Of a stretch of 37,092 nucleotides of DNA, positions 1 to 37,092 are shown piece after piece (positions within the stretch are counted from its first letter, which is position 1; each line of letters opens with the position of its first letter). Made by a program: the position numbers and the translations under genes. The notes under the pieces were generated by a model. The model was not told where the DNA came from. It was given only the letters and a program-made list of their open reading frames with translations, and did no database searches. The stretch is from Verrucomicrobiales bacterium. Lineage in GTDB: Bacteria > Verrucomicrobiota > Verrucomicrobiia > Verrucomicrobiales > DEV007. Location of the stretch: positions 1-37,092 of the forward strand of contig JARGOP010000044.1 of the NCBI GenBank assembly GCA_029233965.1, in the 5' to 3' direction.

Positions 1-28
1 CGGTCTAACGCCTATCTGAGAAAATCTT

Positions 29-406
29 ATGAAACGTTATGCCTTCCTTCTCCTTTGTTTTCTCTTTCCTCACCTTGCGCAGGCCTGGGACCCGGAGGAC
101 GAGACCTTCGATCCGACGATATTTGAAACGGTTATTGATGGGGCTTCGCGGATCGGGGATCCTTCGCCGTTTTACCGCGAAGGCTACGAGGAGCACGGGT
201 TCACGGTGGTGAACTTCACGAAGCAGGAGGAGAGTGCGAATTCCACGGTGAATCCGGCTTTTCTCCTCATGCCGAGGCAGGACGATCCAGCGAAGATACT
301 GGGCGGGGCGCTTTACCTTCCCGTGGAAGCCGCAGAGGCTCTTGCCGAAGCGCTCGTGAAGGGAGCTGAGTTGAAAAAGACTTACACCGTAACCGAGGGC
401 GGCTGA
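29..406 (+). CDS. Secreted protein of unknown function (125 aa), first of two related in-frame segments
   Basis: I do not recognise this family. Seen: an N-terminal signal peptide (Lys-Arg, then a Leu/Phe-rich core, cleavage likely after the Ala-Gln-Ala near residue 19) and an acidic mature protein, so a periplasmic or exported location is inferred. The C-terminal part contains a strand-helix unit around residues 90-116 (GGALYLPVEAAEALAEAL, then KGAEL). This resembles the end of the next segment (FTLRVPAAKKLAGAL, then SIKSL). The gene ends in TGA at 404-406, and the very next codon, in the same frame, is the ATG of that segment. No strong ribosome binding site precedes the ATG at 29, and the gene lies at the window edge, so upstream partners are unknown. 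Confidence 0.6.
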   Translation: MKRYAFLLLCFLFPHLAQAWDPEDETFDPTIFETVIDGASRIGDPSPFYREGYEEHGFTVVNFTKQEESANSTVNPAFLLMPRQDDPAKILGGALYLPVEAAEALAEALVKGAELKKTYTVTEGG

Positions 407-565
407 ATGGGGGACTGGACCCTGACCTTCGTCGAGGAAAAGGGGATGGTCTTCGTACAGTCGAAAGACGGACAGTCGGCGAAGTTCACGCTCCGTGTTC
501 CCGCAGCGAAAAAATTGGCGGGTGCCCTGGAGCATTCCATCAAGTCTCTGAAGGAGGCGGGGTAG
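407..565 (+). CDS. Small 52-aa protein, or C-terminal domain of the preceding protein beyond a UGA
   Basis: The frame from ATG 407 stays open to TAG 563-565 and is exactly in frame with the upstream gene, separated only by its TGA. The product has no signal peptide. It contains a beta-rich start, then VPAAKKLAGALEHSIKSL, which matches the pattern of the upstream protein's C terminus (LPVEAAEALAEALVKGAEL). It therefore looks like a second copy of the same domain, not an independent gene. Three readings are possible: stop-restart translation of two polypeptides, recoding or readthrough of UGA to give about 178 residues, or a recent nonsense mutation. A cytoplasmic fragment lacking a signal peptide makes little sense if the partner is exported, which favours the last two. 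I see no convincing SECIS after the UGA. Confidence 0.45.
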   Translation: MGDWTLTFVEEKGMVFVQSKDGQSAKFTLRVPAAKKLAGALEHSIKSLKEAG

Positions 566-626
566 AGATCCAACCCCTCCGACGGGATTGCGTTTTTCGA
601 AGCATGGAGAAGAGTAGCGGTCTCCC

Positions 627-2222
627 ATGATCGAACCGCAAACCTTTGAAACCTCCGGCATTCAGGTGCTGATCCGCCCGGTCGCGGAGTCGGATATCCC
701 GCAGATGATCGATCTTCATCGCCGGTGTTTTCCGAGCATGATGGAGTCGGACGAGGCGTGGCGGGAGGATCAGTTGTTGAGTCACCTTGATGTCTTTCCC
801 GAAGGGCAGATCGTGGCGGAAGTGGAGGGGCGTGTTGCGGGCGTCGCGTCGAGTCTCATTGTCGATCTGGGGCAGAATCCCCTGAGACATCACACTTACT
901 ACGGAGTCACCGATGACGGCTATTTTTACAATCACGACCCGCAGGGGGACACGCTCTACGGCGCTGATGTCTACGTGGACCCCGGGTTTCAGGGAAAAGG
1001 CCTCGGGCGGATTCTCTACGAGGTGCGGCGCGATCTCTGCCGGCGACTGAATCTTCGCCGCATCCTCGGGGGCGGACGTCTCTGGCGCTATTCGGAGTAT
1101 GTGGAACGGCTTACCCCGGAGGAGTATGTCTTTCAGGTTCGTGACGGCGAGATAGACGATCCGGTCCTCGGGTTTCAGCTTCGCGAAGGCTTCGTGGTGC
1201 GGGGCATCATGAAAAACTACATCCGCGATCCGAAGAGTTGCAATCACGCCTCGTTGATCGAATGGCTCAATCCGGATTACCAGGTTGATCCGGATGAAGA
1301 GCGCAATGTCAGGGTCGCCTGCGTGCAGTATCAGATGCGGCGCATCGCCGACTTCGATGAATTCGCCGCGCAGGTCCGCTACTTTGCGGAAACGGCGGGT
1401 GAGGACTACGGCGCGGAGTTTGTCGTTTTCCCCGAGTTTCTCTCGGTACAGTTGTTGTCGGCTCTCGAACCGATGGGTTCGCGGGAGGGCATCCGGAAGT
1501 TGTCGGAATACACCGATCAGTTTGTCGAACTGATGAGCTCGCTTGCCCGCGAGCAGGGGCTCTATCTCATCGCGGGTTCGCATCCGATCGCGCAGGAGGA
1601 CGGATCTCTTCACAACGTCTCCATGATTTTCCGCCCCGACGGATCGCACGTCAGCCAGCCGAAACTGCATATCACTCCCAGTGAGAAAACCTGGTGGGGA
1701 ATCACGGGCGGGGATTCGCTCATCGTCGTGCAGACACCGAAGGCGCGGGTCGGCATTCTTATCTGCTATGACGTCGAGTTTCCCGAGGCAGCCCGCTACC
1801 TCGCCGATCAGGGCGTGGAGATTCTTTTCGTTCCCTACTGCACCGACAACCGCCAGGGTTACCTGCGGGTGAACACCTGTGCGGCGGCGCGGGCCATTGA
1901 GAACCAGATTTACGTGGCGACCGCCGGCGTCGTTGGCAATCTCCCGGATGTGCCGGCGATGGACATTCACTACGGCCGGGCCGCGGTTTACACCCCGTCG
2001 GATTTCGAGTTTGCCCGCGACGGGATTCAGGCCGAGGCCGATCCTAACATTGAAACCCTCCTCGTCACTGACCTCAACATTTCCGATCTTTACCGGTCAC
2101 GGGCGAGTGGATCGGTCACGCCGATGAATGACCGCCGCGATGATCTCTTTGAATTCGTGGCTCACGTCCACAGCGAATATCAGTCACCCGGCGTTCAGGA
2201 AGCGACCTCGCCGGAGGAGTGA
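627..2222 (+). CDS. GNAT acetyltransferase-nitrilase fusion (YhcX-like)
   Basis: This is a two-domain protein of 531 residues. Residues about 11-210 form a GNAT fold with an acetyl-CoA binding motif A near 117-130 (VDPGFQGKGLGRIL). Residues about 227-500 form a carbon-nitrogen hydrolase with the full Glu-Lys-Cys triad: Glu270 (VVFPEFL), Lys346 (QPKLH) and Cys380 (LICYDVEFPEA). The fusion and length match the B. subtilis YhcX family, whose substrate is not established to my knowledge. The protein is cytoplasmic (no signal). The hydrolase should cleave or transfer an amide, and the GNAT half may acylate an amine. Its 3' end overlaps the convergent GNAT gene of the sen operon by 28 bp. Whether it belongs functionally to the selenium genes is unknown. 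Confidence 0.9.
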   Translation: MIEPQTFETSGIQVLIRPVAESDIPQMIDLHRRCFPSMMESDEAWREDQLLSHLDVFPEGQIVAEVEGRVAGVASSLIVDLGQNPLRHHTYYGVTDDGYFYNHDPQGDTLYGADVYVDPGFQGKGLGRILYEVRRDLCRRLNLRRILGGGRLWRYSEYVERLTPEEYVFQVRDGEIDDPVLGFQLREGFVVRGIMKNYIRDPKSCNHASLIEWLNPDYQVDPDEERNVRVACVQYQMRRIADFDEFAAQVRYFAETAGEDYGAEFVVFPEFLSVQLLSALEPMGSREGIRKLSEYTDQFVELMSSLAREQGLYLIAGSHPIAQEDGSLHNVSMIFRPDGSHVSQPKLHITPSEKTWWGITGGDSLIVVQTPKARVGILICYDVEFPEAARYLADQGVEILFVPYCTDNRQGYLRVNTCAAARAIENQIYVATAGVVGNLPDVPAMDIHYGRAAVYTPSDFEFARDGIQAEADPNIETLLVTDLNISDLYRSRASGSVTPMNDRRDDLFEFVAHVHSEYQSPGVQEATSPEE

Positions 2223-2815
2223 GTTGCAACAGGTTTCGTCCAGAAGGTCAGGGTGTGCTGGACTTCATAGTCGGAGTGAAGCTCCTTCCACGGGAGGATG
2301 CATTGGAGCCCCGGCTCTTTCCGGTAGCCGAGGCGGTTCCAGAAATCGTGAAGCGGGCGATAGCCGGGTGGCTTTTCAGGATGATCCCCAGGGCGCTCCA
2401 CGGCGCAGAAAGTGGTCACCGAAATGTTGTCGAACGAGGCGGCGTGTTCTTCACGGAATTGGAAAAATCGACTCCCGGCACCCTGCCCGCGACAGGGCGG
2501 CAGGATGATCGATTCACCGAAGTAAAAGTAGTCCTCGAGAGGCAGTCCCTGCTCTTCGAAGGGGCGGCGGAAATCATCCATCTCATCCACGAGGGGGAGG
2601 CAGGTCGTGGCTCCGACGAGTTGCCCGTTTTTTCTCATCGTGACGATGAGACTTCGTTCGCTTGCCGCGTAGCGCTCGAGGTAGGGTCGTTCATACGCGA
2701 GGGTTCCTTCATAGAGGTAGGGGAACTCCCGGAAAACGGCGATGCGAAGTGCCCCGAGCTCGTCAATGAACGGCGTGATTTTTCCTCCCCTGAGAAATTG
2801 GAATGTAAAGCTCAT
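2195..2815 (-). CDS. GNAT-family acetyltransferase, last gene of the senB-senA operon
   Basis: This is a 206-residue single-domain GNAT protein. Motif A is visible at about residues 100-117 (GESIILPPCRGQGAGSRF), with the RGQGAG pyrophosphate-binding loop at 109-114. The early part (LRIAVFREFPYLYEG, 23-37) is typical of the substrate-side helices. No signal or membrane segment is present, so it should be cytoplasmic. The start codon overlaps the stop of senA (ATGA, 2812-2815), so translation is probably coupled. A known sen cluster needs only senA, senB and a selD-type gene, so this is an extra member. A role in acylating selenoneine, a precursor, or a toxic by-product is inference, and the substrate cannot be read from the sequence. 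The 3' end overlaps the convergent GNAT-nitrilase gene. Confidence 0.85.
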   Translation of the reverse strand: MSFTFQFLRGGKITPFIDELGALRIAVFREFPYLYEGTLAYERPYLERYAASERSLIVTMRKNGQLVGATTCLPLVDEMDDFRRPFEEQGLPLEDYFYFGESIILPPCRGQGAGSRFFQFREEHAASFDNISVTTFCAVERPGDHPEKPPGYRPLHDFWNRLGYRKEPGLQCILPWKELHSDYEVQHTLTFWTKPVATHSSGEVAS

Positions 2816-4113
2816 TTCGGTGAACGGGCACAGGTCCGGAATCCGGTGAACATGTCCGTCCGGTCCGGAAAAACAGCCTGGCGGTAGGTATTTCTCGCCA
2901 GGCTGACGGAGGTGGCGAAACTTCCTCCCCGCGTTGTTTTGTGATCACCGAACTGCAGGGTGGACATGTAAGCATACATATCGACGCAAAAGCCGGGGTA
3001 GGGAAGATACTGGCTTGTGGTCCACTCCCAGGCGGTTCCGATCATCTGAAGACAGCCAAAGGGACTGATTCCTTCCGGGTAGGCAGTGACAGGGGCAGTG
3101 CCGGGAGGGCAACATTCCATCGCAACCTGCGGAGCCTTCCCGGGTTCGTTTCCCCAGGGGAACTTCAGTGCTTTGGGGCCGCGGGCGGCGATCTCCCATT
3201 CGAATTCTGTCGGGAGTCGGCGACCGGCCCACTGAGAGAACGCTTCCGCCTCCCAGAAGCTAAGATGCAGCATGGGAGCGTCGGGGTCGAGAGGGACGGC
3301 CTGATCAAACCGACGGACAATCCATTCGCCATCGCGCTTTTCCCAGTAGACCGGTGCTTCGCGGCCGGTCTGCCGTCGCCAGTAGTTCCCGCCGAAGCTC
3401 CACCACTCCGGCGTGGCGTAGCCGCCGTCCTCCACGAAGTCCGCGAACTCCCCGAGGGAAACGAGAGTTTTGGAAATGGAGAAGGTGTCAATCTCCATTT
3501 CGAAGGCGGGCCGTTCATTATCGAAACTGAAGTTGAGCGATTTTCCGCCCGGTTCCAGGGGGGGGACACCGATGAAGTAGGTGCCGGCCGGGATTACCGC
3601 GTCGCCGTTCACCTCTTGTTCCGGGAGAGGATGGACTGAACTTGTCGCGAAAGAGGGAGCGGGGTAGCCGAGGGTCTGCCGACACCAGATCAGAGACTCA
3701 AGATGCATTTGTTGATGGGCGACCACATACTGCCCGAGGTAGGACTCCTCATCACTGAGATCGTTGTTTTGCGAGAGGCGGTCAATTACCTCGCCGAGGA
3801 CTCGGTGGTAGTAGCCCATCACCTCTGCCTTTTCCGGGACGACTCCGGGGCTCCACCGCTCGCGATGGGGGATGTCAAACGAGTCCCAGACCTCGTCGTA
3901 TCCGGGCATGAGGGGATTAATACCGTAGAGCGGGCGGAGCAGAAAATACTCGTAGAAATAGGCCGAGTGACCGAGCTCCCAGATCGGAGGATTGATTCCT
4001 TTTCCGTAAGGCACCCGGATTTGTTCTTCGGAGAGATCATCGATCAAGGCCATCATCTGCTGATGAGTGCGGTCAATGAGATCGAGAATATCTGCCATAG
4101 TGGCCACGGTCAT
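2812..4113 (-). CDS. senA: Selenoneine synthase SenA (EgtB-like non-heme iron enzyme)
   Basis: This is a 433-residue protein with the EgtB/SenA architecture: an N-terminal DinB-like four-helix domain (about 5-150) and a C-terminal FGE-sulfatase domain (about 165-431). The iron-binding histidines are visible as His49 (ELGHSAYFYEYFLLR) and the HxxxH pair His133 and His137 (AHQQMHLES). SenA is known to join hercynine and a selenosugar oxidatively on the way to selenoneine, while its homologue EgtB uses gamma-glutamylcysteine or cysteine for ergothioneine. I choose SenA because the gene overlaps senB by 4 nt (ATGA) and lies next to selD. Hercynine would have to come from an EgtD encoded elsewhere. 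An alternative start lies at Met6 (4098). The FGE-domain end (TGFRTC) is intact. Confidence 0.85.
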   Translation of the reverse strand: MTVATMADILDLIDRTHQQMMALIDDLSEEQIRVPYGKGINPPIWELGHSAYFYEYFLLRPLYGINPLMPGYDEVWDSFDIPHRERWSPGVVPEKAEVMGYYHRVLGEVIDRLSQNNDLSDEESYLGQYVVAHQQMHLESLIWCRQTLGYPAPSFATSSVHPLPEQEVNGDAVIPAGTYFIGVPPLEPGGKSLNFSFDNERPAFEMEIDTFSISKTLVSLGEFADFVEDGGYATPEWWSFGGNYWRRQTGREAPVYWEKRDGEWIVRRFDQAVPLDPDAPMLHLSFWEAEAFSQWAGRRLPTEFEWEIAARGPKALKFPWGNEPGKAPQVAMECCPPGTAPVTAYPEGISPFGCLQMIGTAWEWTTSQYLPYPGFCVDMYAYMSTLQFGDHKTTRGGSFATSVSLARNTYRQAVFPDRTDMFTGFRTCARSPK

Positions 4114-5069
4114 GATGAAGTTAATTTGCCCGCCTCCCGAATTGCGGCAAGGAGAGCTTCTCGTTCCTTTTCGGGACGAAACTGATCAGCCCGGGCGAGG
4201 GCTTGTGAGCTAAGGCGGGTGTAAAAATCAGGTTCCGCTTCGCAGCGTTCGAGCAAGGCCGTGAGCGCTTTGGAATCTCCGACGGGAAAGAAGCCGTCGT
4301 AGTCCTCTCCGAGAAGACCCACGACACCATCAATCCGGGTCGAGAGAACCGGGGTTCCGTGAACGACGGCCTCGCCGACGACGCGGGCGCCCCCTTCACT
4401 GAGCGAGGTGAGCACCATCAACATTGATGAGGCGAGAAGTTTCGCTGTCTCGGGCTCGCTCAATTCCCCGACCCATTCGTAGCGGGGATTCTGCTTTTCT
4501 TCTCGGGCGACAAGAGGGGCATACTTATCGTCGAGAATTCCACCTGCGTGTCGCAGGTGGATACGTGAGGAGGCTGGAAGTTCGCGGAGAGCGCTCGAGG
4601 TGAGAAGGGGATCCTTCACGTCGCGGAGATGACCGACGACGCAAATCCCGAAGGAAGAAGTGTCCGCTTCCGGTCGGTCAAGCAACCGCGCGGCGGACTG
4701 GATCACCGTCACTACCTTTTTCCGGCAGTCCCCGGGAACCTGGCGAATCGCCCTCCGTTGCAGCGTAATGATTGCATCTGCCTTCCGCATTGTGTCGAGC
4801 GCGTCCGCGCCGGGTTCCGGGTAGATGTCCGTGCCGGTGAGGGCGACGATGACTTTGCCCTCCGGTATTGCCTCCCTGAACTGAAGCACGGCCTCCCGGC
4901 TTTTCACGGCATGAAGGGCGAGGAGGAGGTCCGCCGCTTCGCCTTCGTAGGAAGAGACGACCCGGACTTCGTGGCCGGCTTCGTGTAGCATCGTTGCCCA
5001 CTCCGCCGCGGTCTGGCGATTGCCGTTGCGACGGACGGTGCTGGAGGGGCTGTGCAAAAGAATCTTCAT
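4110..5069 (-). CDS. senB: Selenosugar synthase SenB (TIGR04348-type glycosyltransferase)
   Basis: This 319-residue GT4-like glycosyltransferase begins KILLHSPSSTVRRNGNRQTA, the characteristic N terminus of the family formerly called TIGR04348. It also has LLLALHAVKS near residue 50 and a C-terminal nucleotide-sugar site (LSEGGARVVGEAVVHGTPVL). SenB is known to use selenophosphate and UDP-N-acetylglucosamine to make a selenosugar with a carbon-selenium bond, which SenA then uses. The gene is first in a three-gene minus-strand operon with 4-nt overlaps and is divergent from selD, which would supply its selenophosphate. The ATG at 5069 gives the best start, and an in-frame GTG at 5075 is an alternative. 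A hairpin lies 20 nt upstream. Confidence 0.88.
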   Translation of the reverse strand: MKILLHSPSSTVRRNGNRQTAAEWATMLHEAGHEVRVVSSYEGEAADLLLALHAVKSREAVLQFREAIPEGKVIVALTGTDIYPEPGADALDTMRKADAIITLQRRAIRQVPGDCRKKVVTVIQSAARLLDRPEADTSSFGICVVGHLRDVKDPLLTSSALRELPASSRIHLRHAGGILDDKYAPLVAREEKQNPRYEWVGELSEPETAKLLASSMLMVLTSLSEGGARVVGEAVVHGTPVLSTRIDGVVGLLGEDYDGFFPVGDSKALTALLERCEAEPDFYTRLSSQALARADQFRPEKEREALLAAIREAGKLTSS

Positions 5070-5089
5070 CGTCACCGTTTCATTGTCCT

Positions 5090-5109
5090 TTTCCGTGGAA
5101 AAACGGAAA
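5090..5109. promoter_or_regulatory. Perfect inverted repeat in the senB-selD divergent intergenic region
   Basis: TTTCCGT (5090-5096) and ACGGAAA (5103-5109) form a perfect 7-bp dyad around GGAAAA. It sits in the only spacer shared by the outward-facing sen operon and selD, so it could be an operator for both or an RNA hairpin in the senB leader. No clear consensus promoter hexamers were found beside it. Function is inference. Confidence 0.4.
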
Positions 5110-5155
5110 GCTTCGTGAGAGCATACACCTCTAGAAGCGTATCAACACGCCAATC

Positions 5156-6214
5156 ATGTCAGAAGATATCAAACTCACCTCTCTTTCGTCCTGCGCCGGT
5201 TGAGCCTCCAAGCTTAGCCAGGAGGCACTCGCGCAGGTCCTGCGCGGGCTCAGTCAGTTCGAAGATCCCAATTTACTGGTCGGAGCGAGCACGTCCGACG
5301 ATGCCGCCGTGTACCGACTCAGCGACGATCTCGCGATGGTGCAGACGGTCGACTTTTTCACTCCGATCGTTGATGATCCCTATCTCTACGGGGAAATCGC
5401 GGCGACCAACTCGCTTTCGGACGTCTTCGCGATGGGGGGGCGTCCTGTCACGGCGATGAACATCGTCGGGATGCCGGCGGACGTTCTTTCGCTGGAGATC
5501 ATTCACGAGATTTTGCGGGGTGGTGCTGACAAGGTGAAGGAAGCCAACTGCGCCCTCGCGGGAGGGCACTCGATCAAAAATCCGGAGCCGATCTATGGGC
5601 TTTCCGTGACCGGTTTGGTGAATCCTCATCGCATGATCACCAATGCGGGCGCGGAAGCGGGCGATGTCCTTGTCCTCACGAAGCCCCTCGGCACCGGGAT
5701 TCTCACCACGGGGATCAAGCGGGGGCTCGCCGAAGGGGCAATCGTGATTGAAGCCGTTTCCCTCATGAGCCGACTCAACACGCCCGGTCAGAAAATGGCT
5801 GAGGAAGGGCTCGTGAAATGCGCGACCGATGTGACTGGTTTCGGTCTTCTCGGCCATTTGATTTCTCTTTGTCGTTCGAGCGGGACAAGGGCGGTGATCC
5901 ATTCCCATGAGATTCCGGCGATTTCCCCGGAGATCATCCGACTCATCGAAGAAGAGGACTGCGTTCCCGGCGGAACGAAGCAGAATCTGAAGACGGCGGA
6001 GGCGGATACTGAATTCGGAGTCCAGGTTTCGCCGACGATGAAGTATCTCCTCGCTGATGCGCAAACAAGCGGGGGCCTCCTCTGCTGCGTCCCCGAGGCG
6101 AATCTAGCGAGAGTCATGGAAATTCTCGACGGGGCGGAGACGCTTTCGAAAGCGATCGTGGGTCACATCACGCCGGCCGGTGAGGCGGGGGATAAGTTGG
6201 TCTCGGTGGTTTAG
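5156..6214 (+). CDS. selD: Selenide, water dikinase (selenophosphate synthetase), a selenoprotein with Sec at codon 16
   Basis: SelD makes selenophosphate from selenide and ATP. Reading from ATG 5156 gives LTSLSSCAG, then UGA (5201-5203), then ASKLSQEALAQVL, continuing in frame to 6214 (352 residues, the usual family length). The UGA sits exactly where SelD proteins have catalytic Cys or Sec (E. coli Cys17 in AGCGCK), and the essential Lys follows as Lys19. Family blocks downstream include TSDDAAVY, VDFFTPIVDDPY, ATNSLSDVFAMGG, GGHSI and DAQTSGGLL. An automatic gene caller would start at 5309 and lose the active site. A hairpin follows the UGA directly. The selA and selB genes nearby make Sec insertion credible. 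The product is needed both for Sec-tRNA and for SenB. Confidence 0.95.
5201..5226 (+). promoter_or_regulatory. Sec UGA codon with adjacent bacterial SECIS-like hairpin of selD
   Basis: Immediately after UGA 5201-5203, GCCTCC (5204-5209) pairs perfectly with GGAGGC (5221-5226) around an 11-nt loop, AAGCTTAGCCA. Bacterial SECIS elements lie directly 3' of the UGA inside the coding sequence and are bound by the SelB C-terminal domain, and this position fits. The loop can form a further short GC(TTA)GC stem. Exact SelB contacts cannot be judged. Confidence 0.75.
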
Positions 6215-6223
6215 GACGTGAAC

Positions 6224-6238
6224 CCGGCGTCCCGCCGG
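6224..6238 (+). repeat. GC-rich hairpin in the selD-selA spacer
   Basis: CCGGCG (6224-6229) and CGCCGG (6233-6238) pair around a 3-nt loop, 10 nt after the selD stop. No T-run follows, so it is not a classic terminator. It may limit readthrough or stabilise the upstream mRNA, or be part of a dispersed repeat. The remaining spacer up to selA shows no tRNA or gene. Confidence 0.4.
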
Positions 6239-6343
6239 TGTGCGGAGGTGAGGGCGTTTGCAGGTCGGTCGGCGCCGCTTTGAGTGCGAGTCCGCGTCCT
6301 TGCATTTCCAGCTCGCTCTGGCGATAGTTGCCCAACTCTCGAC

Positions 6344-7750
6344 ATGAGCTCGAAAACCCCGAACCCTTTTGCCCGTATTCCTGCGGTGGACAAAGTGCTC
6401 CACGCGATCAGTCAGCGGGATGATCTTGCGCCAGTACCACTTCCGTTGGTGACGGGGCTGGTGCGCGAGGCAGTCGAGGCTCTGCGGGAAGACGTGAAAG
6501 GAGGCCTCACCGAGGTTCCTGAATTCGATGCCTTTGTCGATACGAGGGTGGCTGAGATCGATTCCCTTCATCGATCCAGGATTCATCCCGTCATCAACGG
6601 CACCGGGGTCTGCATTCATACAAACCTGGGGCGCTCTCCTCTCAGTGCGCGAGCGGTCGCCGGGATCGCCGGGGTCGGACAATTCTACAACAATATCGAA
6701 CTTGATCTCGACTCGGGAGAGCGGGGGAAACGCGGCGGTTTTCTGGAGAAATGCCTCGCCACCCTCATCGGCGCGGAGGCTGCCACGGTGACGAATAACT
6801 GCGCGGCGGCCCTCATTTTGATGCTGAAACATCTCGCCAACGGGGAGCGGAATGAAGCGATCATTTCCCGCGGCGAACTCGTCGAAATCGGCGGCGGCTT
6901 CCGCGTTCCGGAAATCATGGAAGCGAGCGGAACGAAGCTTGTCGAAGTGGGCGCAACGAACAAGACCTCGCTCGAAGACTACGAAAAGGCGATCACGCCA
7001 CAGACCGGGATGCTCCTGAAGGTGCACCGCTCCAATTTCTGGATGGGTGGATTCACTCACGAGCCGGGCACCGAAGAACTCGTCGAACTCGGCAAAGCGC
7101 ATGGCATTCCTGTGGTCGAGGACCTCGGCAGTGGTGCGATGGTCATGACCGAGGGCCTCGCGCCGATTCCGCACGAGCCTACCGCAACCGAAGTTCTACA
7201 ACGCGGGGTCGACCTCGTTTGTGTGAGTGGGGACAAACTTTTTGGCGGTCCGCAGGCCGGGATCATCGCCGGTCGGGCGGATCTTGTTGCCGGGATCAAA
7301 AAGGAGCCATTCTTTCGAGCCCTGCGATGCGATAAGCTCATTCTCACGGCGATGCAGGAGACCATCCTCGAATACCTCAGCGCAGGGGAAAACCCCGACC
7401 TTCCTCTCTTGCGAATGCTTTCCGCCAGTGTCGAAGAGGATCTCAGGCCCCGCGCGCAAGCCATCATTGAATCTTTGAAAGGGATCGAGGGGGTTGAAAT
7501 CGGAATGGTTGATACCATTGCCCGCTGCGGGGGAGGCACGATGCCGAAGGCTGAGATCCCGTCTCTCGCGCTCGATTTCAAGCCACTCACGATGAGTCTT
7601 CCCAAACTGGCGAAGAAGCTTCGTGAACGGGAACTTCCCGTGATGGGTTACGTCGCCGAAGACCGGTTCCGGATTGATCTCCGTACGGTTTTCCCGGAGC
7701 AGGACAGAAAAGTTATTGAAAATCTTCTCGCAATTTTCGGAAAGCTTTGA
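6344..7750 (+). CDS. selA: L-seryl-tRNA(Sec) selenium transferase
   Basis: SelA is the PLP enzyme that turns seryl-tRNA(Sec) into selenocysteinyl-tRNA(Sec) using selenophosphate. The start at ATG 6344 gives 468 residues and the family N terminus NPFARIPAVDKVL. An earlier in-frame ATG at 6284 would add an untypical Arg/Pro-rich leader. Visible family blocks are HPVINGTGVCIHTNLGRSPL (81-100), the PLP-lysine motif VSGDKLFGGPQAG with Lys298, and a C-terminal domain ending DLRTVFPEQD. The length matches E. coli SelA (463). It follows selD by 129 nt on the same strand and precedes the importer genes, forming a selenium gene block with selB. Confidence 0.95.
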   Translation: MSSKTPNPFARIPAVDKVLHAISQRDDLAPVPLPLVTGLVREAVEALREDVKGGLTEVPEFDAFVDTRVAEIDSLHRSRIHPVINGTGVCIHTNLGRSPLSARAVAGIAGVGQFYNNIELDLDSGERGKRGGFLEKCLATLIGAEAATVTNNCAAALILMLKHLANGERNEAIISRGELVEIGGGFRVPEIMEASGTKLVEVGATNKTSLEDYEKAITPQTGMLLKVHRSNFWMGGFTHEPGTEELVELGKAHGIPVVEDLGSGAMVMTEGLAPIPHEPTATEVLQRGVDLVCVSGDKLFGGPQAGIIAGRADLVAGIKKEPFFRALRCDKLILTAMQETILEYLSAGENPDLPLLRMLSASVEEDLRPRAQAIIESLKGIEGVEIGMVDTIARCGGGTMPKAEIPSLALDFKPLTMSLPKLAKKLRERELPVMGYVAEDRFRIDLRTVFPEQDRKVIENLLAIFGKL

Positions 7751-7858
7751 ACAGTGGGGGCGCCCTATCGATGTTTCCCATCCAGTTCCGGATCGGGCAC
7801 GTAGGCAAATTTGATCAAAGATGATCAGTTACTACCTAAAATCAAAACCACACCCACG

Positions 7859-8791
7859 ATGTTGAAAAGTTCCCTTTTCCGCGTCGGTCTGGCAGCGGTA
7901 ACTACTCTGGCCCTCGTCGGCTGCGGTGGTGATCCGTCGTCGTCCGACACCACTGAAGCCTCTTCTTCCGAAGAGACCTCTACCCTCTATCTCTCCGCAA
8001 TTCCGGATGAGAAGATCACGGACCAAAAGGCCAAGTTTGATAAGCTGGCTGAGTATCTCACCGGTAAGCTCGGAGTGAATACCGAGTTCGTCTTTTCGAA
8101 AGACTACGCTGATTCCGTCACCAAATTCAAAAACGGCGAAGTTCATCTCGTTTGGTTTGGAGGACTCTCCGGAGTTCAGGCGAGGATGGCCGTTCCCGGT
8201 TCCCAGGCCATTGCCCAGGGCAAAGCGGACCCGCAATACAAGTCGTATATCATTGCGAATAAATCGACTGGTCTCCAGCCGTCCGAAGAGTTCCCGCTCG
8301 CGATCAAGGACATGACCTTCACCTTTGGTTCACCCGGTTCCACTTCCGGCCGCCTCATGCCGACTTACTTCATTATGCAGAACAACGGCGGGGTGACACC
8401 TGACGAGTGGTTTGCGACGAAGCCCGGTTTTCAAATGAGTGGTGGCCACGTTGCGACTGCCAATGCAGTGGCAGACGGCACGTATCAGGTCGGTGGAATC
8501 AACTACAAAACCTACGACAGTCTCGTTGAGAGTGATCCGAAGATCGCGGAGAACACCGTCAAAATCTGGACGACTCCCTTCTATGCGGACTACAACTTCA
8601 CAATCCATCCGGAAGTGGAAACTGTTTTCGGAGAGGGATTCATTAAGAAGGTCCAGGCCGCACTCGTTGCCGCACCGGAAGGCTCCGATGCGCTGAAGGC
8701 CATCAACCGTGAATCTATCATCCCCGCGAAAAACGAAGACTTCGACGGGATCAAGGACACGGCGGTCAAGATGGGCCTGATCGAGGGCTGA
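7859..8791 (+). CDS. PhnD-like lipoprotein, putative selenium-oxyanion ABC transporter substrate-binding protein
   Basis: The protein is a 310-residue lipoprotein: MLKSS, a hydrophobic core, and the lipobox ALVGC with Cys22, followed by a Ser/Thr linker and a type 2 periplasmic-binding fold. Family-like segments include LYLSAIPDEK, VHLVWFGGLSGVQAR, QAIAQGKADPQYKSYIIAN and FGSPGSTSGRLMP. PhnD relatives bind phosphonate, phosphite or phosphate. From memory, a clade (TIGR04553) that co-occurs with selD is named putative selenate transporter binding protein, and both the sequence style and the position between selA and selB fit it. The ligand is therefore inferred, not shown. ATG 7859 is chosen because it gives a proper lipoprotein signal. 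An in-frame TTG at 7811 would bury it. Confidence 0.85.
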   Translation: MLKSSLFRVGLAAVTTLALVGCGGDPSSSDTTEASSSEETSTLYLSAIPDEKITDQKAKFDKLAEYLTGKLGVNTEFVFSKDYADSVTKFKNGEVHLVWFGGLSGVQARMAVPGSQAIAQGKADPQYKSYIIANKSTGLQPSEEFPLAIKDMTFTFGSPGSTSGRLMPTYFIMQNNGGVTPDEWFATKPGFQMSGGHVATANAVADGTYQVGGINYKTYDSLVESDPKIAENTVKIWTTPFYADYNFTIHPEVETVFGEGFIKKVQAALVAAPEGSDALKAINRESIIPAKNEDFDGIKDTAVKMGLIEG

Positions 8792-8808
8792 TTCTAAGAT
8801 TTATCTTC

Positions 8809-9582
8809 ATGTCCTCCGCGTTTGAACTCCACGGAGTGACATGTCGCTTTCGGGACCTCGTCGCAATCGACGGGGTCTCTTTGTCGATTGAGAAGGGCGA
8901 GCAGCTTGCGTTCATTGGCCCGAGCGGCAGTGGCAAGACGACCCTGATCCGTCTTCTCAATACCACGCTTCTTCCCGACGAAGGCGAACTTTCAATTCTC
9001 GGCGACGACGTTGCCGACAAAGGAGTGAACGCCCTGCGTGAACTTCGCTCGAGAATCGGAACGATGCCGCAGCATCTCGGCCTCGTTGAGAACCTGACCG
9101 CCATTCAGAATGTAATCCTGGGCCGCGGAGGAACCCGCAGCACCCTTCGATCGATCCGGGATTTGCTCATGCCCTCGAGTGCCGATGAGGAAAGGATCCA
9201 TCAGTTGCTCGATCGGGTCGGGATCGAGGACAAACTCTACACAGCGACCTCCAAACTTTCCGGGGGGCAGAAGCAGCGCGTCGCGATTGCGCGGGCCCTC
9301 TTTCAGGAACCGAAAATCCTGCTTGCGGACGAACCCGTATCAGCGGTCGATCCGGCCCGGGCCCGGGACACGGTTAAGCTTCTCACGGAGCTTTCCGAAG
9401 AGCATGGTTTCACTCTCTGCGTCAGCCTTCATCATCTCGAGCTCGCGAAAGAGTTTTTTCCCCGCCTTGTCGGACTGCGCGGAGGGAAGGTGGTGTTTGA
9501 TGGTTCACCGGATTCTCTCGACGGAACGGAACTGGATGCGCTCTACGAATTGAGCGACGACGAAATGATGACCGATGCCTGA
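8809..9582 (+). CDS. PhnC-type ABC transporter ATP-binding protein (putative selenium oxyanion import)
   Basis: The protein is a complete 257-residue ATPase with Walker A GPSGSGKTT (37-45), Q-loop region MPQHLGLVENLT, signature LSGGQKQR (150-157), Walker B ILLADEP (170-176) and H-loop SLHHLELA. The spacing and NLTAIQNVILGR are typical of the phosphonate (PhnC) subfamily. It should energise the permeases encoded next to it, at the inner face of the cytoplasmic membrane. It begins 17 nt after the binding-protein gene, so the two are cotranscribed. Substrate assignment rests on context only. A long hairpin separates it from the permease genes and may lower their expression relative to the binding protein. 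Confidence 0.9.
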   Translation: MSSAFELHGVTCRFRDLVAIDGVSLSIEKGEQLAFIGPSGSGKTTLIRLLNTTLLPDEGELSILGDDVADKGVNALRELRSRIGTMPQHLGLVENLTAIQNVILGRGGTRSTLRSIRDLLMPSSADEERIHQLLDRVGIEDKLYTATSKLSGGQKQRVAIARALFQEPKILLADEPVSAVDPARARDTVKLLTELSEEHGFTLCVSLHHLELAKEFFPRLVGLRGGKVVFDGSPDSLDGTELDALYELSDDEMMTDA

Positions 9583-9601
9583 AGGACCGTCATCAGTCAA
9601 C

Positions 9602-9664
9602 ATGGCGAAAGACGTGAGCCTTTCGAAGTGCCCAACCAAAGGAAAGGCTCACGCCTTTCGCCAT
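9602..9664 (+). repeat. Long near-perfect hairpin between the ATPase and permease genes
   Basis: A 23-nt left arm (9602-9624) is complementary to a right arm (9642-9664) with a single mismatch, around a 17-nt loop. The arms contain GGCGAAAG and GTGAGCCTTTC. It lies after the ATPase stop and before the permease ATG at 9679. There is no T-run, so it is unlikely to be a simple terminator. An mRNA-stability or attenuation hairpin, or a dispersed REP or MITE-like element, are the options. A GTG at 9628 opens a frame inside it that is probably not used. Confidence 0.85.
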
Positions 9665-9678
9665 CTCTTCCTCCCCGC

Positions 9679-10551
9679 ATGATGGGCACTCCCGGAAAAT
9701 ACGGGCGTCGCCGCTGGGTCGTCCTTGGAATCGGGATCCTCTTTTTGTTGTGCGCGAAAGATCTCGGCCTGACACCTTCCGGACTGATCCCACCGGATGC
9801 AACCCGCTGGGATCGCGCCGGGAGTTTCTTCAGCGCTGCGTTCAATCCGGCGTTCGATTACGAAGATCCCAATGTTCCGGATGACGCGGATCCCATCTGG
9901 ATCAAAGGCATCAAGGGCGTTTTTCTCACCCTGAAGTTCGCCCTCGGGGCGATGAGTCTCGCAGTGCCTGCGGCGCTGGTGATGGGATTCTTCGGGTCCT
10001 CATCCTGGTGGCCGGAACCTCGTGGAAGGCTCTTGAATGGGGTTCTCCGGACCATTTATGTCTCTTGCCGTTTTCTCATGAGCTTGTTGCGCTCGATTCA
10101 TGAATTGATCTGGGCGCTCCTGATTCTCTCCGCTTTCGGAGTTTCACCGCTGGCCGGAATGGTGGCGCTGGCGCTTCCGTTTTCGGGGACCCTGGGGAAA
10201 GTCTTTTCAGAACTGATCGATGAGGAAACACGGGAAGCGGCCACTGCTTTGAAGGCGATTGGCCATCGTCCGGTGCAGACCTTTCTCGTCGGGACTTTGC
10301 CGGGAGCCCTGCCGAATCTCATCACCTACAGTTTTTACCGTTTTGAGTGCGCGCTCCGTTCCTCTGCGGTCCTCGGGTTTGTCGGCATTGAGACGATCGG
10401 TCTCTACATCGAACTCTCCCACGAGGAGTTCTATTACAGGGAAGTCTGGACCTATTTCTATCTTCTCCTCGCTCTCATCGTCGTGGTCGATCTCTGGGGC
10501 GCGGGTATTCGGAAGCGGTTGAATGCAGACTCAGGAGGGTGCCGCGTATGA
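9679..10551 (+). CDS. PhnE-type ABC transporter permease, first of two
   Basis: This is an inner-membrane permease of 290 residues from ATG 9679 (Met-Met start just after the hairpin). It has an N-terminal membrane segment (WVVLGIGILFLLC), a loop, then about five further segments in a BPD-type permease domain. PhnE hallmarks are visible: RSIHELIWALLILSAFGV, the cytoplasmic EAA-like loop EAATALKAIGHRPVQTF, and TYSFYRFECALRSSAVLGF. It would form the channel with the second permease. The gene stop overlaps the next start (ATGA at 10548-10551). A GTG start at 9628 would add 17 residues encoded by the hairpin and is judged less likely. Confidence 0.88.
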   Translation: MMGTPGKYGRRRWVVLGIGILFLLCAKDLGLTPSGLIPPDATRWDRAGSFFSAAFNPAFDYEDPNVPDDADPIWIKGIKGVFLTLKFALGAMSLAVPAALVMGFFGSSSWWPEPRGRLLNGVLRTIYVSCRFLMSLLRSIHELIWALLILSAFGVSPLAGMVALALPFSGTLGKVFSELIDEETREAATALKAIGHRPVQTFLVGTLPGALPNLITYSFYRFECALRSSAVLGFVGIETIGLYIELSHEEFYYREVWTYFYLLLALIVVVDLWGAGIRKRLNADSGGCRV

Positions 10552-11441
10552 GTGAACGTGTCCGGCAACTCAGGCGCAATCGGGAGAAAAGTGTTTTCCT
10601 TCGGATCAGCGCGGTTCTTCTTCTCTCGGGAATCGCCTGGGCGTGGCTGACGAGCCGCCCCCTTCTGGGGCGACTTTCGGCAGAGCGCCGCTGGGAAAAT
10701 TTTCAGAGTTTTGTCAGTGAACTGGGCCCTTCCCCGGTCCGGAAAAGTGGCGATTGGAGCGAGGCTGCGCCGTGGGCGTGGGACCTCCTCACCGATGAAG
10801 GATTTGTCGCGCTTGTGACAACGCTGGGAATCGCGACTTCCGCGATCATTCTATCAGCCACTTTTGTGCTTCCGCTGTTGCCCCTGGCCAGCCGGCAGCT
10901 GAGTCGTCCGAGTCCTTTCGGGTTGTGGGCCGGAAAGATGGGATTTGTCGCGGAAGGATTTCGAAAAACGGTCGGACCGGTGGTTCGGTTCGGCTTCGTT
11001 CTCGCCCGTGCCGTGCCGGAATACATTCTCGCTTTCCTCCTCATCTCATTGCTCGGGTTGCAGGTCTGGCCGCTCGTCCTCGCGCTGGCGATTCACAATC
11101 TCGGTATCCTCGGACGTCTCTGGGGTGAGGTTGTGGAGAATGCCGAGGCAGCTCCGGCAGTACAGGCCCTCGCCTCGGGTCAATCGCGATACGGGGTGTT
11201 CCTTTCGAGGCTCCTGCCGGCCAACTTTAACCGATTCCTGATCTACTTTTTCTATCGCTGGGAAACCTGTGTGAAGGACGCCACCGTCCTCGGGATGCTC
11301 GGGCTTCTCACCCTCGGTAAACTGATTGCGCTTTCCAAGGGCTTTTTCTGGGATCAAATGTTCTTTTACATCCTGCTCGGAGCCTCGGTTATCCTCCTTG
11401 GAGACCTTTTTTCGACTTTCCTTCGGCGGAGGCTTCGTTAG
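10548..11441 (+). CDS. PhnE-type ABC transporter permease, second of two
   Basis: This 297-residue inner-membrane permease has an N-terminal membrane segment (VFLRISAVLLLSGIAWAWL) and a permease domain with VLARAVPEYILAFLLISLLGL, the EAA-like loop NAEAAPAVQALASGQSR and YFFYRWETCVKDATVLGMLG. It pairs with the preceding permease. The start at ATG 10548 overlaps the upstream TGA and has a good ribosome binding site (AGGAGGG, 10533-10539). Importers of this class often use two different PhnE-like subunits, and the charged WET instead of FEC in the second confirms divergence and not recent duplication. After its stop, 44 nt lead to a toxin-antitoxin pair. Confidence 0.88.
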   Translation: MSERVRQLRRNREKSVFLRISAVLLLSGIAWAWLTSRPLLGRLSAERRWENFQSFVSELGPSPVRKSGDWSEAAPWAWDLLTDEGFVALVTTLGIATSAIILSATFVLPLLPLASRQLSRPSPFGLWAGKMGFVAEGFRKTVGPVVRFGFVLARAVPEYILAFLLISLLGLQVWPLVLALAIHNLGILGRLWGEVVENAEAAPAVQALASGQSRYGVFLSRLLPANFNRFLIYFFYRWETCVKDATVLGMLGLLTLGKLIALSKGFFWDQMFFYILLGASVILLGDLFSTFLRRRLR

Positions 11442-11485
11442 AAACAACCCTCGGAAATTTTATCGTTTTCGGGGATAGTGAGAGC

Positions 11486-11719
11486 ATGGACATCAGAGAT
11501 CGAATTACGGTGCGTGCCGATCAGCGTCGCGGAAGGCCCTGCGTTCGCGGCATGCGGATCCGGGTCAAAGATGTTCTCGATCTTTTGGCTTCCGGGAATT
11601 CTCATGAACAGATCTGCGAAGATTTTCCCTATCTGGAGTCCGCAGATATCGAGGCCCGTCTCCGCTTCGCGGCGCATCAACTTGAGGATTCGATTCTGGA
11701 GAGCGCTCCAACGTCGTGA
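11486..11719 (+). CDS. DUF433 antitoxin-like DNA-binding protein
   Basis: The protein is 77 residues with the DUF433 pattern: RITVRADQRRGRPCVRGMRIRVKDVLDLLASGNSHEQICEDFPYLESADIEARLRFA, where the second half is a helix-turn-helix. DUF433 proteins are usually antitoxins or regulators paired with PIN-like toxins. Here the DUF5615 gene starts 3 nt after the stop. The protein should bind the partner and repress its own promoter. It sits between the transporter and selB on the same strand, so it interrupts the selenium block, probably as an inserted module. A weak imperfect hairpin (about 11448-11475) precedes it. Confidence 0.85.
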   Translation: MDIRDRITVRADQRRGRPCVRGMRIRVKDVLDLLASGNSHEQICEDFPYLESADIEARLRFAAHQLEDSILESAPTS

Positions 11720-11722
11720 TTC

Positions 11723-12049
11723 ATGCGTTGGATTATTGATGCTCAGCTTCCTCCCGTATCGGCTCATTTTCCGGTCAGGGAAGGCGAAGACGCAACGCAC
11801 GTCTCCGAAGTGATGTTAATTGAGGCATCAGATACCGATATTTGGAATCATGCGATCAACCCTGAGTCGGTGATTGTCACCAAGGGTGAAGACTTTCCCA
11901 ATCGGGTGGCTCTTGCGACCACGAGTCCGTTCGTCGTTTGGTTGCGTTACGGAAACTGTTCAACGCGAACTGTCATTGCGAAGCGTGAAAATGTCTTGAA
12001 TGATCTTGTCTCACGTATTGAGTCAGGAGAAGCAGTCATCGAAGTTTGA
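11723..12049 (+). CDS. DUF5615 PIN-like toxin
   Basis: The protein is 108 residues and begins MRWIIDAQLPPVSAHFP, the family's start with the first conserved Asp (Asp6) and LPP. It then has ATHVSEVMLIEASDTDIWNHA and VIVTKGEDFPNRVAL, which carry further acidic residues of a PIN-like nuclease site. DUF5615 proteins are predicted RNases, the toxin half of DUF433 pairs. The gene follows its antitoxin by 3 nt and ends 21 nt before selB, so selB could be read from the same transcript. Function is family inference, and no activity is proven by sequence. Confidence 0.85.
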   Translation: MRWIIDAQLPPVSAHFPVREGEDATHVSEVMLIEASDTDIWNHAINPESVIVTKGEDFPNRVALATTSPFVVWLRYGNCSTRTVIAKRENVLNDLVSRIESGEAVIEV

Positions 12050-12070
12050 TAGAAATCTCCAATAGCCGAC

Positions 12071-14014
12071 ATGCCGTCCCGCCATTACATCATCGGAACC
12101 GCCGGTCATATTGACCACGGGAAGAGTTCTCTCATTGAGGCTCTGACCGGCACTGACCCGGATCGCCTCCCGGAGGAGAAAGCGCGCGGCATGACGATTG
12201 AACTTGGCTTCGCGCAACTCAGTCTGCCTGCACGCGATGACTCGGGGGATGAACTCGCCCTCGGTGTCGTCGATGTTCCGGGGCACGCCGATTTCGTGAA
12301 GAACATGGTCGCCGGGGTCGGGGCGATCAACCTCGCGCTCTTCATCGTTGCGGCGGATGACGGCTGGATGCCGCAAACCGAGGAGCACTATCAGATTCTG
12401 ACGTACCTCGGGGTGAAGCGGGCCGTCGTTGTTCTCACTAAAATCGATTTGGTCGATGATCTGGATCTTGTCCTCATGGATCTCGAGGAGAATCTGACCG
12501 GTGGTCTCTGGGAGGGAGCGCCGATCGTGCCGGTTTCGTCTCATTCGGGCGCCGGGATCGATGAATTACGGAATACCATAGCAACGATGCTCACGGAGGC
12601 TGGTCCGGTTCGTGATGTCGGAAAACCCCGTCTGCCGGTGGATCGTGCCTTTTCTCTGAAGGGTGTGGGAACCGTCGTTACCGGCACGCTGACGGACGGT
12701 CCCGCTGTCGTGGGGCAGGATTACACGATGCAACCTTCCGGCGAAACGGTGCATGTCAGGACCGCTCAATCGCATGGAGCTTCGGTGGAAACAGTGCCGC
12801 CGGGAACGAGAACGGCATTGAACCTCACCGGGGTCGGGCTTCGGGAAAGCCGCGGTGGGGCCAGGGCCGGTGTCGGACGGGGGGACGTCCTCGTGCCCGC
12901 GGAGATGGGGGAGGCGGTTTATGCGATCGATGTCCTGATTTCCAAGTCATCCCGTGAGATTCGCGGGATGAAGCAATCGAAAAAGGCGCTCAGGACCGGG
13001 CGTGAGGTCATGTTTCACCACGGCAGCGCGGGGCTTCCTGCAAGGATTCACTTCCTCGGGCAGCGTTCGCTTTCCCCGGGCGAGGCGGTCCTCGCGGAAC
13101 TTCGCTTTTCGGATCCGGTCTTCGTTTTTGTCGGCGATGGATTCGTGATTCGCGATGCCTCTCTCGGATTGACCCTCGCCGGCGGGATTGTTCTCGATGA
13201 AAATGCCAATCGCAGAGCGTTCCGGAAGCCGTTTCAGGCGGCCTTTCTGGAGGCTCGTGCGGAAGCACCGGGCGATCTCGCCGTTCTTGTGAAGTCACAG
13301 CTGATTCGTGACCGCGTCGCCCACCTTCCGGATTTGCTGGCTCGTTCTGTATTTTCGGCCGCCGACATCCGGGCAGAGGTCGAACGACTCGTCGGGGGTG
13401 GCGATCTGGAGCAAAATGGAGAGTGGGTTTTTCTGGCGGACTGGTGGAAAAAGATTCGCAAGCTGGCGGGGGATCAGGTCAGGGCCATCCACCGGGAGCA
13501 CCCGGAACAACTGGGATTTCCGCTCCGCGAACTGCGTGCCACGGTGGAGCCGCTCCTGCCGTCGCCGAAATTCTTCGACATGGTTCTCGAAGGCCTCCTT
13601 GCCGGGGAGTTTGCGAAAGCGGGGCCGAATATTCGTCATCGGGACCATGTTCCCCAGTTGCCGCCCGAGCTGAAGAGCGCCGGTGAGTTGGTTCGGAAAA
13701 GGCTCAACTCAGATCTCATCACGCCACCCAACAAGGGGGAGGCGGCAACCAATCCGAGTGAAGAGAAGGCGCTGCGATTTCTCATTCACACCGGCGAAGT
13801 TGTCGATCTCGATCCGAAAACCGCGATCACCAGTCTTGGCTTTGAAACGGTGAAGGAGCAGATTTGTGAATACTTGCAAGAGCACGGCCGCGCCACCGCG
13901 AGTGATCTCCGGCAGCATACGGGAACAGTGAGGCGGATTCTTATGCCGCTTCTCGAGAAGCTGGATGAACTCGGCGTCACGAAGCGCGAAGGCGATGAGC
14001 GACGCCTCAAGTAG
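12071..14014 (+). CDS. selB: Selenocysteine-specific elongation factor
   Basis: SelB is the GTPase that carries Sec-tRNA(Sec) to the ribosome at UGA codons marked by a SECIS. The 647-residue protein has an EF-Tu-like G domain: GHIDHGKSS (12-20), switch region RGMTIELGFA (39-48), DVPGHADF (68-75) and TKID (123-126). Beta-barrel domains follow (FSLKGVGTVVTGTL), then a long C-terminal part (about 370-647) with winged-helix repeats ending ATASDLRQHTGTVRRILMPLLEKLDELGVTKREGDERRL. Length and layout fit full SelB, including the SECIS-binding end. Together with selA and the Sec-containing selD it shows that the organism decodes UGA as selenocysteine. It converges on the folate gene with only 6 nt between stops. 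Confidence 0.96.
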   Translation: MPSRHYIIGTAGHIDHGKSSLIEALTGTDPDRLPEEKARGMTIELGFAQLSLPARDDSGDELALGVVDVPGHADFVKNMVAGVGAINLALFIVAADDGWMPQTEEHYQILTYLGVKRAVVVLTKIDLVDDLDLVLMDLEENLTGGLWEGAPIVPVSSHSGAGIDELRNTIATMLTEAGPVRDVGKPRLPVDRAFSLKGVGTVVTGTLTDGPAVVGQDYTMQPSGETVHVRTAQSHGASVETVPPGTRTALNLTGVGLRESRGGARAGVGRGDVLVPAEMGEAVYAIDVLISKSSREIRGMKQSKKALRTGREVMFHHGSAGLPARIHFLGQRSLSPGEAVLAELRFSDPVFVFVGDGFVIRDASLGLTLAGGIVLDENANRRAFRKPFQAAFLEARAEAPGDLAVLVKSQLIRDRVAHLPDLLARSVFSAADIRAEVERLVGGGDLEQNGEWVFLADWWKKIRKLAGDQVRAIHREHPEQLGFPLRELRATVEPLLPSPKFFDMVLEGLLAGEFAKAGPNIRHRDHVPQLPPELKSAGELVRKRLNSDLITPPNKGEAATNPSEEKALRFLIHTGEVVDLDPKTAITSLGFETVKEQICEYLQEHGRATASDLRQHTGTVRRILMPLLEKLDELGVTKREGDERRLK

Positions 14015-14020
14015 GCCTGC

Positions 14021-14578
14021 TTAAAGAAAACCGTTTTCGGTGACGAGCTTCGTCATCGGCACATCGTGCGACTCCGGCGCCAGTGAAACCAGCTGGATCG
14101 AAAAACAGACCCCGACCAGGGCAGGGGGCATTCCGGATTTCATGAGCGGTGCGAGGTAGCGGTCATAGTGCCCCTTCCCGCGGCCGAGACGATTCATGGA
14201 TTGGGGATCGAAGCCGACTCCGGGCACCAGAATCAGATCGGGGTTCGAAAGGATTGGGCTGTTGTCAGGATCAGGTTCCGGAAATCCGTATTCACTCGTG
14301 GCGAGTTCCTGACCCGGGGCGACCTCGTGAAAGTGAAGGGATGCGCCGTCGTCAGCTACCCGGGAAAGGCCCCAGATCTTTTCCGGGAAGGAGGATCGCA
14401 AGGCATCGAGATCGGGCTCGCTCCTCATCGCGGCATAGGAGAACACCGTCCGCGCTTTCAGGAAAGCAGGGTCGCCGGCGAGGTGTTTCACGATGGTGGC
14501 CGAGTGTGAGGACTTTGCCTCGCTCGTGAGGGTTCGCAGTCGTGCGAAGTTCTCCCGTCTCAGGAAACGTTTCTCCAT
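14021..14578 (-). CDS. 5-formyltetrahydrofolate cyclo-ligase
   Basis: The enzyme converts 5-formyl-THF to 5,10-methenyl-THF with ATP in the cytoplasm. The 185-residue protein has the family's N-terminal RRENFARLRTLTSE helix, FSYAAMRSEPDL and the conserved nucleotide and substrate motif GVGFDPQSMNRLGRGKGHYDRYL (seen across 121-142). Length is normal. It starts 2 nt after the stop of the upstream M48 protease gene, so the two are probably cotranscribed, and it ends 6 nt from the convergent selB stop. It corresponds to the ygfA/MTHFS family. Confidence 0.93.
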   Translation of the reverse strand: MEKRFLRRENFARLRTLTSEAKSSHSATIVKHLAGDPAFLKARTVFSYAAMRSEPDLDALRSSFPEKIWGLSRVADDGASLHFHEVAPGQELATSEYGFPEPDPDNSPILSNPDLILVPGVGFDPQSMNRLGRGKGHYDRYLAPLMKSGMPPALVGVCFSIQLVSLAPESHDVPMTKLVTENGFL

Positions 14579-14580
14579 CG

Positions 14581-15381
14581 TCAGGATGGCTTGTACTCCG
14601 CGAGCGCCTGCGGCATGTATTTCCGGAGCTCTGCGATCCGTTTCTCGTCGAGCGGGTGAGTGCTGAGGAATTGCGGGCCGCTGCCTCCCTGACTGTTGGC
14701 GGTGCGCCAGGCTCCGAAACGTTTCCAGAGTTCGACCGACTCTTTCGGGTCGTAGCCGGCGCGGGCCATGAAGAGAGCCCCCATGCGGTCCGCCTCGAGT
14801 TCCTGCCCGCGCGAAAAGCTCCGCGTCGCAATGAGAGCGCCGGCTCCGAGAGCCGCCGTGGGGAGGGCTGCATCGGCGCCATTGCGATTCAAGGCATAGC
14901 CGGCCCCGGCAACGACTACTCCGGCCAACGCATTCTGAGACATTCGCTCACCTGAGTGGCGGGCGACGACATGCGCGACCTCGTGTCCGATCACCGCGGC
15001 GAGTCCGGCATCGTCCTTCGTGATTTGGAAAATGCCGGTGTGGACGCCCACTTTTCCGCCCGGCAGGGCGAAGGCATTGGGGGTCGGATCGTCAAAGACC
15101 ACGAACTCCCATTCCGCATTCGGGACCGGCATCACTTTGGAGAGTCGCGACCCGACGCGCTCTACCTGGGCATTCAGGGCAGCGTCTTTTGAAATCGGCT
15201 TTTCGGCCTTCATCTTCTTGAACTCCGAGAAGCCAAGCGCGGCTTCCTCTCTCGGGTCCATAAAATTGACCTGCTTGCGCCCGGTCTCCGGTACCGTGGT
15301 GGTGCAGGCGACAAACGCAATCGAGGCAATAAGAACTGCCAGAGAGAAAAATCGTGCTGACACGGGGGTGAGCTTCATCAT
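14581..15381 (-). CDS. M48-family metalloprotease lipoprotein
   Basis: This 266-residue protein has a lipoprotein signal (lipobox FVAC, Cys26) and an M48 peptidase domain. Zinc-site motifs are HEVAH (133-137) and ELEAD (194-198). It also has NAFALPGGKVGVHTGIF before the active site and STHPLDEKRI near the end. This matches the short LoiP-like or BepA-type peptidases without TPR repeats, which act in outer-membrane protein quality control in the periplasm. No further specificity can be read. The first Met (15381) and second Met (15378) are equally possible starts. Confidence 0.92.
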   Translation of the reverse strand: MMKLTPVSARFFSLAVLIASIAFVACTTTVPETGRKQVNFMDPREEAALGFSEFKKMKAEKPISKDAALNAQVERVGSRLSKVMPVPNAEWEFVVFDDPTPNAFALPGGKVGVHTGIFQITKDDAGLAAVIGHEVAHVVARHSGERMSQNALAGVVVAGAGYALNRNGADAALPTAALGAGALIATRSFSRGQELEADRMGALFMARAGYDPKESVELWKRFGAWRTANSQGGSGPQFLSTHPLDEKRIAELRKYMPQALAEYKPS

Positions 15382-15468
15382 AGACTCAATATAAGCGCGA
15401 AACCTCCACTAGAACGTGGATTCTTCGGAACTCTTAGAGAAATTTGAAGCTCTGTCCGGAGCGCCAGT

Positions 15469-15870
15469 CTAGAAAAACAGATCGGCGAGGACGTCGTCAC
15501 TCAGTTGACCGGGGTCGGCCACGGCCATGAGCTGGCCAAGATACTCGACCGCTTCCATTTCGGCTGCGGGATCGACACCACCATGACCAATCTGCAGAAC
15601 CAGTCCCGGATTGACCGTGTCGTTGGCTCCCGGAGTCTCATCACCCTCATAGACGAAGACGAGAGCAATCGCGGCCGCCGCAGCGAACGCGGGAATCGCG
15701 AGCCTCGGGGAAAGGGATTCGATGAAACTCCGGAACCAGCCGCGTGATGGCATTTCGGCAATCTCTCTCACTTCCCGCATGACGCGACGAGTGAAATAGG
15801 GGCCCGCTTCGGTCCGCTTTGAATGCTCAAGCAGTTTCCATACGGGGTCGTCTTGTTCTGGCTGGTTCAT
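15469..15870 (-). CDS. Small single-pass membrane protein, anti-sigma-like, unknown function
   Basis: The 133 residues comprise a charged N-terminal cytoplasmic segment (DDPVWKLLEHSKRTEAGPYFTRRVMREV), one membrane helix at about 56-74 (LAIPAFAAAAAIALVFVY) and an acidic periplasmic tail. The N terminus resembles proteins encoded beside ECF sigma factors in this phylum, but the neighbour here is the primary sigma factor gene rpoD, 48 nt upstream on the same strand. An anti-sigma role is therefore only a suggestion. No enzyme motif is visible. Confidence 0.65.
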   Translation of the reverse strand: MNQPEQDDPVWKLLEHSKRTEAGPYFTRRVMREVREIAEMPSRGWFRSFIESLSPRLAIPAFAAAAAIALVFVYEGDETPGANDTVNPGLVLQIGHGGVDPAAEMEAVEYLGQLMAVADPGQLSDDVLADLFF

Positions 15871-15918
15871 GACGAGAGGGGAAACCCCGATGGATTGAGG
15901 AAGTTTCGAAAAAAATGA

Positions 15919-17724
15919 TTAAAGCGGCGGTGCCTCAATAAATCCTTCGAGCTGACGGATTCGGGTGGGGTGACGCATCTTGCGGAGCGCCTTGGCTTCG
16001 ATCTGACGAATGCGCTCGCGGGTGACCTGAAACTGCTTCCCAACTTCTTCCAGGGTGCGGCTGTAGCCGTCGATGAGACCGAAGCGCTGCTCCAGAACCT
16101 CGCGCTCACGCGGTGTAAGAGTATCGAGGACATCCTTGATACGATCCTTCAACATTGCCATGGAGGTCATGTCGCTCGGATCTTCGGCCCCCTTGTCTTC
16201 GATAAAGTCTCCGAGACTGGTCTCCTCGCTGTCTCCGACGGGTGCTTGCAGTGAAATCGGCTGCTGAGCCATTTTCAGGACGGCACTGACACGCTCGACC
16301 GGGAGGTGAATCTCTTCGGCAATCTCATCAGGAGTGGGTTCCCGTCCGTATTCCTGCACGAGCTGCTTCTGCACGCGCATCAGCTTGTTGATCGTTTCGA
16401 TCATGTGGACCGGGATACGGATCGTCCTGGCCTGATCGGCAATGGATCGGGTAATTGCCTGACGAATCCACCAGGTCGCGTAGGTGGAAAACTTGTAACC
16501 GCGGCGGTATTCGAATTTCTCGACCGCTTTCATTAAGCCCATGTTGCCTTCCTGAATGAGATCGAGAAAAGAAAGACCGCGGTTCGTGTATTTCTTGGCG
16601 ATGGAAATGACGAGTCGCAGGTTGGCTTCCACCATTTCATCTTTCGCCTGCCGCGCTTCCGCGACAAAGACGGCGAGGGCTTCGGCGGCGGTGTCGAATT
16701 CCTCCTGGCTCATCCAGACTTCCTTTTCGAAAGCGGTCCGGGCCCGCGTCGCTTCACTTTTCGTTTTGCGGTCTTTTGCTTTCTTGGCCTGGACATGCAG
16801 CTTGCCGGAGCGCTCCGCAAACTCCTCAGTGACCGTCACGAGATCTTCAGTCACCTTCTGCTTGAAGAAAAAACGACTGTAGCATTTCGCGAGGGCAGTG
16901 GTTTCCGAGGACCACTTCGTGGCCAGTTTTTTCTCTGCAGCCGGGGTTTTTGCAGCCCGCAGATCGCCGTATAATTTGTCGAGGGTGGCCTTGGCTTCCG
17001 ACACTTGAGCGCAGAGCTTCTCCAGGCTTTTAAGGTAGCGCGACCGGCTTTCGATCTTCTTGTCCACGATCAGGCGGTCGAAACGCTCTTCGCCGGATTC
17101 GAGGCGATCCGCAATATCGAGATAAGCCTCCGGAATGAATCCGAATCGGGAAATGGTTTTCCGAATGTCGCTTTCAGCCTTTTCGATACGCTTTGAGATT
17201 TCGACTTCCTGCTCGCGGGTGAGGAGGGGAACCTGCCCCATCTGCTTGAGATACATCCGGACCGGATCGTCGAGAATGTCGAGTTTGCCCTCCTTCGCAG
17301 GAGCGGGCTTTTTGGCTTCGACCTCGATTTCCGTATCGTCATCTTCCTCGTCGCCGATCACTTTGACATTGTCGACTTCAGCGGAATCAATGATGCGGAA
17401 CTTCATGCCCTGAAGTCGCTCGATCAGTTCCTCCATCAACTCGAGGTCACTCTGCGTATCCGGGAGCGCTTCGTTGATGTCGTCGAAGGTCAGGTAATCC
17501 TGCTCCTTGGCGAGGCGGATCAGATCGCGAACGATGGGCTGAAATTCAGGAGAATCGAGAGGCGACTTTGGCGCGGGCAATGCTTCAGCTGTTTCCGGCT
17601 TGACTGCCGCGGTTTTAGTCCGTTTCGGCGCCGACTTTTTAGCCGATTTTTGCTTTGCCTTGGGCATAGCTGACTTGGTAGGCTTTCCCGTTGAGGGGTT
17701 CTTGGATTTTTTACCGGCAGCCAT
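15919..17724 (-). CDS. rpoD: Primary RNA polymerase sigma factor (sigma-70)
   Basis: The 601-residue protein starts with a Lys/Ala/Pro-rich tail (1-50), then region 1.1-like sequence, region 1.2 ([25 protein letters not shown]), a non-conserved insert (about 200-340), region 2 ([59 protein letters not shown]), region 3 ([13 protein letters not shown]) and region 4.2 with the helix-turn-helix [30 protein letters not shown]. It recognises -10 and -35 promoter elements of housekeeping genes. It follows dnaG by 48 nt, the classic macromolecular-synthesis order dnaG-rpoD. The basic N-terminal extension with repeated [10 protein letters not shown] is unusual for Proteobacteria but common in other phyla. 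Confidence 0.96.
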
Positions 17725-17772
17725 ACACGAAGTCAGAGAAAAGAGAGAGAAAACCCCGCCGAATCAGGGCCG

Positions 17773-19635
17773 CTAACTTTCGTGTAGTTGTCCCCTGAGG
17801 TCAAGGAGTTGTTTATTGAGGAGAAGGACCGCCTCCGCCGGAAGATTTGGTGCTCCCATTTTCGATTTGATTCCGGCGATCTGATTCTGAATGCTCAGCT
17901 TTTTGAGCTTTTTCAGACAATCCTGTGCAAGATCGGGTGTCACCGTGGCGCTGTTTTCCATCAGAATTTTCGAAACCCGGCTTTGGTCCTCATCCGAAAG
18001 GGTGCCGATGAACGCGTTGACGCTGCCGGGGCTGGCGGGGTCAAAGTTTCCCCGCCAAATCCGTGAAAGCAGTTCGGTTTCAGTGAGAAAGTCGAAAAAC
18101 TCCGGTACTGGATTCTGAATGATACTTTGACGCGTTTCGGAATCGTTGAGCAGTGCTTTGCAAAGGAGTCGCACCGAGCGGTTCGTGATCCCGGACGACG
18201 AGTCATGGTTCGAGTCGCTCTGAGGCGAGGATGGATTCCGCCCGGGTGCCGGTGAGGGCTGCTCCCGCTGTCGGGAGATGTTCTCACGGCGCACTTGAGC
18301 TTTTTCAATGCGATCCCGCGACACGGCTGCATTTCTCACGAGCTTCCGGATGTCGTCCTCGCCAACGCCGAGCCGCACCGTGACCCGGCTGATCAGTGAA
18401 TCCTGCAGCATCTTGTCCTCGATCAGAGCGATGTCGGCGGCGAGATCCTTCGCAAAGTTGAGCCGGTCTCGAAGCGGGCCCTGTGTCAGCGCGCTTCCAC
18501 GACTGTCGATATGGAAATCAAAGAACTCCGGCGAGGAGTCGAGAATCGAGGCGAGCGCGTCGATGCCCCGGCTCCGGATCAATGAATCCGGGTCTTCGCC
18601 CTCGGGCAGGAGAGCCAGCCGAACGAGGATTCCCGCCGGAGCGAGGACGCGGAAAGCCTTGCTCGCGGCGTTCAATCCCGCTGTGTCAGAGTCAAAGCAG
18701 AGCACCACCTCATCGGTGTGCCGCTTGAGAATGCGAGCGTGATCCTTCGTGAAGGCGGTCCCCAGAGGGGCAACGACATTTTGAACCCCGGCTTCGTAGG
18801 CGGCGATCATGTCGAGCTGGCCTTCACAAACGATGGCCCGCTTTTGTTGAATGATGGCCCGCTTGCTCTTGTCGAGACCGAAGAAAGTTTTGCTCTTGTT
18901 GAAGAGACCGGTCTCAGGAGAGTTCACGTATTTCCCGCCCCGTTGATCTTTCGAGAGAACGCGCCCACTGAAAGCGATCGGCTCGCCCATGCCGTCGTTG
19001 ACGGGAAACATGAGGCGGTGCCGGAAGAAGGAGTAGGCTCCCCGGTTGGGATTGTTCTCGTCGCGCCATTTCGCGAGCCCGCCGTTGACGAGTTGCTCGA
19101 CGCTGAAGCCGGCACCCTGCGCCCATTCGAAGAATGAGCGCTGATCCTCCGGGGCGAAGCCGAACTTCCAGTTTCGCGAGACCTCCATTGTGATGCCGCG
19201 TGATTTCAGGTAATCGCGGGCCGGCTGGGCGGCCCGGCTTTTGAAAAGGAGCCGGTGAAACCAGTCTGCGGCCGAGGCCTGCATTCGTTTCAGCTCACTG
19301 CGCCCGCGAATTTTCGCGAGTTCCTGCGGGTCGAGAACCTCCTCCTGAATCATAACCCCCGCGCGGTCCGCGAGCATTTTGGCCGCTTCGGGAAAAGGGA
19401 GGTTGTCATACATCATGACAAACTTGATCGCATCGCCGCCGGCCTGACAGCCAAAGCAATGGAAGGTTTGCCGCGATGGATTGACGTTGAAGCTCGGAGT
19501 CTTCTCGTTGTGAAACGGACAGACCGCGACAAAGTTCACCCCGGCCCGTTTCAGGGGGAAATACCCCTGGATCAGCTCCACAATATCGGAGCCGTCGAGG
19601 ATTTTCTGAATCGTTTCCTGAGAGATGATCGCCAT
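17773..19635 (-). CDS. dnaG: DNA primase
   Basis: DnaG makes RNA primers at the replication fork. From ATG 19635 the 620-residue protein has an N-terminal CHC2 zinc finger (Cys39, His42, Cys60, Cys63 in CPFHNEKTPSF and FHCFGCQAGGD). The core contains FSGRVL and VNSPETGLFNKSKTFFGLDKSK, the TOPRIM acidic motif (AIVCEGQLDMIAAYEAG, then VLCFDSDTAG), and a C-terminal helical region for helicase contact. An ATG 13 codons further upstream would run through a strong dyad and is not typical of the family, whose N terminus is like AIISQETIQKILDGSDIVELI. It lies upstream of rpoD on the same strand. Confidence 0.95.
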   Translation of the reverse strand: MAIISQETIQKILDGSDIVELIQGYFPLKRAGVNFVAVCPFHNEKTPSFNVNPSRQTFHCFGCQAGGDAIKFVMMYDNLPFPEAAKMLADRAGVMIQEEVLDPQELAKIRGRSELKRMQASAADWFHRLLFKSRAAQPARDYLKSRGITMEVSRNWKFGFAPEDQRSFFEWAQGAGFSVEQLVNGGLAKWRDENNPNRGAYSFFRHRLMFPVNDGMGEPIAFSGRVLSKDQRGGKYVNSPETGLFNKSKTFFGLDKSKRAIIQQKRAIVCEGQLDMIAAYEAGVQNVVAPLGTAFTKDHARILKRHTDEVVLCFDSDTAGLNAASKAFRVLAPAGILVRLALLPEGEDPDSLIRSRGIDALASILDSSPEFFDFHIDSRGSALTQGPLRDRLNFAKDLAADIALIEDKMLQDSLISRVTVRLGVGEDDIRKLVRNAAVSRDRIEKAQVRRENISRQREQPSPAPGRNPSSPQSDSNHDSSSGITNRSVRLLCKALLNDSETRQSIIQNPVPEFFDFLTETELLSRIWRGNFDPASPGSVNAFIGTLSDEDQSRVSKILMENSATVTPDLAQDCLKKLKKLSIQNQIAGIKSKMGAPNLPAEAVLLLNKQLLDLRGQLHES

Positions 19636-19652
19636 GCACCGCGGGACGGGAG

Positions 19653-19687
19653 TGAACAGGGTTACGTGTGACACTTAACCCTGTTGA
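19653..19687. promoter_or_regulatory. 35-bp dyad TGAACAGGGT-N15-ACCCTGTTGA upstream of dnaG
   Basis: The left arm TGAACAGGGT (19653-19662) and the right arm ACCCTGTTGA (19678-19687) flank 15 nt. In this copy the uninterrupted inverted repeat is 10 bp, AACAGGGTTA (19655-19664) with TAACCCTGTT (19676-19685), with a short GTGACAC core between. It begins 18 nt before the dnaG ATG. The same two 10-mers at the same spacing recur at 25387-25421. An operator or RNA hairpin is likely, and the factor is unknown. Confidence 0.6.
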
Positions 19688-19720
19688 ATCCACGTCGCAA
19701 CGGATGAGAGCAGACCGGAA

Positions 19721-21157
19721 TCAATACTCCCGGTCTTTCTTGATGCCCGGCTCGGGGACGGGGTATCGGCCGTTTTCATCCGGCATGAGTGGAGACTCGC
19801 CGTTGAGGACGAGTTCCGTCACATTCGGAGCCATAACGTGATCACTGTTCAGCATCTGATCGTAGGTGATGACCTGTCCGGTGTGAGCCGCCATGCGTCC
19901 CATTGAAGTGGTGACGGAAGCGGCAACGCCGCGTTCGAGTTCGTTGTGAACCTTGTTCTCACGGATCGCATCGATGATGACTTCCCACTCGATGTCGTAG
20001 GGGTTGCCCTCAAGGCTCATGCCGCGGTCGCCCATGGGGAAGGCCCAGAGCAGATTCTCCGGCGTGGCGCGGTAGTTCATGTTGATGTTCTGATCCTTGT
20101 AGAGGCGGGAGCGGGCCGGAACGTGGCCGGCTGAGGAAATCACGGCGGATCCTTTGGTGCCGTGTGCGTAGGCCGCGAATTCCTGATTGCAGCCTTTCAT
20201 GTTTCGACCATCGAAGAAGGCTTTTGCGCCGTCGGCAAAGGTGTATTCGACACCATAGCTGTCGAAGTTCTGGTCCACCGCTTCCACCATTTCACCGTTT
20301 TGTTCCAGCATCTTGTAGTGTCGTCCGCCGACGGCCTTCGCCTCGACCGGAAAAGCGTTCTTGATCATGCACATCTCGTCAATGCCATGAATATTGAAGT
20401 CACTGAAGGCACCGCCGCTGAGCCAGAGGAAACTGTGGAAATTCCGGATCTGATACATCAGCTCGCTCATCTCACCGTTGTTCTTCGCCGTGAAGCAGCT
20501 TCCGATGGGGCCCTGCATCCGGTAGGATCGCATGAAAGTGATGTCTCCGATGGCTCCATCGTCGATCCGCTTTTTCAGCTCATTGCGGGATTTGCAATGA
20601 CGACACATGAGGCCGACACCAACCTTGAGGCCCTTCTCGACCGCCTTTTTATTGATCTCGAGAAGCTTGCGGGATGAGAAACCATCAGCTGAGAGCGGTT
20701 TCTCCATGAATACGTTCAGACCCTTTTCGACAGCATATTCAAACATGGGCCAGCGAAAGGCAAGGGGAGTCGTGAGAATAGCGATATCTCCCGGATTCAT
20801 CGAATCCATCGCCTGCCTGTAGCCGTCGAAGCCGATAAACTGGCGCTCTTTCGGAACATCGACGTGCTCGCCGACGACAGGGTCTTTTTCCAGTGTCTTG
20901 AGAGAACGATCAAGCTTGTCTTCGAAGACGTCCGCCATCGCGTGGAGCTTCAGGGGGCCAAGCGTTCCGGACACGGACATCGCGTTTTTCACCGCACCGG
21001 TTCCACGACCGCCGCAGCCAATGAGGGAAATTTTCAGTTCTTCGTTCACCTGAGCGTGAACATGAGGAATAGCGATTCCGGCGAGAGCAGACGCACCGGC
21101 GACCGTTTTGATCGCGGAACGACGCGTGGGAAGGGGATTTTTTGCCATGTCAGTCAT
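19721..21157 (-). CDS. Tat-exported Gfo/Idh/MocA-family oxidoreductase
   Basis: The 478-residue protein has a twin-arginine signal (PTRRSAIKTVAGASALAGIAI, about 10-30, cleavage near HVHAQ). It then has a Rossmann NAD(P) motif ISLIGCGGRGTGA (43-55), the family EKP motif (NVFMEKPLS) and a C-terminal alpha/beta domain. Such proteins oxidise or reduce sugars and related polyols. Large families with Tat signals are typical of Planctomycetes and Verrucomicrobia, where many act in polysaccharide use. The exact substrate is unknown. The gene is monocistronic by position, with 85 nt to dnaG. ATG 21148 is an alternative start that keeps the signal peptide. Confidence 0.92.
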   Translation of the reverse strand: MTDMAKNPLPTRRSAIKTVAGASALAGIAIPHVHAQVNEELKISLIGCGGRGTGAVKNAMSVSGTLGPLKLHAMADVFEDKLDRSLKTLEKDPVVGEHVDVPKERQFIGFDGYRQAMDSMNPGDIAILTTPLAFRWPMFEYAVEKGLNVFMEKPLSADGFSSRKLLEINKKAVEKGLKVGVGLMCRHCKSRNELKKRIDDGAIGDITFMRSYRMQGPIGSCFTAKNNGEMSELMYQIRNFHSFLWLSGGAFSDFNIHGIDEMCMIKNAFPVEAKAVGGRHYKMLEQNGEMVEAVDQNFDSYGVEYTFADGAKAFFDGRNMKGCNQEFAAYAHGTKGSAVISSAGHVPARSRLYKDQNINMNYRATPENLLWAFPMGDRGMSLEGNPYDIEWEVIIDAIRENKVHNELERGVAASVTTSMGRMAAHTGQVITYDQMLNSDHVMAPNVTELVLNGESPLMPDENGRYPVPEPGIKKDREY

Positions 21158-21306
21158 AGGGTAAGTGTCTAAGTATGGGCGGAAATCGTCAATGACTTCA
21201 ATGCGGTAGTCACCTCATTGCATTTTCATCGCGGAGGCGGAGGAAAAAGAGCGTTGCTCCGATCCGCTTCTGATGCGAAATCGGAGAGTGGTCTTGCTTC
21301 GAGACG

Positions 21307-22222
21307 ATGTCCTTTTTACTCAAACCCCTTACTGAGAATGCGGAACTTGCCGGATCGTTTCAGATCCCGGAAGGCGCCGGATCGTATTCAGTAGGCCGCT
21401 TGCTCGACAGCGATCTGACAATCCGGCAGGACTCCATCTCCGGTCTCCACGCCGCGATAAAGACAGGCTGATCGCGACTCTGGAATGTGAAGTGTCGCGA
21501 CGCGATTCGTCTCTGCAACAGTTGGAAGAGAAACTGCGGCTTTCCGGGGAAGAGATGTTGCAGGGGCAATTCGGATATGCGCAACTCGAGGCAGAGATAC
21601 AGCAACTGAGGGAAGACCTGGAAAGCACGAAAGCGGCCTCGGAGTCGTATGAGCAACGTTTCGAGGGATTTCTCGGGGCGGTCCGTTCTCGCGGATAGAA
21701 ATGGCGGGAGAATTGGTGCTACTGGACTTTTTTCGAAGAAATCCCCGTTTTTGAGGGGCCTGATCTTTCAGCGGTGGAGCGTTTCGATACGATGCGTGAA
21801 GGGATCCGGCGCGAACTCGATCTCATTGACCCCTCTGGAAAGAGTTCGGTAGTGGGGTTACGTCGGAGCTGAAAAATCGCTGCGAAGCTTTGCGTGCTGA
21901 TCAGAGACGGCTCGAAGAAGAGAAAGAGAAAAAGAACGGGGAACTTGCAGCGACAGAAGTGGAACTGGCCCGGATCCGGGAAGAGGTCGAACGCGAAGTG
22001 CTTCGTGCGCAGGGAACTGAGTCAGCGCAATGTGGAAATCGAAATCCAAGAACGCCATGAATCGATGGTGATTGCGAGGGACCGGAGGCAGGAGTTGTTT
22101 CTCGATCGGATCGAGCAGGTGCAGTTTTTCGAGCGTCTCATTGATGGGTGCCGAAGTTCGAAAAAGAGGAAGGAAGTGAAAGTGTCTGGACGCAGGGGAT
22201 GTGGAACGCGGGGATACGTTGA
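21307..22222 (+). pseudogene. Frameshifted remnant of an FHA-domain plus coiled-coil protein
   Basis: ATG 21307 opens a 54-codon piece whose end is an FHA fragment (SYSVGRLLDSDLTIRQDSISGLHAAI). It stops at TGA 21469. Coding sense continues in a different frame (KDRLIATLECEVSRRDSSLQQLEEKL, with a coiled coil to TAG 21696-21698). It then moves to a third frame (EEIPVFEGPDLSAVERFDTMREGIRRELDLIDPSG) and shifts again to KNRCEALRADQRRLEEEKEKK, then to LSQRNVEIEIQERHESMVIARDRRQELFLDRIEQVQFFERLIDG. Finally it reaches VPKFEKEEGSESVWTQGMWNAGIR and TGA 22220-22222. At least four frame changes and a missing second half of the FHA fold show decay. The original would have been a phosphothreonine-binding protein with a long coiled coil. 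No intact gene occupies 21158-22356. Confidence 0.8.
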
Positions 22223-22356
22223 GCAACCCTTTCAGCCCGGGTAAAGTCCTGAAGATGATCCGGAGCGGGTATCGGGCCGGGAGCGGGGTCTCCGCGGTGA
22301 TATTGCGTAATCTTGGAGTCTTGATTCAAGAGGCGGAAGGCGCAAGCTTGTCCCGC

Positions 22357-23214
22357 ATGTCATGGATCCACGGAAACCGACTCCGCATCGCGATGCTGCT
22401 CGCGGTGCTGGGCGGGTTTGTGTCTTCGACGGTTGCTTCAGATGATCCCGAGGAGGATTGGATCGGTGCCTTCGGCTGGCTTCAGACCGGGCAGCGACTT
22501 GAGCCGGAAGGATACTGGCCCCTCGTTCTCGGTAGCTACATGGAAGCACATCGGAAGATGAAGCAGATGCGTGAGGAACATCCCGGTTATGAGCGGGAAA
22601 TGGTGGAGTATCGCATCGGGAAACTGGAGGAGGAAATTGCAGCGGCGGAAGAGAAACTGGCGGGCGGTGATCGTGACATCATGGTGAAGTTTGTCGATTT
22701 CGCCGAGTCCTTTGAGACCGGGCTGGAGCAGAGATTCGACAACCAATTTGTCGAAGCAATGAACACGCTCGAAGTCGCGCGGGTTCTCCTCGATGAGATC
22801 ATCTTCGAGAATCCCGAAGTGTATCGTGATGCGGTAGCCTCTCAGTATGAGCTGCTCGAGAGCAGTCTCGCCTGGCTTGACAGCCAGATCAATTTTCGTG
22901 AACGGGAGCGCGAGCAGAGAAACACCTTTGTCGGGGACGGCGTTGAGTGGGGGACCACTCAGTTTGTGCAGGCGGCCGATCTCCCCGCCGAAGGGGATTC
23001 AATTCTCGTCTCGGGTGAGTTGTTTCCCGGTTTCATCGTTGTCGAGGGTTTGGATGAACCTTCGGATTTGCCGGAAAACGATGCGGGGATGGTGGAACCG
23101 GAGCAGGAAGAAGACCGCGAAAAAAAGGCGACGAGCGCGCCGATCCCGGGCTTTCGGATGAGCAGCAAGCAGAGCGGGATCCCCGAACTGCCGGAGGGAA
23201 TCGCGGAGGATTAA
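22357..23214 (+). CDS. Secreted coiled-coil protein of unknown function
   Basis: From ATG 22357 the product has 285 residues: a signal peptide (basic HGNRLRIA, then AMLLAVLGGFVSSTVAS, cleavage before DDPE) and a mature acidic alpha-helical protein. It has WIGAFGWLQTGQRLEPEGYWPLVLGSYMEAHRKMKQMREEHPGYERE, a helical stretch with a coiled coil to about residue 200, and a low-complexity Glu-rich tail. I do not recognise a named family. It follows the FHA/coiled-coil pseudogene on the same strand and may once have been its partner. The open frame extends upstream to 22201 but without a signal-compatible start. Its stop overlaps the convergent sulfatase stop by a few bases. Confidence 0.7.
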   Translation: MSWIHGNRLRIAMLLAVLGGFVSSTVASDDPEEDWIGAFGWLQTGQRLEPEGYWPLVLGSYMEAHRKMKQMREEHPGYEREMVEYRIGKLEEEIAAAEEKLAGGDRDIMVKFVDFAESFETGLEQRFDNQFVEAMNTLEVARVLLDEIIFENPEVYRDAVASQYELLESSLAWLDSQINFREREREQRNTFVGDGVEWGTTQFVQAADLPAEGDSILVSGELFPGFIVVEGLDEPSDLPENDAGMVEPEQEEDREKKATSAPIPGFRMSSKQSGIPELPEGIAED

Positions 23215-24647
23215 AAATCGCGGAAGGGGCCACGCGGCTCTGCAGCCTCCATCGTTGACTCCCATTCCGCGAAGGCAGCCTGGAGTTCTTTCAGTTTTCC
23301 GGGATCTGTTTCAGAGAGATCCCGGCTCTCACCGGGGTCGTCTTTCAGATGATAAAGGCCGCGCTGCTTTTCGCCCATTACCGTCCATTTCCAGTCGCCG
23401 ACCCGTGCGGCATACTGATCGCGGCGTTTCCAGAACATGGTGCTTCGCGGTGAGGGCTCTTCGCCTCTCAGCGCTGGCCACCAGTTGTATCCATCCAGGA
23501 CGAGATCCGCCGGTAACTCATGGTGACTGGCTGCGGCAAAAGAGGGAACCAGCTCGAGGCTCGAGAGAAAGGCATCATTCACTACTCCGGCGGGAACATC
23601 GCCACCGGTCCATCGCACAAGGCAGGGAACGCGAATCCCGCCTTCCCACATTTGCGATTTCCTTCCCCGGAGCGGGGCGTTGTCGGCGCCACCGGAACCG
23701 CCGTTGTCACTGAAGAAAACGACGATGGTGTTGTCGGCGATTCCCTTTTCATCGAGCAAGTCTAACAGTTTCCCGATCGACGCGTCCATGCAGGTGACGG
23801 AGGCGCGGTAGTCGCGCTCTCTTGCCTCGGGGGTCGTCACCTCGGCGGGACCTCCATAGCGGTACCGTTCGACCTTTCTGTATTCTGTTTCGACCGGGGG
23901 ATACATCGCTTTGTACTTCCCGGGGGCCTGCACCGAAGTGCGGATCCTCGGTTCAAGCGCGGAAGAATTGTGCGGGGCGTTGAAAGGGACGTAGAGGAAG
24001 AACGGCCGGGTCCCCGCCGTTTCCTCGAGAAAACGTATCGCCTCCCGCTCGAAGAGGTAGGTCGCATAGGTGCCCTTGTCCGCCTCGGTTTTCTCGAGGT
24101 TGCGATACATGCTGGGAACGCCGTAGCGCTCGTGCGTGTAGAAATCGATGCCGGTATTCACGAAGCCATAGAAGTCATCAAATCCGCGCGAGGTCGGAAG
24201 AAAGCGTTTCAGGGTGCCGAGGTCCCACTTCCCGTAGATCGCAGAGGTATAGCTGTCCGGAAGGAGCGTGGGAATGATCTTTTCCTCGAGATCCATGCCG
24301 CCGATTCGCTCGAAGGAAACCTCGTACTCCGCGGGAGGATACTTGTAGCCGTAGTCGGGGGCTTCGTTCCGGATCATGTCGTAGATCCCGTTCCGCTGAG
24401 GATAGCGACCGGTGAGAAGCGCCGCGCGGCTCGGGGTGCAGGCAGGCCAGGAAACGTAGAAGTTGGTCAGTCGCGTTCCCTCTTCCGCAAGGCGGTCGAG
24501 ATTGGGAGTGATGATTCCGTTTCCGAGAAGGCCGAGGTCATTGTATCCCTGATCGTCCGAAACGATGAGAAGAATGTTAGGCTGTTCCGCAGTGTAGGAA
24601 AACGGAGCGGAAAGGGCGACGGCAAGAAGGCAGAAAATCGATCTCAT
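23211..24647 (-). CDS. Secreted sulfatase (Cys-type, formylglycine-dependent)
   Basis: The 478-residue protein has a Sec signal peptide (MRSIFCLLAVALSAPFSYTA) and then NILLIVSDDQGYNDLGLLG, with metal-binding Asp31 and Asp32. The active-site motif is CTPSR at 70-74 (WPACTPSRAALLTGRYPQRNG), where Cys70 should be converted to formylglycine by a separate FGE. Later motifs GKWDLG and FFSDNGG complete the site. Sulfatases of this kind hydrolyse sulfate esters of polysaccharides in the periplasm and are abundant in marine Verrucomicrobia. It overlaps the upstream glycosidase gene by 4 nt (ATGA), so the two are coupled. The SenA FGE-like domain is not an FGE for it. Confidence 0.93.
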   Translation of the reverse strand: MRSIFCLLAVALSAPFSYTAEQPNILLIVSDDQGYNDLGLLGNGIITPNLDRLAEEGTRLTNFYVSWPACTPSRAALLTGRYPQRNGIYDMIRNEAPDYGYKYPPAEYEVSFERIGGMDLEEKIIPTLLPDSYTSAIYGKWDLGTLKRFLPTSRGFDDFYGFVNTGIDFYTHERYGVPSMYRNLEKTEADKGTYATYLFEREAIRFLEETAGTRPFFLYVPFNAPHNSSALEPRIRTSVQAPGKYKAMYPPVETEYRKVERYRYGGPAEVTTPEARERDYRASVTCMDASIGKLLDLLDEKGIADNTIVVFFSDNGGSGGADNAPLRGRKSQMWEGGIRVPCLVRWTGGDVPAGVVNDAFLSSLELVPSFAAASHHELPADLVLDGYNWWPALRGEEPSPRSTMFWKRRDQYAARVGDWKWTVMGEKQRGLYHLKDDPGESRDLSETDPGKLKELQAAFAEWESTMEAAEPRGPFRDF

Positions 24648-25411
24648 GGGACGGGTTCGGTGATGGCCAGAATACCGGCAAACTGATTCGTTTCCTCGAT
24701 TGGACCAGTTTCCCCGCGGATGTAAACATCAGAAATGACACCATCAAGGTAGAGTGCGTTCCGGCAATTCAGGGTGTCCCGGAAGAGTTCCGCGAAGTGG
24801 TAGAAGTTGGTGTGCCCTTTGTCTTTCTCGTAGACCGAACAAACGAAGATGATGGAGCCATTCTGATCGACGCCGACTCCGTTTCGTCGCTTCCTGCTCT
24901 CCGAGTCAGGGGAAAATGCCGGATGAATTCTCCCTGACTGCACGAGAAGCGGACCGGACTGGGTCGCGAGTTGAACTTTCTCATTCGCCGCCGCAAACTT
25001 CGAAGACTCGAGGATGCCGGCCGTTCCGTTTGGGCGAATGAAAAAGACGCCATTCGGTTTCAGGAAAAAGTTCGGGGTGAGTTGTCCCTCCCGTTCCTTC
25101 ACGAAGTCGTCGAGGTTCAGCTTCGTGATTGTCTTCCCTTCCGAAACGTGAAGCCCTGTGGGCAGGAAGTTCCCTTCAAAGATTCCGGCGTTCATGGCGA
25201 ACGTGAGCCTTTTGCGATCCCGTTCGAGCCGCTTTTCAAGCTTCGGGAAGGTGTTTGGTTCGCCCGGCTTTTCTGCGAGGAAAAGCTGAACGACTTCCTT
25301 GTCCGGATCGACCCGGTAGACGTGAAAATGAGTTCCCCGATGCTGAACCGGATCAGCATGAAGGGGAGTGATCGCAAGGAGGAGACTGAACAGGGTGAGA
25401 TGACGGACCAT
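24644..25411 (-). CDS. Secreted DUF2233/NAGPA-like phosphodiester glycosidase
   Basis: From ATG 25411 the protein has 255 residues with a signal peptide (MVRHLTLFSLLLAITPLHA). The domain is the phosphodiester glycosidase (DUF2233, NAGPA) fold: LTFAMNAGIFEGNFLPTGLHVSEGK, FFLKPNGVFFI, TQSGPLLVQSGRIHPAF, RNGVGVDQNGSIIFV and a final NALYLDGVISDVYI. Homologues cleave phosphodiester-linked sugars, as in the human enzyme that uncovers mannose-6-phosphate. The bacterial substrate is unknown. The gene is coupled to the sulfatase, which suggests joint action on a modified glycan. An upstream extension to 25477 is open but lacks a signal and crosses the dyad. Confidence 0.88.
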   Translation of the reverse strand: MVRHLTLFSLLLAITPLHADPVQHRGTHFHVYRVDPDKEVVQLFLAEKPGEPNTFPKLEKRLERDRKRLTFAMNAGIFEGNFLPTGLHVSEGKTITKLNLDDFVKEREGQLTPNFFLKPNGVFFIRPNGTAGILESSKFAAANEKVQLATQSGPLLVQSGRIHPAFSPDSESRKRRNGVGVDQNGSIIFVCSVYEKDKGHTNFYHFAELFRDTLNCRNALYLDGVISDVYIRGETGPIEETNQFAGILAITEPVP

Positions 25412-25421
25412 ACCCTGTTGA
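25387..25421. promoter_or_regulatory. Second copy of the 35-bp dyad, spanning the glycosidase start codon
   Basis: TGAACAGGGT (25387-25396) and ACCCTGTTGA (25412-25421) flank 15 nt that include the start codon (25409-25411). Both arms and the spacing equal the copy upstream of dnaG, while the 15-nt cores differ. A protein or RNA structure here could block translation or transcription of the glycosidase-sulfatase pair. Confidence 0.55.
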
Positions 25422-25448
25422 CTACAGCAGATCGGGACGAATCTTTCA

Positions 25449-25485
25449 ATCTCCTTGCGGGCACGTGCCCTCGCCACGCGGAGAT
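25449..25485. repeat. Nested inverted repeat with a 12-bp palindrome
   Basis: GGGCACGTGCCC (25459-25470) is a perfect 12-bp palindrome. It is enclosed by ATCTCC (25449-25454) and GGAGAT (25480-25485). It lies 48 nt upstream of the glycosidase gene and downstream of the possible small lipoprotein. It could end that transcript or be an operator. There is no T-run. Confidence 0.35.
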
Positions 25486-25505
25486 CCGGGCTTCGATCGG
25501 GATGC

Positions 25506-25673
25506 TTACTTCAGGTAGCCCACCGATGCCGATCGGCCCTGATGACCGACGACCCACCCCGGGTAGCCGCTGTTTTCCCCGTATGCGAAGGAGGGCGACA
25601 TCCTGTAGGCAGGATGATGCCGGCAGGATGTGACGCCGGAAAAAATGAGGAAGGCGCCGATGGAGAAAAACAA
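25506..25673 (-). CDS. Possible 55-aa lipoprotein
   Basis: On the minus strand an open frame encodes FFSIGAFLIFSGVTSC, a hydrophobic stretch with a credible lipobox (GVTSC), followed by a short mature part rich in Gly and Tyr and ending YGENSGYPGWVVGHQGRSAS plus VGYLK. The look is that of a real small exported lipoprotein. The only near start is TTG at 25673 (a Lys-containing codon run upstream could supply the basic region if a rarer start is used), so the start is unsure. It fills most of the otherwise empty 25412-25749 spacer. A CATCCTG-tagg-CAGGATG hairpin at 25599-25616 lies inside it. Confidence 0.4.
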   Translation of the reverse strand: MFFSIGAFLIFSGVTSCRHHPAYRMSPSFAYGENSGYPGWVVGHQGRSASVGYLK

Positions 25674-25749
25674 ATGTTTCGTAGTAATCTCTATTGTTCC
25701 CGCCGGCGATGTTGTGACCGGAGCAGGCGGTGCCGGGCTCTTGTCCTCT

Positions 25750-27093
25750 TCAATTTGCGAGTTTCCGAACGGCCTCAAGGTAGGTCTCAAGATTCGGGCG
25801 TGGCTCAATTGACTGCGCCTGAACAAGCTTTTCCACAGCCTTGGCATACTCACCGCGCTCAACCAGCAACTCGCCGAGACGGAAGTAGGCATCAGCGGCA
25901 TGATCCTGGAGCAGCGCGGCCTGCTCAAAAATCATCTCCGCTTCGACGCTCTTTTCTGAGGTGGCAAGAAATCGACCGAGAACAAGGAGCGATTCTCCAT
26001 CGAGAGGATCGACGCGCACGGCTTCCCGGATTGTTGTGATAGCTTTGTCAGGATCACCGGTCTCAAATTCGATGAGAGCGCTGAGGCGAACCCGCTTCGT
26101 GTCAACGGTGTCGGGGAAGGTTGCTTCAATCAGCTCATTGAGCGTTTTGGCCTCTTCGAAATGCTCGTATTCGACAAGGTAGCGAAGTGCTTCTGTTGCT
26201 TCGCCGGGCGAGATCGGAGGATCGGAGTTCAGTGAGGATTCGTAGGCCGTGAGCGCCTCTCCCGGAAGAGACTGCCCGAGATAGAGGTGGCCAAGGGAGA
26301 GGAGCGAACTCGCGTTGAGGTCATCAAAGGTTCGCGCCACTTCGAGGGCCTGGATCGCGCTTTGATCGTCGCCACTTTGCTGGAGTGAGAAAGCGAGGTT
26401 GAGCCAGAGGGGGGCGTCGGTGGGGCGCATTTTGAGAAGCTCGCGGTAGAGTCCGATCGCTTCTTCCGTTTGTCCCAGTTCCCTGAGGCAGCGGGCTTCC
26501 CCGAGTTTCCACTCTATTTCACCCGGCATCGTGATTTGTGCCTGGCGGTAGCTTTGAAGTGCGGCCTGAAAGTCTTCGTCGCTCGCGTGGCAGTAACCGA
26601 GGAGCCCGAGGGTGACCCCATCACGCGCCCCCAGTTCGACAGCACGAATCAATGAGGCTTCCGCTTCCTCCATTTCATCGAGCTGGATCAGCGTCATTGC
26701 GAGATTTCGATGGGCGTCTCGAAAGTTCGGGAACGACTCGAGGGCGGAGTTGAAAAACTTCTTTGCAGCTTCGAATTCGCCTTCCTCAAATTTCAGGCTC
26801 GCGAGCGAGAACATCATCGCCGGGCTCTGAGGCAGGATCGAGGCATTTTCGTAGAGTTCGATGGCTCCGGTTCGTTCTCCCTCCGCGAGAAGGCCCGCTC
26901 CGTCCCGGAGATACTCTTCTTCATCGGTCGTGATGAGCGGCTCGATCCGTGAATCAATCCCGTAGCTGCCGGTGATGACTTTTTGAAACTCCGGTGATTT
27001 CCAAAGATCCGAAGTCGGGAAGAGGGGCTCTCCCTGAAGAGGATTCGCCCACAGGGAAAGGAGGGCGAGAAGAGGATAAGGTGGAAATTTCAT
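25750..27093 (-). CDS. Periplasmic tetratricopeptide-repeat protein of the TonB operon
   Basis: The 447-residue protein has a signal peptide (MKFPPYPLLALLSLWANPLQG) and about nine or ten TPR units from residue 65 to the end. Examples are AMMFSLASLKFEEGEFEAAKKFFNSALESFPN, HRNLAMTLIQLDEMEEAEASL and ADAYFRLGELLVERGEYAKAVEKLVQAQSIEP. TPR proteins scaffold complexes. A TPR gene closing a DUF3450-TolQ-ExbB-ExbD-TonB operon is a recurrent arrangement, so a role in assembling or gating the energy-transduction complex is inferred. It follows tonB by 36 nt on the same strand. Confidence 0.85.
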   Translation of the reverse strand: MKFPPYPLLALLSLWANPLQGEPLFPTSDLWKSPEFQKVITGSYGIDSRIEPLITTDEEEYLRDGAGLLAEGERTGAIELYENASILPQSPAMMFSLASLKFEEGEFEAAKKFFNSALESFPNFRDAHRNLAMTLIQLDEMEEAEASLIRAVELGARDGVTLGLLGYCHASDEDFQAALQSYRQAQITMPGEIEWKLGEARCLRELGQTEEAIGLYRELLKMRPTDAPLWLNLAFSLQQSGDDQSAIQALEVARTFDDLNASSLLSLGHLYLGQSLPGEALTAYESSLNSDPPISPGEATEALRYLVEYEHFEEAKTLNELIEATFPDTVDTKRVRLSALIEFETGDPDKAITTIREAVRVDPLDGESLLVLGRFLATSEKSVEAEMIFEQAALLQDHAADAYFRLGELLVERGEYAKAVEKLVQAQSIEPRPNLETYLEAVRKLAN

Positions 27094-27129
27094 AGAGGAA
27101 GAACTCGTGGCGCGGTCGCGGCGTGCGCG

Positions 27130-27864
27130 TTACCGGATGATGAGAGGCCACTGGAAGCGGGCGGCGACGGGGCGGCCGTCTTTCTTCGGGGGACTGAAGC
27201 GGGCGCGTGAGGCAATGTCAGTCGCGAGGGTGGCGAACTCGGGTTCGCTGGATTCGATGACACGGAGCACATCGACCTGTCCGTCGGGGTTGATGATCAC
27301 TTCGAGACTCACTCTGCCTTCCTGAATCCCTCTCTCTCGCAGGGATTCAGGAAAGGTGATGTGGGGGCGGTTGAGGAGCCTCGGCTGACCATCAAGATCC
27401 TTGAGGGAAAAGGTCATTCGTTTTCTCTCCTGCGGCTGATTGGTTGAAAAATTCGCCATCGTGATACTGGGGCGGACATTGGGATTCGTCGTCGCCTTGA
27501 CCGGAGGAGCCGGGCTGTTGATCTGGATCTCCAGCTTCGGGAGTGGTGGTGTTTTCGGAGGGGGAGGCAGCGGATCCGGGGGCGGCGGAGGCGGAGGCGT
27601 TTGGACTTCCACGGCATCGATCCCGGTGAGAAGGCGGATCGTCGTGTCCGGTACGTCCCGCTTCGAGTCGAGCCAGCGGGAGAAGCTGAGAAAGCCGAGC
27701 AGCGCGAGGGTGGCAAGACCGCTCACGAAATAGCGAAGAAATCGCCCGCGGGGTGCCGGGAGTCCATCGCGATGAGCCCGTTTCCGGTCGACCCCGCCCT
27801 CGCCAACGGGTTCGATCAACTCGCCGACCTGAGCGGTGTTTTCTGAAAGGATGGACTGGCTCAT
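27130..27864 (-). CDS. tonB: Energy transducer TonB
   Basis: The 244-residue protein has a cytoplasmic N terminus of about 43 residues, one membrane helix (about 44-62, RYFVSGLATLALLGFLSF), a proline-rich periplasmic spacer (about 90-111, TPPPPPPPDPLPPPPKTPP) and a C-terminal TonB domain (about 165-244, PHITFPESLRERGIQEGRVSLEV, then FSPPKKDGRPVAARFQWPL). It passes proton-motive energy to outer-membrane receptors. The unusually long cytoplasmic N terminus is worth noting. The start overlaps the exbD stop (ATGA). The dedicated receptor is probably the one encoded upstream. Confidence 0.92.
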   Translation of the reverse strand: MSQSILSENTAQVGELIEPVGEGGVDRKRAHRDGLPAPRGRFLRYFVSGLATLALLGFLSFSRWLDSKRDVPDTTIRLLTGIDAVEVQTPPPPPPPDPLPPPPKTPPLPKLEIQINSPAPPVKATTNPNVRPSITMANFSTNQPQERKRMTFSLKDLDGQPRLLNRPHITFPESLRERGIQEGRVSLEVIINPDGQVDVLRVIESSEPEFATLATDIASRARFSPPKKDGRPVAARFQWPLIIR

Positions 27865-28274
27865 GGATCTACGGTGGAGACAAAGACTTGTGTAGCCCCG
27901 GCGAGTTTCGCCTCGTCCATGACCTGAACGGTGGCATCGGTCGGCGTCTGGCGGTCGGATTGAATGATGACCGGCATGGATTCCTGCATAAGGAGTCTGC
28001 GGACAACGGAGCGAACTCCACCGACGCCAATCTCTCGCCCACCGTAGTGGACCGTCCCACTCGCACTGATCCCGATGAGAATGCTGTTTTTCTTGAGATC
28101 CTCCTGGCTCGCGGCGCGGGGTTTCTGGATCTCCAGACCGGTTTCCTCGACGAACACGGTCGTGACGATGAAGAAAATGAGGAGAATGAAGACGACATCA
28201 ATAAGCGGCGAAATATTGATCTCGCTGTTCTCAGCATCCGGGGAGGAGGTTTGAAATTTGGAAAACCGGCTCAT
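27861..28274 (-). CDS. exbD: ExbD/TolR-type biopolymer transport protein
   Basis: From ATG 28274 the 137-residue protein has a short cytoplasmic start, the membrane helix ISPLIDVVFILLIFFIVTTVF with the conserved proton-channel Asp (IDVVF), and a periplasmic domain with GREIGVGGVRSVVRRLL and VIIQSDRQTPTDATVQVMDEAKLAGA. This is complete for ExbD. It overlaps both exbB (upstream) and tonB (downstream) by 4 nt, so the three are translationally coupled in the expected order. Confidence 0.93.
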   Translation of the reverse strand: MSRFSKFQTSSPDAENSEINISPLIDVVFILLIFFIVTTVFVEETGLEIQKPRAASQEDLKKNSILIGISASGTVHYGGREIGVGGVRSVVRRLLMQESMPVIIQSDRQTPTDATVQVMDEAKLAGATQVFVSTVDP

Positions 28275-28708
28275 GATGCAGGGCTGGCCTGAGAAAGTGA
28301 ATAGAGGAAGTTCTGCTGCCGCCGTTTCAGCAAGGTGCACACGATGAATGACGGAATCGCAATGACGAGTCCGGTCTGCGTGGTGATGAGGGCTCGTGAG
28401 ATTCCCGCCGAAATGGTTTCGACCGGGGCTGCGCCCGAACTGACCGCGAGTCCTGAAAAAGTCGCAAGCATTCCCGAGACTGTTCCTAACAATCCGACAA
28501 GCGGGGCCGCGCCGATGAGGACAAAGCAGAAGTCGATCCGCCGGAGGAGCCGGGTCTGTTCGACCGCTGATCCCAGTTTCACTGAGGTGGCGATGGTATA
28601 AAGGGTCGCCGCAATCGCAAAGGCGAGAGCAATGAGCATCCAGAAAATCCAGCCGCCCCCGGTGGAGAGGTCGCGGAGAGATCTGAGGAGTTCATCAGGG
28701 AAAGACAT
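28271..28708 (-). CDS. exbB: ExbB/TolQ-type proton channel protein
   Basis: The 145-residue protein, from ATG 28708, has an N-terminal membrane helix (WIFWMLIALAFAIAATLYTIA) and the MotA/TolQ/ExbB channel core (VLIGAAPLVGLLGTVSGMLATFSGL, SAGISRALITTQTGLVIAIPSFIVCTLL). It is shorter than E. coli ExbB (244) because cytoplasmic loops are missing, a form seen in DUF3450-linked systems. The open frame continues upstream but with a proline- and arginine-rich, non-family sequence. It overlaps exbD by 4 nt and follows the longer TolQ-like gene by 13 nt. Confidence 0.9.
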   Translation of the reverse strand: MSFPDELLRSLRDLSTGGGWIFWMLIALAFAIAATLYTIATSVKLGSAVEQTRLLRRIDFCFVLIGAAPLVGLLGTVSGMLATFSGLAVSSGAAPVETISAGISRALITTQTGLVIAIPSFIVCTLLKRRQQNFLYSLSQASPAS

Positions 28709-28721
28709 GGTGAATGAGGGA

Positions 28722-30125
28722 TCAGTGCGACGGAACCGGCCGGAGGCCATTGAGGAACGCGAGGGTGGACATCTCCATGTTTGAGCGCACTCCGGCGGCG
28801 CGACGGGAGAGAAGAGCGTGGGCGATGAGTGAGGGAATCGCAACAATGAGTCCGAACTCTGTGGTCACAAGAGCCTCGGAAATGCCTCCCGCGAGTGGTT
28901 TGGCATCCCCGGTTCCGAAGACAGTGATTTGCTGAAAGGTGTGAATCATTCCGGTTACCGTTCCCAATAACCCGAGGAGAGGAGCGGTTGCGGCGGCGAT
29001 GGCAATGAAGGGGAGCCCGCGCTGGAGTCCGGGGAGAAGCGCGAGATGTCGCTCATAGAGCTTTTCCTCCAGCGCCTCCCGCGGAAGATCGGCATGATCG
29101 ATTCCCACTTTGAGGAGGTCAGCTGCGGGGTGGGTGATACCGGCGAGGTCGCTTGTGGCTTTGGCCGGGTCGCCTGCTTTGAGATGGGCGACGACGGCGG
29201 AGACTGTGCCCGGCTCGATTTCACGAAGGCGGACCATCGAGAACAGTTTGAAGAGAGCGACCACGAAGGAGACGAGGGCAAGGAAGAGAATCGGGTAAAT
29301 CCAGATCCCTCCCTTCAGAATGTGTTCGAGGAAAGTATCCTCCACTTCCTGCAGGGCGACCGCAGTTCCCAGGGTCGGGTCGAAAGTCGGCGAGGCTTTT
29401 CTTCCTTCCACGAGCGCTTCGATTTGAGTGCGCGCCGCAGTACCCGGAATGACCTCCGGGGTGAGAGCGGAGGTCGAGGAAATGAGACCGCTGATCTCAC
29501 CATCGTCGTCGAGGAACCAGCTGACCGGGCCGGCCTCGACAAATCGGCCGGCGTGCATGACACCGTCGGGACCGATTGCTTCGCCTTTGAGGGTTTCGAG
29601 CGTCGCAGCTCCCTTGAGATCACTGATTGCCGCGGCGACAAGATCGAGGCGCGCTTTCGTCCCGGAGTCATCCTGTTTGTCTGCGGCAAGGAGAAGTTCG
29701 CTGAGCGCCCCGGTCCGTGCGAGGGAAGAAGCGGCTTCGTAGTTCTTCCGGAAATCGAAGAGGAGTCCGTCGAGGTAGGATCGTTCATCGCGCCAGAGTT
29801 GGAGTTCTCTTTCCGCTTTCTCGAACTCTGAGGTGATCGCCTCACGGGAAGACCGGGCGATATCGTATTCCCGTTGTTTTTCCCGCAGGATCATCGCGGT
29901 TTCCTGCATCTTCGCGGCGAGGGGCGGCTTTTCTTCGGCGATGCGATCTCTGATCGCGGTGAGTTCGGCGAGGGTCTCTTCCAGTTGCGCGTCCAGTTTT
30001 GCCGCCGCCGCCTCAAATTTTTCGGTGGTTTCCGTCTCAGTTTCCTGTCCGGGCGCTGCGCAAGGGAGGAGAAACGCCGCCGCTACCAAGGCAAAAAGCA
30101 GGAGGTGAACGGGAATTCGATTCAT
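28722..30125 (-). CDS. Long MotA/TolQ/ExbB-family protein with periplasmic coiled-coil N terminus (TtpC-like)
   Basis: The 467-residue protein starts with a signal peptide (MNRIPVHLLLFALVAAAFLLPCA). A periplasmic coiled coil follows (about 30-130, LAELTAIRDRIAEEKPPLAAKMQ, then KAERELQLWRDERSYLDGLLFD) and a further domain. The C-terminal channel module has YPILFLALVSFVVALFKLFSM, PFIAIAAATAPLLGLLGTVTGMIHTFQQI and LVTTEFGLIVAIPSLIAHALL. This is the layout of TtpC from the Vibrio TonB2 system, which acts together with ExbB-ExbD-TonB. ATG 30125 is preferred over TTG 30131. It sits 36 nt after the DUF3450 gene and 13 nt before exbB. Confidence 0.9.
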   Translation of the reverse strand: MNRIPVHLLLFALVAAAFLLPCAAPGQETETETTEKFEAAAAKLDAQLEETLAELTAIRDRIAEEKPPLAAKMQETAMILREKQREYDIARSSREAITSEFEKAERELQLWRDERSYLDGLLFDFRKNYEAASSLARTGALSELLLAADKQDDSGTKARLDLVAAAISDLKGAATLETLKGEAIGPDGVMHAGRFVEAGPVSWFLDDDGEISGLISSTSALTPEVIPGTAARTQIEALVEGRKASPTFDPTLGTAVALQEVEDTFLEHILKGGIWIYPILFLALVSFVVALFKLFSMVRLREIEPGTVSAVVAHLKAGDPAKATSDLAGITHPAADLLKVGIDHADLPREALEEKLYERHLALLPGLQRGLPFIAIAAATAPLLGLLGTVTGMIHTFQQITVFGTGDAKPLAGGISEALVTTEFGLIVAIPSLIAHALLSRRAAGVRSNMEMSTLAFLNGLRPVPSH

Positions 30126-30161
30126 GATCAAGGGAAGTGTTCGGGGCAGGGGAGAGCTCGA

Positions 30162-31022
30162 TTATTCGCCGGAGGGAGCTCGTCCTGATTTCCCGGAAAA
30201 GGGAAGGGAAACGAGAGCGGGAGGAATCTCCCTGCGATTGATCTCGATCGCAGTCCGGACGCGGGAAGCGATCGGTCTATCTTCACGCCAGACCCAACCC
30301 GTCGGAGTGGGAAGTCCAACGCCGGCCATTTTTCCTGACTCATCCACATACCAGGCATGGTCCAGCCCGAGGTAGAGGACGTCGATCTGGTAGCGTTTGC
30401 CCTCGAACTCGCGAACCTCACTGTCGATCGTGAGCCTGGAATCGAAGTCCCGTGCGGCTGAGAGAATCGCGAGGATGTCGCGAAACCGTTCCTGAAGTTG
30501 GACTTCATCCGGCGATTTTGCCCCCTCAAGGCGGGCGATGGAGGATCCGACTTTGCTCTTCACCGGCGGGGGAAGGAGAGGGATCACCTCTCTTAGCGAG
30601 GACTCAAGCCGGAGGACTTCTTTTTCAAAGGCCGCTCTCCATAATTTGCGCTCTGTCTCTTCAGATTGCAGAGCAGCGCGCTTGGTCACCACGTCTTCTA
30701 TCCGCGCCTGCGCTGTCGCAGTGAATTTTCCCATTTCGTCGATTTCTTTCTCGCGGAGCGCAATCAGATTCTCAAAAAGCGGTTTCTGTTCGGCCCAGGA
30801 AGCCGATTCTTTCGCGATGGCCTCTTTGGCTTCAAAGATGCGCTGAGCACGGTTTTCGAGGTCTGCCGGGTTCACTGTCGTCGCGGGCTCGTCCTGTGCA
30901 AGGGCAGGCAAGGCAGGGCCTGTCAGCGCGATGATCGCACAACACCTCACGAGAACCCAGGGCTGGCAAGGTGTCTTCGATGCTCTTCTGAACTCGACGA
31001 CCGATGAGGTGGGAATTTCCAT
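30162..31022 (-). CDS. DUF3450 family periplasmic coiled-coil protein
   Basis: The 286-residue protein has a signal peptide ending in ALPALAQ, a coiled coil (about 52-130, ENRAQRIFEAKEAIAKESASWAEQKPLFENLIALREKEIDEM) and a C-terminal domain with RYQIDVLYLGLDHAWYVDESGKMAGVG. DUF3450 genes regularly precede TtpC-type TolQ genes, and the product is thought to be a periplasmic part of the TonB complex. The ATG at 31022 gives a long n-region. A GTG within it (MRCCAIIAL start) is an alternative. A palindrome resembling the one before the receptor gene lies 14 nt upstream. Confidence 0.85.
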   Translation of the reverse strand: MEIPTSSVVEFRRASKTPCQPWVLVRCCAIIALTGPALPALAQDEPATTVNPADLENRAQRIFEAKEAIAKESASWAEQKPLFENLIALREKEIDEMGKFTATAQARIEDVVTKRAALQSEETERKLWRAAFEKEVLRLESSLREVIPLLPPPVKSKVGSSIARLEGAKSPDEVQLQERFRDILAILSAARDFDSRLTIDSEVREFEGKRYQIDVLYLGLDHAWYVDESGKMAGVGLPTPTGWVWREDRPIASRVRTAIEINRREIPPALVSLPFSGKSGRAPSGE

Positions 31023-31036
31023 GCAAACAAGTGTTA

Positions 31037-31053
31037 TTGAGAGCCTGTCTCAA
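31037..31053. promoter_or_regulatory. Fur-like palindrome TTGAGA-N5-TCTCAA upstream of the DUF3450-tonB operon
   Basis: TTGAGA (31037-31042) and TCTCAA (31048-31053) flank 5 nt, a perfect 17-bp dyad. The TGAGA-N5-TCTCA core is the same as in the palindrome ahead of the receptor gene. It lies 14 nt before the DUF3450 start codon. Fur control is inference from shape and shared core. Confidence 0.55.
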
Positions 31054-31177
31054 CAAGGGGACGAAACAGCAAAACCGCACTTCTGTCAACGTGCGCTTCC
31101 TGGGAATTTCCGAGATTCACGTCGTTGCAGGGACTTGTCAGGATTTTGCGGCTGCTGCTCCGTTTGATCCTTTGTCC

Positions 31178-33457
31178 CTAGAAGGATCCGCGGATCGAAA
31201 AGGCGGCGTTGATCGGTGCTCCCACGCTGATTTCGTGGGCACTGTGCGAGTTGGGGAAGTAGTCGGTGTCGAAAAGGTTCTCGATATTGACCTGGAGGCG
31301 ATAGCGGTCGGAAAGCCGGTAAAATGCCGCCGCATCGACGCGCGCATAGTCGGGCATGATCGCTGAGTTTCCGTTGTCCGCGAAGCTGTCATCCTGGAAG
31401 ATGACGCCGAGGGCGAGACCGAGGCGCTCCGTGAGAGCATACTGGTTCCAGATCGAAAAGGTGTGCTCAGGGAACTCGCGGGGGCGCAGTCCGGTGGCAC
31501 CGATGCGATTGACCTGCTCCGCGTCGAGGTAGGTGTAGCCGGTCGAGATAAACCAGCGGTCGGTCACATTGCCGATGAGTTCCGCTTCGAACCCGCTCGT
31601 CTCCGTGTCGATGATATCGAGGGTCTCGGGATTCCCGTCAGCGACCTGGGGCGAACTCTGCTCAATCTGAAAAATCGCAGTCCGGAAACTGAGATTTGGC
31701 TGAATGTCCCACTTCACCCCGGCTTCGAGGTTGCAGAAGGTGTCAGGGTCGAGTGCGTTGTTGTTGCCGTTGATGTCGGAGAACTGCTCGCCGCTGCGCG
31801 GGAGGAAGGATTCGCTGAAACTTCCGTAGATCGAGACGTTCTCGACAGGTTTGATGATAAGACCGAGTCGTGGCGAAATTTCTTCGTCTCTGCGACTTCG
31901 GGTCTCGCCGTTTACCGCATTGAACACCTCGATGTCAAAGGAGTCGAAGCGGGCCCCGAGAACAAGGTCGAGATGTTCGCTGAGAGAGATCTCGTCCTGC
32001 AGGAAAAAAGAGTAGGTGTCGATGTTCACCCGGGTGTCGTCGGCACGGTCCGTGCTGAAGCTGTTCGTCGCGAGGTTTCCGGCGGCATTGATTCCGGCTC
32101 CGTTGCGGAGACTGAAATTGTTCGCATTGAATATTTCGGTGTCAGCCCCGGTCGTGTCCCAGAAGGAATTGAAGCGGTCCTGATTCGAGGAGGTGTAGAT
32201 ATACTCACCGCCGATGAGGACTTTGTGCTCGACAAAACCGGTTTCAAACTCGCCGACGAGGTCACCGGAAAAGACGAAGTTCTCGCGGACGACGTTGTCG
32301 ATGTAGCCATCGATTGTGATCTGATTTGTCGCTTCATCATAAGCGGAGGGGTAAAAGTTCTGGTAGGTCTTGCTGTAGTTGCCGTAAAAGGCAGTGAGGC
32401 GACCGTTCCAACTGTCGGAGAACCGATGGCTCAGGCTTGCGCGGACGACATTGGACTCGAAGGCAGAGAAGTTTTGATCGGGATCGCCGTAGACGATGCC
32501 GGCGAGGGACTGGACCGGGAGTCCATCAGCGCCGGTAGGAATACCGCGGTCGATGAAGCGGTCGTGGTTGTTATACTCGTAGGAAAGATCGAGACGGGTC
32601 TCAGGAGTCAGCATAAGCGCGAGGGTCGGGTTTACGCCGATTCTTTCTCCATCGAAAAAGTCCCGGTGATTGCTCAGGGTTTCGTAGAAACTGTTGAGGC
32701 GGAAACCGGCGATGGGATCTTCGAGCAATTGCTTGCCCCCTTTGCCACCGCTTCCGAACGAGGAGGCACCGAGGGTTTGGTTCCAGTCGAACTGATTCAG
32801 GGTGGCCCCGAAGGTATCGACGGTGGTGTCGAAACTGGTGAAATCATAACCCAGGCGGGGTCTCTTGGAAACGCGGTTGAGAATTCCTCCGGTGCCGCCG
32901 CGACCAAAGACGAGGGCGCTGGGTCCGCGCAGAATTTCGACGCGCTCAATGTTGTAGAGGGGGCGGTAGTATTGAACGTCGTCGCGGACGCCATCGAGGA
33001 AGAAGTCGGCGGTGGAGCGGGGCTGCCCGCGGAAGACGATCGAGTCGCGATGGCCCTCCCCCTGAGACGTTGTCACCCCGGGGGTATAGTCGACGATTTC
33101 CCCGATGCTCTGGATTCCCTGGTCCTCGATTCGTTGCTCCGAAAAAACGGTGACACTGCGGGGGAGATCAAGAATCGCTGTCCCGGTGCGAAGGACGTTC
33201 ACGTCGGAGATGATGAGGGGCTCGACCACGATTTCCGGCTCGATCACTTCGGGTTCAGGGGCCGGTGCCGGCTGCACCGGGCGGGGAGCCGGCACGGGCG
33301 CGACCACGGGTGCTACCGGCGCAGATTCGATAATGGTCTCGTCCAGTTGCTCTTGAGCCTGAACAGCGAAGGGGGCGGTAAGAGCGAGGATCAGAACTGT
33401 CTTCGAAAGTCGGTTTCTGAGTCTCTGGACGGGTGGGTTGGTCGTGTCTCTTGTCAT
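31178..33457 (-). CDS. TonB-dependent siderophore receptor
   Basis: The 759-residue protein has a signal peptide (cleavage after AVQA, residue 34), a TonB-box-like DETIIESA (39-46), a Pro/Ala/Val/Glu-rich linker (about 47-80), a plug domain (LPRSVTVFSEQRIEDQGIQSIGEIVDYTPGV, RVEILRGPSALVFGRGGTGG) and a 22-strand barrel ending AAFSIRGSF with terminal Phe. Layout and the plug motif match FhuA/Fiu-type iron-siderophore receptors. The specific siderophore cannot be read. A Fur-like palindrome lies 44 nt upstream, and the full energy-transduction operon follows on the same strand 155 nt downstream. Confidence 0.93.
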   Translation of the reverse strand: MTRDTTNPPVQRLRNRLSKTVLILALTAPFAVQAQEQLDETIIESAPVAPVVAPVPAPRPVQPAPAPEPEVIEPEIVVEPLIISDVNVLRTGTAILDLPRSVTVFSEQRIEDQGIQSIGEIVDYTPGVTTSQGEGHRDSIVFRGQPRSTADFFLDGVRDDVQYYRPLYNIERVEILRGPSALVFGRGGTGGILNRVSKRPRLGYDFTSFDTTVDTFGATLNQFDWNQTLGASSFGSGGKGGKQLLEDPIAGFRLNSFYETLSNHRDFFDGERIGVNPTLALMLTPETRLDLSYEYNNHDRFIDRGIPTGADGLPVQSLAGIVYGDPDQNFSAFESNVVRASLSHRFSDSWNGRLTAFYGNYSKTYQNFYPSAYDEATNQITIDGYIDNVVRENFVFSGDLVGEFETGFVEHKVLIGGEYIYTSSNQDRFNSFWDTTGADTEIFNANNFSLRNGAGINAAGNLATNSFSTDRADDTRVNIDTYSFFLQDEISLSEHLDLVLGARFDSFDIEVFNAVNGETRSRRDEEISPRLGLIIKPVENVSIYGSFSESFLPRSGEQFSDINGNNNALDPDTFCNLEAGVKWDIQPNLSFRTAIFQIEQSSPQVADGNPETLDIIDTETSGFEAELIGNVTDRWFISTGYTYLDAEQVNRIGATGLRPREFPEHTFSIWNQYALTERLGLALGVIFQDDSFADNGNSAIMPDYARVDAAAFYRLSDRYRLQVNIENLFDTDYFPNSHSAHEISVGAPINAAFSIRGSF

Positions 33458-33501
33458 TGGGATCGAACATTACTAGGGAGGAAAAAGAGGAATGCAATTA
33501 A

Positions 33502-33520
33502 AATGAGACTCAATCTCATT
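33502..33520. promoter_or_regulatory. Fur box upstream of the siderophore receptor gene
   Basis: AATGAGA (33502-33508), CTCAA, TCTCATT (33514-33520) form a perfect 19-bp dyad that closely resembles the classic Fur consensus in size and arms. It lies 44 nt before the receptor ATG, where a repressor would cover the promoter, with a TTTAAT-like -10 just beside it on the minus strand. Confidence 0.8.
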
Positions 33521-33575
33521 AAAAAGCGCCCGTAAGTGCGTAGGTGGCTTATGGGAGGGCGGGTCCTGGAAAGCA

Positions 33576-33607
33576 AAAACCCGGTCGTGGGTAACACGCC
33601 GGGTTTT
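33576..33607 (-). terminator. Rho-independent terminator of the small membrane protein gene
   Basis: AAAACCCGG (33576-33584) and CCGGGTTTT (33599-33607) pair perfectly, with an inner CGTG/CACG stem. On the minus strand the stem is followed by a T-rich end (TTTTTGCTTT). It lies 37 nt past the stop of the membrane protein gene (33645). Confidence 0.85.
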
Positions 33608-33644
33608 CGAAGGGATGCTGCTCCTGAGAGCAGGGCTCAATTGA

Positions 33645-34016
33645 CTAGCCGCGCGCTTTCCGGGCCGCGATGAATGAGCGAACCGCCATGACTGTGTAGC
33701 AGAGACAGATCAGCGTCATCGCGAGAATGAAGAGAGTCGATGGCTTACCCCAATCGAGGGAGCCCTTGATCGAACCGGGAATGATGCGCCCGAGTCCGGC
33801 GAGAGCTCCGAGGAAGGAAAAGAGGACCGCAATGTGAATGCCGACCTTGACGCTCTTATTGGCGATGAGAGCTCCGACCAACATAGGGGCACCGATAAAT
33901 GCGGGAATGAGTGCGGTGATCGATTGCTTGGCAGCGCCGAGAATTTCGTAGCCGAAGTATCCGAAGGCACCAAGTCCGACGAGAAGAAGGGAGCAAATGT
34001 AAGTGAGGTTTTTCAT
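33645..34016 (-). CDS. Small four-helix membrane protein of unknown function
   Basis: The 123 residues contain four predicted membrane segments: YICSLLLVGLGAFGYFGYEIL, LIPAFIGAPMLVGALI, IHIAVLFSFLGALAGLG and LFILAMTLICLCYTVMAVRSF, with a basic C terminus. No catalytic motif is seen. It resembles short conserved membrane proteins of this phylum, and a TMEM14-like fold is possible but unproven. It lies 127 nt downstream of modB on the same strand and ends at a strong terminator, so it may share or have its own transcript. Confidence 0.75.
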   Translation of the reverse strand: MKNLTYICSLLLVGLGAFGYFGYEILGAAKQSITALIPAFIGAPMLVGALIANKSVKVGIHIAVLFSFLGALAGLGRIIPGSIKGSLDWGKPSTLFILAMTLICLCYTVMAVRSFIAARKARG

Positions 34017-34143
34017 GTGAGAGTGATTACGATATTCGGCCTATCCGGAGAACGGTCAACGCATCGTTCTCGCAAAATCACGGAGAGGGGGAGACTGCGG
34101 CAATGCGTTCGGAACCTTTGCAGGTCCCGCTGCGGGGTGCAGG

Positions 34144-34803
34144 CTATACCAATCCCGTCCGATTCTTCCGATTCAGTCCGTAAACGAGAATCAGCATCAA
34201 GAACGACAGCAGCAGGAGAACCAGCGAGAGTTGATGCGCGTCTCCGTACTTCAGGGCCTCGACATGATCATAGATCGCGATCGAGACGACCCGGGTCGAG
34301 CCGGGAATGTTGCCACCGATCATGAGGACCACGCCGAATTCACCCAGAGTGTGGGCAAAGCCTAAAACAGCGCCGGTCAGGATGCCGGGGCGGGCGAGGG
34401 GCAGTGCGATGGAGGCAAAGCGGCTCCATCCGCTCGAGCCCAGTGTGGAAGCAACCTCAAGCTGCTCGGAGTGGATCGAAGCAAACGCGTTTTGAATCGG
34501 CTGAACGACGAAAGGCAGGGAGTAAATCACCGAACCGATGACGAGTCCGGGAAAGGTGAAGGCGAGGGAAGTGTCTCCGAAAGGCCCCTGTGGCCCGAGG
34601 AAAACGAGAAGGTAGAATCCCAGCACAGTCGGCGGAAGGACGAGCGGAAGAGCGATGACGGCGTCGAGAATGAATTTGAAACGCCAGCGGGTCCGGGCGA
34701 GCCACCACCCGAGGGGAGTGCCGATAAGGAGAAGAATCACCGTTGTGAGGAGCGCGAGCTGGATCGTCAACCAGAGTGCCTTCAGATCGGATTCACTCAG
34801 CAT
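34144..34803 (-). CDS. modB: Molybdate ABC transporter permease
   Basis: The 219-residue inner-membrane permease has five or six membrane helices. ModB/CysT motifs are visible: IQLALLTTVILLLIGTPLGWWLART, VIALPLVLPPTVLGFYLLVFLG and the EAA loop (LEVASTLGSSGWSRFASIALPLARPGILTGAVLGFAHTLGEFGVVLMIGGNIPG). Molybdate import is the family role. The gene overlaps modA by 11 nt. No modC ATPase follows, since the next gene is an unrelated membrane protein. The ATPase must be supplied from another locus. Confidence 0.93.
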   Translation of the reverse strand: MLSESDLKALWLTIQLALLTTVILLLIGTPLGWWLARTRWRFKFILDAVIALPLVLPPTVLGFYLLVFLGPQGPFGDTSLAFTFPGLVIGSVIYSLPFVVQPIQNAFASIHSEQLEVASTLGSSGWSRFASIALPLARPGILTGAVLGFAHTLGEFGVVLMIGGNIPGSTRVVSIAIYDHVEALKYGDAHQLSLVLLLLSFLMLILVYGLNRKNRTGLV

Positions 34804-35563
34804 GGGAAAGGGGAGGAAGGGCGTAGCGATGAGACTCGATCAGCTCGCGGGAATCAGATGCACTTAAATGCTCCAGAAAGAGCCGCGCTTGCGGAGTATC
34901 GTGGATGAGGATCGCATCCTGTTCAATCGGCGTGTGCAGTTCGGCGGGAATAAGCCAGGTCGCACCCCGGTGTGAGTCTTTCACCTGCGATGCGGCGACC
35001 AGTCCCAGCTCTGCATTGCCACTGCTCACGAAATGCCAGGTCTGGGCGATATTCTCCCCGCGGACGATTTTTCCCTGCAGCGCCTCCCAGTGTCCCAGAG
35101 CGATGAGCGTTTCCCGGGCAGCGCGGCCGTACGGGGCGAGCTCCGGATTCGCAATCGCGAGATGCCGGAAGCGAGCAAGCGCGGGAAAGCCGTCTCCGGG
35201 GCTGACGAGTTCAGGCGAGGGACTGTAGAGGACGAGACGGCCGAGGGCGTAGGTGAAACGGGTCTCCTCCATCGCGAATCCTTTTTCCGCGAGATGCCGG
35301 GGAGCTGCGCTGTCGGCCGAGAGGAACACGTCAAAGGGGGCGCCCTGTTGAATCTGCGCCGAGAGTTTTCCGGTCGAACCGGAGACAAGGATAACCTCAA
35401 CTCCGGTTTCATTCGTGTAGGTCGCGGCGAGTTCCTTCGCAGTTTCCATAAAGTTGCTCGCGACAGCCAGGCTGACCTTTTTTTCCGCCACGGAATCGTT
35501 CTGACAGGAGGCCGAAAACACCACGGCGGCAAGACAGATAAGGGGGATCAATCCGTTCTTCAT
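34793..35563 (-). CDS. modA: Molybdate-binding lipoprotein
   Basis: The 256-residue protein has a lipoprotein signal (MKNGLIPLICLAAVVFSASC, Cys20). The ModA fold shows VSLAVASNFMETAKELAATY, VILVSGSTGKLSAQIQQGAPFDVFLSAD (the oxyanion site with Ser/Thr residues), LAIANPELAPYGRAA and AELGLVAASQVK. It captures molybdate or tungstate at the outer face of the cytoplasmic membrane. It overlaps rsuA upstream by 4 nt and modB downstream by 11 nt. The first part (AVASNF, SGSTGKL) is fully conserved, so it should be functional. Confidence 0.93.
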   Translation of the reverse strand: MKNGLIPLICLAAVVFSASCQNDSVAEKKVSLAVASNFMETAKELAATYTNETGVEVILVSGSTGKLSAQIQQGAPFDVFLSADSAAPRHLAEKGFAMEETRFTYALGRLVLYSPSPELVSPGDGFPALARFRHLAIANPELAPYGRAARETLIALGHWEALQGKIVRGENIAQTWHFVSSGNAELGLVAASQVKDSHRGATWLIPAELHTPIEQDAILIHDTPQARLFLEHLSASDSRELIESHRYALPPLSHAE

Positions 35564-36264
35564 GAGGGGTGAGGCGATTGAATTTCCGCCGCGGTGAGAG
35601 GACGCCAGTCTCCGGCTGCCAGATCATGAGGCAGAGCTATCGATCCGATCCTGTCCCGGTGCAGGGAAACGAGGCGGATCCCATCGAGGCGATGAAACAT
35701 CCGTTTGATCTGATGATAGCGGCCTTCTTCCAGCGTGACGCCGGCGTGACAGGGGCCGTGGATGACGAGGGTGGCGGGACGCGTCCTGATTCCTTCGGGC
35801 TGAAACTCGAATCCATCCTCAAATTTTTTCACCGCTTCGGCAGGAATCGGCCGGTCGGTTTCCACGAGGTAGTGTTTCCTGATTTTCCTTTCCGGATCGG
35901 TGAGGGATTCCGACCAGCGTCCGTCGTTGGTGAGAAGGATGAGCCCGCTCGAACTGCGGTCGAGTCGACCGGCGAGATGCAGAGTCTCTTTGTCAGGGCA
36001 ATCAATGAGGTCCAGCACGGTGCGATGAACAGGATCCTGCGTCGCGCTGAGAATGCCGACCGGTTTGTGAAGCATGAGGTAGTGCTGTGTCACGGCTTCC
36101 TGGAGGATCCGGTCTCCGATTTCGACGCGGGAGAAACGCGAGACCTCCAGCCGGTGATCTGTCGCAGTTTTCCCATCGACGACGATCTTTCGCTCGATGA
36201 GGCGGAAACGGGCGTCGCGCTCACTGAGATCGAGAGTTTTGGCGATGAAATGATCGAGTCTCAC
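35560..36264 (-). CDS. rsuA: RsuA-type 16S rRNA pseudouridine synthase
   Basis: The 234-residue protein has an N-terminal S4 RNA-binding domain (MRLDHFIAKTLDLSERDARFRLIERKIVVDGK) and a catalytic domain with LHLAGRLDRSSSGLILLTNDG. Asp102 in GRLDRSSSGL is the catalytic residue. EEGRYHQIKRMFHRLDGIRL follows. The family member RsuA makes pseudouridine 516 of 16S rRNA. RluE/RluF relatives are alternatives, but length and S4 style fit RsuA. It overlaps modA by 4 nt and is divergent from the L,D-transpeptidase gene across 83 nt. Confidence 0.9.
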   Translation of the reverse strand: MRLDHFIAKTLDLSERDARFRLIERKIVVDGKTATDHRLEVSRFSRVEIGDRILQEAVTQHYLMLHKPVGILSATQDPVHRTVLDLIDCPDKETLHLAGRLDRSSSGLILLTNDGRWSESLTDPERKIRKHYLVETDRPIPAEAVKKFEDGFEFQPEGIRTRPATLVIHGPCHAGVTLEEGRYHQIKRMFHRLDGIRLVSLHRDRIGSIALPHDLAAGDWRPLTAAEIQSPHPS

Positions 36265-36347
36265 AAAGTGACGAAATAGTGAATTGAAGTGGTCTTGGCA
36301 ATCAACTTGCGTCGAGGATCGGTTCTCTGTTAGAAGAATTCAACGTC

Positions 36348-37037
36348 ATGAAACACGATGAACCCTCAGATCCCATGAAAAATACTCCTGATCGTCTCCG
36401 GTCTCTCTCTCCGAATATCGTTTTCTGGGCTGCGATGATCACCCTTTTTACCTTCGTTCCCGCGAGCGAAGCAGGGTTGTTCGAAAAGCTCCGCGCGAAG
36501 CGGCAGGCGAAGCTTCAGAAGCAGGCGGAAGAAAATAAGCCCAGACCGAGGCCGGTGCATCGGTCGAGCTACCGGGACGCGCACGGGGATGCCTACATCA
36601 ACAGGGAGTTGCTCGAGATCGAGAAAGACTCCGAACGCAAGGTGGTCATCGACATCGAACGTCAGCGGGCTTTCCTCATTGTGAATGATCTCATCGCGGT
36701 GGACTCGGCTGTCTCTACGGCACGACGGGGGAAATACACTCCGAGGGGAACATTCCAGATCACTGAGAAAGTGAAGTCCGGCAAAGTATCGACGATCTAT
36801 CATGTCTACATGCCGAACTGGATGCGTCTCGGACATACCACCGTGGGAATGCACACGGGAGATCTGCCTGGCTATCCTGCGTCGGCGGGATGCATTCGCC
36901 TTCCGCAAAGCGTCGCTCCGATCATCTTTGAAAATGTCAGGCGTGGCGTCACGGTCGAGGTGGTGGATTCCTGGAATGAGTCGGGGTTGTCCATTCCCTA
37001 CTCGACGCCGGAGCGCGACTTTTTTGCGGCGCTTTGA
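36348..37037 (+). CDS. L,D-transpeptidase (YkuD domain)
   Basis: The 229-residue protein has a membrane or signal segment (about 23-42, NIVFWAAMITLFTFVPASEAG), a basic linker and a YkuD domain (about 97-215): VVIDIERQRAFLIVNDLIAVDSAVSTARRGKYTPRG, then the active site HTGDLPGYPASAGCIRLP with His169, Ser179 and the catalytic Cys182. Such enzymes make 3-3 cross-links in peptidoglycan or attach lipoproteins, in the periplasm. Met1 (36348) and Met10 (36375) are both credible starts. A chain of hairpins begins right after the stop. Confidence 0.9.
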   Translation: MKHDEPSDPMKNTPDRLRSLSPNIVFWAAMITLFTFVPASEAGLFEKLRAKRQAKLQKQAEENKPRPRPVHRSSYRDAHGDAYINRELLEIEKDSERKVVIDIERQRAFLIVNDLIAVDSAVSTARRGKYTPRGTFQITEKVKSGKVSTIYHVYMPNWMRLGHTTVGMHTGDLPGYPASAGCIRLPQSVAPIIFENVRRGVTVEVVDSWNESGLSIPYSTPERDFFAAL

Positions 37038-37091
37038 GGACGACGTGGAAGTCGTCCCTCCGGACGTGGAGGGACCGGTTCCACCCGGTCC
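37038..37091 (+). repeat. Chain of three short hairpins at the right edge
   Basis: Stem 1 is GGACGAC/GTCGTCC (37038-37057), stem 2 CCCTCC/GGAGGG (37056-37073) and stem 3 GGACCGG/CCGGTCC (37072-37091), each with a 6-nt loop and with neighbouring stems sharing 2 nt. Loop 1 (GTGGAA) is complementary to loop 3 (TTCCAC). It begins at the stop codon of the L,D-transpeptidase gene and may be a terminator, a REP-like dispersed element, or both. The element may continue past the window. Confidence 0.75.
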
Positions 37092-37092
37092 G

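Follow-up and report, generated by a model that had tools for sequence, protein, structure and literature searches.

The genome of an uncultured Verrucomicrobiales bacterium carries a family of paired DNA sites, each consisting of two 9-bp units at a fixed 22-bp pitch; in this genome and in that of a second species of the genus, the sites are spread with much greater regularity than random placement would give. They are best understood as cooperative sites for a putative protein that acts on the whole chromosome, and that may also use its site at the dnaG-rpoD promoter as an operator; we put the probability of this reading at about 0.5. The genomes compared below, all of them metagenome-assembled (MAGs), are referred to by number where they must be told apart: G000 is the present genome, and G012 the second species. 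The window is the whole stretch of 37,092 nucleotides that was analysed.

The window copies and their repeating unit

The original prediction reported two exact copies of one pattern, TGAACAGGGT-N15-ACCCTGTTGA, with identical 10-bp arms around 15-bp cores. Both are present, at 19653-19687 and 25387-25421, and twenty identical positions at fixed spacing are indeed beyond chance in the window, as 0 copies are expected when it is shuffled. The octamer AACAGGGT occurs four times in the window, each time inside one of the two sites. Units are designated F or R by orientation in the following list of features.

15919-17667, minus strand: rpoD-type sigma-70 gene, downstream of dnaG and on the same strand (Pfam Sigma70 r1.1 to r4)
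17773-19635, minus strand: dnaG, primase (Pfam Zn_ribbon_DnaG, DNAG_N, Toprim)
19653-19687, no strand: copy 1, an FR pair; 31-bp core at 19655-19685, full double-palindrome frame at about 19650-19690
19655-19663, plus strand: unit 1 of copy 1, AACAGGGTT, F, at a 22-bp pitch to unit 2
19672-19700, minus strand: putative dnaG promoter TTGCGA-N17-TAAGTG, proposed from conservation and overlapped by copy 1
19677-19685, minus strand: unit 2 of copy 1, R, reading AACCCTGTT on the plus strand
19721-21157, minus strand: GFO/IDH/MocA-type oxidoreductase (Pfam), ending 35 bp before the copy 1 core
23211-24647, minus strand: sulfatase gene (Pfam), preceded by the glycosidase gene, whose end it overlaps
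24644-25411, minus strand: NAGPA phosphodiester glycosidase gene (Pfam), its start overlapping copy 2
25387-25421, no strand: copy 2, an FR pair AACAGGGTG...TACCCTGTT; core at 25389-25419

Copy 1 (family model match 44.5 bits, E 2.8e-7) stands 19 nt upstream of the dnaG ATG (19635-19633, minus strand). Copy 2, 5.7 kb away (42.1 bits, E 1.2e-6), overlaps the predicted start codon (25411-25409) of the NAGPA-family gene.

Scanned across the 4.83-Mb genome with spacers of N13-17, as had been proposed, the exact pattern yields only these two copies, but a looser family occupies dozens of places. With up to three mismatches allowed in the 20 positions, there are 60 forward and 55 reverse matches in G000, mostly the same sites on both strands, and 0 in the reversed control; the core pattern AACAGGGT-N15-ACCCTGTT, with at most one mismatch, is found at 81 places (control 0). 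The two window copies agree at 20/20 positions by coincidence; the family to which they belong is looser.

Alignment of 57 FR copies from G000 gives a symmetric 35-bp motif, TCAACAGGGTYRRGTC-NNN-GACYYRACCCTGTTGA, whose repeating unit is GAYYYAA-CAGGG-TTRRRTC plus 3 bp, a 19-bp quasi-palindrome around the 9-bp AACAGGGTT. In a full scan of spacings, two 9-bp units were paired at an offset of exactly 22 bp 61 times, in all orientations (FR 38, FF 11, RR 8, RF 4); ten other offsets listed had 0-2 pairs, and the mean over all others in the range 12-59 was 0.43. Head-to-tail pairs have the consensus GACTCAACAGGGTTNGGTCANNGACTCAACAGGGTTNGNTC, and one arm can be reversed in place, as seen among position-matrix matches in G012. 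Exact 9-mers with a partner number 61 and those without only 15, against 10 expected; because lone units are thus near chance level and not enriched, the pair is the functional element, and single units were rejected in that role.

The combined site lists for the 4.8-Mb genome contain about 155 paired sites among the matches listed. When a position matrix built from G000 was applied to 1.96 Mb of G012, it gave 66 matches at a score of at least 12, versus one in the reversed sequence. Some relatives carry arrays of three to six units at the same 22-bp pitch, and the family is expanded in some species: three-unit arrays are numerous in G029 (253 matches) and G009 (129). Arrays of four to six units at this pitch were also noted in G027 (L275, about 1479-1597), in G028 (L277, about 1435-1553) and upstream of dnaG in G029 (L083).

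Even spacing along the chromosome

The 1.96 Mb of G012 hold 77 sites with a mean gap of 25.6 kb and a coefficient of variation (CV) of 0.535, versus 0.97-1.03 for random placement. Gaps shorter than 7 kb are almost missing: there is 1, against 17.9 expected, and 0 of 5000 permutations were as extreme. The deficit is the same when random positions are split between intergenic and coding sequence as the real sites are (1 versus 19.9), and under such intergenic-matched permutation the largest gap, 73 kb, also falls short of the 122 kb expected (P 0.004). Among 3000 control 8-mers of similar abundance in G012 none was as regular, the lowest CV being 0.67 and the fewest short gaps 8. With site lists from two models, 12 contigs of G012 totalling 4.17 Mb again show 1 gap below 7 kb, against 20.7 expected; on held-out contigs the count is 1 versus 8.6 (P 4e-4), the CV alone being non-significant there (P 0.12).

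G000 behaves likewise: on contigs of known length, among the sites listed, 3 gaps fall below 7 kb where 12.7 are expected, and along contig C113 successive gaps run 31, 21, 21, 25, 24, 25, 21, 20 and 11 kb. One of the three gaps below 7 kb is the 5.7 kb between the window sites. Site lists from model searches are lower bounds, with some sites missing, and random loss of sites lowers the apparent regularity and does not raise it. At about 160 kb on contig C18 of G012 (L217-L218) the sign of the GC skew switches, likely at a replication terminus or origin as far as a MAG allows this to be placed; sites lie on both sides at ordinary spacing.

Conservation, distribution and gene context

Many species, and most of the genus, have the site upstream of dnaG, at a similar distance from the start codon (in most cases 18-27 nt); it is extended to four units in G029 and three in G007. 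Copy 1 has an orthologous site in G012; at the place orthologous to copy 2, G012 has no site. The original prediction was to be abandoned if the two copies stood alone in the genome and relatives did not conserve them. The exact copies are only two, but the family is large and relatives throughout most of the genus keep the dnaG site.

About 20 G000 sites have identifiable orthologous sequence in the part of G012 that was read, and 15 of these keep a site. In the 15 orthologous pairs most arm positions are 93-100% identical while the flanks agree at about 50% ungapped and 75% gapped; as the pairs were chosen for having a site in both species, arm identity is partly selected for, and the retained fraction is the fairer figure. 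Arms that stay nearly invariant at orthologous positions between diverged flanks show that the sites are under selection. Beneath the dnaG site, the upstream regions of the genus, compared by eye, share a conserved TTGCSA-N17-TAAGTR, which suggests a conserved promoter there; a scan for consensus promoters upstream of dnaG found no canonical one.

The family is confined to a narrow lineage. With one mismatch allowed, the pattern matches 32 of 34 genomes of this uncultured Verrucomicrobiales genus, 1 to 168 times each; in roughly 310 genomes from other genera of the family, order and phylum it gave a single match in each of two. A search of 84,980 species with the strict pattern returned 45 stretches, all from MAGs assigned to Verrucomicrobiales, Verrucomicrobiia or Verrucomicrobia. 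Viral contigs searched for the pattern gave no match, and carriage by phage was rejected. In three relatives the pattern falls, at about position 1501 of L037, L039 and L040, inside an apparent coding sequence that reads WFY...QQGPV (GYF-like); these matches, included in the simple pattern count, are probably a coincidence at the protein level. No description of the motif was found in the literature searched, and in a search for the exact motif the ten papers listed of 136 were all unrelated.

Although about 87% of the G012 sequence is coding, 48 of its 64 classifiable sites are intergenic. Tandem gaps hold 33 sites, convergent gaps 8, divergent gaps 7 and the interior of predicted genes 16, as placed by a home-made gene finder for which gene starts are approximate; within tandem gaps the sites have no clear preference for the upstream stop or the downstream start. 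The start regions to which the original prediction assigned the element are therefore not its general location: sites are also found at convergent 3' ends, beside unrelated genes and at even intervals. Neighbours, their functions read from translated sequences (with Pfam for window genes and for the neighbours of arrays), include primase, aconitase, adenylate kinase, a RecD-type helicase, thioredoxin, pyruvate carboxylase and sulfatase-related proteins, among others, and no function common to site-adjacent genes was found. The gene for the binding protein was sought as a regulator beside the longest arrays, and no common regulator was found there; the neighbours are amidohydrolase and permease, ZnuA and ABC transporter, cytochrome c, RapA, FtsW/RodA, Dus, DAK and others.

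A proposed chromosome-wide role and its alternatives

The long symmetric motif, the pitch of two helical turns, the free orientation of the units with a preference for facing pairs, selection on the sites and the lack of an RNA pairing signal together argue that these are cooperatively bound DNA sites; that a protein binds them is, on these grounds, very probable. Even coverage, placement that is genomic rather than functional, and the absence of a common gene function argue further that its role would be chromosome-wide. The putative protein would recognise the asymmetric 9-bp AACAGGGTT flanked by inverted half-sites RRGTC/GAYY. Two units would be bound on about the same face of the helix (22 bp, about 2.1 turns), most stably when they face each other. 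Some 150 such pairs, one per 25-30 kb, would be kept by selection in mostly intergenic spots around the chromosome, and the bound protein might anchor domains or loops, position the nucleoid, or tie replication and segregation to division. The site at dnaG-rpoD may double as an operator over the promoter.

A stronger version of this reading takes the sites as a lineage-specific architecture code, in which about 150 cooperative sites, each of two reversible 9-bp units, are selected at nearly regular 20-30-kb intervals and, via the putative protein, define the units of looping or segregation. We hold it tentatively, at rather less than even odds. Several observations count against the chromosome-wide reading. 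The search beside the longest arrays turned up no candidate for the binding protein or its gene; a copy number that ranges from 0 to 168 across the genus (one-mismatch pattern) is odd for an architectural system that is essential, barring drift of the motif; G012 lacks copy 2, which is also just 5.7 kb away from copy 1; the home-made gene finder puts 16 of 64 G012 sites inside genes; and the extended 22-bp arrays of G009 and G029 could also fit a self-amplifying repeat.

Another perspective takes the sites as operators of a large transcriptional regulon, whose repressor or activator controls the adjacent genes, dnaG-rpoD included. A long symmetric motif conserved at orthologous places would be expected of such operators, as would a site 19 nt before the dnaG start codon over a putative promoter conserved in many species, and at dnaG the operator of the original prediction may hold. 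It leaves the family as a whole unexplained: neighbours have no common function, sites are no nearer to starts than to ends, some lie between convergent genes, and a regulon gives no reason for sites to stay at least about 7 kb apart. We regard a regulon as unlikely. Quite unlikely, too, is a small mobile or self-amplifying repeat, REP- or MITE-like, in which target immunity or selection against close copies would space the sites. Target immunity, known from Tn7 and Mu, would yield a minimum distance, and the dispersed, mostly intergenic placement, variable copy number and three- to six-unit arrays of some species fit as well; but orthologous positions are kept despite diverged flanks, conservation falls mainly on motif positions, the copies have nothing in common beyond the motif, no viral carrier was found in the viral contigs, and the Y1 transposase loci examined have no adjoining elements. 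G000 has ten Y1 transposase-domain matches, several in 350-aa proteins with split matches (C125, C126, C99, C134, C40, C144, C96, C6; L055-L062), and the motif was absent at the 8 Y1_Tnp loci examined.

The absence of both very short and very long gaps from the fully read part of G012 is what one would expect of a genome-wide tag for DNA processing (uptake, a recombination hotspot, packaging or self-recognition) needed once per 20-50 kb, and the motif is suitably lineage-specific. Known uptake and Chi sequences, however, have far more copies than these sites, and single units are not used; such a tag seems improbable. Least probable by far are RNA hairpins such as bidirectional terminators or 5' UTR elements. 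The original prediction of an unnamed operator or small dispersed hairpin element was half right. The element is indeed dispersed and without a name, and it looks functional; a hairpin is not supported, as the arms do not covary and head-to-tail units exist, in which this hairpin cannot form. Several sites do overlap stop codons or follow them directly, and as RNA, copy 1 gives a good fold (z about -5), which is a by-product of dyad symmetry. Watson-Crick pairing of the inner stem is 38-80%, about shuffle level; in a covariation test on 57 and 95 FR sites, partner bases pair no more than each half's consensus predicts, with a weak association at one pair position (P 0.003 among 14). The arms are not followed by the T run of an intrinsic terminator, neither window copy is among the sites predicted by a scan, and there is no Rfam match in the window; the hairpin or terminator is largely refuted.

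For cooperative sites of a chromosome-wide protein, the closest functional analogues would be the sites of Noc, SlmA and MatP, and the closest unexplained repeat TAACTGA. The nucleoid-occlusion proteins Noc (ParB-like, B. subtilis) and SlmA (TetR-like, E. coli) each bind palindromic sites dispersed in their tens, whose placement follows chromosome position and not a single pathway; multiple dispersed palindromic sites are likewise present on the chromosome here. SlmA binds as a dimer of dimers, and the sites of both proteins are underrepresented in the Ter region (PMC4726725). Those sites are short single palindromes, whereas here two 9-bp units lie at a 22-bp pitch in any orientation, evenly spaced and with no gap at the GC-skew switch on C18 of G012. 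The matS sites of MatP resemble the present ones in being dispersed, sequence-specific and able to organise DNA without controlling adjacent genes, but matS is 13 bp long, with 23 copies confined to Ter (PMC3116907), against about 150 copies genome-wide here; when GTGACRNYGTCAC was compared, the motif differed, and the sites are spread over the genomes of both G000 and G012.

REP elements are also short palindromic extragenic repeats of high copy number, tagged by GTAG or CGTC (PMC3733652). The consensus GAYYYAACAGGGTTRRRTC-NNN-GAYYYAACCCTGTTRRRTC has neither tag, and membership in the REP/RAYT family was rejected: there is no hairpin maintained by pairing, no RAYT neighbour at the loci examined, and the sites are evenly spaced and keep their orthologous positions. 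TAACTGA repeats of Beggiatoaceae, Cyanobacteria and Bacteroidetes form about 170 intergenic sets of two to six units; like the present units they are short and repeated beside genes without common function, with no known binder, but those heptamers are direct repeats that mostly lie immediately before start codons (PMC4679880), whereas the 9-bp units here occur in all orientations, evenly spaced and not tied to starts.

Only a few model organisms are known to have dispersed sites that organise the whole bacterial chromosome, and the reviews consulted do not describe regular spacing for such sites. If the paired sites anchor domains, they would serve as a ruler in the sequence for domain size (about 25 kb), and would offer a direct route to the protein and an independent test of selection on domain spacing itself.

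Two inverted repeats of other kinds were noted in the window. One, at 9602-9664, directly after a gene ending at 9582, has 23-bp arms (96% complementary) and a 17-nt loop; it is perhaps a terminator or a member of another repeat family, unrelated to the paired-site motif. The other, of 24 bp and 75% complementarity, occupies 37038-37091 at the contig's very end, after an ORF ending at 37037, and the assembly may have broken there at a repeat.
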